Below, piece after piece: positions 1 through 64,000 of a stretch of 64,000 nt of DNA. The DNA is from Nakamurella sp. A5-74 (GTDB taxonomy: Bacteria; Actinomycetota; Actinomycetes; Mycobacteriales; Nakamurellaceae), in assembly GCF_040438885.1 (NCBI RefSeq), contig NZ_CP159218.1, forward strand, positions 3,534,001 through 3,598,000, written 5' to 3'. Under the pieces are notes generated by a model. It was given only the letters and a program-made list of their open reading frames with translations, did no database searches and was not told the origin of the DNA. Within the stretch, counting starts at the first letter, position 1; the number at the start of each line of letters is the position of its first letter. The position numbers were made by a program, and so were the translations under genes.

Positions 1-3000
1 GCCGTCCCGGCGAAGCTGATCGGTGACAACCGGATCGTCATCAACAACTTCCTCAAGCGCAATCGCGCCGGGAAGATCTCCTTCACCCACCTCATCGGGT
101 ACGCCCTGGTCCGAGCGCTCGCCGACTACCCGAACATGAACCGGCACTTCGCCGAGACCGACGGCAAGCCGACAGTCGTCACGCCGGCCCAGGTGAACCT
201 CGGCCTGGCCATCGACCTGCCCGGCAAGAACGGTCAGCGCTCGCTCGTCGTGGTGCCGATCAAGGGTGCAGGGACGATGAGCTTCCAGCAGTTCTGGGCC
301 GCCTACGAGAGCGTGGTCCGCAAGGCCCGCAAGGGTGAGCTGACCGCTGCCGACTACCAGGGCACCACGCTCTCGCTGACCAACCCCGGCGGGATCGGCA
401 CCGTGCACTCGGTGCCCCGGCTGATGCAGGGCCAGGGCACCATCATCGGCGTCGGCGCGATGGAGTACCCGGCGGAGTTCGCCGGCGCCAGCGAGCGCAC
501 CCTTGCCGAGCTGGGCATCTCCAAGATCATGACGCTCACCTCGACCTACGACCACCGGATCATCCAGGGGGCCGAATCGGGCGAGTTCCTCAAGCGGCTG
601 CACGGACTGCTGCTGGGTGAGGACAACTTCTACGACGATGTGTTCGCGTCGCTGCGGATCCCGTACGAGCCGGTGCGCTGGGTCCAGGACATCGGCGCCG
701 GTGCCGGCGGTGAGCTCGACAAGACCGCGCGCGTGTTGGAGCTGATCGACGCCTACCGCACCCGCGGCCACCTGATGGCGGACACCGATCCGCTCAACTA
801 CCGGCAACGCAAGCACCCCGACCTCGACGTGCTCAGCCACGGACTCACACTGTGGGACCTGGAGCGTGAGTTCTCCGTCGGCGGGTTCAACGGCAAGCAG
901 TTCATGAAGCTGCGCAACGTGTTGGGCGTGCTCCGCGATGCCTACTGCCGGACGGTCGGCGTCGAGTACATGCACATCCAGGACCCGATGCAGCGCAAGT
1001 GGGTGCAGCAGCGGGTGGAATCACCGCGCCCGGTGCCCGACCTCGAGCACCAGAAGTACATCCTCGGCCGGCTCAACGCGGCCGAGGCGTTCGAGACCTT
1101 CCTGCAGACCAAGTACATCGGTCAGAAGCGCTTCTCCCTCGAGGGCGGCGAGACCGTCATCGCGATGCTCGACGCGATCCTGAACAAGGGCACCGAGAAC
1201 GGTATCGAGGAGATCGTCATCGGGATGGCGCACCGAGGTCGGCTGAACGTGCTGGCCAACATCGTCGGCAAGCCCTACGCCAAGGTGTTCCGCGAGTTCG
1301 AGGGCAACCTCGACCCCGGTCAGGCGCACGGTTCGGGCGACGTCAAGTACCACCTGGGCGCCGAGGGCAAGTACACCCGCCCGTTCGGTGACGGGGGCGT
1401 CAAGGTCACGCTGGTCGCAAACCCCAGTCACCTCGAGGTCGTCGACCCGGTGCTCGAGGGTGTCGTCCGCGCCAAGCAGGATCTGCTGGACCGCGGCGAG
1501 AACGGCTTCACCGTGATGCCGGTGGCGATCCACGGCGATGCCGCATTCGCCGGCCAGGGTGTGGTCGCCGAGACGCTGAACCTCTCGCTGCTGCGCGGCT
1601 ACCGCACCGGCGGCACCGTGCACGTGATCATCAACAACCAGGTCGGATTCACCACCGCTCCCGAGCAGTCCCGCTCCAGCGAGTACTGCACCGATGTCGC
1701 CAAGATGATCCAGGCACCGATCTTCCACGTGAACGGCGACGACCCGGAAGCCGCCGTCTGGGCCGCCGAACTCGCGGTCGAGTACCGGGAGCAGTTCCGC
1801 CAGGACGTCGTGATCGACCTGATCTGCTACCGCCGACGCGGTCACAACGAGGGCGACGACCCTTCGATGACGAACCCGCTGATGTACCAGATCATCGACG
1901 GCAAGCGCTCAGTCAGGAAGACCTACACCGAGGCGCTCATCGACCGCGGCGACATGTCGGAGGCGGACGCCGAGGAGGCCCTGCGCGACTACCACCAGCA
2001 GCTCGAGCGGGTCTTCAACGAGGTCCGGGAGATGGAGAAGACGCAGGCCGTTGCCTCCCCGACCATCGAGGAGGAGCAGCCGATCCCGCGGAAGGTCGAG
2101 ACGGCCATCTCGCCGGAGATGCTGCGCACGATCGCCGACGCCCACCTGGGTTATCCGGACACGTTCACCCCGCACCCTCGGGTGAAGACCGTGTTGGACC
2201 GCCGGGTCGAGATGTCCCGGCAGGGCGACATCGACTGGGCCTTCGGCGAACTGCTCGCCTACGGCTCCATCGCGATGAACGGCCGCCGGGTCCGATTGTC
2301 CGGTCAGGATTCCCGGCGCGGCACCTTCGTGCAACGTCACTCGTACCTCATCGACCGCAACACCGGCGCCGAATGGGTTCCGCTGCAACACCTCTCTGAC
2401 GACCAGGGCAAGTTCCAGGTGTACGACTCGGCGCTCACCGAGTACGCGGCGCTGGGCTTCGAGTACGGCTACTCGGTCATCAACCGCGATGCACTGGTGA
2501 TGTGGGAGGCGCAGTTCGGCGACTTCGTCAACGGCGCCCAGTCGATCATCGACGAATACCTCTCCTCCGGAGAAGCCAAGTGGGGCCAGCAGTCCGGCGT
2601 GGTGTTGATGCTGCCGCACGGTCACGAAGGCCAGGGTCCCGACCACACCTCGGGCCGGATCGAGCGCTTCCTGCAGCTGTGCGCAGAGGGGTCGATGACG
2701 GTCGCCGTCCCGTCCACCCCCGCGAACTACTTCCACCTGCTGCGCCGTCACGTGCTGGACGGGGTGCACCGGCCGATGGTCGTCTTCACCCCGAAGTCCA
2801 TGCTGCGCAACAAGGCTGCGGTGTCGCAGGTCTCCGACTTCACCGAGGGCAAGTTCGAGTCGGTGCTCCCCGACACCACTGCCGAACCCGGCAAGGTCCG
2901 CCGCATCCTGCTCACCTCCGGCAAGCTGTACTACGAGCTGGACGCCTACCGGAAGAAGCAGGAGATCACCGACACGGCGGTCATCCGGCTGGAGCAGATC

Positions 3001-3258
3001 TATCCGGTCCCGCGGCGCAAGCTGTCGCACATCCTGAGCGCCTATCCGGACGTCACCGACATCCGGTGGGTCCAGGAGGAGCCGGCGAACCAGGGGTCCT
3101 GGACCTTCCTGGCGTTGGCGTTGCCGGAGATGCTGCCCGACCAGCTGGCCAGGGTGCGCCGGGTTTCGCGTCGCTCGATGGCCGCGCCGTCCGCCGGATC
3201 GACCCGGGTGCACGAGGTGGAACAGGCCGCAGTGATCACCGCGGCGTTCGCCGACTGA
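1..3258 (+). CDS. kgd: Multifunctional 2-oxoglutarate decarboxylase/dehydrogenase E1 (partial, 5' end missing)
   Basis: The frame is open from base 1 and its first residues match the protein interior, so the start lies outside the window; 1085 residues are visible of a usual ~1230. This is the thiamine-diphosphate E1 of the 2-oxoglutarate dehydrogenase step of the TCA cycle, in the actinobacterial form that carries an E2 acyltransferase-like domain ahead of E1. Visible residues 1-205 are the E2-like core, ending in [13 protein letters not shown], where Gln replaces the Asp of the usual HxxxDG motif, as I remember for mycobacterial Kgd. E1 motifs follow: [11 protein letters not shown] near 408, [12 protein letters not shown] near 610, [14 protein letters not shown] near 873. 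The protein is cytosolic. It converges on the hut operon, whose product glutamate feeds 2-oxoglutarate; the closeness may be chance. Confidence 0.96.
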
Positions 3259-3278
3259 GAACGCCGATCTCGCCATGT

Positions 3279-3299
3279 CCCGACGAGCTCGGTGTCGGG
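3279..3299. terminator. Weak hairpin between convergent kgd and hutI
   Basis: A 6-bp stem (CCCGAC/GTCGGG) with a 9-nt loop lies in the 56-bp gap where kgd and hutI run towards each other. There is no T-run on either side, so a terminator role is only suggested by position. Confidence 0.25.
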
Positions 3300-3314
3300 C
3301 GTCAGCAGACCTGC

Positions 3315-4532
3315 TCAGACCACTCGTACGCCGCTGCGCCACACCGCGGACGTGAGGGGTACCCCGACCCGATAGGCGAGGTACTCGGGCCCCGGTGCGT
3401 CGATGACGTGCAGATCTGCTCGCCTGCCCACAGCGATCATCCCGACATCGGTGCGTCCCAACGCTTTCGCGCCGCCGAGGGTGGCCGCAGCCACCGCCTC
3501 GCCGACCGACAGGCCGCACTGCAGCACCCCGAGAGCCACCGCCAGTGCCATCGACGACGAGTACCCGGATCCCGGGTTGCAGTTGGAGGCGATGGCGATC
3601 TGCACGCCTGCATCGACCAGGTCCCGACCCCGCGCTGCGGGTTGGCGGGTCGACAGGTCGGTGATCGGCAACAGGGTGGCGATCGTCGAACCGGAGGCCA
3701 GCGCATCGATGTCGGCCTGCTGCAGATGCGTGCAGTGGTCGACGGAGATGGCCCGAGCGCTGACCGCCAACTGGACGCCGGAGCCAGTGCCCAGCTGGTT
3801 GCCGTGGACCTTGGTCCGCAGCTGGTGCCGTTCGGCGGCGGCCAGTACCCGGCGTGCCTGGGAATCGTTGAACGCACCGTCTTCACAGAAGACATCGACG
3901 AACTGGACCTGATCGGCCACCGCGTCGAGCATCGGCCCACAGACCAGGTCCACGTAATCGTCCGTCTCGCCGGTGAACTCATCGGGCACCGCGTGGGCGC
4001 CGAGGAACGTCACTGCATCGACGCCGGCGAGGACGGCCGCCTGGACGCTACGCACTTCGTCCGGCTGGGTGAGCCCGTAACCCGTCTTCGTCTCGACACA
4101 GGTCGTGCCGCCCCTGGCCATCTCCGCCAGGTGTCGTCGGATCCCGTCCACCAGATCCTCGGTGGACGCCGCCCGCGTCGCCCTGGCAGTGTCCATGATC
4201 CCGCCGGCGGTGTACTGCTCACCCGCCATTCGGGCGACGAACTCGCTGCTGCGGTCGCCGGCGAAGACCAGGTGGGTGTGCGAATCGACCCAACCGGGTA
4301 GCACCGACCGTCCGCCCAGGTCGATGGCATCGTCAGCGGCAGGGGCATCGTCCGCTGCGCCCACCCAGACGATCCGGCCCTGCTCCATGATCACCGCAGC
4401 ATCCTGCAAGGTCGCCATCGGTCCGGCCGCCATCTGGTCGTCCATGGTCGCGAGCGAGGAGATGTTGTGCAGCAGCAGCGACCCGTCCGGCTCCCACTCC
4501 GAGCCCCGGGAGATGTCGCTGCTGTCGCTCAT
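3315..4532 (-). CDS. hutI: Imidazolonepropionase
   Basis: Hydrolyses 4-imidazolone-5-propionate to N-formimino-L-glutamate, the third step of histidine breakdown, in the cytosol. At 405 residues it has the usual family length. The amidohydrolase metal-site motif DSHTHLVFAGDR is near residue 85, ETKTGYGL near 146, HGNQLGTG near 243, DHCTHL near 265 and ASNCNPGS near 315, all typical of HutI. It starts with ATG and is the last gene of the minus-strand hut operon, 138 bp after hutF, a wider gap than the others in the run. Function is secure from motifs and context. Confidence 0.96.
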   Translation of the reverse strand: MSDSSDISRGSEWEPDGSLLLHNISSLATMDDQMAAGPMATLQDAAVIMEQGRIVWVGAADDAPAADDAIDLGGRSVLPGWVDSHTHLVFAGDRSSEFVARMAGEQYTAGGIMDTARATRAASTEDLVDGIRRHLAEMARGGTTCVETKTGYGLTQPDEVRSVQAAVLAGVDAVTFLGAHAVPDEFTGETDDYVDLVCGPMLDAVADQVQFVDVFCEDGAFNDSQARRVLAAAERHQLRTKVHGNQLGTGSGVQLAVSARAISVDHCTHLQQADIDALASGSTIATLLPITDLSTRQPAARGRDLVDAGVQIAIASNCNPGSGYSSSMALAVALGVLQCGLSVGEAVAAATLGGAKALGRTDVGMIAVGRRADLHVIDAPGPEYLAYRVGVPLTSAVWRSGVRVV

Positions 4533-4570
4533 GGGTGGCGTCCTCGCTGTCGGGAACTGCTGTGGGGTGA

Positions 4571-4588
4571 ACTGCTCGGAGGAGCAGT
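4571..4588. other. Short hairpin in the hutF-hutI gap
   Basis: ACTGCTC-GGAG-GAGCAGT forms a perfect 7-bp stem with a 4-nt loop in the only sizeable gap of the hut operon. It could act in mRNA processing or as a weak attenuator; nothing in the sequence decides this. No reading frame of note lies in the 138-bp gap. Confidence 0.3.
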
Positions 4589-4670
4589 CCGGTGGAGCGG
4601 ACCGGTGGGCTGGTGCGCCGCCCGCGCCATCAGGATCCCATCCACCGGCGACGGCAGCACCACCATTCGT

Positions 4671-6053
4671 TCACTTCCCGCCCAGCACCGTGGCCAATCG
4701 CGGTCCGGGGTCGCCCAGGGCCGTGTGCACACCGTCCCGAGCGAGTATCCGACCGCCGACCAGCACCTGGACCACATCGGCGGCGGTCGCCGCCATCAGC
4801 AGTTGATGGAGCTCGGACCCTGCTGTCCGCGCGGAGTCGGTCCGGACGCAGACCAGATCGGCAGGGTGTCCGACGGCGATGACACCCGCGCCGCTGCCGA
4901 TGCTGCGGTGTGAGTGCACGGTGGCGGCCGTCAGCAGATCACCCGGATCGACGGTGCCGCGACGTCCCGTTCGGAGCCGCTCGCCCCACTCGATGCCCCG
5001 CGCCTGGTGGAACGGATCGACGAGCACCTGCTGATCTCCGCCGCACGCCATCGGGACACCCGCCGTCACCAGGTCGGCGATCCGCGGGAGGCCGTCGGCC
5101 AGATCGGCCTCGGTGCTCGGGCAGATCACCACCGTGGTTCCCGATCCGCCCAGCAGTGCGAGGTCGGCGTCGTCCAGATGGGTGGCGTGTACGGCGCTGG
5201 TCGCGGGACCGAGCAACCCGGCAGCCGCCAGCAGTCCGGTGGGCGTGAGCCCGGTCGCCGCCAGCGCGTCCGCGTTCTCCTGCAACTGCTCCGACAGGTG
5301 CACGTGCAGCAGTCGCCCGGGATCCAGCTCGCCGAGCACCCCAGCAAGCTCGGCGAGTCGGGCGGGCGGCACGGCCCGCACCGAGTGCACCGCAGCGCCG
5401 ATGCGGACGCCGTCCTTTTCGCCGAGGTCGGCGACCCGCTCGGCCCAGGCACCGACACTACCGTCGGAGAAACGCTGCTGGACGGCGCTCAGTGGGGCGG
5501 CCGCCGACCCCGGCCGGTCGAAACCCGTTGCCAGGTACAGTGTGTCGAGCAGGGTGAGCCGGATACCGACGTCCCGCGCCGCGGCGATCAGCGCGAGCCC
5601 CATCGCGTTCGGGTTCTGATAGGGACGGCCGGACCGGTCGTGGTGCAGGTAGTGGAACTCCCCCACCGCTGTGTAGCCCGCGGACAGCAACTCGCTGAAC
5701 CCGGCAACCGCCAGCTCGTACAGCCCGTCCGGCTCCAGCCGACCTGCCAACGCGTACATCGCCTCCCGCCAGGTCCAGAACGACCCGGAGCCGTCCGCAG
5801 CGGGTCGGTGGGTGCGCCCGCGCAGGCCCCGGTGGAACAGGTGACTGTGGGCATCGGCGAAGCCTGGCAGGACGAGCCCCGGGAGGATCTGTGCCGGTGC
5901 TGCCGGTGCAGGGCCCGTCGGGGCCCCGGGCAGCACCAGATCGATGGCGGTGATGACGCCTGCGCGGACGGTCAGCTCGACCGGACCGCTGGGACCGTCC
6001 GGCAACCAGGCGCTCGTGCACCGCAGGATCGTCGGCTCGTCCCCGGAGCTCAT
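4671..6053 (-). CDS. hutF: Formimidoylglutamate deiminase
   Basis: Deaminates N-formimino-L-glutamate to N-formyl-L-glutamate plus ammonia, the first half of the five-step histidine route. The 460-residue amidohydrolase shows the metal-site motif ADAHSHLFHRGLRG near residue 66, HYLHHDRSGRPY near 132, HVHLSEQ near 247, HATHL near 287, CPSTEADLADG near 307 and the late Asp in ACGGDQQV near 336. The CPSTEADLADG segment is characteristic of HutF as opposed to other TRZ/ATZ hydrolases. Its ATG overlaps the stop of the upstream M20 gene by four bases (ATGA), so the two are translationally coupled. The presence of hutF means formylglutamate must be handled by a further hydrolase; the M20 gene is the obvious candidate. 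Confidence 0.95.
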   Translation of the reverse strand: MSSGDEPTILRCTSAWLPDGPSGPVELTVRAGVITAIDLVLPGAPTGPAPAAPAQILPGLVLPGFADAHSHLFHRGLRGRTHRPAADGSGSFWTWREAMYALAGRLEPDGLYELAVAGFSELLSAGYTAVGEFHYLHHDRSGRPYQNPNAMGLALIAAARDVGIRLTLLDTLYLATGFDRPGSAAAPLSAVQQRFSDGSVGAWAERVADLGEKDGVRIGAAVHSVRAVPPARLAELAGVLGELDPGRLLHVHLSEQLQENADALAATGLTPTGLLAAAGLLGPATSAVHATHLDDADLALLGGSGTTVVICPSTEADLADGLPRIADLVTAGVPMACGGDQQVLVDPFHQARGIEWGERLRTGRRGTVDPGDLLTAATVHSHRSIGSGAGVIAVGHPADLVCVRTDSARTAGSELHQLLMAATAADVVQVLVGGRILARDGVHTALGDPGPRLATVLGGK

Positions 6054-7282
6054 CGCAGCAGATCCTGCAGGACGTCCGCCAGTGCCTGCACACCTTCCAG
6101 ACAGTCCGCTGTCTCGGCGTGCTCGTCCGGAGCGTGCGAGACACCGGACCTGTTGCGCACGAACAACATCGACGAGGGCACATGGGCGGACAGCACGCCG
6201 GCGTCGTGGCCGGCGCCGGTGGCGATCACCGGTGCGGACAACAGTTCGGCGGAGCGGGCGATCAACCCGGCATCGAAATCGACGTCCGGCGACAGCGACT
6301 CCCGGTGCACCACCAGGGAGCAGCCCTCCAGCTCGGCCTCGGTCCGGACGTCGGCGATGATCTCGTCGACCAGCGCAGCAGTGGAGCGCACCGAGCCGAA
6401 CCGGGCGTCCAGCCAGACGTCGACGGACGAGGCGATCACGTTGGTACCACCCGGTTTCGGCACGATCCGGCCGACGGTCGCGACCGCTCCGGGGTACCGG
6501 GTCAGGGCGCGACGGGCCGCCAGCACGGTGGCGGCCGCGGGGATCATCGGGTCGCGCCGCTCATCGACGAGCGTGGTGCCGGCGTGGTTGCCCTGGCCGG
6601 TGAGGCTGAGCCGCCAACGACCGTGCGCGACGATCCCGGCGCCCACCCCGACGACTGCGTCCGGCGCCTGCGCGGCCAGCAGACGGCCCTGTTCGACGTG
6701 CAGTTCGACGAACGCTCCGATGCCCGCCAGCCGGTCGGGATCGGCACCCAGGTGAGTGGGGTCGATCCCGCTGCGGCGCACCGCATCCACCAGCGGGACG
6801 CCGGCCTGGTCCTTGAGCCGACGCACCTGATCCGGGTCGGCGGCGCCGGTGAGCAACCTGCTGCCCAGGCACGGCAGACCGAACCGGCCGCCCTCCTCCT
6901 CGACGAAACACACAACCGCAACGGGTCTCGCGGGGACGACGCCGCGCACCCGGAGCTCGTCGACGGCGAGCAGTGACGAGAGGACCCCGAGCGGACCGTC
7001 GAATGCCCCGCCGCCGGGCACGGAGTCCAGGTGCGAGCCGGTGACGAGCGCGTCCGGCCCACTCCCCCACCACGCCCACAGGTTGCCGTTGCGGTCGGTC
7101 TCGACGTCCAACCCACGGCGCTCCGCCTGGTGGACGAACCACTCCCGCAGCACCAGATCGGCATCGTCGAACCCGTGCCGCGAGTAGCCGCCCCGGTGCC
7201 GGTCACGCCCGATCCCGGCGAGATCCGCCTGCAGGGCGGTGAACCGTCCGGCCGCCTCCGCACGGTGTCCGCGGCTGTTCAT
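6050..7282 (-). CDS. M20-family amidohydrolase, annotated allantoate-type; probable N-formylglutamate deformylase of the hut pathway
   Basis: Member of the Zn-dependent M20 hydantoinase/carbamoylase group, 410 residues. Metal and catalytic motifs are visible: TGSHLDSVPGGGAFDGPLG near residue 80 (His and Asp ligands), EEEGGRFGLPCLGSRLLTG near 128, and ELHVEQGRLL near 192. By sequence alone one would write allantoate amidohydrolase or N-carbamoyl-L-amino acid hydrolase. No allantoin genes are near; instead it sits between hutU and hutF with a 4-bp gap and a 4-bp overlap. The inference is that it removes the formyl group from N-formylglutamate, replacing HutG, which is absent from the operon. 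A similar gene order occurs, as I recall, in Streptomyces (SCO3070-SCO3073). Confidence 0.85.
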   Translation of the reverse strand: MNSRGHRAEAAGRFTALQADLAGIGRDRHRGGYSRHGFDDADLVLREWFVHQAERRGLDVETDRNGNLWAWWGSGPDALVTGSHLDSVPGGGAFDGPLGVLSSLLAVDELRVRGVVPARPVAVVCFVEEEGGRFGLPCLGSRLLTGAADPDQVRRLKDQAGVPLVDAVRRSGIDPTHLGADPDRLAGIGAFVELHVEQGRLLAAQAPDAVVGVGAGIVAHGRWRLSLTGQGNHAGTTLVDERRDPMIPAAATVLAARRALTRYPGAVATVGRIVPKPGGTNVIASSVDVWLDARFGSVRSTAALVDEIIADVRTEAELEGCSLVVHRESLSPDVDFDAGLIARSAELLSAPVIATGAGHDAGVLSAHVPSSMLFVRNRSGVSHAPDEHAETADCLEGVQALADVLQDLLR

Positions 7283-7286
7283 CGGG

Positions 7287-9014
7287 TCAGGCCCCGGTCT
7301 CGGTGTCGGCAGGACTGTTCATCGGCACCTGCAGGCCGGTGGCCTCCGCGGCTGCGTCCGCCAGCGGATAGCCCGCATCGACGTGCCGCAGCACGCCCAT
7401 CGCCGGGTCGTTGGTCAGCACCCGTTCCAGCTTCTGTGCGGCCAGCGCGGTGCCGTCGGCCAGGCAGACCTGGCCCGCGTGGATGGACCGACCGATCCCG
7501 ACGCCGCCGCCGTGGTGGATCGACACCCAACTGGCCCCCGAGGCGGTGTTGATGAGCGCGTTCAGCAGCGGCCAGTCGGCGATCGCGTCGCTGCCGTCGG
7601 CCATCGACTCGGTCTCCCGGTACGGCGAGGCGACGGATCCGCTGTCCAGGTGGTCGCGGCCGATCACCACCGGCGCGCTGAGCTCACCGGAGGCAACCAT
7701 CTCGTTGAACCGGAGCCCCGCCAGATGACGCTCGCCGGCGCCGAGCCAGCAGATCCGTGCGGGCAGTCCCTGGAACGCGATCTTCTCGGGCGCCAGCCGC
7801 ATCCAGCGCTGCAGCGACTCGTTCTCCGGGAACATCTCCTTCACCGCGCGGTCGGTGGCGTGGATGTCGGCCGGGTCACCCGACAGCGCCACCCAGCGGA
7901 ACGGCCCCTTCCCGGCGCAGAACAACGGCCGGATGTAGGCGGGAACGAATCCCGGGAAGTCGAAGGCCCGCTCGTAGCCCGCCAGCTGCGCCTCGCCGCG
8001 GATCGAGTTGCCGTAGTCGAAGACCTCCGCGCCGGCATCGGCGAAGCCGACCATCGCCTCGACGTGCCGGGCCATCGACTCCCTGGCGCGGTCGGTGAAC
8101 TCCTCGGGCTTCGCCGCCGCATACGCATGCCAGTCCTGCAGTTCGACGCCGATCGGCAGGTAGGCCAGCGGGTCGTGGGCGCTGGTCTGGTCGGTGACGA
8201 TGTCGATCGGCACCCCCCGGCGCAACAGCTCCGGAACGAGCTCTGCGGCATTGCCGATCACCCCGACCGACAGCGCACGGCGATCGTTCTTCGCCGCGAC
8301 CGCGAGCTCGACGCCGTGATCGAGCGAGTCGGCGACGACGTCGAGGTAGCGGGTGTCGACCCGGCGCCCGGCCCGCACCGGGTCGCAGTCGATGGCCAGC
8401 ACGGCGCCACCGTTGAGCGTCACGGCGAGCGGCTGCGCACCGCCCATGCCGCCCAGACCCGCTGTGAGAGTGAGGGTTCCGGCCAACGTGCCGGAAGCCT
8501 TGCCGGCAGCCGTGAATTTCGCGGCGATGGCGGAGAAAGTCTCGTAGGTGCCCTGGACGATGCCCTGACTGCCGATGTAGATCCATGAACCGGCCGTCAT
8601 CTGGCCGTACATGGTCAGGCCCTGCTGCTCCAGTTTGCGGAACTCCGGCCAGTTCGCCCAGTCCGGCACGAGGTTGGAGTTCGCGATCAGCACCCGCGGC
8701 GCCCACTCGTGGGTCCGCAGGATTCCGACCGGTCGACCCGACTGCACGAGCAGCGTCTCGTCGTCGGTCATGTCGACCAGCGAGCGGGAGATCGCGTCGA
8801 AGCTGCGCCAGTCCCGGGCAGCCCGACCGGTACCGCCGTAGACGACGAGGTTGTCCGGATCCTCGGCAACCTCGGGATCGAGGTTGTTCTGCAGCATCCG
8901 CAGCGGCGCCTCGGTCGCCCACGACCGGGCCGTGAGCGTGCTCCCACGGTGAGCGCGGACCGGACGGGCGCCCGGCAGCGCGCCGCTGGATGCCGGGGTG
9001 CTGGTGGTGGTCAT
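7287..9014 (-). CDS. hutU: Urocanate hydratase
   Basis: Adds water to urocanate to give 4-imidazolone-5-propionate, using tightly bound NAD+ as electrophile. The 575-residue length fits the family. Typical segments include the N-terminal block [90 protein letters not shown] and the C-terminal [19 protein letters not shown]. The ATG overlaps the hutH stop codon by four bases (ATGA). An in-frame extension upstream lies inside hutH and can be discarded. Confidence 0.96.
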
Positions 9015-10645
9015 CGGTTCTCCTGGCTGGGTTGCTGGGTCGGTGCGGTGGTGGGCGGCTGGGCGGTCTCGACCGGTGCCTCCAGCGACGGGAGCTGCGC
9101 ACCTGCACGATGCGCGGCGGCGGTGATGCGGCCGGCGTCCAGCAGGGCGATGACCGCGTCGATCTCGGCGGCGAGGTGCCGATCGGGGCCGGGCCCTGCG
9201 ACCACGGTGCGCACCTCGTCCCGAACCGCACCGGTGACGTCGCCCGCGACCAGCGGCGCGCGCAGGTCCAGAGCCCTGGCAGCAGTGAGGATCTCGATCG
9301 CCAGCACGCGCCGGAAGCCGTCGATCCCGCGGCGCAGCTTGCGGGCCGCATGCCAACCGAGCGAGACGTGGTCCTCCTGCATCGCCGAGCTGGGGATCGA
9401 GTCGACGGAGGCGGGAACAGCCAACCGCTTGAGCTCCGCGACGATCCCTGCCTGGGTGTACTGGGCGATCATGTGGCCGGAGTCGACGCCGACCTCGTAG
9501 GCCAGGAACGGCGGAAGTCCCTGGGAGCGTGCGCGATCCAGCATCCGGTCGGTCCGTCGCTCGCTGATCGAGGAGACGTCGGCGACCGGGATCGCCAGGA
9601 AGTCCAGGACCGCGGCCACCGCGGCGCCGTGGAAGTTGCCGTTGGAGGCGATCCGGCCGTCGGGCAGTACCACCGGATTGTCGATGGCGGAGGCGAGTTC
9701 TCGGTCGGCGATCAGGGTGGCGTGGGCCGCGGTGTCGCGTCCACTGCCGTGCACCGCGGGCGCACAGCGCAGGGAGTAGGCATCCTGAACCCGGCCGTCC
9801 TCCGGTCCGGCATGGGAGGCGACGATGGGTGAGCCCGCGAGCGCTCCGCGGATGACGGCGGCCGAGACGCCCTGGCCGAGCTGGGGCCGGAGCGCCTGCA
9901 GTTCGGCAGCGAACACCGCATCGGTACCCAGCAGGGCCTCGACGCTCATCGCGGCCGCGAGATCCGCTGTGTCCCAGAGCATCGCGAGATCTGTCAGCGC
10001 CATGCAGAGCATCCCCAGCATGCCGTCGGTGCCGTTGATGAGAGCCAGACCCTCCTTCTCCGCCAGCACCACAGGTGTGAGCCCGGCGGCGTCGAGCGCC
10101 TCGGCCGCGGATCGGAGCTCGCCGGCGGCGTCGTGCACCTGTCCCTCGCCGATCAAGCACAGGGCGACCGCGGACAGCGGCGCGAGATCCCCCGAGCAGC
10201 CCAACGATCCGTACTCGGGGACGATGGGGGTGATGCCGGCGTTCAGCAGGCCGGCCAGCAGGGCGGCGGTCGCCGGCCGGATCCCGGTCCGACCGGTGGC
10301 CAGCGTCGAGAGCCGCAGCACCATCATGGCGCGCACGACCTCACGCTCGACCGGCGCCCCACTGCCCGCAGCATGCGAGCGGATCAGCGACAGCTGCAGG
10401 TCGGCCCGTCGTTCGCGGCCGATGTGGGTGGTTGCGAGTGCACCGAACCCGGTCGAGATGCCGTAGTGCGGATGCGGGTCCTCGGCGAGCGCATCGATGT
10501 GCGCCCTGGTGGCCGCCATCGCCCGTTCCGCAGCGGGGTCGATCAGCACTTCTCGGTCGTGGCGCGCCACGACCGTGACCTCGGCGATGGTCAGCGGACC
10601 GGTGCCGACGGTCACCGCGGGCGCTGTGTTCGCGGGGGGAGTCAT
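9011..10645 (-). CDS. hutH: Histidine ammonia-lyase
   Basis: Removes ammonia from L-histidine to give trans-urocanate, the committed step of histidine use. The 544-residue protein has [16 protein letters not shown] near residue 60 with the conserved Tyr, and the MIO cofactor region [14 protein letters not shown] near 145. The MIO prosthetic group usually forms from Ala-Ser-Gly; here the triad is Cys150-Ser151-Gly152. I believe some streptomycete HutH proteins share this. The chosen ATG gives the expected N-terminus; an in-frame extension upstream runs back through the regulator promoter and is not credible. It is the first gene of the operon, divergent from the IclR gene, 49 bp from a perfect palindrome that probably controls both. 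Confidence 0.95.
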
Positions 10646-10694
10646 GTCCCCATTGCAGTCCTTCCGGACCACTCGCGCGAGTGGTTCGACATGG

Positions 10695-10720
10695 CATCTG
10701 TCCGGTATACCGGACAGATG
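10695..10720. promoter_or_regulatory. Perfect 26-bp palindromic operator between hutH and the IclR gene
   Basis: The 26 bases read the same on both strands, centred on GGTATACC with arms CATCTGTCC and GGACAGATG. The right arm ends in the ATG of the regulator gene, so a bound dimer would block its translation start and probably its promoter, and it sits 50-75 bp before hutH on the other strand. A site of this symmetry between a divergent regulator and its likely target operon is most simply the autoregulatory IclR/HutR operator. Binding itself is inferred. Confidence 0.8.
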
Positions 10721-11713
10721 GAACGTGACCCGCTCCCGCCCGACCGACAGGCCGCCCGACGACCCGCGGTCCCCGCGTTGCGCCGCGGGCTGCAAGCGCT
10801 GCAGTTCCTGGCGTCCAGGGCCACCCCGGTCTCGGCCACCGCTGTGGCCCGCGAGCTCGGGATCGCCAGATCCTCCGCCTACGAGCTGTTGTCCGAACTC
10901 GCCGCTGCCGGATTCGTGAGCCATCTCGGCGAGGCCAGGCGATGGGGGCTGGGCGTCGCAGCGTTCGAGATCGGGTCGGCCTATCTGCGCGGTCAACCGC
11001 TGGAGCTGCTCGGCACCCCCGTCGTCCGGCGTCTCGCCCACACCTCGGCGCAGCCGGCTGTTGCCGGGTCCCCGCGAGGTCGCGGCGGCTCCGGGGACGG
11101 TGGTGTCGAGGGCGGGGTCACCGCGCACCTCGGTGTGCTGCACGGAGCGCAGATGCTCTACCTGGTGAAGGAGCGCTCCGGCGGCCACGGTCCGACGCTG
11201 GTGACGGACGTCGGGGTCCGCCTGCCGGCCGCCCTCACCGCCACCGGCCTGTCGCTGCTGGCCGGGTTGCCGGCGCAGCAGGTCCGCGCCCTGTTCCCGG
11301 ATCGCGACGCCTTCGTCGACCGGACCGGTCGCGGACCACGGACTCTGCCCGAGCTACGGACCGAGCTGGCCGCTGTGGGGCAACGCGGCTGGGCCGTCGA
11401 AGACGGCCGGGTGAGTGCCGGAACTGCCTCGGTGGCAGCGGCCGCCGTCGATCACGAGGGCCGGCCACTGGCGGCGGTCGGCCTGACCGTCCGCCATCTC
11501 TGCGTCACCGACAGCTGCGACGGGCTGGCCGCGGTGCAGCCGTACGTCGCCGACGTGCTGGACGCTGCTGCCCGCTTGACGGCAGCGATCGGCGGCCGCG
11601 GTCGATCGGTCCGGCTGGGCCGGACCCCGCAGGCTCGCTCTGCGCAGGCTCGCTCTGTGCAGGCTCGGCCTCCCCAGGCTCGGTCTCCCCGGGCTCAGTC
11701 GTCCACGCCGTAG
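10718..11713 (+). CDS. IclR-family regulator, probable local regulator of the hut operon
   Basis: An N-terminal winged helix (residues 15-75, with SATAVARELGIARSSAYELL) is followed by an IclR effector domain (about 100-290), where HLGVLHGAQMLYLVKE and ALTATGLSLLAG are recognisable. At 331 residues it is longer than the usual 250-270. The excess is a Gly-rich insertion near residues 110-130 and a C-terminal tail of five degenerate PQARS-type repeats. The ATG was chosen because it gives the family N-terminus; it is the last three bases of the 26-bp palindrome. It diverges from hutH, so control of histidine use, with histidine or urocanate as effector, is a reasonable inference but not shown by sequence. 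Confidence 0.85.
   Translation: MERDPLPPDRQAARRPAVPALRRGLQALQFLASRATPVSATAVARELGIARSSAYELLSELAAAGFVSHLGEARRWGLGVAAFEIGSAYLRGQPLELLGTPVVRRLAHTSAQPAVAGSPRGRGGSGDGGVEGGVTAHLGVLHGAQMLYLVKERSGGHGPTLVTDVGVRLPAALTATGLSLLAGLPAQQVRALFPDRDAFVDRTGRGPRTLPELRTELAAVGQRGWAVEDGRVSAGTASVAAAAVDHEGRPLAAVGLTVRHLCVTDSCDGLAAVQPYVADVLDAAARLTAAIGGRGRSVRLGRTPQARSAQARSVQARPPQARSPRAQSSTP
11627..11701 (+). repeat. Five in-frame 15-bp repeats at the IclR 3' end
   Basis: Five consecutive 15-bp units based on CCGCAGGCTCGCTCT encode a run of PQARS-like pentapeptides at the regulator C-terminus. Units 1 and 2 differ at one base and later units drift, as expected from tandem duplication. No domain is disturbed. Confidence 0.8.
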
Positions 11714-11732
11714 CTCAGCCGCTCACGCCGTC

Positions 11733-11791
11733 GCTCAGTCGTCATCGCCGGAGGCTCAGTCGTCATCGCCGGAGGCTCAGTCGTCGCCGTA
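11733..11791. repeat. 21-bp tandem repeat duplicating a stop-codon region
   Basis: Two identical 21-bp copies (11733-11753 and 11754-11774, starting GCTCAGTCGTCATCGCCGGA) are followed by a shortened third copy that contains the stop codon of the minus-strand phosphatase-MarR gene. Read on the minus strand each unit carries a GAC GAC TGA ending, so the gene 3' end appears to have been duplicated downstream of itself. Confidence 0.75.
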
Positions 11792-12835
11792 CGCGGTGGG
11801 CCGGGTGACGAACCGATGGAAGAGCCGGGCGAACTCGGCAGCCTCCTCGTCGTCGAACCCGAGCAGCAGGATGTCCACCCACTGGTGCCGGATCGTGCGG
11901 GCCTTGCGCAGCAAGCGTTTACCGGCGGGGCTCAGGGACACCAGCACCCCACGTCCGTCGAGGGGATCGGGACGGCGGTCGACGAGCCCCAACGTCTCCA
12001 GGGACACGACCTGCCGGCTCATCGTCGGTTTGCCGACCTCGAAGCCGGCTGCCAGGTCGGTGATCCGGCACTGCTTGTCCGCCGCCACCTGGACCAGGAT
12101 CCGATAGGCCGCCAGGGTCAGCTCGGTGCTGGCCTGGTGCGCCAGGCGCGCCTGACCCGACCGGGAGCGCTGTCCGAAGGCGACCACGTCGTTCTCGACC
12201 GCTGTCACCAAGGCGTCCCGGGGACCCGCCTGCGACACCACGGTCGGGACGTTGAGCTGCGTCAGCGCCCGGTCGCCGTGGTAGTACCCCAGGATGCTGA
12301 CGCTCGCGGGATCGACGGACAATGCCGCGCCGGTGGCGATCGGCGCGCCGATCCACCGCGCGGCCATGGCCCTGGAGAAGTGCCCGTGGCCGATCAGCAC
12401 CACATCCCCGCCGCCCGCTTCGACGCCCAGTTCGAGCGCACGCGCGATCACCGCATCGGCGCGGACGGACACCTCCCGGACGCTCTCCCCGCCGGGCGCC
12501 CCGTCGGCGAAGATCGACCAGCCCGGCCGGGTCTGGTGGATCTCGGCGGAGGTGATCCCCTCATAGTCCCCGTAGGACCATTCGGCCAACTGCGGCACCA
12601 CCTGGTCCACCACCAGTCCGGCCAGCTCGGCCGTCCGACGGGCTCGCAGTCGGGGTGAACTCAGCACGCACACCGGTGCCACGCCCAGTCGACCGAGGGT
12701 GCCGCCTACGGCGACCGCCTGCCGCACCCCGCGTTCGGTGAGGTCGATGTCGGTGACGGAGGTGTGCTGTCCCGAGGCACTCCACTCGGTCTCCCCGTGT
12801 CGTAGCAGCACCAGACGAACGGTGGGCTGGGTCAT
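11777..12835 (-). CDS. Histidine phosphatase fused to a MarR-type DNA-binding domain
   Basis: One uninterrupted 352-residue frame holds two domains. Residues 5-200 are a histidine phosphatase (phosphoglycerate mutase-like): LLRHGETEW with the phospho-accepting His13, SSPRLRARRTAEL near 59, the acid/base region EWSYGDYEG near 85, and the second catalytic His150 in VLIGHGHFSRAMAARW. Residues 210-345 are a MarR winged helix: LTLAAYRILVQVAA, CRITDLAAGFEVGKPTMSRQVVSLETLGLVDR, then the wing DPLDGRGVLVSLSPAG. Each half looks complete and has its key residues. I do not recognise this pairing. Either a phosphatase acting on a small phosphorylated metabolite directly gates DNA binding, or two neighbouring genes were joined. 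It lies 109 bp downstream of a membrane-protein gene on the same strand. Confidence 0.9.
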   Translation of the reverse strand: MTQPTVRLVLLRHGETEWSASGQHTSVTDIDLTERGVRQAVAVGGTLGRLGVAPVCVLSSPRLRARRTAELAGLVVDQVVPQLAEWSYGDYEGITSAEIHQTRPGWSIFADGAPGGESVREVSVRADAVIARALELGVEAGGGDVVLIGHGHFSRAMAARWIGAPIATGAALSVDPASVSILGYYHGDRALTQLNVPTVVSQAGPRDALVTAVENDVVAFGQRSRSGQARLAHQASTELTLAAYRILVQVAADKQCRITDLAAGFEVGKPTMSRQVVSLETLGLVDRRPDPLDGRGVLVSLSPAGKRLLRKARTIRHQWVDILLLGFDDEEAAEFARLFHRFVTRPTAYGDD

Positions 12836-12944
12836 CGATCGGCCTCCAGGGGCATGCGGTCGCGGCGGGGGTCTCCTTCCCCCTCAGCGTCCGGTGCCGT
12901 CGAGAAGTTCCCCGATGCAACGATCGGGGACCGGGCGTGCCGGT

Positions 12945-13427
12945 TCACCGACGCCGACCACCCCGAGGAGTGCCGGTGGCGTTCGGTGGTGTCGGATCCG
13001 GTGCATCCGGCCCGAAGAGCGCCGGGAACCGGGCCATCCAGACGGTCGCCGACGGGCTGAGCAGCAGGTAACCCACGAGCACGGCGATCAGTGCGAGCGC
13101 GATCCCCCACCCGAGGTGTTCGCCGGGGATCGCCAGCCACCCGCCGATGGCTCCGGCGAGGATCTGGATGACGATCGCGGGCGTTCGCCCCCACCGCCGA
13201 CCGCGCAGCAGCGCGACCCCGACCGCGGCCAGGAACAATGCCAGCGCCAGGAAGTAGGCCACCTGGGCGAGAGCCGGCCCGGTGTGACCGGCGCGGATCC
13301 CCGACAGCCCGGCGAGCACACCGAACACGGTGACGCCGAGGCCCTCGACCAGCACGGCCGCAGCAGCGAGCCGCACCGGGGGCGGCGGCGGGAAGGACAG
13401 CGGGGGTGGATCGACCGGCTGGGACAC
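12945..13427 (-). CDS. Small integral membrane protein of unknown function
   Basis: Starting at the GTG that precedes a proline-rich stretch (SQPVDPPPLSFPPPPP), the protein has 160 residues with four hydrophobic segments: VRLAAAAVLVEGLGVTVFGV, AQVAYFLALALFLAAVGVAL, IVIQILAGAIGGWLAI and GIALALIAVLVGYLLL. The end is polar and rich in Pro and Gly. A longer in-frame start exists but would overlap the divergent lipid kinase promoter and gene. I recognise no catalytic motif; proteins of this build are common, unnamed actinobacterial membrane proteins. It may be cotranscribed with the phosphatase-MarR gene downstream. Confidence 0.7.
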   Translation of the reverse strand: MSQPVDPPPLSFPPPPPVRLAAAAVLVEGLGVTVFGVLAGLSGIRAGHTGPALAQVAYFLALALFLAAVGVALLRGRRWGRTPAIVIQILAGAIGGWLAIPGEHLGWGIALALIAVLVGYLLLSPSATVWMARFPALFGPDAPDPTPPNATGTPRGGRRR

Positions 13428-13524
13428 CTGTTCAGGGTATCGCTGCGACTCATCAGGGGTTCGGGCTGTGACGTCCGTCGGGACGGGTCGAGTGCGCACT
13501 ACTGCTGGGTAGGGTCGACGGGCC

Positions 13525-14457
13525 ATGCGCGCCGTCCTCATCGTCAATCCGCACGCCACCGCCACCACCCCGCGGCGGCGCGATCTGTTGACGCATGCTT
13601 TTGCCGGGCAGATGGAGGTGCAGGTCGAGCAGACCGGCGCCCGCGGTCACGGCGCAGATCTCGCGGCACAGGCAGCAGCCGACGACGTCGAGCTGGTCAT
13701 CGTGCACGGCGGAGACGGCACCGTCAACGAAGTGGTCAACGGCTTGCTCGCGGACGGGCTGCGACCCGACCTGCCCCTGCTGGCCGTCGTCCCGGGCGGG
13801 TCGACCAATGTCTTCGCGCGGGCGATCGGGATGGATCCGGACCCGACCGCCGCGACCGAACAGATCCTGGAGAGCCTGCAGAGTGCCAGGGAGCCGCGGA
13901 TCGTGTCGCTCGGCCGCGCAGGTCGCCGGTACTTCACCTTCAACGCCGGGATCGGGATGGACGCCGAGGTGGTCCGCAGGGTCGAGGAGGAGCGCAGCGC
14001 CGGCCGGAGGATCTCCAACGCACTTCACGTCCGTCATGCCGTGGCCGCCTATCGCGCCACCGAGACCGGCACCGGACCATTGACCGTCACGCTGCCCGGC
14101 AGCGAGCCGCTGCCCGGTTGCCAGCTCGCATTCATCTCCAACGTCGACCCGTGGACCTACCTCGGGTCACGACCCATCCGGACCAATCCGACCACCTCAC
14201 CGGACGGGGGTCTGGGAGTCTTCGTGGCCAGATCGCTGCGGCTGCCGACGGTGGCCAGGACCATCGCCCAACTCGTCAGGTCCCGGCCCGGTCGGGGTCC
14301 GCACGGCCGCGGCCTGCTCACCGCTGACGACGTGGCGTGGGTTCGGGTGACCGCTACGGAGGGGCCGGTCGGGGTGCAGGCCGACGGTGACTACCTCGGC
14401 AGGTTCGACGAGGTCGAGTTCACCTCGGTACCAGCAGCGCTGCGAGTGGTGGTCTGA
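13525..14457 (+). CDS. Diacylglycerol kinase-family lipid kinase
   Basis: A 310-residue protein of the DAGK catalytic family. The nucleotide-binding signature IVHGGDGTVNEVVNGLL is near residue 63, preceded by the N-terminal VLIVNPHAT strand and followed by AVVPGGSTNVFARAIG near 88, with FTFNAGIGMDAEVV near 134. Such enzymes phosphorylate diacylglycerol, sphingoid bases or other lipid alcohols using ATP; the substrate cannot be read from sequence. It precedes whiB1, the same order I remember for Rv3218 and whiB1 in M. tuberculosis, which supports a conserved place rather than a function. Confidence 0.9.
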   Translation: MRAVLIVNPHATATTPRRRDLLTHAFAGQMEVQVEQTGARGHGADLAAQAAADDVELVIVHGGDGTVNEVVNGLLADGLRPDLPLLAVVPGGSTNVFARAIGMDPDPTAATEQILESLQSAREPRIVSLGRAGRRYFTFNAGIGMDAEVVRRVEEERSAGRRISNALHVRHAVAAYRATETGTGPLTVTLPGSEPLPGCQLAFISNVDPWTYLGSRPIRTNPTTSPDGGLGVFVARSLRLPTVARTIAQLVRSRPGRGPHGRGLLTADDVAWVRVTATEGPVGVQADGDYLGRFDEVEFTSVPAALRVVV

Positions 14458-14799
14458 GCGTCGGGCTCGCACGGTCGGGTGGGCCCGCTGCACGACCCTT
14501 GGGCCTAGCACGGCGAAGAAAACACCCTGAGTGAGTTACGTAACCTGCGCGTCACTTGCTCTTGACATCGCCGTGATGCGTGGAAGCATTCAAGTTGCGC
14601 CACAAACGAGCACATACGGCCAGAATGACCGATCGCACCATCACCGATCCCTCAACGACGCGGGTTTGGCTCGACAGCTGACGAGGACGACACCGGTCCG
14701 AGTGAAGACTGCCGAGCTCGTCTGCAGCGCCCCCGTCGAACAATCAGTATCAACCACCACACACGTGCCCGGGATCGGGCTGATGAAGGAGTGCCACAG
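14458..14799. promoter_or_regulatory. Intergenic region upstream of whiB1
   Basis: This 342-bp gap holds no credible gene. It is less GC-rich than its surroundings and contains a 10-bp palindrome GTTACGTAAC (14535-14544) and a consensus TTGACA (14562-14567). No convincing -10 hexamer sits at the right distance, so the promoter is only suggested. A strong ribosome binding site, AAGGAG, lies 8 nt before the whiB1 ATG. A leader of over 200 nt would follow if TTGACA is the -35, which leaves room for transcriptional control of this essential regulator. Confidence 0.5.
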
Positions 14800-15051
14800 A
14801 TGGACTGGCGTCACCGCGCAATCTGCCGCGACGAAGACCCCGAGTTGTTCTTCCCGATCGGGAACTCGGGCCCTGCGCTGCTGCAGATCGCAGAAGCCAA
14901 GGCCGTGTGTGAACGGTGCCCCGTGATGAGCGACTGTCTGACCTGGGCGATCGAGTCCGGCCAGGATGCGGGCGTCTGGGGCGGCATGTCCGAGGACGAG
15001 CGCCGCGCTCTCAAGCGTCGCCGCGCCAGGGCACGCGCCCGCAGCCACTGA
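14800..15051 (+). CDS. whiB1: WhiB-family iron-sulfur transcription factor WhiB1
   Basis: An 83-residue protein with the four cluster-ligand cysteines Cys9, Cys37, Cys40 and Cys46, exactly the positions I remember in mycobacterial WhiB1. The turn motif GVWGGMSEDERRALKRR follows and then a basic tail. It binds a [4Fe-4S] cluster that reacts with nitric oxide and partners the primary sigma factor. The ATG at MDWRH is preferred over a GTG three codons earlier because AAGGAG lies 8 nt upstream and family members start with MDWRH. The gene is monocistronic, with a strong terminator just after it, and converges on pdtaS. Confidence 0.96.
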   Translation: MDWRHRAICRDEDPELFFPIGNSGPALLQIAEAKAVCERCPVMSDCLTWAIESGQDAGVWGGMSEDERRALKRRRARARARSH

Positions 15052-15075
15052 GCTGCCGCACACCACAGCATCGCG

Positions 15076-15104
15076 AACCGCCCCCGGCCCGGCCGGGGGC
15101 GGTT
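15076..15104 (+). terminator. Strong terminator hairpin after whiB1
   Basis: A perfect 13-bp stem (AACCGCCCCCGGC with its complement) and a 3-nt loop start 24 bp after the whiB1 stop. The GC-rich stem ends in TT with no longer T-run, as is common in actinobacteria. Confidence 0.85.
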
Positions 15105-15318
15105 CTGCGTCGTCGGCCACGGTGAGGGTGGTCGAGGATGCCCGTGGCGGAGCGGCACTCGTGGATCCGAACATCGGGATCTCGACTCACTGCGTTCGCT
15201 CGAGCACCGTGGGGGTTCTGCCTCGTCGGCACGGTGACGGTGGTCGAGCATTGAGGGCAGTCGTGCCCAGCGCGAGCGCCGCCGACGAAGGAGTGGTCGA
15301 GACCCCGTCACGAATCAC
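15101..15318. repeat. Imperfect direct repeats and REP-like sequence between whiB1 and pdtaS
   Basis: A 36-nt sequence at 15101-15136 recurs at 15214-15248 with two substitutions and one deletion (core GTCGTCGGC...GGTGGTCGAG). Between them GATCTCGACTCACTGCGTTCGCTCGAG resembles the dispersed REP-like elements common between actinobacterial genes, and a related GGTCGAGACC occurs near 15295. No gene is visible here. Confidence 0.6.
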
Positions 15319-16824
15319 TCAGCCGCGGCGGCGCAGCGGCACCGAGATCCGGGCGACCGAACCGGGGCCGTCCTCGCGGTTGCGCATCACCAGCGAGCCG
15401 CCGAGCTCGGCCGAGACCAACGTCTTGACGATCTGCAGACCGAGGCCCGTGCTCGCATCGAGCCGGAAGCCCTCCGGCAGGCCGACCCCGTCGTCGATCA
15501 CGTCGACCTGCAGCTCCCGGGCCGTGCGCTCCACCTTCACCACCACCTTGTTGCCGCTGCCGCCCTGCGGATAGGCGTGCTGCAGCGCATTCTGGACCAC
15601 CTCGGCGAGCACCATCACCAGCGGCGTCGCCCGATCGGCGGCGAGCACCCCGAAGCTGCCCACCCGCTGGATCCTGGCTGGGCTCTCCGCGGCGGCGACC
15701 TCGGACAACGTGGGCACGAGCCGGTCGATGATCTGGTCGAGGTCGAGCCGGTCGTCGGGTGCTGTCGACAGTGTCTCGTGCACGAGCGCGATCGAGGCCA
15801 CCCGGCGGACGGACTCGTTGAGCGCGTGCCGGACCGACTCCTCCTTCGACCGTCTGGCCTGCAGCCGCAGCAACGCCGCCACCGTCTGCAGGTTGTTCTT
15901 GACCCGGTGGTGGATCTCCCGGATGGTCGCGTCCTTGCTGATGAGCGCCCGGTCCCGCCGACGTACCTCGGTGACGTCCCGGACCAGCAGCAGTGCACCT
16001 GCCGGCACTCCGGCGATCAGCAACGGGATGGCGCGGAACAGCACGGTCGCACCCTTGGCCTCGATCTCCATCCGCAGGCTCGGTCGTCCGTGTACGGCGC
16101 CGACGATCCTGGCGGCCAGCTCGGAGGCGTCGAACGGATCGGGCACCAGGCTCCGGGTGAGCGCGGCGACCTGGGTGTGCGCGAGGTCGCCGGCGAAGCC
16201 GAGGCGGTGGTAGGCGGACAGCGCATTGGGGCTCACGTACTCGACCGAACCGTCGGGGTCGAGGCGGAGCAGGCCGTCACCGGCGCGGGGACCGGTGTGC
16301 ATCTCGCCGGGCTGGTCGGGCCACGGGAAGGTGCCGTCTGCCACCATCCCGAGCAGCGACTGGGACGCATCCCGGTAGGCCGTCTCCAGGGCACTCGGCC
16401 CGTCCGCCGGGTGATCGGCGGAATCGTGCACCAGCACCGCCACCGCGGCGTCCTGGTAGGGCACCGCCAGGCAGGTGCGCTGCACCTCGCCGTCGGCGCC
16501 GGTGTCGATCGGGCCGGAGGACGTGACACCCAGCACTGCCTGGTGGAAGACCCTGGCGTCCGGTCCGTCGATCCTGCGGGCCACCAGATCGTCCGGGTGC
16601 ACGGTGCCCACCGTCGTCGGGCGGACCTGCGCCACGCAGACCAGAGTGTCGCCGTGATGCCCCGCACCCCGGTTGTCCGGGGCGTCGGTCGGCACCCACA
16701 ACGTCAGGTCGGCGAAGGACAGGTCGGAGATCAACTGCCATTCGGACACCAGCTGCTGCAGGTGCGCAACAGCGCCCCCGGTCAGCGAGGTGTGCTCGGC
16801 CAGCAGGTCGGAGAGGGTCGACAT
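15319..16824 (-). CDS. pdtaS: Two-component sensor histidine kinase PdtaS
   Basis: A 501-residue soluble sensor kinase, the same length I remember for Rv3220c. An N-terminal GAF-like sensor domain (about 1-150) and a PAS domain (about 165-285) precede a HisKA_2-type dimerisation helix with the phospho-acceptor in IHHRVKNNLQTVAALLRLQ near residue 305. A HATPase_c domain follows, with EVVQNALQHAYPQG near 405, DVIDDGVGLPEG and STGLGLQIVKTLV. The partner would be the RNA-binding antiterminator PdtaR, which is not in this window. There is no membrane segment. Its ATG lies 16 bp after the biotinyl-protein stop, so both are probably on one mRNA. Confidence 0.94.
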   Translation of the reverse strand: MSTLSDLLAEHTSLTGGAVAHLQQLVSEWQLISDLSFADLTLWVPTDAPDNRGAGHHGDTLVCVAQVRPTTVGTVHPDDLVARRIDGPDARVFHQAVLGVTSSGPIDTGADGEVQRTCLAVPYQDAAVAVLVHDSADHPADGPSALETAYRDASQSLLGMVADGTFPWPDQPGEMHTGPRAGDGLLRLDPDGSVEYVSPNALSAYHRLGFAGDLAHTQVAALTRSLVPDPFDASELAARIVGAVHGRPSLRMEIEAKGATVLFRAIPLLIAGVPAGALLLVRDVTEVRRRDRALISKDATIREIHHRVKNNLQTVAALLRLQARRSKEESVRHALNESVRRVASIALVHETLSTAPDDRLDLDQIIDRLVPTLSEVAAAESPARIQRVGSFGVLAADRATPLVMVLAEVVQNALQHAYPQGGSGNKVVVKVERTARELQVDVIDDGVGLPEGFRLDASTGLGLQIVKTLVSAELGGSLVMRNREDGPGSVARISVPLRRRG

Positions 16825-16840
16825 CAGCGGCCGGGGTCGA

Positions 16841-17056
16841 TCAACCGATCTCGGCGATCAGGTCGCCCTCCTGGACGACCTGGCCCTCGGCGACGGCGAT
16901 CTTCGTCACGGTGCCGTCGACCTCGGCGATCACCGGGATCTCCATCTTCATCGATTCCAGGATGACCAACGTGTCGCCGTCCGCGACCTGATCGCCCTCG
17001 GCGACGAGGACCTTCCAGACGTTGGCGACCATCTCGGCAAGGACCTGCTCGGCCAT
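16841..17056 (-). CDS. Small biotin/lipoyl-attachment-domain protein (TB7.3-like biotin carrier)
   Basis: A single 71-residue biotinyl domain with the attachment lysine in VILESMKMEIPVIAEVDG (Lys37), matching in length and sequence the mycobacterial TB7.3 protein (Rv3221c). It should carry biotin and may serve as a free-standing carrier subunit of an acyl-CoA carboxylase, though no carboxylase gene is near. Upstream in-frame starts (for example at MAEQFRRLP) would add an unrelated basic stretch; the start before MAEQVLAEMV gives the family length. It heads a two-gene unit with pdtaS and diverges from the bL37 gene. Confidence 0.9.
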   Translation of the reverse strand: MAEQVLAEMVANVWKVLVAEGDQVADGDTLVILESMKMEIPVIAEVDGTVTKIAVAEGQVVQEGDLIAEIG

Positions 17057-17232
17057 CGCGATCTCCTCGGGGTTGGTCCGGAGCAGCTGCGGGAGCCGGC
17101 CGGGAAGTCTGCGGAACTGCTCTGCCATCCAACCACGCAGCGATGCTCGTTTCGGCCCTGGCCCGTCCTCCGTGGCAGGATGGATCGACCGGCCCGCAGG
17201 GCTACCACTCCAGTGAAGAGAGGCGCGAGGCG

Positions 17233-17307
17233 ATGAGCAAGCGCGGACGTAAGAGGAAAGCACGCAGGAAGGGTGGCGCGAACCACGGCAAGCGCCCCAA
17301 CGCCTGA
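17233..17307 (+). CDS. 24-residue ribosomal protein bL37
   Basis: A very short, extremely basic frame (MSKRGRKRKARRK at the start, NHGKRPNA at the end; 24 residues, about half Arg/Lys). It closely resembles the mycobacterial large-subunit protein bL37, which I remember as a 24-residue peptide beginning MAKRGRKKRDRK and ending in ANHGKRPN. It would bind 23S rRNA. The ATG follows a purine-rich GAAGAGAGGCGCGAGG ribosome binding region. Genes of this size are easily missed. It diverges from the biotinyl-protein gene and precedes a membrane protein by 29 bp. Confidence 0.85.
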   Translation: MSKRGRKRKARRKGGANHGKRPNA

Positions 17308-17336
17308 TCAGCTTCTCCGATCGAGCAGTTCGAGAC

Positions 17337-17996
17337 GTGCAGAGCGGCATCAGCGGCAGTTCCCGCGACCACGCGGGACCGCTGGTGCTGATCAGTACCT
17401 GGCGGCTGGTACTGGCCGCCACTGCGCTCACCGGGTTCGCCGCGGCACTGACCGGCGACTTCGAACGCGGGTTCATCCCGTTCAACCTGAACTACTTCTC
17501 GCAGCTCGGTGCGCTGGCCGTCGGGCTCACCGCACTCGGCGGGCTGCTGTCACCGCTGTGGAACGACGGCCGGATCGAAGGCGCCCGCGGTTTCCTGCGG
17601 GGTGCGTCCACCACCTGGTCGGTGCTGATCATGATCGTCTTCGCGACCCTGTTGCACGGCAGCTACTCGTCGTTGAGCTCGAAGCTCGAGCATCTGGTGG
17701 TGCCTGTCCTGGCGGCGATCGACTGGATCGTCGTCGGCCGCAACAGCTCTCGCCTGCAGTGGTGGTGGCCGCTGGTGTGGCTGGCCGGACCGGTGGTCTA
17801 TCTGCCGTTCTACATCGCGGCGACGCACCAACGGGGTCGGCCGCTGTACGTCTTCCTGGATCCTGACAACGGAGACTTCTGGATCGTCGCCGCCGGGGTG
17901 CTCCTCGGCTTTGCCGTCCTCGGCTACCTGTTCTGGGCCATCGGCCGACTCAGGGGGCGCATGGTCTCGTCCCGTACGGGCCCGCACCCCGGCTGA
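17337..17996 (+). CDS. Pr6Pr-type integral membrane protein
   Basis: A 219-residue protein with about six hydrophobic helices, including WRLVLAATALTGFAAALTG, LGALAVGLTALGGLLSPLW, WSVLIMIVFATLLHGSY, VVPVLAAIDWIVVG, WWPLVWLAGPVVYLPFYIAA and FWIVAAGVLLGFAVLGYLFW. The HxxVP...D pattern (LEHLVVPVLAAIDWIVVG) is typical of the Pr6Pr/FAR-17a/AIG1-like family. The role is unknown; eukaryotic relatives hydrolyse fatty acid esters of hydroxy fatty acids, using Thr and His residues. It converges on rshA. GTG or ATG starts nearby are possible; the start chosen gives a short polar N-terminus. Confidence 0.7.
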   Translation: MQSGISGSSRDHAGPLVLISTWRLVLAATALTGFAAALTGDFERGFIPFNLNYFSQLGALAVGLTALGGLLSPLWNDGRIEGARGFLRGASTTWSVLIMIVFATLLHGSYSSLSSKLEHLVVPVLAAIDWIVVGRNSSRLQWWWPLVWLAGPVVYLPFYIAATHQRGRPLYVFLDPDNGDFWIVAAGVLLGFAVLGYLFWAIGRLRGRMVSSRTGPHPG

Positions 17997-18020
17997 CTCG
18001 AGTTCCGCGACGGCCGGAGG

Positions 18021-18380
18021 TCACTGCTCGGAGCGGGTCTGGATCTCGATCTCGACGGAGTCCCGGAATCGCTCGACGCCGTCAGCGCCACTGGTCCGGG
18101 TGATTGCGGTGACCACCCGCAGCCGCAGTTCGTCCGGCGCACGCTCACCGCTGCAGGTGCGTTGGACCAGCTTCTTCAGCTTCTCCTCGACGCCGGCTTC
18201 TTCCAGGCACGGGGAACAGTCGTCCAGATGACGCTGCACCGCTGCCCGGGCATCGGTGTCCATCTCGTTGTCGAGGAACAACCACACGTCGCGGAGCACC
18301 TCGAAACACTCGTCGTCGCCGCCGCAGACACCGGCGCCGTCCACGCCGATCGGGGTCAGACCGCCGGGCTGCTCGCTCAT
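18021..18380 (-). CDS. rshA: Zinc-binding anti-sigma factor (RsrA/RshA type)
   Basis: A 119-residue redox-sensitive anti-sigma factor with the ZAS motif: an upstream cysteine/histidine region ([11 protein letters not shown]) and the core [12 protein letters not shown], that is His-x3-Cys-x2-Cys. In reduced form it should hold SigH inactive; thiol oxidation forms a disulfide, expels zinc and frees the sigma factor. The ATG overlaps the sigH stop codon by four bases (ATGA), the usual translational coupling of this pair, giving balanced amounts of sigma and anti-sigma. The C-terminal 30 residues are variable. Confidence 0.94.
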
Positions 18381-19114
18381 CGCTCGTCACCCCCGCCGGT
18401 CAACGCCGCTGAACGGATGAACCCACGCTCGGTGGCGTACTCGGACAGCAGCTCCTTGAGCTGTCGCCGGCCACGGTGCAGCCGCGACATCACGGTGCCG
18501 ATCGGCGTTCCCATGATCTGCGCGATCTCCTTGTAGGCGAAGCCTTCGACGTCGGCCAGGTAGACGGCCAGCCGGAAGTCTTCCGGGAGTTCCTGCAGCG
18601 CGTTCTTGACATCCGAGTCGGGCAGCCGGTCCAGTGCTTCCATCTCCGCGGACCGCAGCCCGGTCGAGGTGTGCGACTCTGCCTCGGCGAGCTGCCAGTC
18701 GGTGATCTCGTCGGTCGGGGTGACGATCGGTTGCCGCTGCTTCTTGCGGTACGAGTTGATGTAGGTGTTGGTGAGGATCCGGTACAGCCAGGCCCGCAGG
18801 TTGGTGCCCTGGGTGAACCGCGGGTAGGCCGCGTACGCCTTGAGGTAGGTCTCTTGGACCAGGTCCTCGGCGTCGGGCGGGTTCCTGGTCATCCGCAGCG
18901 CAGCACCGTAGAGCTGATCCATCAGCGGCATCGCATCCTGGGTGAATCGCTGCGAGAGTTCGGCCTCGCTCAGCGTGGGCGCGGCAGCAGCGCCGCCGAC
19001 CTCTGTCGCCGCGGCCCGTGAGGCAGCATCGGCGACGGTGGTGTCGACTGCGGGATCCTGCGGCGTCGGTGTGGTGTCCACGCGCCTCACTTTCACATCG
19101 GTGCTCGAGGACAT
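18377..19114 (-). CDS. sigH: Thiol-stress ECF sigma factor SigH/SigR
   Basis: ECF sigma factor for disulfide stress. From the ATG at MSSSTDVKV it is 245 residues. Region 2 contains [19 protein letters not shown] and [20 protein letters not shown]; region 4 contains [19 protein letters not shown] and [20 protein letters not shown], matching SigR of Streptomyces and SigH of mycobacteria. The regulon normally includes thioredoxin and mycothiol genes; none is in the window. An ATG 44 codons upstream (19246), in frame, lies a few bases after the predicted start of transcription, so a longer isoform like Streptomyces SigR-prime is possible. The partner anti-sigma gene overlaps downstream. Confidence 0.94.
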
Positions 19115-19257
19115 TCTTACACCCTGCCCTCTGCCCGGCGGACGTCCCGGAGCGACTCGGAGCGCCCGGCGTGCGGGGCGCTCCAGGCCTGCGATCTGCG
19201 TCACGGTCAACCCGTCCTTCCCGGCTCCGCTCGGCGGCGGGGCCATCTGGACGGGTC

Positions 19258-19283
19258 AACCGGACGGGCCGGTGCGCTATTCC
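19258..19283 (-). promoter_or_regulatory. SigH/SigR-type promoter of sigH
   Basis: Read on the minus strand the sequence is GGAAT-18 nt-GTT, the consensus I know for SigR (GGAAT-N18-GTT) and SigH. It points at sigH, about 145 bp before the ATG at 19114. This indicates positive autoregulation. Transcription would begin near 19250, only about 5 nt before the upstream in-frame ATG at 19246. Confidence 0.8.
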
Positions 19284-19346
19284 ACCGAAGGTCTCGGGCC
19301 GGATCGCAGATCCGTCCTCTTCTCCCTCGTTCTTGACGAGGGTGAC

Positions 19347-19460
19347 CGGATGCGGCTGTGCCCCGGGTCAGGGATTGGCTCGGGCATGGGCGGGACACCG
19401 CGGGCGAGCTTGCGAACCCGCGGAGCCCGCCGGGCGGGACCCGGGGCACAGCCGCATCCG
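19347..19460. repeat. 114-bp element with perfect 23-bp inverted ends and nested stems
   Basis: Arms 19347-19369 and 19438-19460 are exact reverse complements over 23 bp (starting CGGATGCGGCTGTGCC). The 68-nt interior folds further: GGCGGG/CCCGCC (19389-19394 with 19426-19431) and CCGCGGG/CCCGCGG (19398-19404 with 19417-19423). It begins 13 bp after the stop of the betaine-binding-protein gene, so it may serve as the operon terminator. Its size and ends also suit a small non-coding mobile element. I see no clear target duplication. Confidence 0.85.
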
Positions 19461-19473
19461 ACACACGGAGGAG

Positions 19474-20547
19474 TTATCCGAGGTTCTCGCTCTTCAGCCA
19501 CTCCTGGGCGATCTGGGCAGCGTTGTCGCCACTGAGCTTCGCGTCCAGGCCGGCAAGGGTCTTGGTGTCCAGCTTTGCCGAGACGGCGTCCGCTGCGTCT
19601 GCCATCGGCTGGGTCAACACCTTCTGGGAGAACAGCGGCACGATGCTCTGCGCCGCGAACATGCTCTTCGGGTCGGTGAGAACCACGAAGCCGTTGGCCG
19701 TGATCGACGGGTCCGTCGAGAAGATGTCGGCGGCATCGATGCTGCCGCCCTTCAGTGCATCGACGGTGATCGTGCCGCCGGACTCGGTCGGGGTGAAGGT
19801 GCCGAACTTGACGCCGTAGACACTCTCCAGCGCCGGAACACCATCGGGTCGGGTCTGGAACTGCGCGGGCGCGCCCAGCGTGAGCTCGCCGGCCACGGCC
19901 TTGAGATCCTCGATGGACGTCAACTTGTACTTGTCCGCGGTCTCCTGGGTGACCGTGATCGTGTCGGCGTTCTGTGCCTCGGCCGAGTTCGTCGTGCCGA
20001 AGCCCTGGGCGGCAGCCACCGTCTTGAGTGCCGCGTCGACGTCCTTGGGCGACTTCGCCTTCGCGCTCGGATCGAGGTTGCTCAGGATGGAGCCCGAGTA
20101 CTCCGGAACGAAGCCGATCTCGCCGTTCTTCAGCGCCGTCAGATAGATGCCGCGCTCACCGATGCTGAGCTTCTTGGTGACCGTGACGCCCTTCGCGGCC
20201 ATCGCGCCGCCGTAGATCTCGGCGAGCAGGACGTTCTCGGGGAATGCGGCGGAGCCGATGACGATCGATCCGGGCTCGGTCGGCAGGGCCGCCGACGAGG
20301 AACCCCCGGATCCGCTCGAGGACGGTGCGGAGCTCTCCGAGGTCCCTGCGGACGAGGATTCACCATCCGAGGAGGCACCGGTGGACGAGGCCCCGGGGGA
20401 CGAGCCACCGGCGGAGGTGCTGGGAGCGGCCGAGCTGGTCGCGGGGGCGGTCGGGGTGTTGGTGGTGGACGAGCTGCCGCTGTCTCCACAGGCGGCGACG
20501 AGCAGCAGTGCGGCGGCGAGCGCCGACACCAGAGGAATGCGCTTCAT
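19474..20547 (-). CDS. Glycine betaine/choline-type ABC transporter substrate-binding lipoprotein
   Basis: A 357-residue lipoprotein with an N-terminal signal ending in the lipobox LLLVAAC (Cys20), then about 75 residues of low-complexity Ser/Thr/Gly/Pro linker, then an OpuCC/OsmF/ProX-type binding domain: IVIGSAAFPENVLLAEIYGGAM, IGFVPEYSGSILSNLDP, and AADIFSTDPSITANGFVVLTDPK. It should capture quaternary ammonium compounds such as glycine betaine, carnitine or choline outside the membrane and hand them to the two permeases encoded just upstream. The exact ligand cannot be read. It is the last gene of the five-gene operon and is followed by the large hairpin. Confidence 0.92.
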   Translation of the reverse strand: MKRIPLVSALAAALLLVAACGDSGSSSTTNTPTAPATSSAAPSTSAGGSSPGASSTGASSDGESSSAGTSESSAPSSSGSGGSSSAALPTEPGSIVIGSAAFPENVLLAEIYGGAMAAKGVTVTKKLSIGERGIYLTALKNGEIGFVPEYSGSILSNLDPSAKAKSPKDVDAALKTVAAAQGFGTTNSAEAQNADTITVTQETADKYKLTSIEDLKAVAGELTLGAPAQFQTRPDGVPALESVYGVKFGTFTPTESGGTITVDALKGGSIDAADIFSTDPSITANGFVVLTDPKSMFAAQSIVPLFSQKVLTQPMADAADAVSAKLDTKTLAGLDAKLSGDNAAQIAQEWLKSENLG

Positions 20548-20578
20548 GATTCTCCTTCTTCGGGGGTTGTTGTCGTGG

Positions 20579-21418
20579 TCATTCCTGGACCACCTGCGCC
20601 ACCGAGGTGGGCGACGAGGTGACCGCGGTGCGGTCCTTCTTGCTGAAGCGACCGGAGACGCCGGGAGAGACGACCGCTCGCTGCACCAGGTTCATCAGGC
20701 CGTCGATCGCGACCGCCAGCAGGGCGACGGTGAGCCCGGCGGCCACCATTGCCGGGTACCCGTACCGGGGGTCGAGCAGTCTCCCGGTGCCGTCCTTGAT
20801 GAACCGGCCCAATCCGCCCAGGAAGGGCAGGTAGGCCGCCACGGTCAGGGTGGCGATCACCTGCAGCGTCGCGCTGCGGATCCCGGAGGCGATCAGCGGC
20901 AACGCGTTCGGGATCTCGACCTTCCGCACCACCTGCCAGCCCGTCATCCCCATGCCCTTCGCCGCATCCCGGACGGCCGGGTCGACGTTCTTCACACCCG
21001 CGTAGGTGCTGGTCAAGATGGGCGGGAGGGCCAGCAGGACCAGCACGATCATCACCGGCACGAAGAACGGGAACGCCCCCTTCTGCAGCAGGCCGGGGAC
21101 GGCTCCCTTGAACTCGATCAGTGGGCGGAGCCAACCCACCAGCAGGATCACCAGTCCGAGCGTCGGAATGGCGCGGAAGGCATTGGCCAGGCCGACGGCC
21201 AGCACGACCCCCCTGCCGGTGTGCCCGATGAGCAGCCCGAGGGGGAGCGCGATGAGCACGGCGATCACCAGCACGATCGCCGTGTACTCCAGGTGCTCGA
21301 CGATGCGGGCGAGCAGACCCTGCGGGCCCGTCCAGTTGTCCGGGTCGTTGAACCAGACGCCGACCCTTCCGAGTGGCGGGAGCAGGGAGTCGTCGGCAGC
21401 TTGCAGCGACAGCGTCAT
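20579..21418 (-). CDS. Betaine-type ABC transporter permease (second)
   Basis: A 279-residue inner-membrane permease with a BPD_transp_1 domain. About six helices are visible, including YTAIVLVIAVLIALPLGLLI, IPTLGLVILLVGWLRPLI, FFVPVMIVLVLLALPPILTS and MVAAGLTVALLAVAIDGLM. The EAA-like loop (DAAKGMGMTGWQVVRKVEIPNALPL), which contacts the ATPase, follows VKNVDPAVR. The ATG overlaps the stop of the first permease gene by four bases. Upstream in-frame sequence lies inside that gene and is not coding here. The last ~25 residues are polar. Together with its neighbour it forms the OpuC-like membrane channel. Confidence 0.92.
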   Translation of the reverse strand: MTLSLQAADDSLLPPLGRVGVWFNDPDNWTGPQGLLARIVEHLEYTAIVLVIAVLIALPLGLLIGHTGRGVVLAVGLANAFRAIPTLGLVILLVGWLRPLIEFKGAVPGLLQKGAFPFFVPVMIVLVLLALPPILTSTYAGVKNVDPAVRDAAKGMGMTGWQVVRKVEIPNALPLIASGIRSATLQVIATLTVAAYLPFLGGLGRFIKDGTGRLLDPRYGYPAMVAAGLTVALLAVAIDGLMNLVQRAVVSPGVSGRFSKKDRTAVTSSPTSVAQVVQE

Positions 21419-22062
21419 CGAGCGCTCACCGCCCGCTGCCACGGTGTCAGCGAACGGACGACCAGCAGCACGATCGCGTCGAAGACGAGGGCGATCACCA
21501 CGAACCAGATCAGCCCGGCGATGGTCGGTGTCACCGAACTGTTGACATAGCCGGTCACGAACAGCCCGCCGAGCTGGCTGACGCCGATCACCGAGCCCAC
21601 CGAGATCAGGCTGACGTTGGAGACCGCCGCCACCCGCAGCCCGGCGCCGATCACTGGGAGCGCGAGCGGCAGCTGCACCTTGAGCAGCCGTTGCCGGCTG
21701 GTGTATCCCATTGCTGCTGCCGCGGCCAGGGTGTCCTGCGAGACGGACGAGAGACCGTCGGCGACCGTGCGCGCGAGCAGGGCGATGGTGTACACCGTCA
21801 GCGCCACGGCCACGTTGACGGGCGAGAGGATGCCGGTGCCGAGGATGCCGGGGAGCACCAGGAACAGCACCAACGACGGGATCGTGTAGAGGATGCCGAA
21901 GATCGAGACGATCGGCGGATAGCTCCAGCGGTAGCGGCTGGCCACCCAGCCGATCGGCAGGGCCACGGCCAACCCGACGACGATGGGCACGGCCGCCAAC
22001 CACAGCGTGGTGACCAGCCACTCCATCGTCTGCGCGTTCGTCAGGTAGCTCCAGATCGTCAC
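21415..22062 (-). CDS. Betaine-type ABC transporter permease (first)
   Basis: A 215-residue permease of the OpuCB/ProW kind. Helices include WLVTTLWLAAVPIVVGLAVALPIGW, IVSIFGILYTIPSLVLFLVLPGIL, PVNVAVALTVYTIALLARTVA and GLIWFVVIALVFDAIVLLVV. The ATPase-contact loop is AAAAMGYTSRQRLLKVQLPLALPVIGAGLRV. Overlaps of four bases at both ends (with the ATPase gene upstream and second permease downstream) show tight translational coupling. Two different permeases plus one ATPase and one lipoprotein is the standard OpuC/OsmU arrangement. Confidence 0.93.
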   Translation of the reverse strand: MTIWSYLTNAQTMEWLVTTLWLAAVPIVVGLAVALPIGWVASRYRWSYPPIVSIFGILYTIPSLVLFLVLPGILGTGILSPVNVAVALTVYTIALLARTVADGLSSVSQDTLAAAAAMGYTSRQRLLKVQLPLALPVIGAGLRVAAVSNVSLISVGSVIGVSQLGGLFVTGYVNSSVTPTIAGLIWFVVIALVFDAIVLLVVRSLTPWQRAVSAR

Positions 22063-23213
22063 GGCCGTTCACCGCCCGGCAAGCCGGCGGCGGCAGCCGT
22101 CGCGCGGGTCTGCACCGCTCGGTTCTCGATCTGCGCCACCACCTCGGACGCGGACACCGTGCCGGCGAAACTACCGTCTTCGTGCACCACCACGCCGCGC
22201 CCGCTGGGCGAGGAGAGCGCCGCGTCCAGCGCCTCGCGGAGCGTGCCGGCCTCTCCGGCCAGGGTGCCGCCGAGGTTCAGCAGCACGGGGGTGATCTCGG
22301 CCGGGTTCTCCGCGTCGCCGAGCCCCGCGCTGGCCAACCAGCCCTGGGGATGCGCCTGCGCATCGACGACCAGCGTCCAGCCCTCCTGGGCGACCGAGCG
22401 GGCCTCGCCGACCGTCGCCCCGAGCCGCACGGTGTCCTCCCGGTGCAGCGGCAGGACGCCGGCCTCGGCGAAACCGAGCGAGCGATAGCCGCGGTCACGC
22501 CCGACGAAACCTGCCACGAAGGCGTCCGCAGGCCGCGACAGCAGCGCGGCGGGCGCCGCGAACTGCGCGAGCGTCCCACCCACCCGCATCACCGCGACGG
22601 TGTCTCCGAGCTTGATGGCCTCGTCGATGTCATGGGTGACGAACACGATCGTCTTGCCCAGCTCGCTCTGCAACCTGAGAAACTCATTCTGCAGCTGCTC
22701 GCGGACCACCGGGTCGACCGCACTGAACGGCTCGTCCATCAGCATCACCGGCGGATCGGCGGCCAGTGCCCTGGCCACCCCGACCCGCTGCTGCTGTCCC
22801 CCGGACAGCTGCGCCGGATAGCGGTTCGCCATCGCGACATCGAGCCCGACGCGTTCCAGCAGCTCCATGGCCTTCGCCCTGGCCGTCCGCTTGTTCTCCC
22901 CCACCAGCAGCGGGACGGTAGCAACGTTGTCGACCACCGTCCGGTGCGGGAACAGCCCGGCATGCTGGATGACGTAGCCGATTCCGCGCCGCAACTCGGC
23001 CGGCTTGACGGCCGAAGTGTCGCGGTCGTCGAGCCAGATCCGCCCGGAGGTGGGGTCGATCATCCGGTTGATCATCCGCAGCGAGGTGGTCTTGCCACAT
23101 CCTGACGGACCGACGAACACCGTGATCTGACCCGACGGTGCTTCCAGGGAGAGGTCGTCGACTGCGACCGTGCCGTCCGGGTACTTCTTCACGATGTTCT
23201 CGAACCTGATCAT
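22059..23213 (-). CDS. Betaine-type ABC transporter ATPase with CBS region
   Basis: A 384-residue ATPase of the ProV/OpuCA type. The Walker A GPSGCGKTTSLRM is near residue 33, the Q-loop YVIQHAGLFPHRTV near 82, the signature QLSGGQQQRVGVARALAADP near 135, Walker B VMLMDEPFSAVDP and the switch VTHDIDEAIKLG. After about residue 240 come CBS-like segments that in OpuA sense ionic strength; the typical first CBS domain is weak, while the second (TLREALDAALSSPSGRGVVV, GTVSASEVVAQI) is clear. It overlaps the stop of the IclR gene upstream by four bases, so regulator and transporter are translated from one message. Confidence 0.94.
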   Translation of the reverse strand: MIRFENIVKKYPDGTVAVDDLSLEAPSGQITVFVGPSGCGKTTSLRMINRMIDPTSGRIWLDDRDTSAVKPAELRRGIGYVIQHAGLFPHRTVVDNVATVPLLVGENKRTARAKAMELLERVGLDVAMANRYPAQLSGGQQQRVGVARALAADPPVMLMDEPFSAVDPVVREQLQNEFLRLQSELGKTIVFVTHDIDEAIKLGDTVAVMRVGGTLAQFAAPAALLSRPADAFVAGFVGRDRGYRSLGFAEAGVLPLHREDTVRLGATVGEARSVAQEGWTLVVDAQAHPQGWLASAGLGDAENPAEITPVLLNLGGTLAGEAGTLREALDAALSSPSGRGVVVHEDGSFAGTVSASEVVAQIENRAVQTRATAAAAGLPGGERP

Positions 23214-23911
23214 GTCGCCTCCGCGAGTGCGTCGGCGCCGAGCAGCGCCCCGATGACGGCCGCTTCGTCCGAGACGATGCGCCCGTAATGATGAGCAGTC
23301 TCGGTGTCGATGCGGTAGGTGGGTCCGAGCAGGTTCAGCGCGGCGGCGATCCCGCCGGGGCGACGGACGGGAGCGGCGATGGCCGTGATGTCCGGATCCA
23401 GCCGGTCGCGTTGCGCCAGGTAGCCGGCGGACGGGACTTCACCGCGCAGCGCGGCACCGACGGCCAGATCGGCGAGCTCGATGGCTCGCCCGACCCAGCT
23501 GGTGTGCCGGACGGGGTGGGTGCCCTCAGCCACTGCGAGGTACAGCGCAGTGTCGCCCGTCCCCCGGACGACCAGGTAGGCGGACTCCCCGGTGCGTTCG
23601 ACGATCCTGGCCAGGCTGGGTTCGGCCAGCTCGACCAGCGACTGACGGCTGAGCGCGCGGGCGCCCAGTTGCAGCACGGTGGCTCCCGGCCGGAAGGCGC
23701 CGCCCTCGTCGCGGGCGACGAATCCAGCGGCGGTCAGGGTGCGCAACAGGCGCAGTGCAGTGCTGGCAGGCAGGTCGCACCGGCGCGAGCACTCTGCCAA
23801 CGAGACCGGGAAGTGCTCACAGACCACCGCCAGCAGGTCGAGCGCACGATCCACGGTCCGGGTCGAACCGGACGGGACAGCGCTGAGCACTGAGGACCGT
23901 TCCACCATCAT
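23210..23911 (-). CDS. IclR-family regulator of the betaine transporter operon
   Basis: A 233-residue regulator with an N-terminal winged helix (RTVDRALDLLAVVCEHFPVSLAECSRRCDLPASTALRLLRTL, in which the recognition helix is SLAECSRRCDLPASTALRLL) and an IclR effector domain (ESAYLVVRGTGDTALYLAVAEG, IAAPVRRPGGIAAALNLLGPTY). Two adjacent ATG codons (23911 and 23908) follow a GGGGAGG ribosome binding site; either may be used. A longer in-frame start exists but lacks such a site. The gene is first in the operon and its stop overlaps the ATPase start. An 18-bp inverted repeat 73 bp upstream is a likely operator. Whether it represses or activates, and its ligand, are not visible. Confidence 0.85.
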   Translation of the reverse strand: MMVERSSVLSAVPSGSTRTVDRALDLLAVVCEHFPVSLAECSRRCDLPASTALRLLRTLTAAGFVARDEGGAFRPGATVLQLGARALSRQSLVELAEPSLARIVERTGESAYLVVRGTGDTALYLAVAEGTHPVRHTSWVGRAIELADLAVGAALRGEVPSAGYLAQRDRLDPDITAIAAPVRRPGGIAAALNLLGPTYRIDTETAHHYGRIVSDEAAVIGALLGADALAEAT

Positions 23912-23983
23912 CTGCCCTCCCCGGGGACTGCCGGCGCTCGCACGTCGGTGGCGATTCGGAAACTTGCAGGGTGTTGCCAACGG

Positions 23984-24001
23984 GTGGCAGGAGCCTGCCA
24001 C
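23984..24001. promoter_or_regulatory. Inverted repeat upstream of the betaine-operon IclR gene
   Basis: GTGGCAGG-AG-CCTGCCAC is a perfect 8-bp inverted repeat with a 2-bp centre, 73 bp before the regulator start. Outer bases TTGCC and TCGCAA extend the symmetry imperfectly. Its position fits an autoregulatory IclR operator, and the divergent ybaK gene could be affected too. Confidence 0.55.
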
Positions 24002-24153
24002 TTGTCGCAAGCCAAGCACAACCCACCGACACCGGGGTCGCGCGCCCGCCGAGGTCCCCTGCTGCCTACCCGGTACTAGGGTCTGGAAACCTCACGCCTT
24101 CGCATCACGTGGGTCTCCCGGTGGGACCCGGAACTTCCGGAGGAGACCACGTC

Positions 24154-24630
24154 ATGGCCGCTGCTCCCACCCCCGCCGTTGCCGCGCTGATCCGCGCGAA
24201 GATCCCGCACACGTTGCTGCCCTACCACCACGACCCCCGGTCCACCGCGTTCGGCGACGAAGCGGTGGAGGCCCTGGGACGGGATCCCCATCAGGTGTTC
24301 AAGACCTTGGTCGCCAGGATGGACGGAACCCTGGTGGTGGGGGTGGTGCCGATGTCGGGTTCCCTCGACCTCAAGGCCCTGGCCGCCGTGCTGGGCGGCA
24401 AGAAGGCAGTGCTGGCGGCGGTGGCCGACGCGGAGCGGTCCTCCGGTTACGTGGCCGGCGGCATCTCACCGGTGGGGCAGCGGACGGCGCTGCAGACCGT
24501 GATCGACGCCTCTGCCGAGGACCACTCACTGATCAGCGTCAGCGCTGGGAAACGCGGACTCCAGGTGGAGCTGGCGCCGCAGGATCTGGCGCGGGCGTGC
24601 CGCGGGCGATTCGCGCCGATCGCGGGTTGA
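24154..24630 (+). CDS. ybaK: YbaK/EbsC-family Cys-tRNA(Pro)/Cys-tRNA(Cys) deacylase
   Basis: A 158-residue aminoacyl-tRNA deacylase that frees cysteine wrongly attached to tRNA-Pro. Family segments are plain: FGDEAVEALGRDPHQVFKTLV with the conserved Lys near residue 50, LDLKALAAVLGGKKA, YVAGGISPVGQR near 100, and LISVSAGKRGLQVELAPQDL. The length matches YbaK. The ATG chosen follows GGAGGAG by 8 nt; an upstream in-frame extension has no ribosome binding site. A TACTAGGGT sequence about 80 bp upstream could be the -10 region. It converges on the GlxA-type gene with only 8 bp between stops. Confidence 0.92.
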   Translation: MAAAPTPAVAALIRAKIPHTLLPYHHDPRSTAFGDEAVEALGRDPHQVFKTLVARMDGTLVVGVVPMSGSLDLKALAAVLGGKKAVLAAVADAERSSGYVAGGISPVGQRTALQTVIDASAEDHSLISVSAGKRGLQVELAPQDLARACRGRFAPIAG

Positions 24631-24638
24631 CGCTCCGG

Positions 24639-25625
24639 TCAGCCGACCGTGCTGAACTGCCGGCGGTACTGCTGTGGGGGCACCCCGACGGCACGGGTGA
24701 AGTGGTGCCGGAGCAGCGCGGCAGAGGAGTACCCACACCTGGCTGCCACCTGTTCCACGGTCAGCTCCGTCTCCTCCAGCAGGCGCCTCGCCTGACCGAG
24801 CCGCTGCAGGGTGAGCCACCTGCCTGGCGTGGTGCCGGTCTCGGCGGCGAACCGACGGGCGAAGGTGCGTGTCGACATGGCGGCCCTGGCAGACAGCGCG
24901 CTCACGGAATGCTCCTGCCCCAGGTGCTCCACCATGAACTCCAGCACCGGCTGCAACGAATCTCCCGTGCACTCCGGTACCGGCAGATCGATGTACTGGC
25001 GCTGGCCGCCGTCCCGCTGCGGCGGGACGACCATCCGGCGGGCGATCCTGGTCGCCACCTCAGCACCGAGCTCGGAACGCACCAAATGCAGGCAGGCGTC
25101 GATCCCTGCGGCAGTGCCGGCGCTGGTGATGATCGTTCCGTCCTCGACGAACAACACGTCGGGGTCGACACGGGCTGTCGGCACCCGCTCCTGCAACTCG
25201 GCCGCGTGGCGCCAGTGGGTGGTGCAGGCCCGGCCGTCCAGCAGCCCTGCCTCGCCCAGAAGGAACGCCCCCGAGCAGACGGACAACAGATGTGCTCCGC
25301 GGGCGTACGCCGCCCGCAGGGCCGCGTGCACGTGCGGCGGGGTCCGGCCGGCCAGCGTCATCCCGTCACTGGCCTGTTGGTAGGCCGGGATCGCGATCAG
25401 GTCGGCGTCCTGCAGGACCTCGAGGCCGTGCGGCACGACGATCTGCATCCCGGCGGCGGCGGCACCGAAGGAGATCATCTCGCCGGGGCGAGGACCGCAG
25501 ATCCGCAGGTCGAAGGGCGGAACCCCATCGTCCGTCCGGTCGACACCGAAGACCTCGTGGATCAACCCGAGCTCGAACGGTGCGGTGCCCTCGAGCACCA
25601 ACAGGGCAACGGTCCGGAGTGCCAT
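24639..25625 (-). CDS. GlxA-type regulator (DJ-1/PfpI domain plus AraC helix-turn-helix)
   Basis: A 328-residue protein. Residues 1-180 form a DJ-1/PfpI-like domain (VALLVLEGTAPFELGLIHEVFG, and LLSVCSGAFLLGEAGLLDG with the elbow cysteine near 117). Residues 210-328 carry two AraC-type helix-turn-helices (VSALSARAAMSTRTFARRFAAETGTTPGRWL; TVEQVAARCGYSSAALLRHHFTRAVGVPPQQYR). Such regulators usually respond to a small amine or amino-acid derivative, and relatives (GbdR, CdhR) control carnitine or betaine use. That would agree with the nearby betaine transporter, but the link is only by position. It diverges from a small membrane-protein gene. Confidence 0.92.
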   Translation of the reverse strand: MALRTVALLVLEGTAPFELGLIHEVFGVDRTDDGVPPFDLRICGPRPGEMISFGAAAAGMQIVVPHGLEVLQDADLIAIPAYQQASDGMTLAGRTPPHVHAALRAAYARGAHLLSVCSGAFLLGEAGLLDGRACTTHWRHAAELQERVPTARVDPDVLFVEDGTIITSAGTAAGIDACLHLVRSELGAEVATRIARRMVVPPQRDGGQRQYIDLPVPECTGDSLQPVLEFMVEHLGQEHSVSALSARAAMSTRTFARRFAAETGTTPGRWLTLQRLGQARRLLEETELTVEQVAARCGYSSAALLRHHFTRAVGVPPQQYRRQFSTVG

Positions 25626-25717
25626 CTCTCCACTGTGCCACAGATTGGCAGGAACTCGACGACAGGTGGCTTGACTGCCACTGGTGGCGGATTGTCTTCG
25701 CGCGCAGGATAACTGCC

Positions 25718-25927
25718 ATGACCACTCTCATCGCTGCCGCCGCCATCGTCTTCTTCATCGCCGTGCTGGTCTCGCTGTCCCGCTCGGGCAGTGCCGCCGT
25801 CATCGGTGGGGCCCCGTTCGGAACGGACCGGGTCTCGCTCTTCGCCACCGACGAACAGATCCGGGACACCGATTCCAGCCGCGCCAGGGCGGATCTCGCT
25901 GCCGCGTCCTCCCGCACCACTCGCTGA
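25718..25927 (+). CDS. Small single-span membrane protein of unknown function
   Basis: A 69-residue protein that starts with a hydrophobic helix (TLIAAAAIVFFIAVLVSL) and continues with a polar tail rich in Asp, Arg and Ser. It is divergent from the GlxA-type gene, 92 bp away, and converges on the HMCES gene. I recognise no family. Codon bias (GC-rich third positions) suggests it is expressed. It could be a small inner-membrane accessory protein; nothing further can be said. Confidence 0.55.
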   Translation: MTTLIAAAAIVFFIAVLVSLSRSGSAAVIGGAPFGTDRVSLFATDEQIRDTDSSRARADLAAASSRTTR

Positions 25928-25941
25928 CTCTCCGGCGTGGG

Positions 25942-26700
25942 TCAGCCGACAGCGAGCGGCTCGACCGGGTCGATCAGTTCGGCCGAGTCGTTGCGCACGT
26001 TGCCGACCGCCGCGCCCACCGGGCGCAGTTCCAACGCGTCCACCAGTGCCGGCGTCGTGGGCTCGAGGAATGCCTGCAGCGCGGCACCCTCGATCGCCGG
26101 ATCGAGCCAGTCCCGCCATTCGGAGGCCGGCAGCACCAGCGGCATCCGGTCGTGGATCGCGGCCATCCGCTCGGGAGCGCGGGTGGTGATGATGGTCGTC
26201 GACACCACCGGCTCACCCTCGGGCGATCGCCAGAACTCCCACAGGCCCGCGAACGCCATCACCGACCCGTCTGCCGGAGTGATGAAGAAGGGCTGCTTGC
26301 GGGGCTTGCCCTTGGCGTCCAGACCGACGACCTGCCACTCGTAGTACCCCGTCGCCGGAACCAGGCAGCGCCGCCGCTCGAACGCGGACCGGAACGCCGC
26401 CTTGTCGCCCACCGACTCGGCCCGCGCATTGAACATCCTGCTGCCGATCGAGAGGTCCTTCGCCCACGAGGGCACCAGCCCCCACCTGGCCTCGCCGACG
26501 AAGCGGCCCTCCGGGCGGTCGTCACGTGCGGGACGTACCCGGACCACAGCCACGCTGTCGGTGGGTGCGATGTTGTACCGCGGGCGCGGAACGTCGCCGC
26601 CGTACATCCCGGTGCCCGGCGGGGCGACCGGGTCGGGCTCGGCCTCGAACACTCCGTAGAGCGTCTCGGGATCCATCGTGGTGGCGTATCGACCGCACAT
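25942..26700 (-). CDS. HMCES/YedK-type SRAP protein (abasic-site protein)
   Basis: A 252-residue SOS-response-associated peptidase family protein. After removal of Met1, Cys2 (MCGRYATT) becomes the N-terminal nucleophile that forms a thiazolidine link with abasic sites in single-stranded DNA. Other conserved features are RYNIAPTD, RWGLVPSWAKD, the NARAES segment, CLVPATGYYEW with the key Glu, and ERMAAIHDRMPLVL with the active-site His. An upstream in-frame start would bury Cys2, so the ATG directly before CGRY is certain. It diverges from aroA by 63 bp, as Rv3226c does from aroA in M. tuberculosis from memory. Confidence 0.95.
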   Translation of the reverse strand: MCGRYATTMDPETLYGVFEAEPDPVAPPGTGMYGGDVPRPRYNIAPTDSVAVVRVRPARDDRPEGRFVGEARWGLVPSWAKDLSIGSRMFNARAESVGDKAAFRSAFERRRCLVPATGYYEWQVVGLDAKGKPRKQPFFITPADGSVMAFAGLWEFWRSPEGEPVVSTTIITTRAPERMAAIHDRMPLVLPASEWRDWLDPAIEGAALQAFLEPTTPALVDALELRPVGAAVGNVRNDSAELIDPVEPLAVG

Positions 26701-26763
26701 ACTCCGATGCTGGCACACGGCACCGACAGCGGAACCCGGTACCGGATGCGGGATCATGGACGG

Positions 26764-28083
26764 ATGAGCTCCCAGCCAGCAGCGGCCACCAGGCCCTGGA
26801 CCGCTCCGGTCGCCGACGGCAAGGTCAGCGCGACGGTCACCCTGCCGGGATCCAAGTCCGTCACCAATCGGGCGATCATCCTGGCCGCCCAGGCTGCCGG
26901 CGAGTCACGGATCGGCGCTCCGCTCCGCAGCCGGGACACCGACCTGATGGTTGCGGCGCTGCGTCAGCTCGGCACCGAGGTGCGCGAGGACCAGCAGTCC
27001 GACGGCTGGCTCGTCCGACCCGCTCCCCTCCGTGGCCCGGCCGACATCGACTGCGGTCTGGCCGGGACCGTCATGCGATTCCTGCCGCCGCTGGTCGCCA
27101 CCGGTGCCGGCCGCATCCGCTTCGACGGTGATCCGGCTGCCCGGCGACGGCCGATGGGCGAGATCCTGCGGGCACTTCGGGCACTCGGCGCCGACCTCGA
27201 GGGCGACGGACTGCCGTTCGTCCTGCAGGGCACCGGATCGCTCCGCGGTGGGGAGGTGACGATCGATGCCTCCGCGTCGTCGCAGTTCATCTCCGGACTG
27301 CTGCTCTCGGGTGCGTCGTTCGAGCGAGGCCTGACCGTGCACCATGACGGCAGGTCGGTCCCTTCGCTGCCGCACATCGCGATGACGATCGACCTCCTGC
27401 GGCGTCACGGCGTGCCGGTCGACGACAGCGAGCCGAACACCTGGCACGTCGACCCTGGACCGATCGGGCCCTGGACGCAGACCATCGAGCCGGATCTGTC
27501 CAACGCCACCGTGCCGTTGGCGGCGGCGGCCGTCACCGGCGGAACGGTCAGTGTGCTGCACTGGCCGGAGCTCACCACCCAGCCCGGGGACGAGTTCCGG
27601 GACATCGTCCAGCGGATGGGGGCCACCGTGTCGCTCACCGCGGGGGTGCTGCGGGTCACCGGCCCGGATCGACTGCAGGGCATCGACATCGACCTGCACG
27701 GTGCGAGCGAGTTGACACCGACAGTTGCCGCGCTCGCGGCGATGGCCGAAGGTCCGTCGCACCTGCGCGGGATCGGCCACATCCGCGGCCACGAGACGGA
27801 CCGGCTGGCAGCGCTGGAACAGAACCTGCGGGCGGTGGGCGTCGATGCCGGCAGCGATGACGACGCACTGCACATCGTCCCACCGTCCGGATCGCTGCAC
27901 GGGGCGGCCTGGGCCGCCTTCGCCGACCATCGGATCGCGACCGCCGGAGCGATCATCGGCCTGCGGGTGCCGGGAATCGTCGTGGACGAGATCGACTGCA
28001 CCGCAAAGACCTTCCCCGATTTCGGGACCTTCTGGGCCGGACTGCTGGACGGCGACCGTCCCGGAACGGGGTGGTCCTCCTGA
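26764..28083 (+). CDS. aroA: 3-Phosphoshikimate 1-carboxyvinyltransferase (EPSP synthase)
   Basis: Joins phosphoenolpyruvate to shikimate 3-phosphate in aromatic amino acid synthesis. The 439-residue enzyme shows LPGSKSVTNRAIILAA near residue 25, DCGLAGTVMRFLPPL near 97, RRRPMGEILRALRALGA, SASSQFISGLLLSGA near 173, EPDLSNATVPLAAAAVTGG near 243 and FADHRIATAGAIIGLRVPG near 383, all family hallmarks. The ATG chosen gives the expected short N-terminus; the in-frame sequence upstream runs into the divergent HMCES gene. The end overlaps the putative GTG start of rsgA. Confidence 0.96.
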   Translation: MSSQPAAATRPWTAPVADGKVSATVTLPGSKSVTNRAIILAAQAAGESRIGAPLRSRDTDLMVAALRQLGTEVREDQQSDGWLVRPAPLRGPADIDCGLAGTVMRFLPPLVATGAGRIRFDGDPAARRRPMGEILRALRALGADLEGDGLPFVLQGTGSLRGGEVTIDASASSQFISGLLLSGASFERGLTVHHDGRSVPSLPHIAMTIDLLRRHGVPVDDSEPNTWHVDPGPIGPWTQTIEPDLSNATVPLAAAAVTGGTVSVLHWPELTTQPGDEFRDIVQRMGATVSLTAGVLRVTGPDRLQGIDIDLHGASELTPTVAALAAMAEGPSHLRGIGHIRGHETDRLAALEQNLRAVGVDAGSDDDALHIVPPSGSLHGAAWAAFADHRIATAGAIIGLRVPGIVVDEIDCTAKTFPDFGTFWAGLLDGDRPGTGWSS

Positions 28084-29270
28084 GCAAGCTGTCCGACGGT
28101 TGGGACAACGACGACGTCCGGATCCGCCCGTCCAGGAGCTCCCGTCCGCGCACCAAGACCCGACCGACCCACGAGGACGCGGCGGCCGGTTTCGTGGTGA
28201 CCGTCGACCGCGGCCGGTACACCTGCCTGGTGGGCTCGACATCCGCGGCACGGATCGTGATGGCCATGCGCGCCAAGGAGTTGGGCCGACGCGCTGTCGC
28301 GGTCGGCGACCGGGTCGCGATCGTCGGCGACATCACCGGCGCCACCGACACATTGGCCAGGATCGTGCGGATCGAGAAGCGCACCTCCGTGCTGCGTCGG
28401 TCGGCCGACGACGACACCGAGACCGTCGAGAAGGTACTGGTGGCCAACGCCGACCAGCTGGTGATCGTGGTGGCAGCGGCAGATCCGTTGCCCCGCACCG
28501 GATTCATCGACCGCTGCCTGGTGGCCGCGTACACCGGCGACCTGCAGCCGGTGCTGGTGGTCACCAAGACCGACCTGGCCGATCCACAGGCCCTGCTGGA
28601 TCTCTACGCAGATCTCGAGCTGCCGGTACTGGTGTCCAAACGCAAGGACTCCGCCGACGCCTCGCAGGGGGCGATCCTCAACGACCGGTTGGTCGAGGAG
28701 GTCCGGGAGCTGTTGAACGAGAAGGAGTCCGTCCTCGTCGGACACTCAGGCGTGGGGAAGTCGACGCTGGTGAACGCGTTGGTGCCGCACGCCTACCGGG
28801 CGATCGGTGTGGTCAGCGGGGTCGGCAAGGGGCGGCACACGTCCACCTCCGCGATCGCCCTCGCGCTGCCCGACGGCGGCTGGGTGATCGACACACCGGG
28901 GGTGCGCTCGTTCGGTCTGGCCCACGTCACCCCGGACGACCTGCTCAGGACGTTCGACGACCTCAACGAGGCTTCGGTCGACTGCCCGCCGAACTGTGAT
29001 CACCAGGGCCTGCCGTGTGCGCTCGACGCTGCGGTCCAGGCCGGTGCCGCAGACCGCCGCCGGCTGGCATCCTTCCGGCGGCTGCTCTCCTCGCGTAGCG
29101 GTGCGGCTTCGGACGAGTCCGCGCCGGACCAGGGTGCTGCGCCGGACCAAGGTGCTGCGCCGGACCAGGGTGCTGCGCCGGACCAAGGTGCTGCGCCGGA
29201 CCAGGGTGCTGCGCCGGAGCAGGGTGCTGCGCCGGAGCACCCCACCGACCCCGGCACGTCGGCGGGCTGA
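28071..29270 (+). CDS. rsgA: Ribosome small-subunit-dependent GTPase
   Basis: A circularly permuted GTPase that checks and releases factors during 30S maturation. After an OB-fold (about 45-115) come G4 (VVTKTDL), then G1 (VGHSGVGKSTLVNALV), G3 (VIDTPGVRSFGL), and a zinc region with DCPPNCDHQGLPC. The start is taken as a GTG overlapping the aroA end by 13 bases; no better start is seen before the conserved region. The last ~50 residues are an unusual tail of APDQGA hexapeptide repeats, absent from the family as I know it and encoded by an 18-bp tandem repeat. The aroA-rsgA order is conserved in mycobacteria. Confidence 0.93.
   Translation: MVLLSKLSDGWDNDDVRIRPSRSSRPRTKTRPTHEDAAAGFVVTVDRGRYTCLVGSTSAARIVMAMRAKELGRRAVAVGDRVAIVGDITGATDTLARIVRIEKRTSVLRRSADDDTETVEKVLVANADQLVIVVAAADPLPRTGFIDRCLVAAYTGDLQPVLVVTKTDLADPQALLDLYADLELPVLVSKRKDSADASQGAILNDRLVEEVRELLNEKESVLVGHSGVGKSTLVNALVPHAYRAIGVVSGVGKGRHTSTSAIALALPDGGWVIDTPGVRSFGLAHVTPDDLLRTFDDLNEASVDCPPNCDHQGLPCALDAAVQAGAADRRRLASFRRLLSSRSGAASDESAPDQGAAPDQGAAPDQGAAPDQGAAPDQGAAPEQGAAPEHPTDPGTSAG
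29121..29240 (+). repeat. 18-bp tandem repeat encoding the RsgA C-terminal tail
   Basis: Six full units of GCGCCGGACCAGGGTGCT and a partial seventh lie in frame. CAG and CAA alternate in units 1-4, which implies a 36-bp higher-order unit that was duplicated again; units 6 and 7 change GAC to GAG. Copy number may vary between strains without breaking the frame. Confidence 0.9.
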
Positions 29271-29393
29271 TCCGCAGCACGGACGTCCGACAGCCCCCGC
29301 CCGATCGGACCCGGCTGTCCACAGCCTGTGAGTAGTCCACACCCGGGCAGTCAGACCACCCGGCGGCCGACGCCGGCGTCCCACGATGGGTGC

Positions 29394-32300
29394 ATGTCCA
29401 GCCCTGGGTCCGACCGCGGTGCGATCTGCACGCCGGCGCCGCCACCCCTCGAGATCCCACTGACCGTCATCGGTCCGCAGGGACCTGTGGTGGCCGTGGT
29501 GCGGGCGCCGGCAGCGGTCCCCTGGCGCGCGGTGGCCGATCAGGTCGCGGTGACCGCGGGGCTGCCCGCCGGGACCGTGCTGCACCGGGGCCCGGCCGAG
29601 CTGCTGGGCGACGAACTCGTCGGGCACCCTCCGCTGATGGCCGGGGCGGTGCTGGCGACGGTGCCCGCGCTACCGGCGACCGCCGGTGACGGGCTGGTGC
29701 TCGACTGCATCACCGGTCCCGACGCCGGCGGCAGCATCGAGCTGATCGCCGGTCGTCCCGTCGTCGTCGGCAGATCGGCCGGGTGCGACCTGGTGATCGA
29801 TGATCCGGGAGTCTCACAACGCCACCTGCGGGTCACCAGCACCGCATCCGGGGTGCTCCGGATACGCGACCTCGGTTCCACGAACGGCACCGTCCGACTC
29901 GACGCAACGGAGCCGACGACCCTGCTGATGGGTACCGATGAGTCACTCGCGATCGGCGAACCACTGCAGCTCGGCGGCAGCGTCATCCGGGTGGAGCTCG
30001 CCGGCACACCCTCGTTGCTGCGCGAACCGGACGCACGTGGCCGGTGGCAGCTGACCCTCGCCGCGCGGGTCCCCTCGACCCGGATCGACCCGAGTGCTCC
30101 GCGGCACCCTGGCTCACGGCCACTGCGCACGTCGAGGGTGACGCCTTGGCTCGCCACCGTGGTGGGGGCGCTGGCCGGGGTCGTCATCAGCGCAGTGACC
30201 GGGATGTGGATGTTCCTGCTGATGGCGCTGTTCGGCCCGCTCACGATGGCCGCCACCGCTCTCGGGGACCGGGCCGGCGATCGACGCTCACACAGTCAGG
30301 CGGTGCGCAGCTGGCGTGCCGACGAGCTGGAGTACCGCCGCCGGTGTCGCGCGGTGGTGCGCGCCGACCTGCGAACTGCGTGGCGGGAATTCGCCGACCC
30401 TGCACATCGACTGCGGTGGGCGCTCACGGGCGCGCAGGACCTGTGGCGGGACGATCCGGAAAACGGTCATGCTCTGACGATGGGCGTCGGCATCCGCCCG
30501 ACCCGCGTGGGTGCGCCGGAGCCGGGCCTGGCTCCGGTCGGTTCGGGCAGCGAAGCGCTGTCGCTGCGGACCGGTCCAGTCCCGGTGGAGACCATCCTGC
30601 CGACGCGCGGGGTGGTCGGGCTCTGCGGCGGTGAGCGCGGGAGTCTTCGCTGGCTGCTCGCGCAACTGCTGACCTCCGTTCCCCCGCACCGGCTGCAGCT
30701 GCAAGTGCATTCGAGCCGTGAAGATCTGTGGTGTCTGGACGGCATCCCTCAACTGCGTTCGGACACCGGGTCGGTCGGCAGGGTCCACCGGCAGCCGCTG
30801 CCGTCCGATACCCCCCGGAACAGCAACAACGTTTCCTCACCGACTCGCACGGTGCTGATCGACGACCACGAACGCTGGCACCGCGATCCGGTCGTGGCGC
30901 AGATCCTGGCGCGGCCGGAGGGTCTGGTCCTGGTGACCGCCGGATCCCGGTCACGCCTGCCCCGCGCCTGCTCTGCGGTCATCGATCTGGACGAGCTCAC
31001 GGGGACAGCGATCGGTCTGTCCCGTGCTCGGTTCCGGGAACTGGCCGAGGCGCTCACGCCGCTCACCGTGCGCGGCACCGGGGACGACGGCCCACCAGGC
31101 CCGTTCCGGGTCCCCTCGGACCACGACCTGGATCGCGCCTGGGCCGTGGACGCTGCGCCGGTCGTCGCACTCGGCAGCGCGGCGGGCAGCGGGTCGGCGG
31201 GCAGCGGGTCGGCAGGAAGCATCACCGTCGAGCTCGACCTCGTCGCGGACGGCCCGCACCTGCTGATCGCCGGAACCACTGGTTCCGGCAAGTCCGAGTT
31301 GCTGCAGACCCTGGTGGGCGGGCTGATCGCCGCGGCCCCGCCGGAGCGGATGTCGCTGCTGCTCATCGACTACAAGGGCGGTTCCACCTTCGCCCCCCTG
31401 GTACGGGCACCGCACGTCGCCGGCCTGGTCACCGACCTCGATCCTGCCCTGGGCGAGCGGGTGCTGCGCAGTCTGCGTGCGGAGCTCAGACGACGGGAGC
31501 AGCACGCCGTCGACCACGAACCCGACGATCCGGCCGGACGCACCGCGACGATCGGCAACCGGCACCTGCAACACGCGCCGCCACGGCTGGTGATCGTCGT
31601 CGACGAGTTCGCCACCCTCGCCGCCGAGCTGCCGGAGTTCGTCCCCGGTCTGCTCGACGTGGCCCAGCGAGGACGATCGCTGGGCATGCACCTCGTCCTG
31701 GCAACCCAGCGGCCGGCCGGTGTCGTGACGCCCGCCATCCGGGCGAACATCGGCACCAGGATCTGTCTGCGGGTCACCGACCCGGCCGAATCGGTGGATC
31801 TGATCGGCCGGCCGGACGCGGCCACGATCCGTGCGGAGAGCCCGGGGCAGGGATTCCTGCAGCGTGCCGGTCGGGCGCCGGAGCGTCTGCACGTCGCCCG
31901 GATGAGCAGCCCTGGCTCGCAGGTCGCGACCGTCGGCCGGATCGGCGACCCGGTCCCGGTGGCGAGCGCGCCGAGCGCGCTGTCCCTGCTGATCGATGCC
32001 GCCGTCCGGGTCGCCGCCCGGCGCGGGGTCCCGCTGCCGGCACCGCCGTGGCGACCCCCACCGGGCGCTGTCGTGGAGCACGACGATCCGGGCGTCCTCG
32101 GACTGCTCGACCGCCCGGACGAGCAACGGGTCGAGCCGTGGCCGCTGCCCGCCGGGTCGCTGCTGATCTCCGGGCCGGCCCGCAGCGGACGGAGTCGGGC
32201 GCTGCTGCGGTGGTCGGCCGCCGTCCGCGCATCGGGAGGCCGGCTGGTGGTGATCGACGCCTCCGGGGATCTCGGGCAGCTCGTCGGATCGGACGGCGTG

Positions 32301-33461
32301 AGCAGCCATCTCGGCCTCGACCAGCCTGACCTGGTGCTGCGGCTGTTCGTACGGCTCTCCGCCGAGGCGGCCCGGCGCCGCCATCAACCGCATCGGATCC
32401 CCCCGGGAGTGATCGGCCTCGTGATCGACGGCTACGAGGCGATGGCTGCCGCGCTCGACACGCTGGACCCGACCCTCTGGTCACAGCAGCTCACCGACCT
32501 CATCGCACGCGGGCCGTCCTGTGGGATCCGGTGCGCGATCAGCGGTGACGCGGCCACCGACCGCGGACGGCTGGCGGCAGCGTTCGGCCACCACGTGCAG
32601 CTGGGACTTCCGGATGCAGCGTCCACACCACGACCGGACACTGCACCGGGCAGGGCCTGGGTGGCCGAGATCCCGGGAGCGCAACTGCAGTGGGCACTGC
32701 CGGGACGCTGGCCCAGCCATCCGGGCAGCGGGGCCGCAGACACTGCAGGCAGTGCAGATGCGGCTGCGCCGATCGTGGTCCGGAGGTTGCCGGAGGTCGT
32801 CGGGCTCGCGAACCTCGCACAGCCGGCGGTCGGCTCGATCACCCTCGGTCTCGGCGGCGACGAGGGTGTCCCGGTGCACTGGGACCCCGCCGGTTCCGCC
32901 GGATTGGTGGTGGCAGGGACGGCCGGCGCGGGAACCAGCGCCGCGCTGCGCACGATCGTCCGCGGCGGATCGATGACGGGAATCCCCACCTTGTGGATCG
33001 GCAGGAATGCTCCCCAGGAGCCGCGCAACATCGACGATCGGGTGCGCGTCCTCGCCGACCCGTCGGCGGCCGAGCTCGCCAGCATTCTGGCCCGCCACGA
33101 GGGGCACCTGCTGCTCGTCGCCGATGATGCGCACCGGTTCGAGCAGGACCAGCTCGGCGACGTGCTCGTTCGATTCCTGGAACACGCCGAGCCCGGTCAG
33201 TCGATGGTCCTGGGTACCCGGCTGGAGCGCCTCGGAGCCTTCCGCGGTGCAGTGGCCGAGCTGACCAGGAGCGGCACCGGTCTGTTGCTCGGCGCCGACA
33301 GCGCCGACGGCGCACCGCTCGGCGTCAGGCTCCCCCGACGGCCGGCCGGTCCACGGAACGTCGGCCGCGGGCACTTCGTCAACGGCGGACGCTGCTGCGC
33401 GATCCAGGTGGCCGTGTCCGACCTCTCGGACGTGTGCTCGAGGAGATCCACACCTCCCTGA
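29394..33461 (+). CDS. FHA-domain FtsK/SpoIIIE-type ATPase resembling EssC/EccC of type VII secretion
   Basis: A 1355-residue membrane ATPase. An N-terminal ubiquitin-like stretch (20-95) is followed by an FHA domain (105-200: VVGRSAGCDLVIDDPGVSQR, LRIRDLGSTNGTV), two transmembrane helices (250-290), a coupling region, and three FtsK/SpoIIIE modules. Module 1 has an intact Walker A GTTGSGKSE (from 627) and LVIVVDEFATLAAEL (near 730). Modules 2 (GPARSGRS, near 926) and 3 (GTAGAGTS, near 1175) have lost the Walker Lys, as is common in EccC/EssC. The FHA-TM-ATPase layout is that of firmicute EssC, not mycobacterial EccC. No WXG100, EccB, EccD or EccE gene is nearby. The ATG is preferred to a GTG 22 codons earlier. 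Confidence 0.88.
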   Translation: MSSPGSDRGAICTPAPPPLEIPLTVIGPQGPVVAVVRAPAAVPWRAVADQVAVTAGLPAGTVLHRGPAELLGDELVGHPPLMAGAVLATVPALPATAGDGLVLDCITGPDAGGSIELIAGRPVVVGRSAGCDLVIDDPGVSQRHLRVTSTASGVLRIRDLGSTNGTVRLDATEPTTLLMGTDESLAIGEPLQLGGSVIRVELAGTPSLLREPDARGRWQLTLAARVPSTRIDPSAPRHPGSRPLRTSRVTPWLATVVGALAGVVISAVTGMWMFLLMALFGPLTMAATALGDRAGDRRSHSQAVRSWRADELEYRRRCRAVVRADLRTAWREFADPAHRLRWALTGAQDLWRDDPENGHALTMGVGIRPTRVGAPEPGLAPVGSGSEALSLRTGPVPVETILPTRGVVGLCGGERGSLRWLLAQLLTSVPPHRLQLQVHSSREDLWCLDGIPQLRSDTGSVGRVHRQPLPSDTPRNSNNVSSPTRTVLIDDHERWHRDPVVAQILARPEGLVLVTAGSRSRLPRACSAVIDLDELTGTAIGLSRARFRELAEALTPLTVRGTGDDGPPGPFRVPSDHDLDRAWAVDAAPVVALGSAAGSGSAGSGSAGSITVELDLVADGPHLLIAGTTGSGKSELLQTLVGGLIAAAPPERMSLLLIDYKGGSTFAPLVRAPHVAGLVTDLDPALGERVLRSLRAELRRREQHAVDHEPDDPAGRTATIGNRHLQHAPPRLVIVVDEFATLAAELPEFVPGLLDVAQRGRSLGMHLVLATQRPAGVVTPAIRANIGTRICLRVTDPAESVDLIGRPDAATIRAESPGQGFLQRAGRAPERLHVARMSSPGSQVATVGRIGDPVPVASAPSALSLLIDAAVRVAARRGVPLPAPPWRPPPGAVVEHDDPGVLGLLDRPDEQRVEPWPLPAGSLLISGPARSGRSRALLRWSAAVRASGGRLVVIDASGDLGQLVGSDGVSSHLGLDQPDLVLRLFVRLSAEAARRRHQPHRIPPGVIGLVIDGYEAMAAALDTLDPTLWSQQLTDLIARGPSCGIRCAISGDAATDRGRLAAAFGHHVQLGLPDAASTPRPDTAPGRAWVAEIPGAQLQWALPGRWPSHPGSGAADTAGSADAAAPIVVRRLPEVVGLANLAQPAVGSITLGLGGDEGVPVHWDPAGSAGLVVAGTAGAGTSAALRTIVRGGSMTGIPTLWIGRNAPQEPRNIDDRVRVLADPSAAELASILARHEGHLLLVADDAHRFEQDQLGDVLVRFLEHAEPGQSMVLGTRLERLGAFRGAVAELTRSGTGLLLGADSADGAPLGVRLPRRPAGPRNVGRGHFVNGGRCCAIQVAVSDLSDVCSRRSTPP

Positions 33462-33474
33462 TCAGGTGTGCGCG

Positions 33475-35070
33475 TCAGGACAGCTGCACGCCGGCGATCT
33501 GGGCGACTCCACCGGCGCCGTCGAACGCGAGCTGCCGGAACGCGACCTTCTCGATGAAGAACCTGTCGTGACTGACCAGCACGACGGCGCCCGGGAAGGC
33601 CGTGAGCGCGCGCTCGAGCACCTGCGCGCTGGGCAGGTCGAGATGGTTGGTCGGCTCGTCCAGCACGATCACCCCGGCTCCCGACAGCAAGCACTGGGCC
33701 AGTGCGACACGCGCGCGCTGACCCCCGGAGAGCGTGCCGATCTTCTGCTTCTGGTCCAGTTCGGAGAACTGCAGCAGGGTCAGGAAGCGATGGACGTCCT
33801 TGCGGGTGGCGGTCAGCGCAAGGCTGTCAGGCATGCCGTTGACGGCGTGGGTGACGGTGTCGTCGTCGTCGAGGTCCGCCAGCATCCGGTTGTAGTGGAC
33901 GAACGGCTGCCCCCGCGTCTTCCACTTCACCCGACCGGCATCAGCCTCCCGCGCACCAGTGAGGACATCCAGAAGTGTGCTCTTGCCGCAGCCGTTCGGG
34001 CCGGTGATGGCGATCCGGTCACCCCGTCCGAACTCGAACGAGACGTCCTCGAAGAGCACCCGTCCGTCCTGTGCCTTGGTCAGCCCGGTCACCTCGCACA
34101 GGCTGTCGTTCACATGCAGACCACCGTAGATCGCCGTGACCACGGCGTCGATCGAGCCCTTGGTCCGGCTCTTCTTGATGTTCGCCAGCCGCCGTTTCAG
34201 CACCCCCGACGGATTCTTCATCGCCTCCCGCCGATCGGCGATCGCCTCCTGCTCGTAGACGAGCAACTGCTGCTCGTTGCTGAACTCACGCTCGAGACTC
34301 TTGAGCCGGAACTGCTTCTGCTGCACGTAGTCGGCGTAGCTCCCCTCGTAGACCTGCAGGCGGTTGTTCTCGATCTCGACGATGCTGCTCGCCACCTGCT
34401 CGAGGAAGTGCCGATCATGCGAGACCACGAGCAGCCCGCCGCGGAACGTGCGCAGCCACCGCTCCAACCAGGCGATGCCGGCGACGTCCAGGAAGTTGGT
34501 CGGCTCGTCGAGCAGCAGCACGTCCGGCGCTTCCAGCAGGATCTTCGCCAACGCCGCGCGGTTGCGCCAGCCGCCGGACAGCTTGCCGACGGGCAGGTCC
34601 CGGTGGTCGGCATCGAACCCCAACTTCGACAGCACGGTGTCGATCTGCTGGTGGTAGGTCCACCCGCCGCCGCTCTCCATCGCCTCCAGCAGCTCGGCCT
34701 GTCGGTCCACGAGCCGATACATCTGCGCTTCGTCGATGTCTCCGCCGAGCTTCGCCTCGACCTCTCCCAACTCTGCCTCGATCGCACGCACTGCGGCGAA
34801 CAAATTCTCCAGCTCGGTCTGGATGCTGGTGTCTCCGTCGAGCTCGGAGAACTGCGAGAAGTAGCCGATCCGGGCCCCTTCGGTGACGTCGAGGGTCCCC
34901 GTATCGGGTGCCACGCGGCCCAGCAGCACCTGCAGCAGGGTGGTCTTGCCGGTACCGTTCCGACCGATCAGCCCGACCCGATCGCCGTCGCTCAGGCGGA
35001 AGAAGACCTCCCTCAGCACGGTGCGCTGCTCGTAACCGACGGACACGTCGTTCAACCGGATCCAGCTCAT
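33475..35070 (-). CDS. ABC-F family ribosome-associated ATPase
   Basis: A 531-residue soluble protein with two ABC domains and no membrane part. Walker A motifs are GRNGTGKTTLLQV (near 37) and GPNGCGKSTLLDV (near 346); signatures are LSGGWRNRAALAKILL and LSGGQRARVALAQCLL, with Walker B LLLDEPTNFLD and IVLDEPTNHLD. A charged linker (LKSLEREFSNEQQ..., LKRRLANIKKSRTKGS) joins them, which in this family reaches into the ribosomal E site. Roles range from translation-state control to resistance against ribosome-targeting antibiotics; the sequence does not settle which. Its stop is 13 bp from the stop of the convergent FHA-FtsK gene and it diverges from yceI. Confidence 0.93.
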   Translation of the reverse strand: MSWIRLNDVSVGYEQRTVLREVFFRLSDGDRVGLIGRNGTGKTTLLQVLLGRVAPDTGTLDVTEGARIGYFSQFSELDGDTSIQTELENLFAAVRAIEAELGEVEAKLGGDIDEAQMYRLVDRQAELLEAMESGGGWTYHQQIDTVLSKLGFDADHRDLPVGKLSGGWRNRAALAKILLEAPDVLLLDEPTNFLDVAGIAWLERWLRTFRGGLLVVSHDRHFLEQVASSIVEIENNRLQVYEGSYADYVQQKQFRLKSLEREFSNEQQLLVYEQEAIADRREAMKNPSGVLKRRLANIKKSRTKGSIDAVVTAIYGGLHVNDSLCEVTGLTKAQDGRVLFEDVSFEFGRGDRIAITGPNGCGKSTLLDVLTGAREADAGRVKWKTRGQPFVHYNRMLADLDDDDTVTHAVNGMPDSLALTATRKDVHRFLTLLQFSELDQKQKIGTLSGGQRARVALAQCLLSGAGVIVLDEPTNHLDLPSAQVLERALTAFPGAVVLVSHDRFFIEKVAFRQLAFDGAGGVAQIAGVQLS

Positions 35071-35130
35071 CCCGGCAGCCTGCCAGACGCCCCGAGGTGA
35101 CCCATCTCACGCCGGTTCGACGGTTGACGA

Positions 35131-35155
35131 GGAATGCGCGAGGATCGAATTCGTT
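35131..35155 (+). promoter_or_regulatory. Possible SigH-type promoter of yceI
   Basis: GGAAT-17 nt-GTT lies 64 bp before the yceI ATG. In the looser GGAA-N18-GTT form it matches the SigH/SigR class that also fits upstream of sigH. One nt shorter than the Streptomyces optimum, so the call is tentative. Confidence 0.45.
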
Positions 35156-35218
35156 GAACACTCATGAAACGGCATGGCGGGTCCGCCGGCCGCTCCACCT
35201 TCCGAAAGGGACATCGAC

Positions 35219-35779
35219 ATGACCACCAGCACCACCGCCATCGCCGCCGGCACCTGGACCGGCGACACCGTCCACTCCGACGTGTCGTTCAAGGTCCGCC
35301 ACATGGCAGTCGGCAAGGCCCGCGGCAACTTCGAGCTGCTGTCGTCCACCCTGACGGTCGGCGCCGACGGCATCGAGGGCGCTTCGGTGACCGCCGTCAT
35401 CGATGCCGCCTCGATCGAGACCAAGAACGAGCAGCGCAACGGCCACGTCAAGTCCGAGGACTTCCTGCACGTCGAGAAGCACCCGACCATGGAGTTCACC
35501 TCCACCGGTGTCAAGAACTTCGACGGCGAGGAGTTCACCCTCGCGGGCAACCTGACCCTGCACGGCGTCACCCAGCCGGTCGACCTGGCGGTCGAGTTCC
35601 TCGGCGCCACGACCGATGCCTACGGCGCGGAGCGAGCCGGCTTCTCCGCCACCACCTCGATCAGCCGCAAGGTCTTCGGGATCGACATCGAGATGGGCTT
35701 CGGCGCGGGCAACGCTGTCGTCGCCGACAAGATCGAGATCGCCCTCGAGCTGGAGTACACCCTCAACGCTGCTGAGTGA
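35219..35779 (+). CDS. yceI: YceI-family lipid-binding protein
   Basis: A 186-residue YceI beta-barrel protein that binds a long polyisoprenoid or fatty chain. Recognisable are GTWTGDTVHSDVSFKVRHMAVGKARGNF near the N-terminus, the IETKNEQRNGHVKSEDFLHVEKHPTMEFTS region, LAGNLTLHGVTQPVDLAVEF and RAGFSATTSISRKVFGI. There is no signal peptide, so it is cytosolic here. The ATG follows a GAAAGGG ribosome binding site. A SigH-like promoter upstream suggests thiol-stress control. It stands alone, with a strong hairpin after it. Confidence 0.93.
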   Translation: MTTSTTAIAAGTWTGDTVHSDVSFKVRHMAVGKARGNFELLSSTLTVGADGIEGASVTAVIDAASIETKNEQRNGHVKSEDFLHVEKHPTMEFTSTGVKNFDGEEFTLAGNLTLHGVTQPVDLAVEFLGATTDAYGAERAGFSATTSISRKVFGIDIEMGFGAGNAVVADKIEIALELEYTLNAAE

Positions 35780-35878
35780 GCGACCGCAGCGTGTCCCGCC
35801 GTTGAGAGACTCGCCGGTGAAGCCACCACGCCGAACGACACGCAACTGAGCGACTGATGCACCGGGCCAAGACCCATT

Positions 35879-35919
35879 CGAGCCCAGTTCGCCGGATCAT
35901 CTCCGGCGGACTGGGCTCG
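35879..35919. terminator. Bidirectional terminator hairpin between yceI and the DUF6912-like gene
   Basis: An 18-bp stem with one T-G wobble (CGAGCCCAGT...ACTGGGCTCG) and a 5-nt loop lies in the 177-bp gap between two convergent genes, 100 bp after yceI and 38 bp from the other stop. Confidence 0.85.
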
Positions 35920-35956
35920 GTGCGTTCCCGGGCCCGTTCCGGGACCCCGGACCTGC

Positions 35957-36472
35957 TCAGCCCAGTTCCTCCAGCAGGAACCTGATCTCGTCCGGTGCAT
36001 ACCAGGCGAGCTCGTAGGACTCCGCCTCACCGACGACGAACTCGGCGTCCGGGTCGTCCAGGTCGGCCTCGTCGACGACCGCCACCGCCGCCCGCACCGC
36101 ATCGGCGGCGTCCGCGCCGTCCAGGTGGACGGCGGCCACCTGCCGCCAGGTGATCTCCGCGTCCACCCTGACCGCTGCCCTGTCACCCTGCGGGTACTCG
36201 GTGACCGCGTCGACATCCGCCGCGATCACCACCCGCACGCCGGCCGCCGGATGGCCCCCGTCGGCACCGCCGGCTCCGTCCTCGCCGGCGAGCAGCCGTA
36301 GCGACGCCCGCGCGGCATCCGTCATCGCCAGGTACTCGAGCTCGTCCTCCTCTGCTGCCGGGTACTCGCTCCGCAGCGACGCGGTGACGCCGAACCCGAC
36401 GGTCGCCGGCACGCTCCCGCGATCCGACGCCGTCCGCAGCTGCGTGACCGTCGACGGGATGTAGACCCTCAC
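35957..36472 (-). CDS. Conserved actinobacterial protein, DUF6912-like
   Basis: A 171-residue acidic cytosolic protein. It starts MRVYIPSTVTQL and contains EEDELEYLAMTDAARASLRLL and ESYELAWYAPDEIRFLLEELG, features I associate with the DUF6912 family (Rv3231c-like). No function is known to me. It starts with GTG, overlapping the stop of the acyltransferase gene by four bases, so the two are coupled and probably transcribed together. Residues 66-75 form a Gly/Ala-rich loop that is probably variable. Confidence 0.75.
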   Translation of the reverse strand: MRVYIPSTVTQLRTASDRGSVPATVGFGVTASLRSEYPAAEEDELEYLAMTDAARASLRLLAGEDGAGGADGGHPAAGVRVVIAADVDAVTEYPQGDRAAVRVDAEITWRQVAAVHLDGADAADAVRAAVAVVDEADLDDPDAEFVVGEAESYELAWYAPDEIRFLLEELG

Positions 36473-37896
36473 TGGTCCTCCTGGTGGTGTCGGGTGCCGG
36501 TGGATCGCGGCACGGTCTCGGCGGCCAGCTCCGCCAACGATTCGGCGAGCAGCTCGCTGAACTCGCCGGCGTCCGGGATGGCCTCCCGGTCACAGGTCAG
36601 CCCGAAGTGGACCTGCCCGTTGTACGACGTGCACGCCACCGCGAGTGCGTGCCCGAGCGCCAGCGGCGCGACCGGGTACATCGTCTGCACCCGGTGCCCG
36701 GCCACGTAGAGCGGGATCTGCGGCCCCGGGACGTTGGTGACCAGCAGGTTGTAGGACCGTCGGGACAGCTGCATGCCCAGGCGCGCGCCGAGCGCGTGCA
36801 GCGTGGGCGGTGAATAGCGGCCGAGGGCCATCAACGAGTCGGCGCCGACTCCGCGATCAGCAGCGGTGTGCTCGCGGGTGGCGAAGGCGATCTGGTGCAG
36901 CCGCATCACCGGGTTGGGTTCGCCGGTGGGCAGATCGAGCAGCAGGGACGAGACCGTCGAGGTTTCTGCGCGCCCCACCGACATCGGCACCAACGCACGC
37001 AGCGTGCCGCCGCCCGTCACGGCTTCCCCGCGGGAGAGCAGCCAGTTGCGCAACGCCCCGGCGATCACCGCCAGCACCACGTCGTGCACGGTGCCCTCGT
37101 GGCGGGTGCGGATCCGGCGGATCACGTCGAGCTCGGCGGAGAACCGACCGTAGCGACGCTGTCCCGTACCGGTGCCGCCCAACGCGGTCCGTGGCGCCGG
37201 CGACAGGGTCTGGCGCACGATGCCGGCCACACCGCCGGCGACGTCGCCCACCCGGGACATCGTCGACCGCAGATCGACGGCGGCCAACTTGAGCACGTCG
37301 ATCAGCTCCGACGGACGGGCGGCCAGATCGGCTACGGCATCGACGAGCAGGTCGACGTCGGAGGGTTGCGGCCGCGGGATCCAGCCGCCGTCGGTGACCC
37401 GCTGCGCGGCGGGATCGAGGTCGAGGATCGCGGCGGCCAGATCGACCGCTCCCAGCCGGTCCACCAGCGCTTCGTGGGTCTTGTTGACCACCGCGACCCG
37501 ACCGTCGGCCAGGCCCTCGATGATGTACATCTCCCACAGTGGCCGCGCCCGGTCCAGCGGCCGCGAGATGAGCCGGCCGATCAGATCGTCCAGCTGGGCG
37601 TCGGTGCCCGGACGGGGCAGTGCGGAACGCCGCACGTGGTAGGTCAGATCGAACTCGTCGTCGTCCACCCACACCGGGCGGGCCAGTCGACCCGGCACCA
37701 TCCTGACCTTCTGGCGGTACCGCGGCACCAGCGAGATCCGGTCGGCGATGTGGCTGACGATGTCGTCGTAGCTGATCGGGCGGGCGCCGTCGGTGGTCGA
37801 CCTCTCGAGCACCACCACTCCCCCGACGTGCATCGGGCTGCCTTCGTCCTGGGCATAGAGGAAGGCAGTGTCCGCTGCGGAGAGCCGGTCCGTCAC
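36469..37896 (-). CDS. Wax ester synthase/diacylglycerol acyltransferase family protein with altered active-site motif
   Basis: A 475-residue WS/DGAT protein, a family that makes triacylglycerol or wax esters from acyl-CoA at the inner membrane face. Family features are the N-terminus LSAADTAFLYAQDEGSPMHVGG, RPLWEMYIIEGL near 119, LVTNVPGPQIPLY near 390 and SYNGQVHFGLTCD near 432. The catalytic motif HHxxxDG is instead HEALVDR (141-147): the second His, thought to be the general base, is Glu, and the final Gly is Arg. The protein may be inactive, act by another residue, or have a non-enzymatic role. It precedes the DUF6912-like gene with a 4-bp overlap. In M. tuberculosis the family member tgs3 lies in the equivalent place. 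Confidence 0.9.
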   Translation of the reverse strand: MTDRLSAADTAFLYAQDEGSPMHVGGVVVLERSTTDGARPISYDDIVSHIADRISLVPRYRQKVRMVPGRLARPVWVDDDEFDLTYHVRRSALPRPGTDAQLDDLIGRLISRPLDRARPLWEMYIIEGLADGRVAVVNKTHEALVDRLGAVDLAAAILDLDPAAQRVTDGGWIPRPQPSDVDLLVDAVADLAARPSELIDVLKLAAVDLRSTMSRVGDVAGGVAGIVRQTLSPAPRTALGGTGTGQRRYGRFSAELDVIRRIRTRHEGTVHDVVLAVIAGALRNWLLSRGEAVTGGGTLRALVPMSVGRAETSTVSSLLLDLPTGEPNPVMRLHQIAFATREHTAADRGVGADSLMALGRYSPPTLHALGARLGMQLSRRSYNLLVTNVPGPQIPLYVAGHRVQTMYPVAPLALGHALAVACTSYNGQVHFGLTCDREAIPDAGEFSELLAESLAELAAETVPRSTGTRHHQEDQ

Positions 37897-37942
37897 CAGG
37901 TCATCGTGTCACGCGCCGGCGGTGGCGAGCAGCGGCCATCGC

Positions 37943-39283
37943 TCACCGGCTGCGGGCACCCCGCTGCCCACCTGAGCGTCGCGCAGTGGACTCGACCGTG
38001 CCGGACGGTGCTTGCGGCGAGAGGGCCCTGGCAAGCTGCGCGATCGCCGTCCTGGTCCGCGACGCGGGGGCGGCCTGCGACAACGGAAGCCCGTCGCGCC
38101 AGGCCCGGTCCGTCGCCTCCCTGTCCTCGGGGATCACCGCCATCACCTCGCTGCCGGTGAAACGGGAGACCGCGCCGACGGATTCCTGCACTCCGGCAGC
38201 GGAACCTCGTTGCCGGTTGAGCACGACCCTCGGGAACACCCCAGGCAGTACCAACTGCAATTCGGCGAGCCCACGGACCAGGCGTTCCATTCCGGGCGGA
38301 TCGCACGAACCGACCGCGAGCACCAGGTCCGCCTCCTCGAGCACAGCCAGCGTCGCCCCATTGCGGCGCGGCGCCGCCGTGTCGTAGGAGATCTCCTCGT
38401 CGGTCTCGACGGCGAAGCCGCAGTCGACAACCACGACCTCGGCCTGCTGTCGCGCCAGGGTCAGGACCACCGGGATCGCCGACGGCCGCACCTCGGGCCA
38501 GCGATCTGCCCGCGCCACCCCGCTCAGGACCCGGATGGGACCGACCTGCCAGCACAGCGCCGCGAGCTGGGTCGCGTCCAGGCGGCCGTTCGCCGCCAGC
38601 CGACACGCGCCGGCCAGACCGGGCGACTCGTCCAGCAGTCCCAGCGCGCTGGACACCACACCCCCGTAGGTGTCGGCGTCGACGAGCATCGTGAGCATTC
38701 CCTGGTCGGCCAGCTCGGCGGCCAGGTTGAGGGCGATGGTCGTGCGCCCCGGAGCGCCGGTGGGTCCCCAGACGGCGATCACCCGACCCGGCGGCCGCGG
38801 AGTCGGCGCCGACAGTTCGACGGGGCCGGTCGCATCCATCGCCGACGCACGCGACGAGTTCGCGCCGAGTGCCGATCTCGGGTCGGCCAACGACACACTG
38901 CTGCCCTGGTCGCTCGAACCGAACTCCGCCACCGCCGTCCGGATCGCGTCGGCGACAGCCTCGGCGCCGAGATCGTCGGCCACCAGCATCGACACCCCGA
39001 TGCGCTCCAACCGCTGTCTGCCGGCCGGATCATCACCCGGGTGGACACCGATCACCGCAACCCCGGAGGAACGCAACCGCTGGATGACATCGCTGGTCAG
39101 CTGCCGCAGGTCGGCGGCCAGCACGACCGCGGCCGCCTGCCCGGTGCCGGCCACGGCGAGCACCTCGGCGACGTCGACGCACCGACGGACCACCGTCAGC
39201 TGGGAGCCCGGTGCCGACAGTGCGCCGACCAATTCGTTCTCCCACTGGTGGCCGCCACCGGCGGTCAGCACACCGTCCGACAT
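37943..39283 (-). CDS. CpaE/MinD-like P-loop ATPase
   Basis: A 446-residue protein. The N-terminal 130 residues look like a receiver-type alpha/beta fold lacking clear phosphorylation residues, as in CpaE. A MinD/ParA-like ATPase follows, with a deviant Walker A VWGPTGAPGRTTIALNLAAE near 173, where Arg takes the place of the usual Lys, MLVDADTYGGVVSSALGLL near 200 and VVVDCGFAVETD near 278. CpaE proteins position Tad/Flp pilus machinery at the membrane. Its start is 3 bp after the stop of the CpaB-like gene, so they form one operon. No other tad genes (cpaF, tadB, tadC, flp) are present. Confidence 0.8.
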   Translation of the reverse strand: MSDGVLTAGGGHQWENELVGALSAPGSQLTVVRRCVDVAEVLAVAGTGQAAAVVLAADLRQLTSDVIQRLRSSGVAVIGVHPGDDPAGRQRLERIGVSMLVADDLGAEAVADAIRTAVAEFGSSDQGSSVSLADPRSALGANSSRASAMDATGPVELSAPTPRPPGRVIAVWGPTGAPGRTTIALNLAAELADQGMLTMLVDADTYGGVVSSALGLLDESPGLAGACRLAANGRLDATQLAALCWQVGPIRVLSGVARADRWPEVRPSAIPVVLTLARQQAEVVVVDCGFAVETDEEISYDTAAPRRNGATLAVLEEADLVLAVGSCDPPGMERLVRGLAELQLVLPGVFPRVVLNRQRGSAAGVQESVGAVSRFTGSEVMAVIPEDREATDRAWRDGLPLSQAAPASRTRTAIAQLARALSPQAPSGTVESTARRSGGQRGARSR

Positions 39284-39286
39284 TGC

Positions 39287-39961
39287 TCAGCCCGCCGGGT
39301 GCAGGAGAATCTTGAGGGTGCCGGTGGACAGTTGGGTGACCAGCTCCTGTGCCCTCTTCGTCGGCAACCGGACAACCACCTGGTAGCCGCTGCTGCCGGC
39401 GCCGGACAGACCCCCGCTGGACGGCGCGGTGACCTCCTGGACGGTGAGGTCCGCGGCTGCCGGCTTCGTGGTGAGATCGGCGCCCGAACCTTGCACCAGA
39501 TAGACGTCGATCACCGATCCGCGCGTCAGGCCTGGCAGCATCTGGTCGCCGGCCACCGTGAGCGCGAGCAACCGGGTGTCGGCCACCGGATCGCCGACCG
39601 CGGCCACCGGCACGATCTCCCCCGCCCCGAGCGCCCTGGTCAACTGCTTGCCGACGATCGCAGCGCTGGAGCCGAAGTAGCGCCCGGCGGTGTCGTCGAG
39701 GTTGACCTCGATCTCGGCCAGGTCGGCGCCGGTCAGCATGGTGCCGGCCTGCAGGTCGGTCGTGGTCGCCCAGACCGTCGACAGCTGACGTTGGGCGCCG
39801 ACCACCCTGGACCCCAGGACGACCGCGCCGACGACCACCAGCACCCCGAGCACGACCCTGGTGTTCAGCCACTTCGGCCTGCTCATCCGTCTCGGGGACG
39901 GGGCTGCCGGGATCCGCGGATCGGGTCGCGACCCACCCACGTCGTTCCCACCGACCGTCAT
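39287..39961 (-). CDS. CpaB-like SAF-domain membrane protein
   Basis: A 224-residue protein: short cytoplasmic N-terminus, one transmembrane helix (VVLGVLVVVGAVVLGSRVV, about 35-53), then an SAF domain (TTDLQAGTMLTGADLAEIEVNLDD, VGKQLTRALGAGEIVPVAAV) and an RcpC/CpaB-type segment (LTRGSVIDVYLVQ). CpaB proteins sit outside the membrane in Tad pilus assembly. The ATG at MTVGGNDVGG is chosen because longer starts enter the promoter region shared with the divergent HTH gene. With the CpaE-like gene it makes a two-gene unit without a pilus locus around it. Confidence 0.8.
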   Translation of the reverse strand: MTVGGNDVGGSRPDPRIPAAPSPRRMSRPKWLNTRVVLGVLVVVGAVVLGSRVVGAQRQLSTVWATTTDLQAGTMLTGADLAEIEVNLDDTAGRYFGSSAAIVGKQLTRALGAGEIVPVAAVGDPVADTRLLALTVAGDQMLPGLTRGSVIDVYLVQGSGADLTTKPAAADLTVQEVTAPSSGGLSGAGSSGYQVVVRLPTKRAQELVTQLSTGTLKILLHPAG

Positions 39962-40156
39962 CAACGCTCCCCCCGGACCATCCACCACTCTGCCTGGCCG
40001 GAGCCTGCCGGATCGCCCGATGGTGTGCAACTCGACCGGCGCGCGTGTGGACAACTCACGGGGTGGCCAGGAACCTCGTCATACTGGGTCCAGCAACACG
40101 GCGCGAAGTGCCGGCCCTGGGAGCCGGTAGTGCTGCGACTCGGGAGGACTTCATCG

Positions 40157-40390
40157 ATGGCGAACGATCGGTTCCTGACGTTGGCCGACGTCGCCGACGT
40201 CCTGAACATCTCCGCGTCGCAGACCTATGCGCTGGTCCGCAGTGGCGACCTGCAGGGGATCCAGATCGGCGGCCGCAACCAGTGGCGGGTCGAACGCAGC
40301 AAGCTGGAGGACTACATCGAACGCGCCTACCGGCGGACCGAGGAAGCACTCGTCGAGGCGCCGCAGACGCTGGCCGAGAGCGAGAGCTGA
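40157..40390 (+). CDS. Small excisionase/BldC-like helix-turn-helix protein
   Basis: A 77-residue MerR-type winged helix-turn-helix: FLTLADVADVLNISASQTYALVRSGDLQGIQIGG (5-38) gives the helix-turn-helix and RNQWRVERSKLEDYIERAY the wing and closing helix. It belongs to the HTH_17 group that includes phage excisionases and the developmental regulator BldC. No integrase, att site or phage gene is near, so a host regulator is likelier. GGGAGGA lies 8 nt before the ATG. It diverges from the CpaB/CpaE pair across a 195-bp gap and could control it. Confidence 0.85.
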   Translation: MANDRFLTLADVADVLNISASQTYALVRSGDLQGIQIGGRNQWRVERSKLEDYIERAYRRTEEALVEAPQTLAESES

Positions 40391-40450
40391 GCGGCCGATC
40401 CGCACGCCCGGGGCCGGTCGGTCCTCGACTCGCGCACCTCAACTCCTCGG

Positions 40451-41017
40451 TCAGTTCAGCGGCTGGGCACGGACGAACATCACCGCGCCCAGCGGGATCA
40501 CCACCACCTGCCGGACGGCGTTCGCCCGGCGCACCTCCCACGCCGGGTGCAGTGCGAGCTCACAGAAGTCGGCGCCCACCCTGTCCAGGGTTCCGGTCAG
40601 CTCCGCTCCACCGTCCCCGCCGGGGATCACCACCGCGACCGGCGACCGGTCGCGGACCAGACCCCGCAGCGCCGAGGTCAACGTCAACTTTCCGGCGATC
40701 GCCCCGAGCGGTTGACCGGCGGCCGCCGCCAGACCCTCCAGCATGCTCACCGATGCCAGCGGGAGCACCACGTCACGACCAGCGGACTCGTCGATGAGTA
40801 GCCAATCCGGTCCGACCTGTCGCAGGATCCCGCTGATCCCGGTCCCGGCTGCTGTCGTGGCGCGGATCGGGGTACCGACGGCCGGCACCAAGCGGGCCAC
40901 CAGCCCCACTCCACCGAACTCGATCCGCTGACGTTCTGCCACCTCGGCCAGTGCTCCGGCCTCCGCGAACGCGTCGAACTGTGCCTCGAGGTCTCCGAAC
41001 AGCTGCTCCCACCGCAT
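40451..41017 (-). CDS. Conserved hypothetical protein
   Basis: A 188-residue cytosolic protein starting MRWEQLFGDLEAQFDAFAEA. The N-terminus is helical and acidic; the remainder is predicted beta-rich, with repeats of short strands such as GISGILRQVGPDWLLIDESAG and ELTGTLDRVGADFCELALH that look like two SH3-like or Sm-like halves. I recognise no named family. Longer in-frame starts (for example six codons upstream) have no better ribosome binding site. It converges on the HTH gene and diverges from the LysM gene. Confidence 0.7.
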   Translation of the reverse strand: MRWEQLFGDLEAQFDAFAEAGALAEVAERQRIEFGGVGLVARLVPAVGTPIRATTAAGTGISGILRQVGPDWLLIDESAGRDVVLPLASVSMLEGLAAAAGQPLGAIAGKLTLTSALRGLVRDRSPVAVVIPGGDGGAELTGTLDRVGADFCELALHPAWEVRRANAVRQVVVIPLGAVMFVRAQPLN

Positions 41018-41150
41018 GCACCAACGGTGGCACATACGGCGCCGGGGCGCCCGATCTGCGTCTGTCGCCCGTGCTGAGCCTTCACTCGTTCGTTTGAACT
41101 CGTTTGCCTCGACTTGACGGCATTCCGCCCGATCTGATTCACTTTGATTT

Positions 41151-42209
41151 GTGCCAAACGACATCAAACGCAGCGATCAGCCCGCAAAGGCGCTCGATCG
41201 AATGCGACTGCCTGCACTGCTGCTGGCCGTGGGCACCGCGACCCTGCTGGTCCCGCTGCCGTGGCGGATCGCCGCCGACCTGAGCGCCCGCGAGGTCACG
41301 TCGGGTCGTGATCTCGACAGCGTGCTGACCGCGCTGACGCTCGGAGGTGCCTCGATCGCGGTCTGGCTGCTGCTCGGCTGGGTGCTCGTGATCGGTGTTC
41401 TCACGCTCGTTGCCAACGCCCCCGGTGCTCTCGGCCGAGTGGCACGCAGTGCGCTGGCCCGGATCACGCCCGGATTCCTCCGTCGCAGCATCGCGATCGG
41501 CATGAGCGTGGGCGCACTCACCGGGGTGGCCACCAGCACGGCACCCACCGTCGCGGGCACAGCCGTCGCGGGCACCGCCGTCGCCACGATCAGCATCGGC
41601 GGCTCTGCACCAGCGCCGGGACCGCTGGTGCCCGCCGGTCAGCTCGCGGGCTCGATCACCCGGGTGGCGTCCGCGGTGGCGACGGGTGCAGATCGGGTGG
41701 GCGACCACGCGACCACCGCACCCGCCGCGCGGGTCTGCCTGCTGCTGTCCGCTGACGGGCAGCAGGACGGCGTCTCCTGGCCGACCGGGGAGACGGCGAC
41801 ATCGAGGACCGCTGGATCCGCGCCGGCGGCACCGGGAACGGCGGCACGGGGAACAGCGGCACGGGGAACGGCTGCGCCGGGACCGACGGCATCGGGGACA
41901 GCTGCACGAGGGGTGCCGTCCCCGGCGTCCGCCGGCGAGATCAACCTCGACTGGCCTGTGCACCGTCCGTCGATGACGTCGCGCGCTCCGGTGGACCTGG
42001 ACTGGCCGATGCCGACGACGGTCGTCGTCCATCGTGGCGACACGCTGTGGTCGATCGCGGCTCGCCAGCTCGGCCCGGACGCCACCGACGCCCAGATCGA
42101 CAGTGCCTGGCACCGCTGGTACGGGGCGAACCGCGGGGTGATCGGGGACGACCCCGACGTGATCCTGCCCGGCCAGGAACTCAACGCCCCACCCGCGCAG
42201 ACGCCATGA
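41151..42209 (+). CDS. LysM-domain membrane protein
   Basis: A 352-residue protein starting at GTG. Two transmembrane helices lie near the N-terminus (LPALLLAVGTATLLVPLPW, and IAVWLLLGWVLVIGVLTLV), with a third hydrophobic stretch around 120-150. A long Ala/Thr/Gly-rich linker contains tandem pentapeptides, and a C-terminal LysM domain follows (TVVVHRGDTLWSIAARQLG, ANRGVIGDDPDVILPGQEL). LysM would bind peptidoglycan, so the C-terminus is probably outside the cell. Proteins with this build (two helices then LysM) are common and uncharacterised in actinobacteria. It precedes the Rv3235-family gene by 64 bp in the same direction. Confidence 0.85.
   Translation: MPNDIKRSDQPAKALDRMRLPALLLAVGTATLLVPLPWRIAADLSAREVTSGRDLDSVLTALTLGGASIAVWLLLGWVLVIGVLTLVANAPGALGRVARSALARITPGFLRRSIAIGMSVGALTGVATSTAPTVAGTAVAGTAVATISIGGSAPAPGPLVPAGQLAGSITRVASAVATGADRVGDHATTAPAARVCLLLSADGQQDGVSWPTGETATSRTAGSAPAAPGTAARGTAARGTAAPGPTASGTAARGVPSPASAGEINLDWPVHRPSMTSRAPVDLDWPMPTTVVVHRGDTLWSIAARQLGPDATDAQIDSAWHRWYGANRGVIGDDPDVILPGQELNAPPAQTP
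41825..41914 (+). repeat. Six 15-bp in-frame repeats in the LysM-protein linker
   Basis: Six consecutive 15-bp units based on GGCGGCACGGGGAAC encode TAARG/TAAPG-type pentapeptides in the low-complexity linker. Units 1-3 are nearly identical and units 4-6 have drifted. Confidence 0.8.
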
Positions 42210-42273
42210 TCTTCCGCTCCTCAGCTCCTCCGGCCGCTGCCGACATCCGACCATCCACCGCAAGGAGAGCTCG

Positions 42274-42924
42274 ATGAGCACCGCACTCGCTCCGGCCACC
42301 GAGGCCACTTCCATCTCCCCCGTCGGCCCAATCCCGGCCGGCCCGCGGGTCCGCCGGACCCGTCGGTCCCAGCCGGGTCGGCCGCGGCTGATCGCCGTCC
42401 CCGATGCCGAGCCACCGTTCGACGACGAACGCCGCAGCGTCGATCGGATCCGCCGGGCTGTCCCCCGGCGCCCGGTGGCTCTGGCCGATCCGGATGCGCA
42501 TGCGCCGGCGACCGCGTTCCGAGCGGCGGGGACTGCAGCCGCCCCGCTCATCGCTGCCGACGTCCCCGACCTGTCCTACGCGCCCGACTTCGGCGTGGAG
42601 CAGACCCCCAGCTCCCAGCTACCGCCAGCGGCGAAGGTTGCGGTGACGCTCGGGCGGGCGTTGATCGAGACGCTCACCGGGGTCCGCCCGATCGCCCAGC
42701 TACGTTCCCACTGCACGCCGCCGGTCTTCGCCGGACTGCAGCGACACATCCCGCTCACCGGGCGGGGCCTGGCGCGGGTGCAGTCGGTGCACACGAGTGA
42801 ACCCTCCGACGGGGTCGCTGAAGTATGCCTGGTGCTCCGACGCGGTGATCGCTGCCGCGCCATCGCATTCCGGATGACCGGCCTGGACGGACGGTGGCGG
42901 ATCACAGCACTGCAGGTCGGCTGA
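42274..42924 (+). CDS. Rv3235-family protein
   Basis: A 216-residue protein with a disordered Pro/Arg-rich first half and a compact C-terminal domain: VAVTLGRALIETLTGVRPIAQLRSHCTP, GLARVQSVHTSEPSDGVAEVCLVLRRGDRCRAIAFRM and LDGRWRITALQVG. This C-terminal domain is what I know as the Rv3235 family, conserved next to secA in actinobacteria and of unknown function. AAGGAGAG lies 6-7 nt before the ATG. Its place immediately beside convergent secA agrees with mycobacterial gene order. Confidence 0.85.
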   Translation: MSTALAPATEATSISPVGPIPAGPRVRRTRRSQPGRPRLIAVPDAEPPFDDERRSVDRIRRAVPRRPVALADPDAHAPATAFRAAGTAAAPLIAADVPDLSYAPDFGVEQTPSSQLPPAAKVAVTLGRALIETLTGVRPIAQLRSHCTPPVFAGLQRHIPLTGRGLARVQSVHTSEPSDGVAEVCLVLRRGDRCRAIAFRMTGLDGRWRITALQVG

Positions 42925-42928
42925 GCTG

Positions 42929-42992
42929 CCCCGCCGCGCCTGACCGCGGCGGGGTAGGACGAGGCCCCCACCGGATTCCGGTGGGGGCCTCG
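42929..42992. terminator. Two adjacent hairpins forming a bidirectional terminator
   Basis: Hairpin 1 (42929-42954) has a perfect 10-bp stem (CCCCGCCGCG). Hairpin 2 (42960-42992) has a perfect 15-bp stem (CGAGGCCCCCACCGG) with a 3-nt loop. They fill the gap between the convergent Rv3235-family gene and secA. Confidence 0.9.
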
Positions 42993-43026
42993 ACTGGTTC
43001 AGCAGCAGCGGTTCAGCGGGCGCGGC

Positions 43027-46053
<3,027 letters not shown>

Positions 46054-46109
46054 GCGTCACAACCGGGAGCACTCCAGTGGTGCCCCCACGTCGCGCTCCA
46101 TCGTAGGCG

Positions 46110-46730
46110 TTACGACGCTGCGACGTCGGCCACCTCGGCTGCAGCGTCGTCCGCCAGGCGGAGCAGGCCGTAGTCGAAACCCACCCGTCGGTACACGACC
46201 GAACTGAGCCCGGTCTCGGCGTCCTTGAAGAGATAGAAGTCGTGACCGACGAGCTCCATCTGGTAGAGAGCCTGGTCGACGGTGATCGGGAGGCCCGGGT
46301 GGTCCTTGACCCGCACGATCCTGCCCGGGACGTGTCCTTCCTCCACGCTCTCGGCGTTCTCCGTCGCGGGATCCGACGGCAGGAGCTCGTCCGGCGTTGC
46401 CGCCACCGCGGACGCCGGGGTGCGCTCGCGACTGCGGCGCCGGTCGGCTGCCTTGCGCAGCTGGCTCTCCAGCTTGTGCGAGGCCGCGTCCAGCGCGGAG
46501 TAGAAGCTGTCGGCGCAGGCTTCGGCCCGGACGGCGGGGCCTTTGGACCCGAGAGTGATCTGCACCTTCTGCGCGGTCTTGGCCAGGCGGGGATTCGTTT
46601 CGTGCGACAGCTCGACATCGACCCGGATGATCTTCGCGTCGTACCGTTCCGTCTTGCTCAGCTTCTCGGCCACATGGGTCCGGAAATGCTCCGGAACCTC
46701 CACGTTGCGGCCTTTGACGACGATCTCCAC
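46110..46730 (-). CDS. hpf: Long-form ribosome hibernation promoting factor
   Basis: A 206-residue HPF/YfiA protein. The N-terminal domain (1-105: IVVKGRNVEVPEHFRTHVAEKL, VDVELSHETNPR) binds the decoding region of the 30S subunit; the C-terminal domain (about 150-205: RIVRVKDHPGLPITVDQALYQMELVGHDFYLFKD) mediates 100S ribosome dimer formation. A Ser/Arg-rich linker joins them. It is encoded just before secA and divergent from the MHS transporter gene, the same neighbourhood as Rv3241c. The 274-bp divergent region upstream holds no gene and no clear promoter consensus that I can defend. Confidence 0.94.
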   Translation of the reverse strand: MEIVVKGRNVEVPEHFRTHVAEKLSKTERYDAKIIRVDVELSHETNPRLAKTAQKVQITLGSKGPAVRAEACADSFYSALDAASHKLESQLRKAADRRRSRERTPASAVAATPDELLPSDPATENAESVEEGHVPGRIVRVKDHPGLPITVDQALYQMELVGHDFYLFKDAETGLSSVVYRRVGFDYGLLRLADDAAAEVADVAAS

Positions 46731-47004
46731 GCAGACCTCCTGAACTCTGGCGGCCGGGGTGACACCTGCGTCGAAAGTCCCGGCTCGCGCGTCGGGAATG
46801 TCCTTGTGAACCTACCGGTGATGTCCGCTTTGGCAAGCGACACCTGGCTCGGCGGAGGGTGGTCACAGAACACTCGCAACCGACTGACGCGCGCATCGCA
46901 CCCAGCGTCCGACCGGGGGTGGGTCGCAGTCTGCTCGGCGACCCGGTCCCGGCACCCGGCGGCGCCGTTTCGCGCATCGAGGCCGATGGTGCAACGGTAG
47001 GCGG

Positions 47005-48300
47005 ATGGTCGACACACCCATCACCCTCCGCGCTCCCCGGCCGACCGACTCCGACCGGGCGCGCGCCCGCAAGGCCGTCGTCGCGTCGTCGATCGGCAAC
47101 GCCCTCGAGTGGTTCGACATCATCGTCTACTCGAGCTTCGCGACCGTGATCGCGAGGGTGTTCTTCCCCGGGCTGTCCGGGTTCGCCGGCCTGATGATGT
47201 CGTTCCTGTTGTTCGCGGTGACCTACCTGATCCGGCCGGTGGGCGCCGCCGTGATCGGGAACTACGCCGACCGCGTCGGACGCAAGAAGGCGCTCTCGCT
47301 CACCATCATCGCGATGATGATCGGCACCCTGCTGATGGCGGTGGCGCCGTCCGCGGCCGCCATCGGTCCGGTCGCCGCCGGGCTGTGGCTGCTCGTGTCG
47401 CGGTTGATCCAGGGCTTCTCCGCGGGCGGGGAGTTCGGCACCGCCACCACCTTCCTGGTGGAGAGCGCCCCGGACCGCAAGGGCTTCTACGGAAGCTGGC
47501 AGGTGGCCACCCAGGGTGCGGCGATGTTCCTGGCGTCGCTGTTCGGGCTGGTCATCTTCACCCAACTGACCCCGGCCCAGATCGACTCATGGGGGTGGCG
47601 GGTGCCGTTCTTCTTCGGCGTGCTGATCGGCCCCGTCGGCTGGTACATCCGCCGCAAGATGGACGAGACCGCGGAGTTCACCGATGCGGAGAAGGTGAAG
47701 TCGCCGCTCGGCTCCGCGCTGACCACCCACCTGACGAGGGTGCTCGCCTCCGCCGGCATCGTCGGACTGGCCTCCATCTCCGTCTACCTGATCCTGTACA
47801 TGCCCACCTACAGCGTGAAGAGCCTGGGGCTGCCCTCCTATGCGGGGTATCTCGGGGGCATCATCGCCGGTCTGGTGACCCTCTGCGGTACCCCGTTCGT
47901 CGGCAAGCTCGCCGACCGGGTGGGTGCCGGTCGGGTGATGACGATTGCTGCGGCCGCTGCCGCAGTGTTCGCCTGGCCGCTGTTCAAGATCCTCAACACC
48001 TGGCCGTCCGTCGGCACCCTCACGGTGGTGCAGATCGGCTTCGGCATCCTGATGGCGCTGTACTTCGGCCCCCTGCCGGCGCTGTACGCAGACCTGTTCC
48101 CGACCGCGGTGCGCACCACCGGGATGGCCGTCGGCTACAACATCGGCGTGCTGCTGTTCGGCGGTTTCGCCGGGTTGATCTTCACCGCGCTGATCGAGTG
48201 GACCGGCTCGAACATGTCGCTGATCTACTACTTCATCGCTGTGGCGCTGCTGTCGCTGGTCGCCGTGGTCGTCGCGCGCAGATCGTTCGGATTGCGCTGA
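47005..48300 (+). CDS. MHS-family major facilitator transporter (KgtP/ProP-like)
   Basis: A 431-residue, 12-helix symporter of the metabolite:H+ family. The N-terminal GNALEWFDIIVYSSFATVIARVFFPG signature and the cytoplasmic loop YADRVGRKKALSLTIIAMMIGTLLM are typical, followed by RLIQGFSAGGEFGTATTFLVE and a C-terminal half with KLADRVGAGRVM. Substrates in this family include 2-oxoglutarate, citrate, shikimate, proline and betaine; the sequence does not decide. It diverges from hpf and ends 19 bp from the convergent VOC gene. Confidence 0.9.
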   Translation: MVDTPITLRAPRPTDSDRARARKAVVASSIGNALEWFDIIVYSSFATVIARVFFPGLSGFAGLMMSFLLFAVTYLIRPVGAAVIGNYADRVGRKKALSLTIIAMMIGTLLMAVAPSAAAIGPVAAGLWLLVSRLIQGFSAGGEFGTATTFLVESAPDRKGFYGSWQVATQGAAMFLASLFGLVIFTQLTPAQIDSWGWRVPFFFGVLIGPVGWYIRRKMDETAEFTDAEKVKSPLGSALTTHLTRVLASAGIVGLASISVYLILYMPTYSVKSLGLPSYAGYLGGIIAGLVTLCGTPFVGKLADRVGAGRVMTIAAAAAAVFAWPLFKILNTWPSVGTLTVVQIGFGILMALYFGPLPALYADLFPTAVRTTGMAVGYNIGVLLFGGFAGLIFTALIEWTGSNMSLIYYFIAVALLSLVAVVVARRSFGLR

Positions 48301-48319
48301 CGGGAACGGCGAGCCCGGA

Positions 48320-48700
48320 TCAGAGCGGATCCAGGCGAGAGCGCAGCAGGCAGAACTCGTTGCCCTCCGGGTCCAGGAGCACGTGCCAGGACTCCCGACC
48401 GGTCTGACCGATGTCCGCGGGACGGGCGCCCAGCGCGAGCAGCCGGGTGAGCTCGGCGTCCTGGTCGCGGTCGGTGGCGTTGACGTCGATGTGCAGCCGG
48501 GACTTCCCCGGCTCGGGCTCTTCTCGGGTGCTGAGGAAGATCGTCGGTTGCCCCCCGGCGGATCCCGCACCAGAGCCGATCTCCACGGAGCCGTCGTCCT
48601 CACGACCCAGCACCACGAAGTCCAGCACCTCGCACCAGAACTGCGCCATGACCTCGGCATCGCGACAGCCGAGGACCAGCTCGCCGATCCGACAGGCCAT
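48320..48700 (-). CDS. VOC-superfamily (glyoxalase-like) protein
   Basis: A 126-residue protein with two beta-alpha-beta-beta-beta modules: IGELVLGCRDAEVMAQFWCEVLDFVVLG and SRLHIDVNATDRDQDAELTRLLALGARPADI, ending with WHVLLDPEGNEFCLL. This is the form often annotated as a glyoxalase-like domain; the His of LHIDV and late Glu of GNEFC could bind a metal. Substrate unknown. Its start lies 81 bp after the comF stop in the same direction, so it may be the last gene of that unit. Confidence 0.85.
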   Translation of the reverse strand: MACRIGELVLGCRDAEVMAQFWCEVLDFVVLGREDDGSVEIGSGAGSAGGQPTIFLSTREEPEPGKSRLHIDVNATDRDQDAELTRLLALGARPADIGQTGRESWHVLLDPEGNEFCLLRSRLDPL

Positions 48701-48781
48701 GGAGAATCACCTGCTTCCTGCCGCCGCGTGCCCGGCCGCTGGGCGACCGGCCGCTGCGTGAGCCGCCGGGGTCGGGTGCTG

Positions 48782-49501
48782 TCACCGTACTGATCGGAAC
48801 TTCGGCACGCTGGCGACGGTCAGCACCAGCCCTACCTCGGCGCCGTGCCGGGACAGCGCGGCGCAGGCGGCCACCATGGTGGCACCGGTGGTCAACACGT
48901 CGTCGAGCAGGACGATCTGCCCAGGCTCCTCGGGAAGTCGACCGCGGAAGCGGACCCGCCCGGCCAAATTGCCGGCACGCGCCGACGCGTCGAGCCCGGC
49001 CTGGTCCGCCGCCGACCGCGCGGTGGACAGCACGGGAGCGACCGCCGCGGTGAGGCCCGCCCCGGCCAGCGACGCGGCAGCCGCCCGCGCCATCCGGTGC
49101 ACCGGATCGCCGCCCCGGCGTCTCGCGGCGGATGGCTTCGTCGGCGCCGGGACCAGCGTCACCCGGTCCGGCACCAGGCCGACCCCGTGCAGTCGGAGCA
49201 GGCCGTCCCCGAGGGCCGTGCCGAGCATGGGCGGCAGGTCGCGGCGCCCGCGCTCCTTGCCGGCGATCACCGCGGCCCGCACTCCTGCCGTGTACCGGCA
49301 CAGGGCCCGGACCGACGGCAGCGGCCCCGCCTCGGCCAGTGCCTCCACCGCCGCCTCCGTCAGCACCGGCTCCCTGGGGCGCCCGCCCAGCACCGCCCGG
49401 CACCCCGCGCAGAACGGCCCGGCCCTTCCGCAGCCCGGACAGGGCAGCGGCAGCACCAGCTCAACCAGGGCGCCACCGAGCCCGCACAGCTGCCGCCACA
49501 C
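48782..49501 (-). CDS. ComF-family phosphoribosyltransferase-like protein
   Basis: A 239-residue protein with an N-terminal zinc-finger-like region (LPCPGCGRAGPFCAGC, four Cys) and a type I phosphoribosyltransferase fold with the PRPP-binding loop IVLLDDVLTTGATMVAACAAL near 195. Relatives support DNA uptake in competent bacteria, and an Rv3242c homologue sits at the same place beside hpf and lpqB in mycobacteria. The start is uncertain: the open frame continues well upstream, and this GTG was chosen because it gives near-family length; a GTG at 49594 is an alternative. About 210 bp separate it from lpqB if this start is right. Confidence 0.8.
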   Translation of the reverse strand: MWRQLCGLGGALVELVLPLPCPGCGRAGPFCAGCRAVLGGRPREPVLTEAAVEALAEAGPLPSVRALCRYTAGVRAAVIAGKERGRRDLPPMLGTALGDGLLRLHGVGLVPDRVTLVPAPTKPSAARRRGGDPVHRMARAAAASLAGAGLTAAVAPVLSTARSAADQAGLDASARAGNLAGRVRFRGRLPEEPGQIVLLDDVLTTGATMVAACAALSRHGAEVGLVLTVASVPKFRSVR

Positions 49502-49710
49502 CGTTGCCGGGGCGCGGCCGCCCGCGCGGCCATCCGCCCGGCCGGTTGCGATGGCCGGGCGGTTGGTCGATCCGTTCGCCGGTGATCTGCACACACCCCA
49601 GCCTGCTGCGCCGGTCGACCTCCCGGCAGCGCGGCGCCGTTCAGTGTGGACAACTTCGGGTCTGTGGACAACACGGTGGCGACACGCTGATCGCCCGGAG
49701 GACGCCGGGA

Positions 49711-51489
49711 TCAGTTCGGTAGGAAAGGAGCAGTCCCGACGAAGGCCGGGATCTTCGGATCGGGCGTCTCCCATTCGCCGCTCGTCAGCGACCCCGACAG
49801 TCTCCAGATCCGGCTACCGAAGGAGATGTAGGCATGCTCGTCGTCGATGGCCAGCGCGGTCACATTGTCGAAGATCCCGCTGCTGGTGCGCGGACTGATC
49901 TCCCGACCGTCGATCGAGACCGAGACCGGCCGGTGACTCCTGTCGGGCCCGGCGGCGACCAGCAGCTCGGCGGCCGAGCGGAACACCACCGCTCCGACGC
50001 CCCCCGGGAGTGCCCTCGACAGCTCGGTCAGACCCACCACCTGCACGCGGGTCGTGCCCTCCTGGCTGATCCGCTCGATGGTCCCGATGTACAGCGACTC
50101 GCTCGCCACCACCGCCACCCGGACCCCGTCCGGCGACAGCTGCAGCGCAGTCACCTTGCCCAGCTTGTCCAGCCCCGGGACCGATACCACCTGCTGCGAC
50201 ACCTGGGCGGAGATGGTCAACCGGATCACCTGCGGATCCGTCTGGCCGTCCTGCACCACCCAGAGCTCGTTGCCGAAGCGGTCGAACGTGGGCTGGGTGA
50301 GGGAGCTGGCCGTCAGGACGGTGCGCTCGGCCTCCGCTTGCTCCAACGGATAGCCGAGACGCAGCTGCTGCGAGTCGCCGTCCTGCACCACCGCCGCGAC
50401 CGCGCCTGTCGCGGCCGACATGGCCGCAGACTTCACCTCGCCGCGGGTGCCCCATTCGCCCCACATGGGCTTGCTGTCCACCAGCGACACGATCCGGCCG
50501 TCGCTGTCCAGGTAGTAGGGGTCGCGGGCGGCCGTCCGGCCGATGGCCGGTGTGGTGTCCGGGTCGAAGGAGGCCGTCGTGCCCGAGGAGTAGATCTGAT
50601 CGGGCTGAGCCGAATCCAGCGGGGCGCCGTCCACGGTGATCGCCACCGTCCCTTCCGACCGGACGGTCCAGGCCAGCTGAGCAGCCAGGGCCTGCCGGGC
50701 CAGGTCGGTGGGCAGCGAGACACCGGTCAAATCGACCCGCACCACACCGCCGGTGTCGATCACCACGTTGGCCGCCAGCCGCACGGAGCCCGACAGCATG
50801 CTCGTCACCCCGGAACTCAGCCGTGCGCTGGGTCCGGACAGCAGCATCGAGACGAGTCGGTCGGCCCGCACCGCTTCCGTGGAGCTGCGGGGCAGGTAAC
50901 GCAGGTCGGGCACCAGGTTGGTCCCCGTGCTGTTGAGGAAGTAGACGGGGCGCTCGAGGTAGTTGGCGGAGAAGTCGGAGGTGGTGATCACCAGCGCCGT
51001 CGGTGGGACGTCGATCCGCCACTCGCCGTCCACCTCCACGACGTGGATCTTCAGGGCCTCGACGCCGGCGGCGGCTGCGGTGTACGACTTGTCGACGGCG
51101 AGCACGCCCACCTGTTGGGCGACCAATGTGTAGGTGCTCGCGTCGTCCTTGTCCTGGCTCAGGGCGTAGTCGTCACCCACGACGACGATCCGCTCCTTCG
51201 CCGGTTGCCACGCTTCGGAGGCCCGCGCCGTGAGGAACGGCCGCGCCGCCGCAAAGGGCTTTCCCTGCGATTGGTCGGATCGGTTGTCCGCGCTGGCCGC
51301 GATGAAACCGCGGATCACCTGGTCGGGAGCCTGGCCGGACTGCGGGGTCAAAGGTTGGGAGGGGTTCTGCGGGCCCTCGACAGTGCGCACCACCTCGGCC
51401 TGGCCGCCGGAGGGGATACCGGAGCACGACGCGGACAGCAGACCGACGACGACCGCCAGGGCGATCCTCCAGCGCCGGGCGCCGCTCAT
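49711..51489 (-). CDS. lpqB: Lipoprotein LpqB, modulator of the MtrAB system
   Basis: A 592-residue lipoprotein. The N-terminal signal RIALAVVVGLLSASC gives a lipobox with Ser at -3 rather than the commoner Leu; Cys22 would be lipidated. After it come GerMN-type domains (about 60-300; VRVDLTGVSLPTDLARQALAAQLAWTV) and a beta-propeller-like C-terminal half (KVTALQLSPDGVRVAVV, GAVVFRSAAELLVAA). LpqB binds the extracellular part of MtrB and influences MtrA phosphorylation. The start overlaps the mtrB stop by four bases, the standard mtrA-mtrB-lpqB order. Confidence 0.93.
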   Translation of the reverse strand: MSGARRWRIALAVVVGLLSASCSGIPSGGQAEVVRTVEGPQNPSQPLTPQSGQAPDQVIRGFIAASADNRSDQSQGKPFAAARPFLTARASEAWQPAKERIVVVGDDYALSQDKDDASTYTLVAQQVGVLAVDKSYTAAAAGVEALKIHVVEVDGEWRIDVPPTALVITTSDFSANYLERPVYFLNSTGTNLVPDLRYLPRSSTEAVRADRLVSMLLSGPSARLSSGVTSMLSGSVRLAANVVIDTGGVVRVDLTGVSLPTDLARQALAAQLAWTVRSEGTVAITVDGAPLDSAQPDQIYSSGTTASFDPDTTPAIGRTAARDPYYLDSDGRIVSLVDSKPMWGEWGTRGEVKSAAMSAATGAVAAVVQDGDSQQLRLGYPLEQAEAERTVLTASSLTQPTFDRFGNELWVVQDGQTDPQVIRLTISAQVSQQVVSVPGLDKLGKVTALQLSPDGVRVAVVASESLYIGTIERISQEGTTRVQVVGLTELSRALPGGVGAVVFRSAAELLVAAGPDRSHRPVSVSIDGREISPRTSSGIFDNVTALAIDDEHAYISFGSRIWRLSGSLTSGEWETPDPKIPAFVGTAPFLPN

Positions 51490-53243
51490 CGCCCGATCCC
51501 GGCACGTGGATCGCGGTCGCGGGCGCCCTCGGTGCGAACGGCGACGGGATCGATGATGTGCTCGTCCACATCGTCGTGCGGGTCGAGATGATCGTCCCGC
51601 CCCTCCCGGTGCGCCGGCGATCGCAGCGGCAGCGGCGAACCGGTGACCAGCGTTCCCGACACCTTGGGCAGCGTGAGTCGGAACCGCGCTCCGAGCCCGG
51701 GGGTTCCACTGGCCTGCAGCCAGCCACCGTGCAGCCGTGCGTCCTCCAGCGAGATGGCCAACCCGAGGCCGGTACCACCGGTCTGTCGCTGACGCGACGG
51801 GTCGGCCCGCCAGAACCGGTTGAACACCAGCCCGGCCTCGCCGGGCCGCAGCCCGACGCCGTAGTCGGTCACCGCGATCGCGATGCTCTCCGGGCCGTCG
51901 GCCACCTCGACCTCCACCCGCCCGCCGTCGGCATGATCGATCGCATTGCCCAGCAGGTTCCGCAGGATCCGCTCGAAGCGCCGGGCATCCACCTCGGCGA
52001 TCACCGGGTCGTCCGGCACCTCGACGGAGATGCTGACCCCGACCCGATCGGCCAACGCGTGGACGGCGGTGACGCAGGACTCGACGTGGCCGCGCACATC
52101 GGTGGGTTCCGCGTTGAGCTCGGCCATGCCAGCGTCGTGGCGACTGATCTCGAGCAGGTCTGCCAGCAGGGTCTCGAAACGGTCCAGTTCGTCCACCAGC
52201 AACTCCGTGGCCCTGCCCAGGTGGGCGGGGAACTGCTTGCGCTCGGCGTGCAGCAGATCGGCGGCCATCCGCACGGTGGTGACCGGGGTGCGCAACTCGT
52301 GGGACACGTCGGAGGTGAACCGGCGCTGCAACCGACCGAACTCCTCCAGCTGCCGGATCTGCGCCCGGATCGCCTCGGCCATCCCGTTGAACGACCGGGC
52401 CATGGTGGTCAGCTCGGCGGCGCCCTTGACCGGCATGCGCTCTTCGAGCGCACCGGCCGCGAACCGCTCGGCGACCGCCGCCGCCCGGCGGACCGGTCGC
52501 ACCACCTGGCTGGCGACCACCACCGCGATCAACGTCATTGCGGCGACCAGTGCCGCTCCGGCGACCAGCAGGGTCCGTTGGATCACCTGGATGGTGCGCT
52601 GCTCACCGGACAGGGGAAAGATCAGGAACACCCCGAAGGAGTCGGTGCCGGTGATGGCGGGACCGCCCACCACCAACGCTGCGCCCTGCTGACCCTCGCG
52701 GATGATCGACGTGTACTGCCAGGCCAGGGTGCCCTCGGAGACCTTGTTGCGCAGCTCGGCGGGGACGTCCGACCAGAGCCCGGCTGTCACGCTCACCCCA
52801 CGCAGGGTGGCCACCACCGGTTCGAACACGCCGGCCTGTCCGCCCTGGGCAGCACCCGCGTCGACCGGGCGGCCCAACACGTTCACCACGTTGAGCAGCT
52901 GGCTCTGCAGGCTCGTCTCTTCCGGATCCGCGTTGGAGAGCTGGCTCTGGGTGACCCCCAGGGCATTCTCCAGCTCGGCGATCGCTGCGTCGCGCTTGGT
53001 CTCGAGCAGGCGGTCGGTGATCTGCTGCTGCAGCACCAGCCCGAGCACGGCGATCACCAGGATCGAAGTCGACAGCGTCAGCACGAGCACCCGCAGCCGC
53101 AGCGAGCGGCTCCAGAAGGAGACTCCGCTGCGGGCTGCCTGGCTGATCCGGCCCCAGCGGGCGCGACGCTGGGCGGCCCTGGCTCTGGCCAGTCGCTGTG
53201 GTGCGGGTGCCGGATCCTCAGCCAGAGCCGACATCACGGCCAC
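51486..53243 (-). CDS. mtrB: Sensor histidine kinase MtrB
   Basis: A 585-residue membrane kinase. Helix 1 (LRVLVLTLSTSILVIAVLGLVL, about 48-70), an extracellular sensor domain of about 150 residues, helix 2 (TLLVAGAALVAAMTLIAVVVA), a HAMP domain (RPVRRAAAVAERFAAGALEERM), the HisKA motif FTSDVSHELRTPVTTVRMAADL with the phospho-His near 315, and HATPase_c (NLLGNAIDHADGG, TDYGVGLRPGEAGLVFNRF, TGGTGLGLAI). It controls cell-wall and division genes through MtrA. The start is GTG; an ATG three codons later is an alternative. It lies 30 bp after mtrA. Confidence 0.95.
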   Translation of the reverse strand: MAVMSALAEDPAPAPQRLARARAAQRRARWGRISQAARSGVSFWSRSLRLRVLVLTLSTSILVIAVLGLVLQQQITDRLLETKRDAAIAELENALGVTQSQLSNADPEETSLQSQLLNVVNVLGRPVDAGAAQGGQAGVFEPVVATLRGVSVTAGLWSDVPAELRNKVSEGTLAWQYTSIIREGQQGAALVVGGPAITGTDSFGVFLIFPLSGEQRTIQVIQRTLLVAGAALVAAMTLIAVVVASQVVRPVRRAAAVAERFAAGALEERMPVKGAAELTTMARSFNGMAEAIRAQIRQLEEFGRLQRRFTSDVSHELRTPVTTVRMAADLLHAERKQFPAHLGRATELLVDELDRFETLLADLLEISRHDAGMAELNAEPTDVRGHVESCVTAVHALADRVGVSISVEVPDDPVIAEVDARRFERILRNLLGNAIDHADGGRVEVEVADGPESIAIAVTDYGVGLRPGEAGLVFNRFWRADPSRQRQTGGTGLGLAISLEDARLHGGWLQASGTPGLGARFRLTLPKVSGTLVTGSPLPLRSPAHREGRDDHLDPHDDVDEHIIDPVAVRTEGARDRDPRAGIGR

Positions 53244-53273
53244 TGTCCGGACTGCTCATGCAGTCACGACGAC

Positions 53274-53951
53274 TCACGAGACGCCGGCCTTGTAGCCGAC
53301 ACCGCGGACCGTGACGACGACCTCGGGGCGCTCGGGATCCTTCTCGATCTTGGAGCGCAGCCGCTGGACGTGGACATTCACCAGCCGGGTGTCGGCGGCG
53401 TGCCGGTACCCCCAGACCTGCTCCAGCAGCACCTCTCGGGAGAACACCTGACGCGGTTTGCGGGCCAGTGCCACCAGCAGGTCGAACTCCAGCGGCGTGA
53501 GCGAGATCGGCCTGCCTGCACGGGTGACCTGGTGACCGAGGACGTCGATCTCAACGTCGGCGACCCGCAGCAGCTCGGCGGAACCGGTGTCGCTGCGGCG
53601 CAGTCGGGCGCGGATGCGCGCGGTCAGTTCCTTCGGCTTGAACGGCTTCATCACGTAGTCGTCGGCACCCGACTCCAGGCCGAGCACCACATCAACGGTG
53701 TCGGTCTTGGCGGTCAGCATGATGATCGGCACCCCGGATTCGGCCCGGATCTCCTTGCACACGTCCAGCCCGGAGACGCCCGGCAGCATCAGGTCGAGCA
53801 GGATCAGATCCGGGTGACTGTCACGGAAGGCGTCGACCGCCCTCGCCCCGTCCCGGACGACAGCGGTGTCGAAGCCTTCTCCGCGGAGCACGATCGTGAG
53901 CATCTCGGCAAGCGCAGGATCGTCGTCCACCACCAGTACGCGCGGTCTCAT
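53274..53951 (-). CDS. mtrA: Response regulator MtrA
   Basis: A 225-residue OmpR-type regulator. The receiver domain shows VLVVDDDPALAEML, the phospho-acceptor Asp in LILLDLMLPGVSGLDV (near 53), MLTAKTD and the Lys in YVMKPFKPKEL. The C-terminal winged helix has LTPLEFDLLVALARKPRQVFSREVLLEQVWGY and RLVNVHVQRLRSKIEKDPERP. MtrA is essential in mycobacteria and links replication, division and wall synthesis. It heads the mtrA-mtrB-lpqB operon. Its upstream region, shared with a divergent membrane-protein gene, is filled by a 56-bp tandem repeat. Confidence 0.97.
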   Translation of the reverse strand: MRPRVLVVDDDPALAEMLTIVLRGEGFDTAVVRDGARAVDAFRDSHPDLILLDLMLPGVSGLDVCKEIRAESGVPIIMLTAKTDTVDVVLGLESGADDYVMKPFKPKELTARIRARLRRSDTGSAELLRVADVEIDVLGHQVTRAGRPISLTPLEFDLLVALARKPRQVFSREVLLEQVWGYRHAADTRLVNVHVQRLRSKIEKDPERPEVVVTVRGVGYKAGVS

Positions 53952-53967
53952 CCCTCCATCGTGTCAT

Positions 53968-54118
53968 CCCGTGGCCGCATCGTCCCGCAGATCCGCGGAG
54001 GTGGGCCACGGATGACCGCGGATCCCGTGGCCGCATCGTCCCGCAGATCCGCGGAGGTGAGCCACGGATGACCGCGGATCCCGTGGCCGCATCGTCCCGC
54101 AGATCCGCGGAGGTGGGG
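53968..54118. repeat. 2.7 copies of a 56-bp tandem repeat upstream of mtrA
   Basis: Copies at 53968-54023, 54024-54079 and 54080-54118 (partial) differ only at the GGTGGGCC/GGTGAGCC position. Each full unit holds two interleaved inverted repeats: GATCCGCGG with CCGCGGATC (17 nt apart) and CCGTGGCC with GGCCACGG. The array starts 17 bp from the mtrA ATG and reaches to 31 bp before the divergent gene, so it occupies nearly the whole shared regulatory region. Confidence 0.92.
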
Positions 54119-54148
54119 CCGCGAACTGCCGCGTGGAACGATGGCTGG

Positions 54149-55018
54149 GTGAGTCAAGCGCCCTGGTTCCCGCACCCGTCACTCCCCGTCCGCCAGCCCG
54201 GTCTGGTGCCCCTGCGCCCCCTCACGATCAGCGAGGTGCTGGGACTGTCGTTCCGGATGGCCAGGCGGCACTTCGCCCGCCTCGGACCGTTGGCGCTGCT
54301 CGCGTCGCTGCTGGGATCGGCGGTCGTCTGGGGTGTGCTGGCAGCGACCGGCACCATCGACGCGTACATCGACGCCAGTTGGATCGATGCGGCACTGAGC
54401 GGTACCGAGCTGTCCCTCCCGCCGGCAGGGATCTCGATCGCCACCCTGGCGCAACTGATCGTCGACGGGACCACGACGGTGCTGATCGCGGGGGTGGCCG
54501 CGGTGTATGTCGGTCAGGACGTGCTGGGGACGTCCGTCTCCACCCAGGAGCGTCGAGCCCGCCTGGCCGGTCCGCGGCTGTGGCAGCTCGTCGGCGTGTC
54601 GGTGCTGGCCGGCGCCGGGATCGCCGTCGGGTTCGCGTTCCTGATCGTGCCTGGCCTGCTGCTGATGCTGGCCTGGTTCGTCGTCGGCCCGGCACTGGTG
54701 ATGGAACGCGGAACACCCGGCGTCGCGCTGCGCCGGTCACTCGTCCTGACCCGCGGTTCGTGGGGGCGGCTGCTCGGTCTGGCGGTGGCCCTGCTCGCGA
54801 TCGGCCTCGTCCTTTCGATCCTGGTCAGCTCACTCGTCGCGCCGCTGACCGCGTCCGCCTCGGACCTGGCAGCCCTGCTCGTCGCCGACTTGGCCGGGGC
54901 CGTGGTGGCCATGGTGACGACCAGCTGGGGAGCCGCGGCGATGGCGCTCAGCTATGTCGACCTGCGCATCCGCACCGAGAACTTCGCCGTCACCCTGTCG
55001 GCGGCCGCCGGATCCTGA
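54149..55018 (+). CDS. Multi-span membrane protein of unknown function
   Basis: A 289-residue protein starting at GTG. About six hydrophobic helices follow a proline-rich start and the segment LTISEVLGLSFRMARRHFARL: LGPLALLASLLGSAVVWGVLAA, TTTVLIAGVAAVYVG, LVGVSVLAGAGIAVGFAFLIV, GLLLMLAWFVVGPALVMERG, LLGLAVALLAIGLVLSILVSSLV and a last one near 255. The pattern VxxxSxxxMRRH...MEROGxxxALRRSxxLTRGSWGR resembles glycerophosphodiester-phosphodiesterase membrane-domain proteins, common and unnamed in actinobacteria. It diverges from mtrA across the 56-bp repeat array and converges on tmk. Confidence 0.75.
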   Translation: MSQAPWFPHPSLPVRQPGLVPLRPLTISEVLGLSFRMARRHFARLGPLALLASLLGSAVVWGVLAATGTIDAYIDASWIDAALSGTELSLPPAGISIATLAQLIVDGTTTVLIAGVAAVYVGQDVLGTSVSTQERRARLAGPRLWQLVGVSVLAGAGIAVGFAFLIVPGLLLMLAWFVVGPALVMERGTPGVALRRSLVLTRGSWGRLLGLAVALLAIGLVLSILVSSLVAPLTASASDLAALLVADLAGAVVAMVTTSWGAAAMALSYVDLRIRTENFAVTLSAAAGS

Positions 55019-55084
55019 ACGCGGCGCGCGGTTGTCCGGAGCCGCACCGGAACCTGGCACGGCGCGGGCAGCCGCCACCCGACC

Positions 55085-55747
55085 TCAGCCCAGCAGATCC
55101 CGCTCGGACACCTCATCGACACCGTCCGGCCCGGACCGCAGCACGGTCCAGGGAGAGAGGTAGCACCCAGCTGCCAACCGGGCGTACATCTGCCCGGTGC
55201 GGACCTGCAGATCACCGTCGCGTTCGAAGTCGTCGAGCTCTCTGGTGGCGTCCCCGCCGGCGCGCTGTGCAGCCCGGCGGGCCGACTCGTCCGCATCTGT
55301 GTCCAGCAGCAGTTGAAGATCCGGCACCGGTAGCCCGAAACGATCGACCTCCAACTCCCGGACCCATTTCGGCATCGCGGTGCCTGCATCCCCCGCGGGG
55401 CCACCGAGCCGGGCGGAGGCGTAGGCCGCGTTCGCCGAGATGTAGCGGTCCAGCACGAGCAGGTCGTTGTCGGCGAGGGCGCTCTCGATGTCTGGCAGCG
55501 CATCCCGCCGATCCAGGGCGAACAGCAGTGCACCGCCGTGCACCGAGTGCGACAGATCGCCCAACCGTCCGTAGAGCATGTCGCGCACCAGGTCGGCGTG
55601 GATGCTGCGGCCGTACCGGGGGAAGTCGAGGGTCGCGACCCGGGCACCTGCGCGCTCCGCACGCGCCACCAGCGACCGGGTGAGGGTGTTCTTGCCGGAG
55701 CCGTCCAATCCCTCGATGACGACCAGTCGGCCTCGGTGTGCGCTCAC
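55085..55747 (-). CDS. tmk: Thymidylate kinase
   Basis: Phosphorylates dTMP to dTDP for DNA synthesis. From the GTG chosen the protein has 220 residues: P-loop VVIEGLDGSGKNTLTRSLVA near 9, FPRYGRSIHADLVRDMLYG, the DRY-like motif LLVLDRYISANAAYASARLGG near 95 and a lid region. The P-loop GLDGSGKNT and the longer DR motif spacing match the actinobacterial Tmk. A longer in-frame ATG start (55795) is possible but enters the region divergent to the FKBP gene. In M. tuberculosis tmk (Rv3247c) lies between mtrA and sahH, as here. Confidence 0.92.
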   Translation of the reverse strand: MSAHRGRLVVIEGLDGSGKNTLTRSLVARAERAGARVATLDFPRYGRSIHADLVRDMLYGRLGDLSHSVHGGALLFALDRRDALPDIESALADNDLLVLDRYISANAAYASARLGGPAGDAGTAMPKWVRELEVDRFGLPVPDLQLLLDTDADESARRAAQRAGGDATRELDDFERDGDLQVRTGQMYARLAAGCYLSPWTVLRSGPDGVDEVSERDLLG

Positions 55748-55809
55748 GAGTGCCGACTCTAGTGATCCCCCGGTTCGCCCCGGCACGGCCGACATGCTGG
55801 GATGGTCAC

Positions 55810-56181
55810 ATGACAGAAGCGAACACGGGCAAGCCCCAGATCGAGTTCCCCGAGGGTCCGGCTCCTGCCGAGCTGGTCATCGAGGACATCACCGTCGGCG
55901 ACGGGACCGAAGCCGTCCCGGGCGGTACCGTCGAGGTCCACTACGTGGGCGTCGAGTACGACACCGGCGAGCAGTTCGACGCCTCGTGGGACCGCGGGGC
56001 GTCCATCTCGTTCCCGCTGCGCGGCCTGATCGCCGGGTGGCAGGAAGGGATCCCCGGCATGAAGGTGGGCGGACGGCGCAAGCTCACCATCCCGCCGCAG
56101 CTCGCCTACGGCGCTGCGGGCTCCGGCCACCGCCTCTCGGGCAAGACGCTGATCTTCGTCATCGACCTGATCGGCGCCTGA
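55810..56181 (+). CDS. FKBP-type peptidyl-prolyl isomerase
   Basis: A 123-residue single-domain FKBP. Conserved core: DGTEAVPGGTVEVHYVGVEYDTGEQFDASWDRG, ISFPLRGLIAGWQEGIPGMKVGGRRKLTIPPQLAYGAAG and TLIFVIDLIGA, including the aromatic and Asp residues that line the proline pocket. No signal peptide, so cytosolic. It would speed prolyl isomerisation during folding. The ATG at MTEANTGKP is taken; upstream in-frame codons lie in the tmk promoter. A strong hairpin follows at 21 bp. Confidence 0.93.
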   Translation: MTEANTGKPQIEFPEGPAPAELVIEDITVGDGTEAVPGGTVEVHYVGVEYDTGEQFDASWDRGASISFPLRGLIAGWQEGIPGMKVGGRRKLTIPPQLAYGAAGSGHRLSGKTLIFVIDLIGA

Positions 56182-56201
56182 GCACCTCCCACCGGAACGC
56201 G

Positions 56202-56238
56202 AGAACCCCGCCCGACCGGTTCGGTCGAGCGGGGTTCT
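56202..56238. terminator. Bidirectional terminator after the FKBP gene
   Basis: A perfect 10-bp stem (AGAACCCCGC) encloses a second short GACC/GGTC stem. It lies between two convergent genes, 20 bp after the FKBP stop and 36 bp from the stop of the secreted-protein gene. Confidence 0.88.
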
Positions 56239-56273
56239 TGCACATCAGGTCATCGGCACATTCCGGATCCGCG

Positions 56274-56924
56274 TCAGCGGGGGAAGAACTGGCCGTAGAA
56301 CCACTGGCCGTTCCCGTTGTCGGAGTAGGCGTTGGCATCGAAGTTGTAGTTGATGTGGTTGGTGCCCGGGTAGTAGCCCAACCAGCCGGACGGGGCGGTG
56401 CTGTCGCAGATGATGTCGTCGGTGCAGATGGTCACCGTCGGGACGTTGCCGTAGAAATTGTCGACGCCCACCAACGGGAAGCCGACGATGCCGGTGCCCG
56501 GCTGACCAGCGAGGCCACCGCTGCCATGGCCCTCGGGGGCGCGCTTCGGGTCGGCCAGCAGTACCGCATTGACGTTGCCGAACGACTGCCAGTTCGCTGT
56601 CACCCAGATGTGCACGACGGCGGCTCCCTCGGAGTGGCCGATCATCCGCACGTGCTGGCCGGGACAGACATTGCGCTGGTCGCGAACGAGCCGGTTCAGC
56701 TCGTTCACACCCTCCCGGGCGCTCTGGCTGGTCAGCTGGGCCGAATACCCCACGCGCTGGTCGAAGTTGTAGAACCCGCCGGCATCACTGCCGTGTCCGA
56801 ATCCAGGAACCACGATCCGGTAGGTCCCGGCGCACGAGGCAGCGGAAGCGACCTGGGGCAGGGCGACGGACAGGCCGGCGGCGATCAGCACGCTGGTGAC
56901 GAGTACTGCAAGTCTGTTCTTCAT
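56274..56924 (-). CDS. Secreted alpha/beta-hydrolase of the cutinase/PE-PPE-domain kind
   Basis: A 216-residue protein with a clear Sec signal (LAVLVTSVLIAAGLSVALPQVASA, cleavage near residue 28). The mature part contains RIVVPGFGHG, the nucleophile elbow IGHSEGAAVVH (Ser98), ADPKRAPEG, then VTICTDDIICDS (Asp169/170) and a late His190 in YYPGTNHINYNFD, in the order Ser-Asp-His expected for a cutinase-like or PE-PPE (PF08237) esterase. Four Cys (31, 87, 167, 173) could form two disulfides. It probably cleaves a lipid ester outside the cell; substrate unknown. It lies downstream of sahH, separated by strong hairpins, and so is likely transcribed alone. Confidence 0.82.
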   Translation of the reverse strand: MKNRLAVLVTSVLIAAGLSVALPQVASAASCAGTYRIVVPGFGHGSDAGGFYNFDQRVGYSAQLTSQSAREGVNELNRLVRDQRNVCPGQHVRMIGHSEGAAVVHIWVTANWQSFGNVNAVLLADPKRAPEGHGSGGLAGQPGTGIVGFPLVGVDNFYGNVPTVTICTDDIICDSTAPSGWLGYYPGTNHINYNFDANAYSDNGNGQWFYGQFFPR

Positions 56925-57028
56925 GGAAACCCTCCTGGGTGAGTAGGACGGGTGTCAGCACACCAGCTTCAGCAACCCGATTGCGGTCGGGCTGGAAAGT
57001 CTGGAAAAAAGCTACGCAGACGGTGCGC

Positions 57029-57087
57029 TCCCGGCATCCGGGAACGGCGAGGCGCGCAGGCCCCGGACGTCCGGGACCTGCGCGCCT
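57029..57087 (-). terminator. Tandem hairpins downstream of sahH
   Basis: 57050-57087 is an almost perfect 38-bp palindrome (arms AGGCGCGCAGG and CCCGGAC, one mismatch). A second hairpin TCCCGG-CAT-CCGGGA follows at 57029-57043, and a T6 run occurs on the minus strand about 20 nt further on (57005-57010). They start 40 bp after the sahH stop. Confidence 0.8.
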
Positions 57088-57127
57088 GTACCGCACACGT
57101 CAGCATCTGGTGCTCACGAGGACAAGC

Positions 57128-58630
<1,503 letters not shown>

Positions 58631-58747
58631 AGCGGGGGGCTCCCTTGAGCATGTCGACGCCACGCGATTCGCGGCGATCTCGGGGGCCGGACTCGGGCGG
58701 CACGATCGAGCTGAACTCGTCGCAGTGGCAACCCTGCACCGGACGCT

Positions 58748-58766
58748 CCGGGCTTCTCGAGCCCGG
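58748..58766 (-). other. Hairpin in the sahH leader
   Basis: CCGGGCT-CGAGA-AGCCCGG on the minus strand forms a 7-bp stem in the 215-bp gap before sahH, about 120 nt ahead of its start. It could be part of a leader structure. I compared the region by eye with SAH and SAM riboswitch cores and found no good match. Confidence 0.3.
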
Positions 58767-58845
58767 GGCGTGCGTGTCAGAGGCCATGGTACCGGAGCGT
58801 GACCTGCGCGGACAGTGCACACGCGCCCATGTGAGCAGTTCGTCG

Positions 58846-59349
58846 TCACCGCACCCGGACGCGACCACGCCACCCGATGACGCGCACACCATCGGCCGTC
58901 CGCCGGGTCCACAACCCCCGACGACGACGCGGCGGCGCCTGTCCGTCGAACACCATCCGCGCTTCGCACATCGCCAGCTCGAGCGCGGCCGCGTCGTCGA
59001 GCAGCCCGGCGGCGAGACGCTCCCTGGCCAACAGCCAGCCGTCCTGCAGCGATCCACGGGTCGGCCGGTGCGCCGCCCACAGCGCGAACTCCGCCGCGAA
59101 CCGCGAGCGCATGCTGTTCGCCAGCGCCGGCCAGGCAGCCCGCACCTCTCCGGATCGTTTGGCCAGCAGAGACGTCCGCGCCAGCTCCACCCGGGCGACG
59201 TCGAAACCTGGCGGGGTATCGCCGATACCGGTGACGGCGGCGACCAGTCGGTGCTGGGCTGCCGCCAGTCGTTCGGCGGCAGCAGCGACCTCAGCAGCGG
59301 CCTCAGCAGCGGCCTCGGACTGAGCCGCTGGGCCATCGGATCCGGTCAT
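58846..59349 (-). CDS. Hypothetical Ala-rich helical protein
   Basis: A 167-residue protein, mostly alpha-helical and Ala/Arg-rich, with a coiled-coil-like N-terminus ([34 protein letters not shown]) and a basic C-terminal tail. [27 protein letters not shown] and [14 protein letters not shown] are its most distinctive segments. I recognise no domain. The ATG at [10 protein letters not shown] is preferred over a start 30 codons upstream that would enter the DHA2 transporter promoter region. It lies upstream of sahH on the same strand with 215 bp between. Confidence 0.6.
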
Positions 59350-59495
59350 CCAGCCACCGTAGAGCGCACTCCCGTGGTCCGGAATCCCCGGCCGACGAGA
59401 CCTGCAACCTTGATGTCCCGACATCATCGCAAGACTCACCGACTGACTGTCCGGTCACACTCGAGCGCCGCAGAACCCGTTGCCCCAGGAAATTA

Positions 59496-59510
59496 CATAG
59501 GGTCCCTATG
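59496..59510. promoter_or_regulatory. Inverted repeat upstream of the DHA2 transporter
   Basis: CATAGGG-T-CCCTATG is a perfect 7-bp inverted repeat with one central base, 16 bp before the transporter start. Such a site next to an exporter gene is typical of a TetR- or MarR-type operator. No regulator gene adjoins it. Confidence 0.55.
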
Positions 59511-59526
59511 GAACCAGGGAGAAAGT

Positions 59527-61365
59527 GTGCCTCAGACAACCAACAGGCCTCGGACGGACGCTGTCGACACCATCGCGGCCGCGACCAGGAGCCGCCGGAC
59601 CGCGCTGTCCGTCACGACCGTCGGCATCCTCGCCGTCACCCTCAACTCGTCGATCCTGCTGATCTCGCTGCCGGCGATCTTCCGCGGGCTCGGCCTCGAT
59701 CCTCTTGCGCCACAGAACATCTCCTATTTGCTCTGGATGCTGATGGGATTCATGCTCGTCACCGCAGTGCTGGTGGTGACGTTCGGTCGACTGGGTGACC
59801 AGTACGGCAGGGCGAAGGTGTTCAATCTGGGCTTCGCCGTCTTCACGGTCGGCTCGCTCGGGTGCGCCCTGGTTCCCAACAGCGGCGCTGCCGGCGCCCT
59901 GGAGATCATCATCTGGCGCGTCGTGCAGGGCATCGGCGGCGCGATGGTGATGGCGAACTCGACCGCGATCATCACGGACGCCTTCCCGCCGGCCCGGCGC
60001 GGCTTTGCGCTCGGCGTCAACCAGGTCGCCGGGCTGGCCGGCGGCTTCCTCGGGCTGATCATCGGCGGCGTGCTGTCGGAGTGGGACTGGCGCGCGGTGT
60101 TCTGGGTCAGCGTTCCCGTCGGCGTCTGGGGCACCTGGCGGGGGTACCGATCGCTCAGCGATCCGCCACGCGACCGCAGCCACAAGGTGGTCATCGACCT
60201 CTGGGGCAACCTGACCTTCGGTGTCGGCCTGATCGCCCTGCTGGTCGGCGTCACCTACGGCCTGCAGCCCTACGGCGGCCACACCATGGGCTGGACGTCA
60301 CCCCTGGTGCTCGGTTCCGTCATCGGCGGTGTCGCCCTGCTCGTCACCTTCGTCCTCATCGAGAACCGGGTCGCCGAACCGATGATCGACATGAGGCTGT
60401 TCAAGGTGCGCGCCTTCTCTGCGGGTCAGGCCGTCAACCTGCTGGCATCGATGTCCCGCGGCGGCCTGCAGTTCATGCTGATCATCTGGCTCCAGGGCAT
60501 CTGGCTTCCGTTGCACGGCTATGCCTTCGAGGACACCCCGCTGTGGGCCGGCATCTACATGGTGCCGCTGACGATCGGCTTCCTGATCGCCGGGCCGGCG
60601 TCCGGGGCGCTGTCCGACCGGTTCGGTGCGCGGGCGTTCGCCACCGGCGGTCTGCTGCTGTCGGCGGCGACGTTCCTGGGTCTGATCCTGCTGCCCGCCG
60701 ACTTCAACTACGTCCTGTTCGCGGGCCTGCTGGCGCTGAACGGCATCGGCATGGGCCTGATGGCTGCACCGAACTCCGCCGCGATCATGAACGCTGTTCC
60801 GGCCTCCCAGCGTGGGGCGGCCTCTGGTATCAGGGCCACCGGCATGAACGCCGGCCAGGTGATCTCGCTCGGCGGGTTCTTCACGCTGATGGCGATCGGC
60901 CTGGCCGGCAGCCTCCCCCAGGCGATGAACGCCGGCCTCGTCGCAGCCGGCGTGGCGCCGTCCCAGGCGGCCGCTGCCTCGGGTGCGTCACCGGTGGGGA
61001 TCCTGTTCGCGGCGTTCCTCGGCGGCAACCCGATCAAGGAACTCGTCCCGAATGCCGACCCCGCGGTCGCCGCCAGGGTCTACGGCGACTCGTTCTTCCC
61101 CGACCTCATCTCGGCCCCGTTCCGCCACGGCCTGGCGATCGCCTTCACCTCGGCGATCGTGATGCTGCTGATCGCGGCCGGGGCATCGCTGCTGCGCGGC
61201 AAGAAGTTCGTCCACGAAGACGCACACGCGGACACTGCCGCCGGTACCGCGACCGTCGCGGCGGCAGCTCTCACCGGACTCGCGCGCGAAGGTGCCGCGC
61301 TCGACGCCGTCCCGGGGGAGGACGTCGCCTACGAGGAGGCACTGGCAAGCCGGCGCCGTCGCTGA
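59527..61365 (+). CDS. DHA2-type major facilitator exporter
   Basis: A 612-residue protein with about 14 transmembrane helices. Motif A appears as [16 protein letters not shown] near 88, motif C-like [24 protein letters not shown] near 158, and [14 protein letters not shown]; the second half repeats the pattern with [16 protein letters not shown]. The DHA2 group exports drugs or other small amphiphiles by proton antiport. A hydrophilic insertion rich in Ala and Asn ([18 protein letters not shown]..., [14 protein letters not shown]) lies between the late helices. The start is GTG with GGGAGA about 6 nt upstream. A 15-bp inverted repeat precedes it. It converges on the flavin reductase gene. 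Confidence 0.9.
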
Positions 61366-61386
61366 GGCGCTGCAGGGCCGAGACGC

Positions 61387-62262
61387 TCAGGTCCAGCCGA
61401 ACCGCTCGGTCCGGATGTGGGTGGCCTGATGACCCCACCCGAGCAGCAGATCGCTGACGTGTTCGACGAATCCCGACGGTCCGCAGACGTAGGCGGTCGT
61501 CGCGGACGGATCGACGGCATGCGAGGTCCAGACCAGGTCGTCCGGCGAGATCCGGCCCGCCGGACGGGGTGCGCCCGTCGTGGTCTGGCGGGTGTGGACC
61601 ACGCAGATCTCCTCACCCGCAGCAGCGGCCAGGAGTTCCTGCGCGAACCAGACGTCGCTCGGGGTACGCACCGAGTAGAGCATCCGCATCGGCGGCAGGG
61701 TGGCGCGCTCACCCGCATCGAGCACTCGACGCCGCTCACGCAGCATCGCCATCAGCGGCGTGATCCCGGATCCGCCGCCGACCAGCAGGATCGGTTCCGG
61801 CTGCGCGGGCTCCCAGGTGAACCAGCCACCGATCGGTCCGCGGAACTCGACCTCGTCGCCGACAGCGAGGTCCCGCACCAGGAACGGGGAGATCTCACCA
61901 CCCGGTGTCACCTGGACGGCCACCTCCACTTCACCGGGCACACCCACCCTGGACAGCGAGTACGCGCGTTGGGCGCGATAGAAATCGGCAGCCGTCAGCC
62001 GGATCTCCATCCGTTGACCGGCCAACGCGCCGACACACCCGGGAACGTCGAAGACCAATGTCGCCGCGGTCGACGATTCGGCGATCCGCTCCCGCAGGAC
62101 GCCCCGCTGCCAGCGTTTCGCAATCGGTGACCGCGCGCTGTCCGGCACGACGTCCAGTGACCGGTTGGCGCGGTCACTCACCATGCGCGGTGGCCGCGGC
62201 ACCGACGACTGCGACACGGACGACTGCGACACCGACGACTGCGACACCGACGACTCAGACAT
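61387..62262 (-). CDS. FAD/NAD(P)H ferredoxin-reductase-like oxidoreductase
   Basis: A 291-residue flavin reductase. The FAD-binding RAYSLSRVG is near 104, ISPFLVRDLAVGDEVEFRGPIG near 126, the pyridine-nucleotide loop LLVGGGSGITPLMAMLRERR near 163, and the C-terminal AYVCGPSGFVEHVSDLL near 262. There is no [2Fe-2S] domain at the end. It should pass electrons from NAD(P)H to a partner. The ATG overlaps the stop of the sulfite-oxidase-like gene by eight bases, and pairs of these genes are common in actinobacteria, so that molybdoenzyme is the likely partner. The N-terminal ~25 residues are SVSQS repeats from a 15-bp tandem repeat. Confidence 0.88.
   Translation of the reverse strand: MSESSVSQSSVSQSSVSQSSVPRPPRMVSDRANRSLDVVPDSARSPIAKRWQRGVLRERIAESSTAATLVFDVPGCVGALAGQRMEIRLTAADFYRAQRAYSLSRVGVPGEVEVAVQVTPGGEISPFLVRDLAVGDEVEFRGPIGGWFTWEPAQPEPILLVGGGSGITPLMAMLRERRRVLDAGERATLPPMRMLYSVRTPSDVWFAQELLAAAAGEEICVVHTRQTTTGAPRPAGRISPDDLVWTSHAVDPSATTAYVCGPSGFVEHVSDLLLGWGHQATHIRTERFGWT
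62204..62257 (-). repeat. 15-bp tandem repeat at the flavin reductase N-terminus
   Basis: Three full copies of GACGACTGCGACACC (plus strand; one substitution in the first) and a partial fourth lie in frame at the start of the reductase gene and run up to the stop of the upstream gene. They encode SVSQS pentapeptides. Expansion here would lengthen the reductase without touching its FAD domain. Confidence 0.85.
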
Positions 62263-62851
62263 CGGAGTACCGCTGCTCACGCCACGGATCGCCGTAGGCG
62301 TGGTAGCCGTTGCGTTCCCAGAATCCCAGCTCGTCCTCGGTCATCAGCCGCAGCTCGGAGACCCACTTCGCCGATTTCCAGAAGTACAGGTGCGGCACCA
62401 GCAACCGCGCCGGACCGCCGTGATCCCGGGCCAGCGGCTCGCCGTCGAACTCGGTGGCGATCAAGGCGCGCCCGTCCAGCACGTCGGCCAGGGGCAGGTT
62501 GGTGGTGTAACCGCCGTAGCAGTGCGCCATCAGATGTGTTGCGCTGGTGGAGATCCCGGCGAGTACGCGCTCGACGCTGACGCCCCGCCAGCGGGTGTCG
62601 AACTTCGACCACGACGTGACGCAGTGGATGTCGACCTGCAGTTCCTCCAGGCCGAGCGCCTGCATGCTCGCCCAGTCGAAGACCGTCCGGTCACCGGTCT
62701 CGGTGGTGACGGTCAGTTCCCAGCGCTCGGTGCTGATCCGCGGCGCCGGGCCGACCGTCAGCACGGGGAATCCGGTCTCGAAGTGCTGACCGGGCGGGAG
62801 CTTGGCCGAATGGTCGCGTCTGCCGACGAAACCCCGGGTGACGACGGACAT
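62255..62851 (-). CDS. Sulfite-oxidase-like molybdopterin oxidoreductase
   Basis: A 198-residue protein of the oxidoreductase molybdopterin-binding domain family (YedY/MsrP and SUOX relatives). The Mo-ligand Cys is in VDIHCVTSWSKFDTRWRGVSVERVL near 79; AHCYGGYTTNLPLADVL, HGGPARLLVPHLYFWKSAKWV and WERNGYHAYGDPW follow. There is no Tat signal, so unlike MsrP it is cytosolic. The substrate is unknown. The ATG is chosen because GAAGGAG lies 5 nt upstream. It follows the MNIO gene by 32 bp and overlaps the reductase gene. Confidence 0.88.
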   Translation of the reverse strand: MSVVTRGFVGRRDHSAKLPPGQHFETGFPVLTVGPAPRISTERWELTVTTETGDRTVFDWASMQALGLEELQVDIHCVTSWSKFDTRWRGVSVERVLAGISTSATHLMAHCYGGYTTNLPLADVLDGRALIATEFDGEPLARDHGGPARLLVPHLYFWKSAKWVSELRLMTEDELGFWERNGYHAYGDPWREQRYSDV

Positions 62852-62883
62852 CCGCACTCCTTCATGGCGACCGGCGGTGGCGA

Positions 62884-63861
62884 TCAGGCCGGCGGGTCCA
62901 GCCTAGTCGTGGCTGCCGCACCGACCGCCGTGGTGCTTGCTGCGGTGCCTGCAACTGCGCCCGCCGCGGTGCCTGCTGCGGTGATCCGCGGGTGCCCGGA
63001 GGCTTCGGCGATCGAGTCCAGCTCGGCGAAGATCTCCGCCTGCGGCGGATAGTTGCCGTCGCGCTCCAGCATCACCGCCGGGATCGGCTGACGCGACGTC
63101 AGCACGGTGAGCAGGTCCAGCACCTCCGGCGACACCGGCGCGGTATGGGTGTCGTGGTAGATCCCGTCGTGCTCGTCGCCGCCGGCGATGTGGACGTAGG
63201 CGATCCGCTCCAGTGGGATCTGCTCGAAAAGCGTCGGCGCCGATCCTGCTCGCCCGCCGACGGCATTGCGTGCATTGGCGTGCACGTTCGCGACGTCCAG
63301 CAGCAGCAGGGCGTCGCTGCGCTCGCAGATCTCGGTGATGAACTGGCCCTCCGTGAGCTCGTCGTCCGGCCAGTCGAAGAGCACGGCGATCGGTTCGAGC
63401 GCGACGGGCAGCCCCACGGCGGACCGGAAGGTGGCGACGTTGCGCACCATCACCTCGACGGCATCCCGGGTACGCGGGAGCGGCGTCAGGTGACCCACGT
63501 CCACGCCGCCGGCGCGGACGAACGAGATGTGCTCGCTCACCAGCGGAGCATGCAGCGCAGCTGCGACCGCGGCGAACCTGTCGAGTTGGGCGTGATCGGG
63601 TTCGTCGGCGCTGCCCAGGTTGACCCGGACCCCGTGCGGGACCACCGCGACGCCGGCGGCCCGGAGGCCGATCAGACCGCCCGGGAGCCGGGCGGGATCG
63701 ATCGATTCCGCGATCACCTCACACCAGCGCAGCCCGGGCAGCGAGCGGACCGCGAAGTCGATCTCCGGGCGCCAGCCGATGCCGACCCCGGCGACGGTCC
63801 CCGTGCGCACCACGCCGCTGGTCCCTGTTCCGACGATGCTGTCGGTGCTGTCTTCGCTCAT
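62884..63861 (-). CDS. DUF692 multinuclear non-heme iron oxidase (MNIO, MbnB/TglH/BufB-like)
   Basis: A 325-residue TIM-barrel protein of the DUF692 family. Candidate iron ligands and active-site residues appear in family order: His76 (VPHGVRVN), Glu110-His111 (LVSEHISFV), Glu156 (ALEPIAVLF), Asp189/Asn192/His194 (LLLDVANVHANARN), His224 (AYVHIAGGDEHDG), Asp237-His239 (HDTHTAPVSPEVLDL) and Glu266 (MLERDGNYPP). Known members modify Cys, Asp or Asn residues of peptides, as in methanobactin, 3-thiaglutamate and bufferin synthesis. The usual EN after strand 5 is EP here, a sign of a divergent clade. Its ATG overlaps the stop of a Cys-rich gene by one base (TGATG), which strongly suggests that protein is its substrate. 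The last ~35 residues are an Ala/Thr-rich tail. Confidence 0.92.
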   Translation of the reverse strand: MSEDSTDSIVGTGTSGVVRTGTVAGVGIGWRPEIDFAVRSLPGLRWCEVIAESIDPARLPGGLIGLRAAGVAVVPHGVRVNLGSADEPDHAQLDRFAAVAAALHAPLVSEHISFVRAGGVDVGHLTPLPRTRDAVEVMVRNVATFRSAVGLPVALEPIAVLFDWPDDELTEGQFITEICERSDALLLLDVANVHANARNAVGGRAGSAPTLFEQIPLERIAYVHIAGGDEHDGIYHDTHTAPVSPEVLDLLTVLTSRQPIPAVMLERDGNYPPQAEIFAELDSIAEASGHPRITAAGTAAGAVAGTAASTTAVGAAATTRLDPPA

Positions 63862-64000
63862 CAGCTGCTACCGCATCCGCCGCCGCCGCCGCAACTGCTC
63901 CCGCCGCCGCAGCTGGACGAGCTCCCACAACTCGACACGCTGCCGCAGCCGGAGGACGTGGTGCCGCAGGTCGACGAGTTCCCGGAGTCCACCCAGCCGG
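63861..64000 (-). CDS. Cys/Gly/Ser-rich C-terminal tail of a probable MNIO substrate (partial, 5' end missing)
   Basis: The last 45 residues before a TGA stop that shares its A with the MNIO start codon; the gene continues beyond the window. The tail holds six Cys at visible positions 11, 18, 24, 30, 36 and 42, the last five exactly six residues apart, in a background of only Gly, Ser, Thr and Val (for example VSSCGSSSSCGGGSSCGG). Such tails, as I remember, occur on actinobacterial membrane proteins of the TIGR04222 kind whose genes adjoin DUF692 genes. The regular Cys spacing and translational coupling make modification by the MNIO enzyme the leading idea. What the tail does after modification (metal binding, redox, surface display) is unknown. 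The N-terminal domain cannot be seen. Confidence 0.8.
   Translation of the reverse strand, partial: GWVDSGNSSTCGTTSSGCGSVSSCGSSSSCGGGSSCGGGGGCGSS

Follow-up and report, generated by a model that had tools for sequence, protein, structure and literature searches.

More than 3,500 TIGR04222 proteins have been collected by Antoine et al. 2025 (PMC12452194), who describe C-terminal Ser/Gly regions with Cys residues and propose a subset of these proteins as putative MNIO substrates. From topology and AlphaFold models the tail was inferred there to be periplasmic, and PME-type 2 partner proteins were reported for 10% or more of the TIGR04222 clusters. One third of the genomes with TIGR04222 had no MNIO, TIGR04222 proteins without Cys tails exist, and the modification and its role were left by the authors for later investigation. 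A literature search, judged by title and abstract and with subscription journals mostly outside its coverage, found no experimental study of TIGR04222/MNIO systems. Among the related systems, bufferin systems combine an MNIO, a DUF2063-like partner and a Cys-bearing precursor that is a secreted peptide; TglHI (3-thiaglutamate) and MbnBC (methanobactin) have short-peptide precursors (TglA-Cys, with a C-terminal Cys, and MbnA); and in HvfA/HvfB and other EGKCG/oxazolin systems an MNIO also acts on Cys.

The locus described here, from Nakamurella sp. A5-74, belongs to the TIGR04222 class already in print, which was missed in an earlier, sequence-only reading of the window (the whole stretch of DNA that was analysed, 64,000 nt). 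It shares with the clusters described in PMC12452194 all three components, the Gly/Ser tail with interspersed Cys, the adjacent MNIO gene and an occurrence mostly in Actinomycetota. New are a displaced partner gene, a topology reading that runs against print, a candidate minimal substrate and a quantified six-residue Cys period. The genes are as follows.

58846..59349, minus strand: X, MNIO partner (PME-type 2-like), 167 aa, 3.5 kb from the MNIO gene
59545..61365, plus strand: MFS transporter (PF07690), between the X gene and the rest, frame taken from 59545
61387..62280, minus strand: FAD/NAD(P) oxidoreductase (PF00970, PF00175)
62255..62857, minus strand: molybdopterin oxidoreductase-domain protein (PF00174), 26 bp downstream of the MNIO stop
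62884..63861, minus strand: MNIO (DUF692, PF05114, MbnB_TglH_ChrH), 325 aa, with nine TglH-type iron ligands and EP at 156-157
63861..64000, minus strand: 3' end of the TIGR04222 membrane-protein gene, with the Cys-x5 Gly/Ser tail and the stop
L002 7861-8844 (the stretch reaching past the window): full extent of the TIGR04222 gene, 327 aa, ATG at L002 8844, which is window 64844

We consider it reasonably probable that the MNIO and X oxidise the tail Cys residues of the TIGR04222 protein, which would yield a membrane-tethered array that handles metal or oxidants.

The Cys-bearing protein matches the TIGR04222 profile with 56.1 bits against a cut-off of 43, and its start, 844 bases past the window end, was picked by means of this match. 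A profile search of the source genome gave a single match each for TIGR04222 and PF05114. In agreement with the three-helix membrane domain predicted by the sequence-only reading, the TIGR04222 relatives have three membrane helices; they also carry a helix-turn-helix-like domain. Reading the minus strand from 64000 gives the tail as GWVDSGNSSTCGTTSSGCGSVSSCGSSSSCGGGSSCGGGGGCGSS. It holds six Cys at spacings of 7, 6, 6, 6 and 6, so that the last five are exactly six residues apart, as had been noticed from the window. Shuffling the residues of the tail gave at least four consecutive sixes in 10 of 200,000 rounds, and any equal spacing four times running in 147 of 200,000. The stop of this gene (TGA) and the ATG of the MNIO gene have one base in common (TGATG), in agreement with the overlap noted earlier. 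With its C-terminal Gly/Ser tail carrying Cys and its MNIO gene next door, the protein falls within the putative-substrate subset of PMC12452194.

The MNIO gives 226.5 bits with PF05114 (cut-off 25). Its best NCBIfam match is the bufferin maturase model BufB (NF050167), at 150.1 bits and below the equivalog cut-off of 310; the HvfB maturase (NF003818; 131.2 bits against 360) and MbnB (TIGR04159; 27.2 bits against 325) models also stay below theirs. The iron ligands published for TglH (H71, H107, E151, D184, N187, H216, D229, H231 and E258; PMC10880893) map to H76, H111, E156, D189, N192, H224, D237, H239 and E266, with H76 assigned by motif as its position precedes the aligned stretch. All nine mapped ligands are invariant in 16 aligned sequences, namely the source MNIO and 15 relatives. 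An Ala-rich C-terminal extension with a 12-bp repeat (window 62884-62983) is missing from most of these 15 relatives, and the MNIO of locus L045 has a C-terminal extension of another kind.

The sequence-only reading had rightly seen EP in place of the usual EN, here E156-P157, and had taken it as a sign of divergent chemistry. The latter part was not supported. Among the loci of the best 80 of at least 587 confirmed MNIO matches in public genomes, the bridging Glu is followed by Pro in 76 and by Asn in 4, a count that may be biased by a search pattern permitting only P or N at this position; His follows in one further genome (L141). P157 aligns to TglH N152, which is absent from the ligand list given in PMC10880893. 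EP is thus the usual motif in the sampled clade, at a non-ligand position, and we rejected it as an indicator of novel chemistry. A connection of EP with the six-residue spacing was likewise dropped, the sample being too small and too related: spacing 6 makes up 128 of 239 intervals at EP loci and 3 of 11 at EN loci among the same best 80 of at least 587, and 7 of 30 intervals over eight hand-chosen EN loci.

The X gene lies inside the window and was overlooked by the earlier reading. Database relatives of X carry the precomputed Pfam assignment PF26136 (SCO6045-like C-terminal domain), and the fold of X resembles TglI and MbnC but differs in that its C-terminal three-strand part is only short. 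X is PME-type 2-like, with a DUF2063/RRE-related fold and no DUF2063 signature. In PMC12452194, partner model B is a 158-aa protein from M. matsumotoense; X in the M. matsumotoense locus (L082) also has 158 aa, with the start that we chose. The source genome departs from the published clusters in that X does not follow the MNIO gene and is displaced by 3.5 kb: 3727 nt separate the two matches, against 12-227 nt in the other genomes (20 of 21). X stands after the MNIO gene in 79 of 80 other loci (best 80 of at least 587 matches), to be compared with the at least 10% of TIGR04222 clusters given in PMC12452194 for partners of this type. In all four genomes read from another genus, with sizes of 8-10 Mb, MNIO and X are fused in one open frame:

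L136-L139: MNIO-X fusions, in genomes G083, G249, G163 and G184

A TIGR04222 protein lies behind the fusion in L138, and none was found behind it within the stretch read in the other three. Judging in part by the Pfam name, SCO6045 would itself be an MNIO-partner fusion. In wild-type S. coelicolor, SCO6045 rose 3.01-fold under 0.15 mM H2O2; the 28 genes with raised expression in the wild type were without exception deregulated in the mutant without the HbpS-SenS-SenR redox system, in which no gene was up-regulated (PMC4991794). With the partner domain named after SCO6045, this rise offers a lead on function.

We investigated how far the arrangement is conserved. PF05114 was found in 22 of 61 genomes (the source and 60 relatives), and TIGR04222 exceeded its cut-off in 20, all within those 22. 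In a wide draw of genomes from the phylum, PF05114 occurred in only 15 of 296, so the statistics were taken from the related loci instead. Among the best 80 of at least 587 matches, a TIGR04222 protein is present at 73 MNIO loci when searched with a profile built from relatives, and in 71 of these 73 it ends no more than 201 nt from the MNIO match. Of the seven loci without a match, six have their MNIO gene next to a contig end, and the seventh, L126, has complete flanks. The idea that the Cys protein might prove not to be conserved beside DUF692, named in the earlier reading as what would refute it, is thus contradicted.

Tails were defined as the longest C-terminal stretch with at least 80% Gly/Ser/Cys. 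Leaving out the 7 loci without TIGR04222 and L121, whose frame is merged with a downstream ORF, 72 tails were obtained from the best 80 of at least 587, of which 71 bear Cys; in L091 the tail counted comes from a TIGR04222 frame 832 nt upstream, and a further Cys-rich frame was left out. Six residues was the most frequent spacing, with 131 of 250 Cys intervals in the 71 tails, against a shuffle expectation with a mean of 16.9 and a maximum of 30 (500 rounds). With one locus per genus, 34 of 66 intervals across 22 genera were six. In the same sample of best loci, 61 of 71 Cys-bearing tails end in CGG, and Gly follows Cys in 268 of 321 cases. These sequences make the six-residue period a family trait, but a loose one: a protein 58% identical to the source protein (P0001, the sole match of one database search) has Cys spacings of 13, 7, 8 and 4, read by eye, and the Virgisporangium protein at L056 5070-5918 has no Cys tail.

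Such variation in spacing would fit a regular array that is functionless low-complexity DNA drift, by GGC/AGC triplet expansion, and TRF did detect a run of CCG triplets over part of the DNA encoding the tail. That run was all it gave, and an 18-bp tandem repeat as the basis of the tail was rejected. The excess of sixes over the shuffled mean of 17, its persistence across 22 genera and the retained CGG terminus, all among the best 80 of at least 587, speak against drift, which we regard as very improbable.

A second explanation accepts the array and denies its modification: the tail Cys would be plain thiols, binding metal or forming disulfides, and the MNIO and X would have a different protein, or a different part of the TIGR04222 protein, as their target. 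The TIGR04222 proteins without Cys tails, published and found here (L026, L027 and L032), point this way, as do the third of TIGR04222 genomes without MNIO in PMC12452194 and the Virgisporangium locus, which retains MNIO and X beside a TIGR04222 protein with an acidic end. The close linkage between the Cys tail, MNIO and X argues against it, and so does a genome of the same genus, G005, in which an EN-type MNIO and X are present while a profile search of the genome gave no TIGR04222 match. There, a different Cys-array protein overlaps X:

L143 1887-2177 (genome G005), minus strand: mini-protein, 96 aa, its start overlapping the stop of X

In the mini-protein, which is not a TIGR04222 protein, a single hydrophobic stretch is followed by an Arg patch (RRRRMRR) and then by a Cys/Ser/Gly array. 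Since MNIO and X stand there beside a different Cys-array protein, the array, and not TIGR04222, is the constant partner in this genome. We take the mini-protein as a possible candidate for a minimal MNIO substrate; its sequence, a single case, suggests that the array would be the substrate and would stay inside. On balance, unmodified thiols seem unlikely to us. A filter for frames resembling the mini-precursor over loci L056-L147 returned one other frame only, the Cys-rich frame at L091; it looks like a broken TIGR04222 end. A search for further relatives gave one match, discarded as such (E 0.11), to a 78-aa protein ending in an Arg patch with the Cys tail absent.

The sequence-only reading had placed the tail on the surface. 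We assessed topology in 63 aligned relatives, the source protein not among them, after removal of anomalous ORFs. On one side of the membrane the mean number of K/R is 0.05 at the N-terminus and 0.79 in the loop between helices 2 and 3; on the other it is 3.06 following helix 1, 2.76 preceding helix 2 and 6.33 following helix 3, and this second side is the richer in K/R in 63 of 63 relatives. In an AlphaFold (AF2) model of P0001 (pLDDT 81.8), three of the hydrophobic stretches form long helices, a helix-turn-helix-like domain separates the first of these from the second, and the tail is unstructured and of low confidence; a fourth hydrophobic stretch (about 227-248) is broken into a strand and short helices. 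Taken together, the charge bias and the model of this relative favour, not decisively, an arrangement with the N-terminus out, the domain in and the tail in, contrary to the surface tail first proposed and to the periplasmic inference of PMC12452194. What stood of the sequence-only reading as a whole is its observation of a Cys array of the TIGR04222 protein coupled to an MNIO; the divergent chemistry read from EP and the surface tail were not supported.

The fourth stretch is what keeps the opposite topology in consideration. It is nearly charge-free in the relatives, and its KD value is at least 1.6 in 13 of 63 and 1.75 in the source protein, so a fourth helix with an outside tail is possible. 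The same system would then have its tail modified before insertion and carry it as a cell-wall-exposed surface tail that binds copper or oxidants, in line with the published periplasmic prediction. Besides the charge bias and the broken fourth stretch in P0001, two basic segments weigh against this: the run RKSSRTRRR directly before the tail in the source protein, after the fourth hydrophobic stretch, and RRRRMRR between the one hydrophobic stretch and the Cys array of the mini-protein. We regard an outside tail as possible but doubtful. As to the domain between the helices, a whole-model fold search returned matches dominated by membrane helices. Weak profile matches, to HTH_Crp_2 (E 0.0016, one member), GPP34 (0.052, one) and DUF2207_C (21 of 63 TIGR04222 relatives, best 1.2e-4), are the only hint, of a winged helix and a membrane protein.

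Modification of the tail by the MNIO and X could proceed as follows. The precursor would be a three-helix membrane protein with a short helix-turn-helix-like domain and a Gly/Ser tail carrying Cys at about every sixth residue. X, with its TglI/MbnC-like fold, would hold it, by analogy with MbnBC and TglHI (PMC10880893, PMC8888699), and the MNIO iron cluster, aided by X, would oxidise the tail Cys one after another with O2. The products would probably resemble those of bufferins and methanobactin, with thiooxazole or oxazolone/thioamide-type groups. Thiooxazole, stated for a bufferin in PMC12452194, would be the likeliest product by relatedness, since BufB is the best NCBIfam match, although no motif fixes the product. 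The result would be an array of soft ligands tethered to the membrane, able to bind Cu or a different metal or to take up oxidants, and predicted by the charge bias to face the cytosol, on the same side as the enzyme. Its function may be metal handling, by analogy, or an oxidant response. More tentatively, a RiPP-type enzyme may here decorate a cytosol-facing, membrane-anchored Cys-x5 tail to give an intracellular metal or oxidant buffer, with the array, and not the TIGR04222 domain, as the real substrate.

Several features set the source system apart from its nearest counterparts. It has in common with bufferin systems the MNIO, a partner of DUF2063-like fold and a Cys-bearing precursor, but its precursor is a membrane protein of several helices, its X lacks the DUF2063 signature and its MNIO scores far under the BufB cut-off. 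The nine iron ligands match those of TglH, whereas the precursor is not a short peptide like those of TglHI and MbnBC. Unlike the HvfA/HvfB pair, it has no EGKCG motif in the tail, and its MNIO stays under the HvfB cut-off. A classical RiPP has a short precursor whose core is released from a leader; here the precursor is a membrane protein of 327 aa. The Cys array, the near-constant X and the 96-aa candidate substrate make a tractable set for asking whether entire membrane proteins are substrates of MNIOs.

The molybdopterin, FAD/NAD(P) oxidoreductase and MFS genes were rejected as members of the system, as direct searches found homologues at 1, 0 and 1 of 80 loci, respectively (best 80 of at least 587 matches). 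Clustering of neighbour genes agrees, with a crude gene caller that missed both TIGR04222 and X of the source genome. Four copies of a 15-bp unit (window 62196-62255) give the FAD/NAD(P) oxidoreductase frame an N-terminal SSVSQ repeat. Past the window, the frame L002 11022-14648, which from reading alone we take to be the carbamoyl-phosphate synthase large-subunit gene (carB-like), contains, at L002 13407-13613, a 42-bp unit in about five copies that keep the frame. This unit includes a perfect palindrome, CTCGGGGGGTGTCCCCCCGAG, which occurs once more in the source genome, at 4553826.
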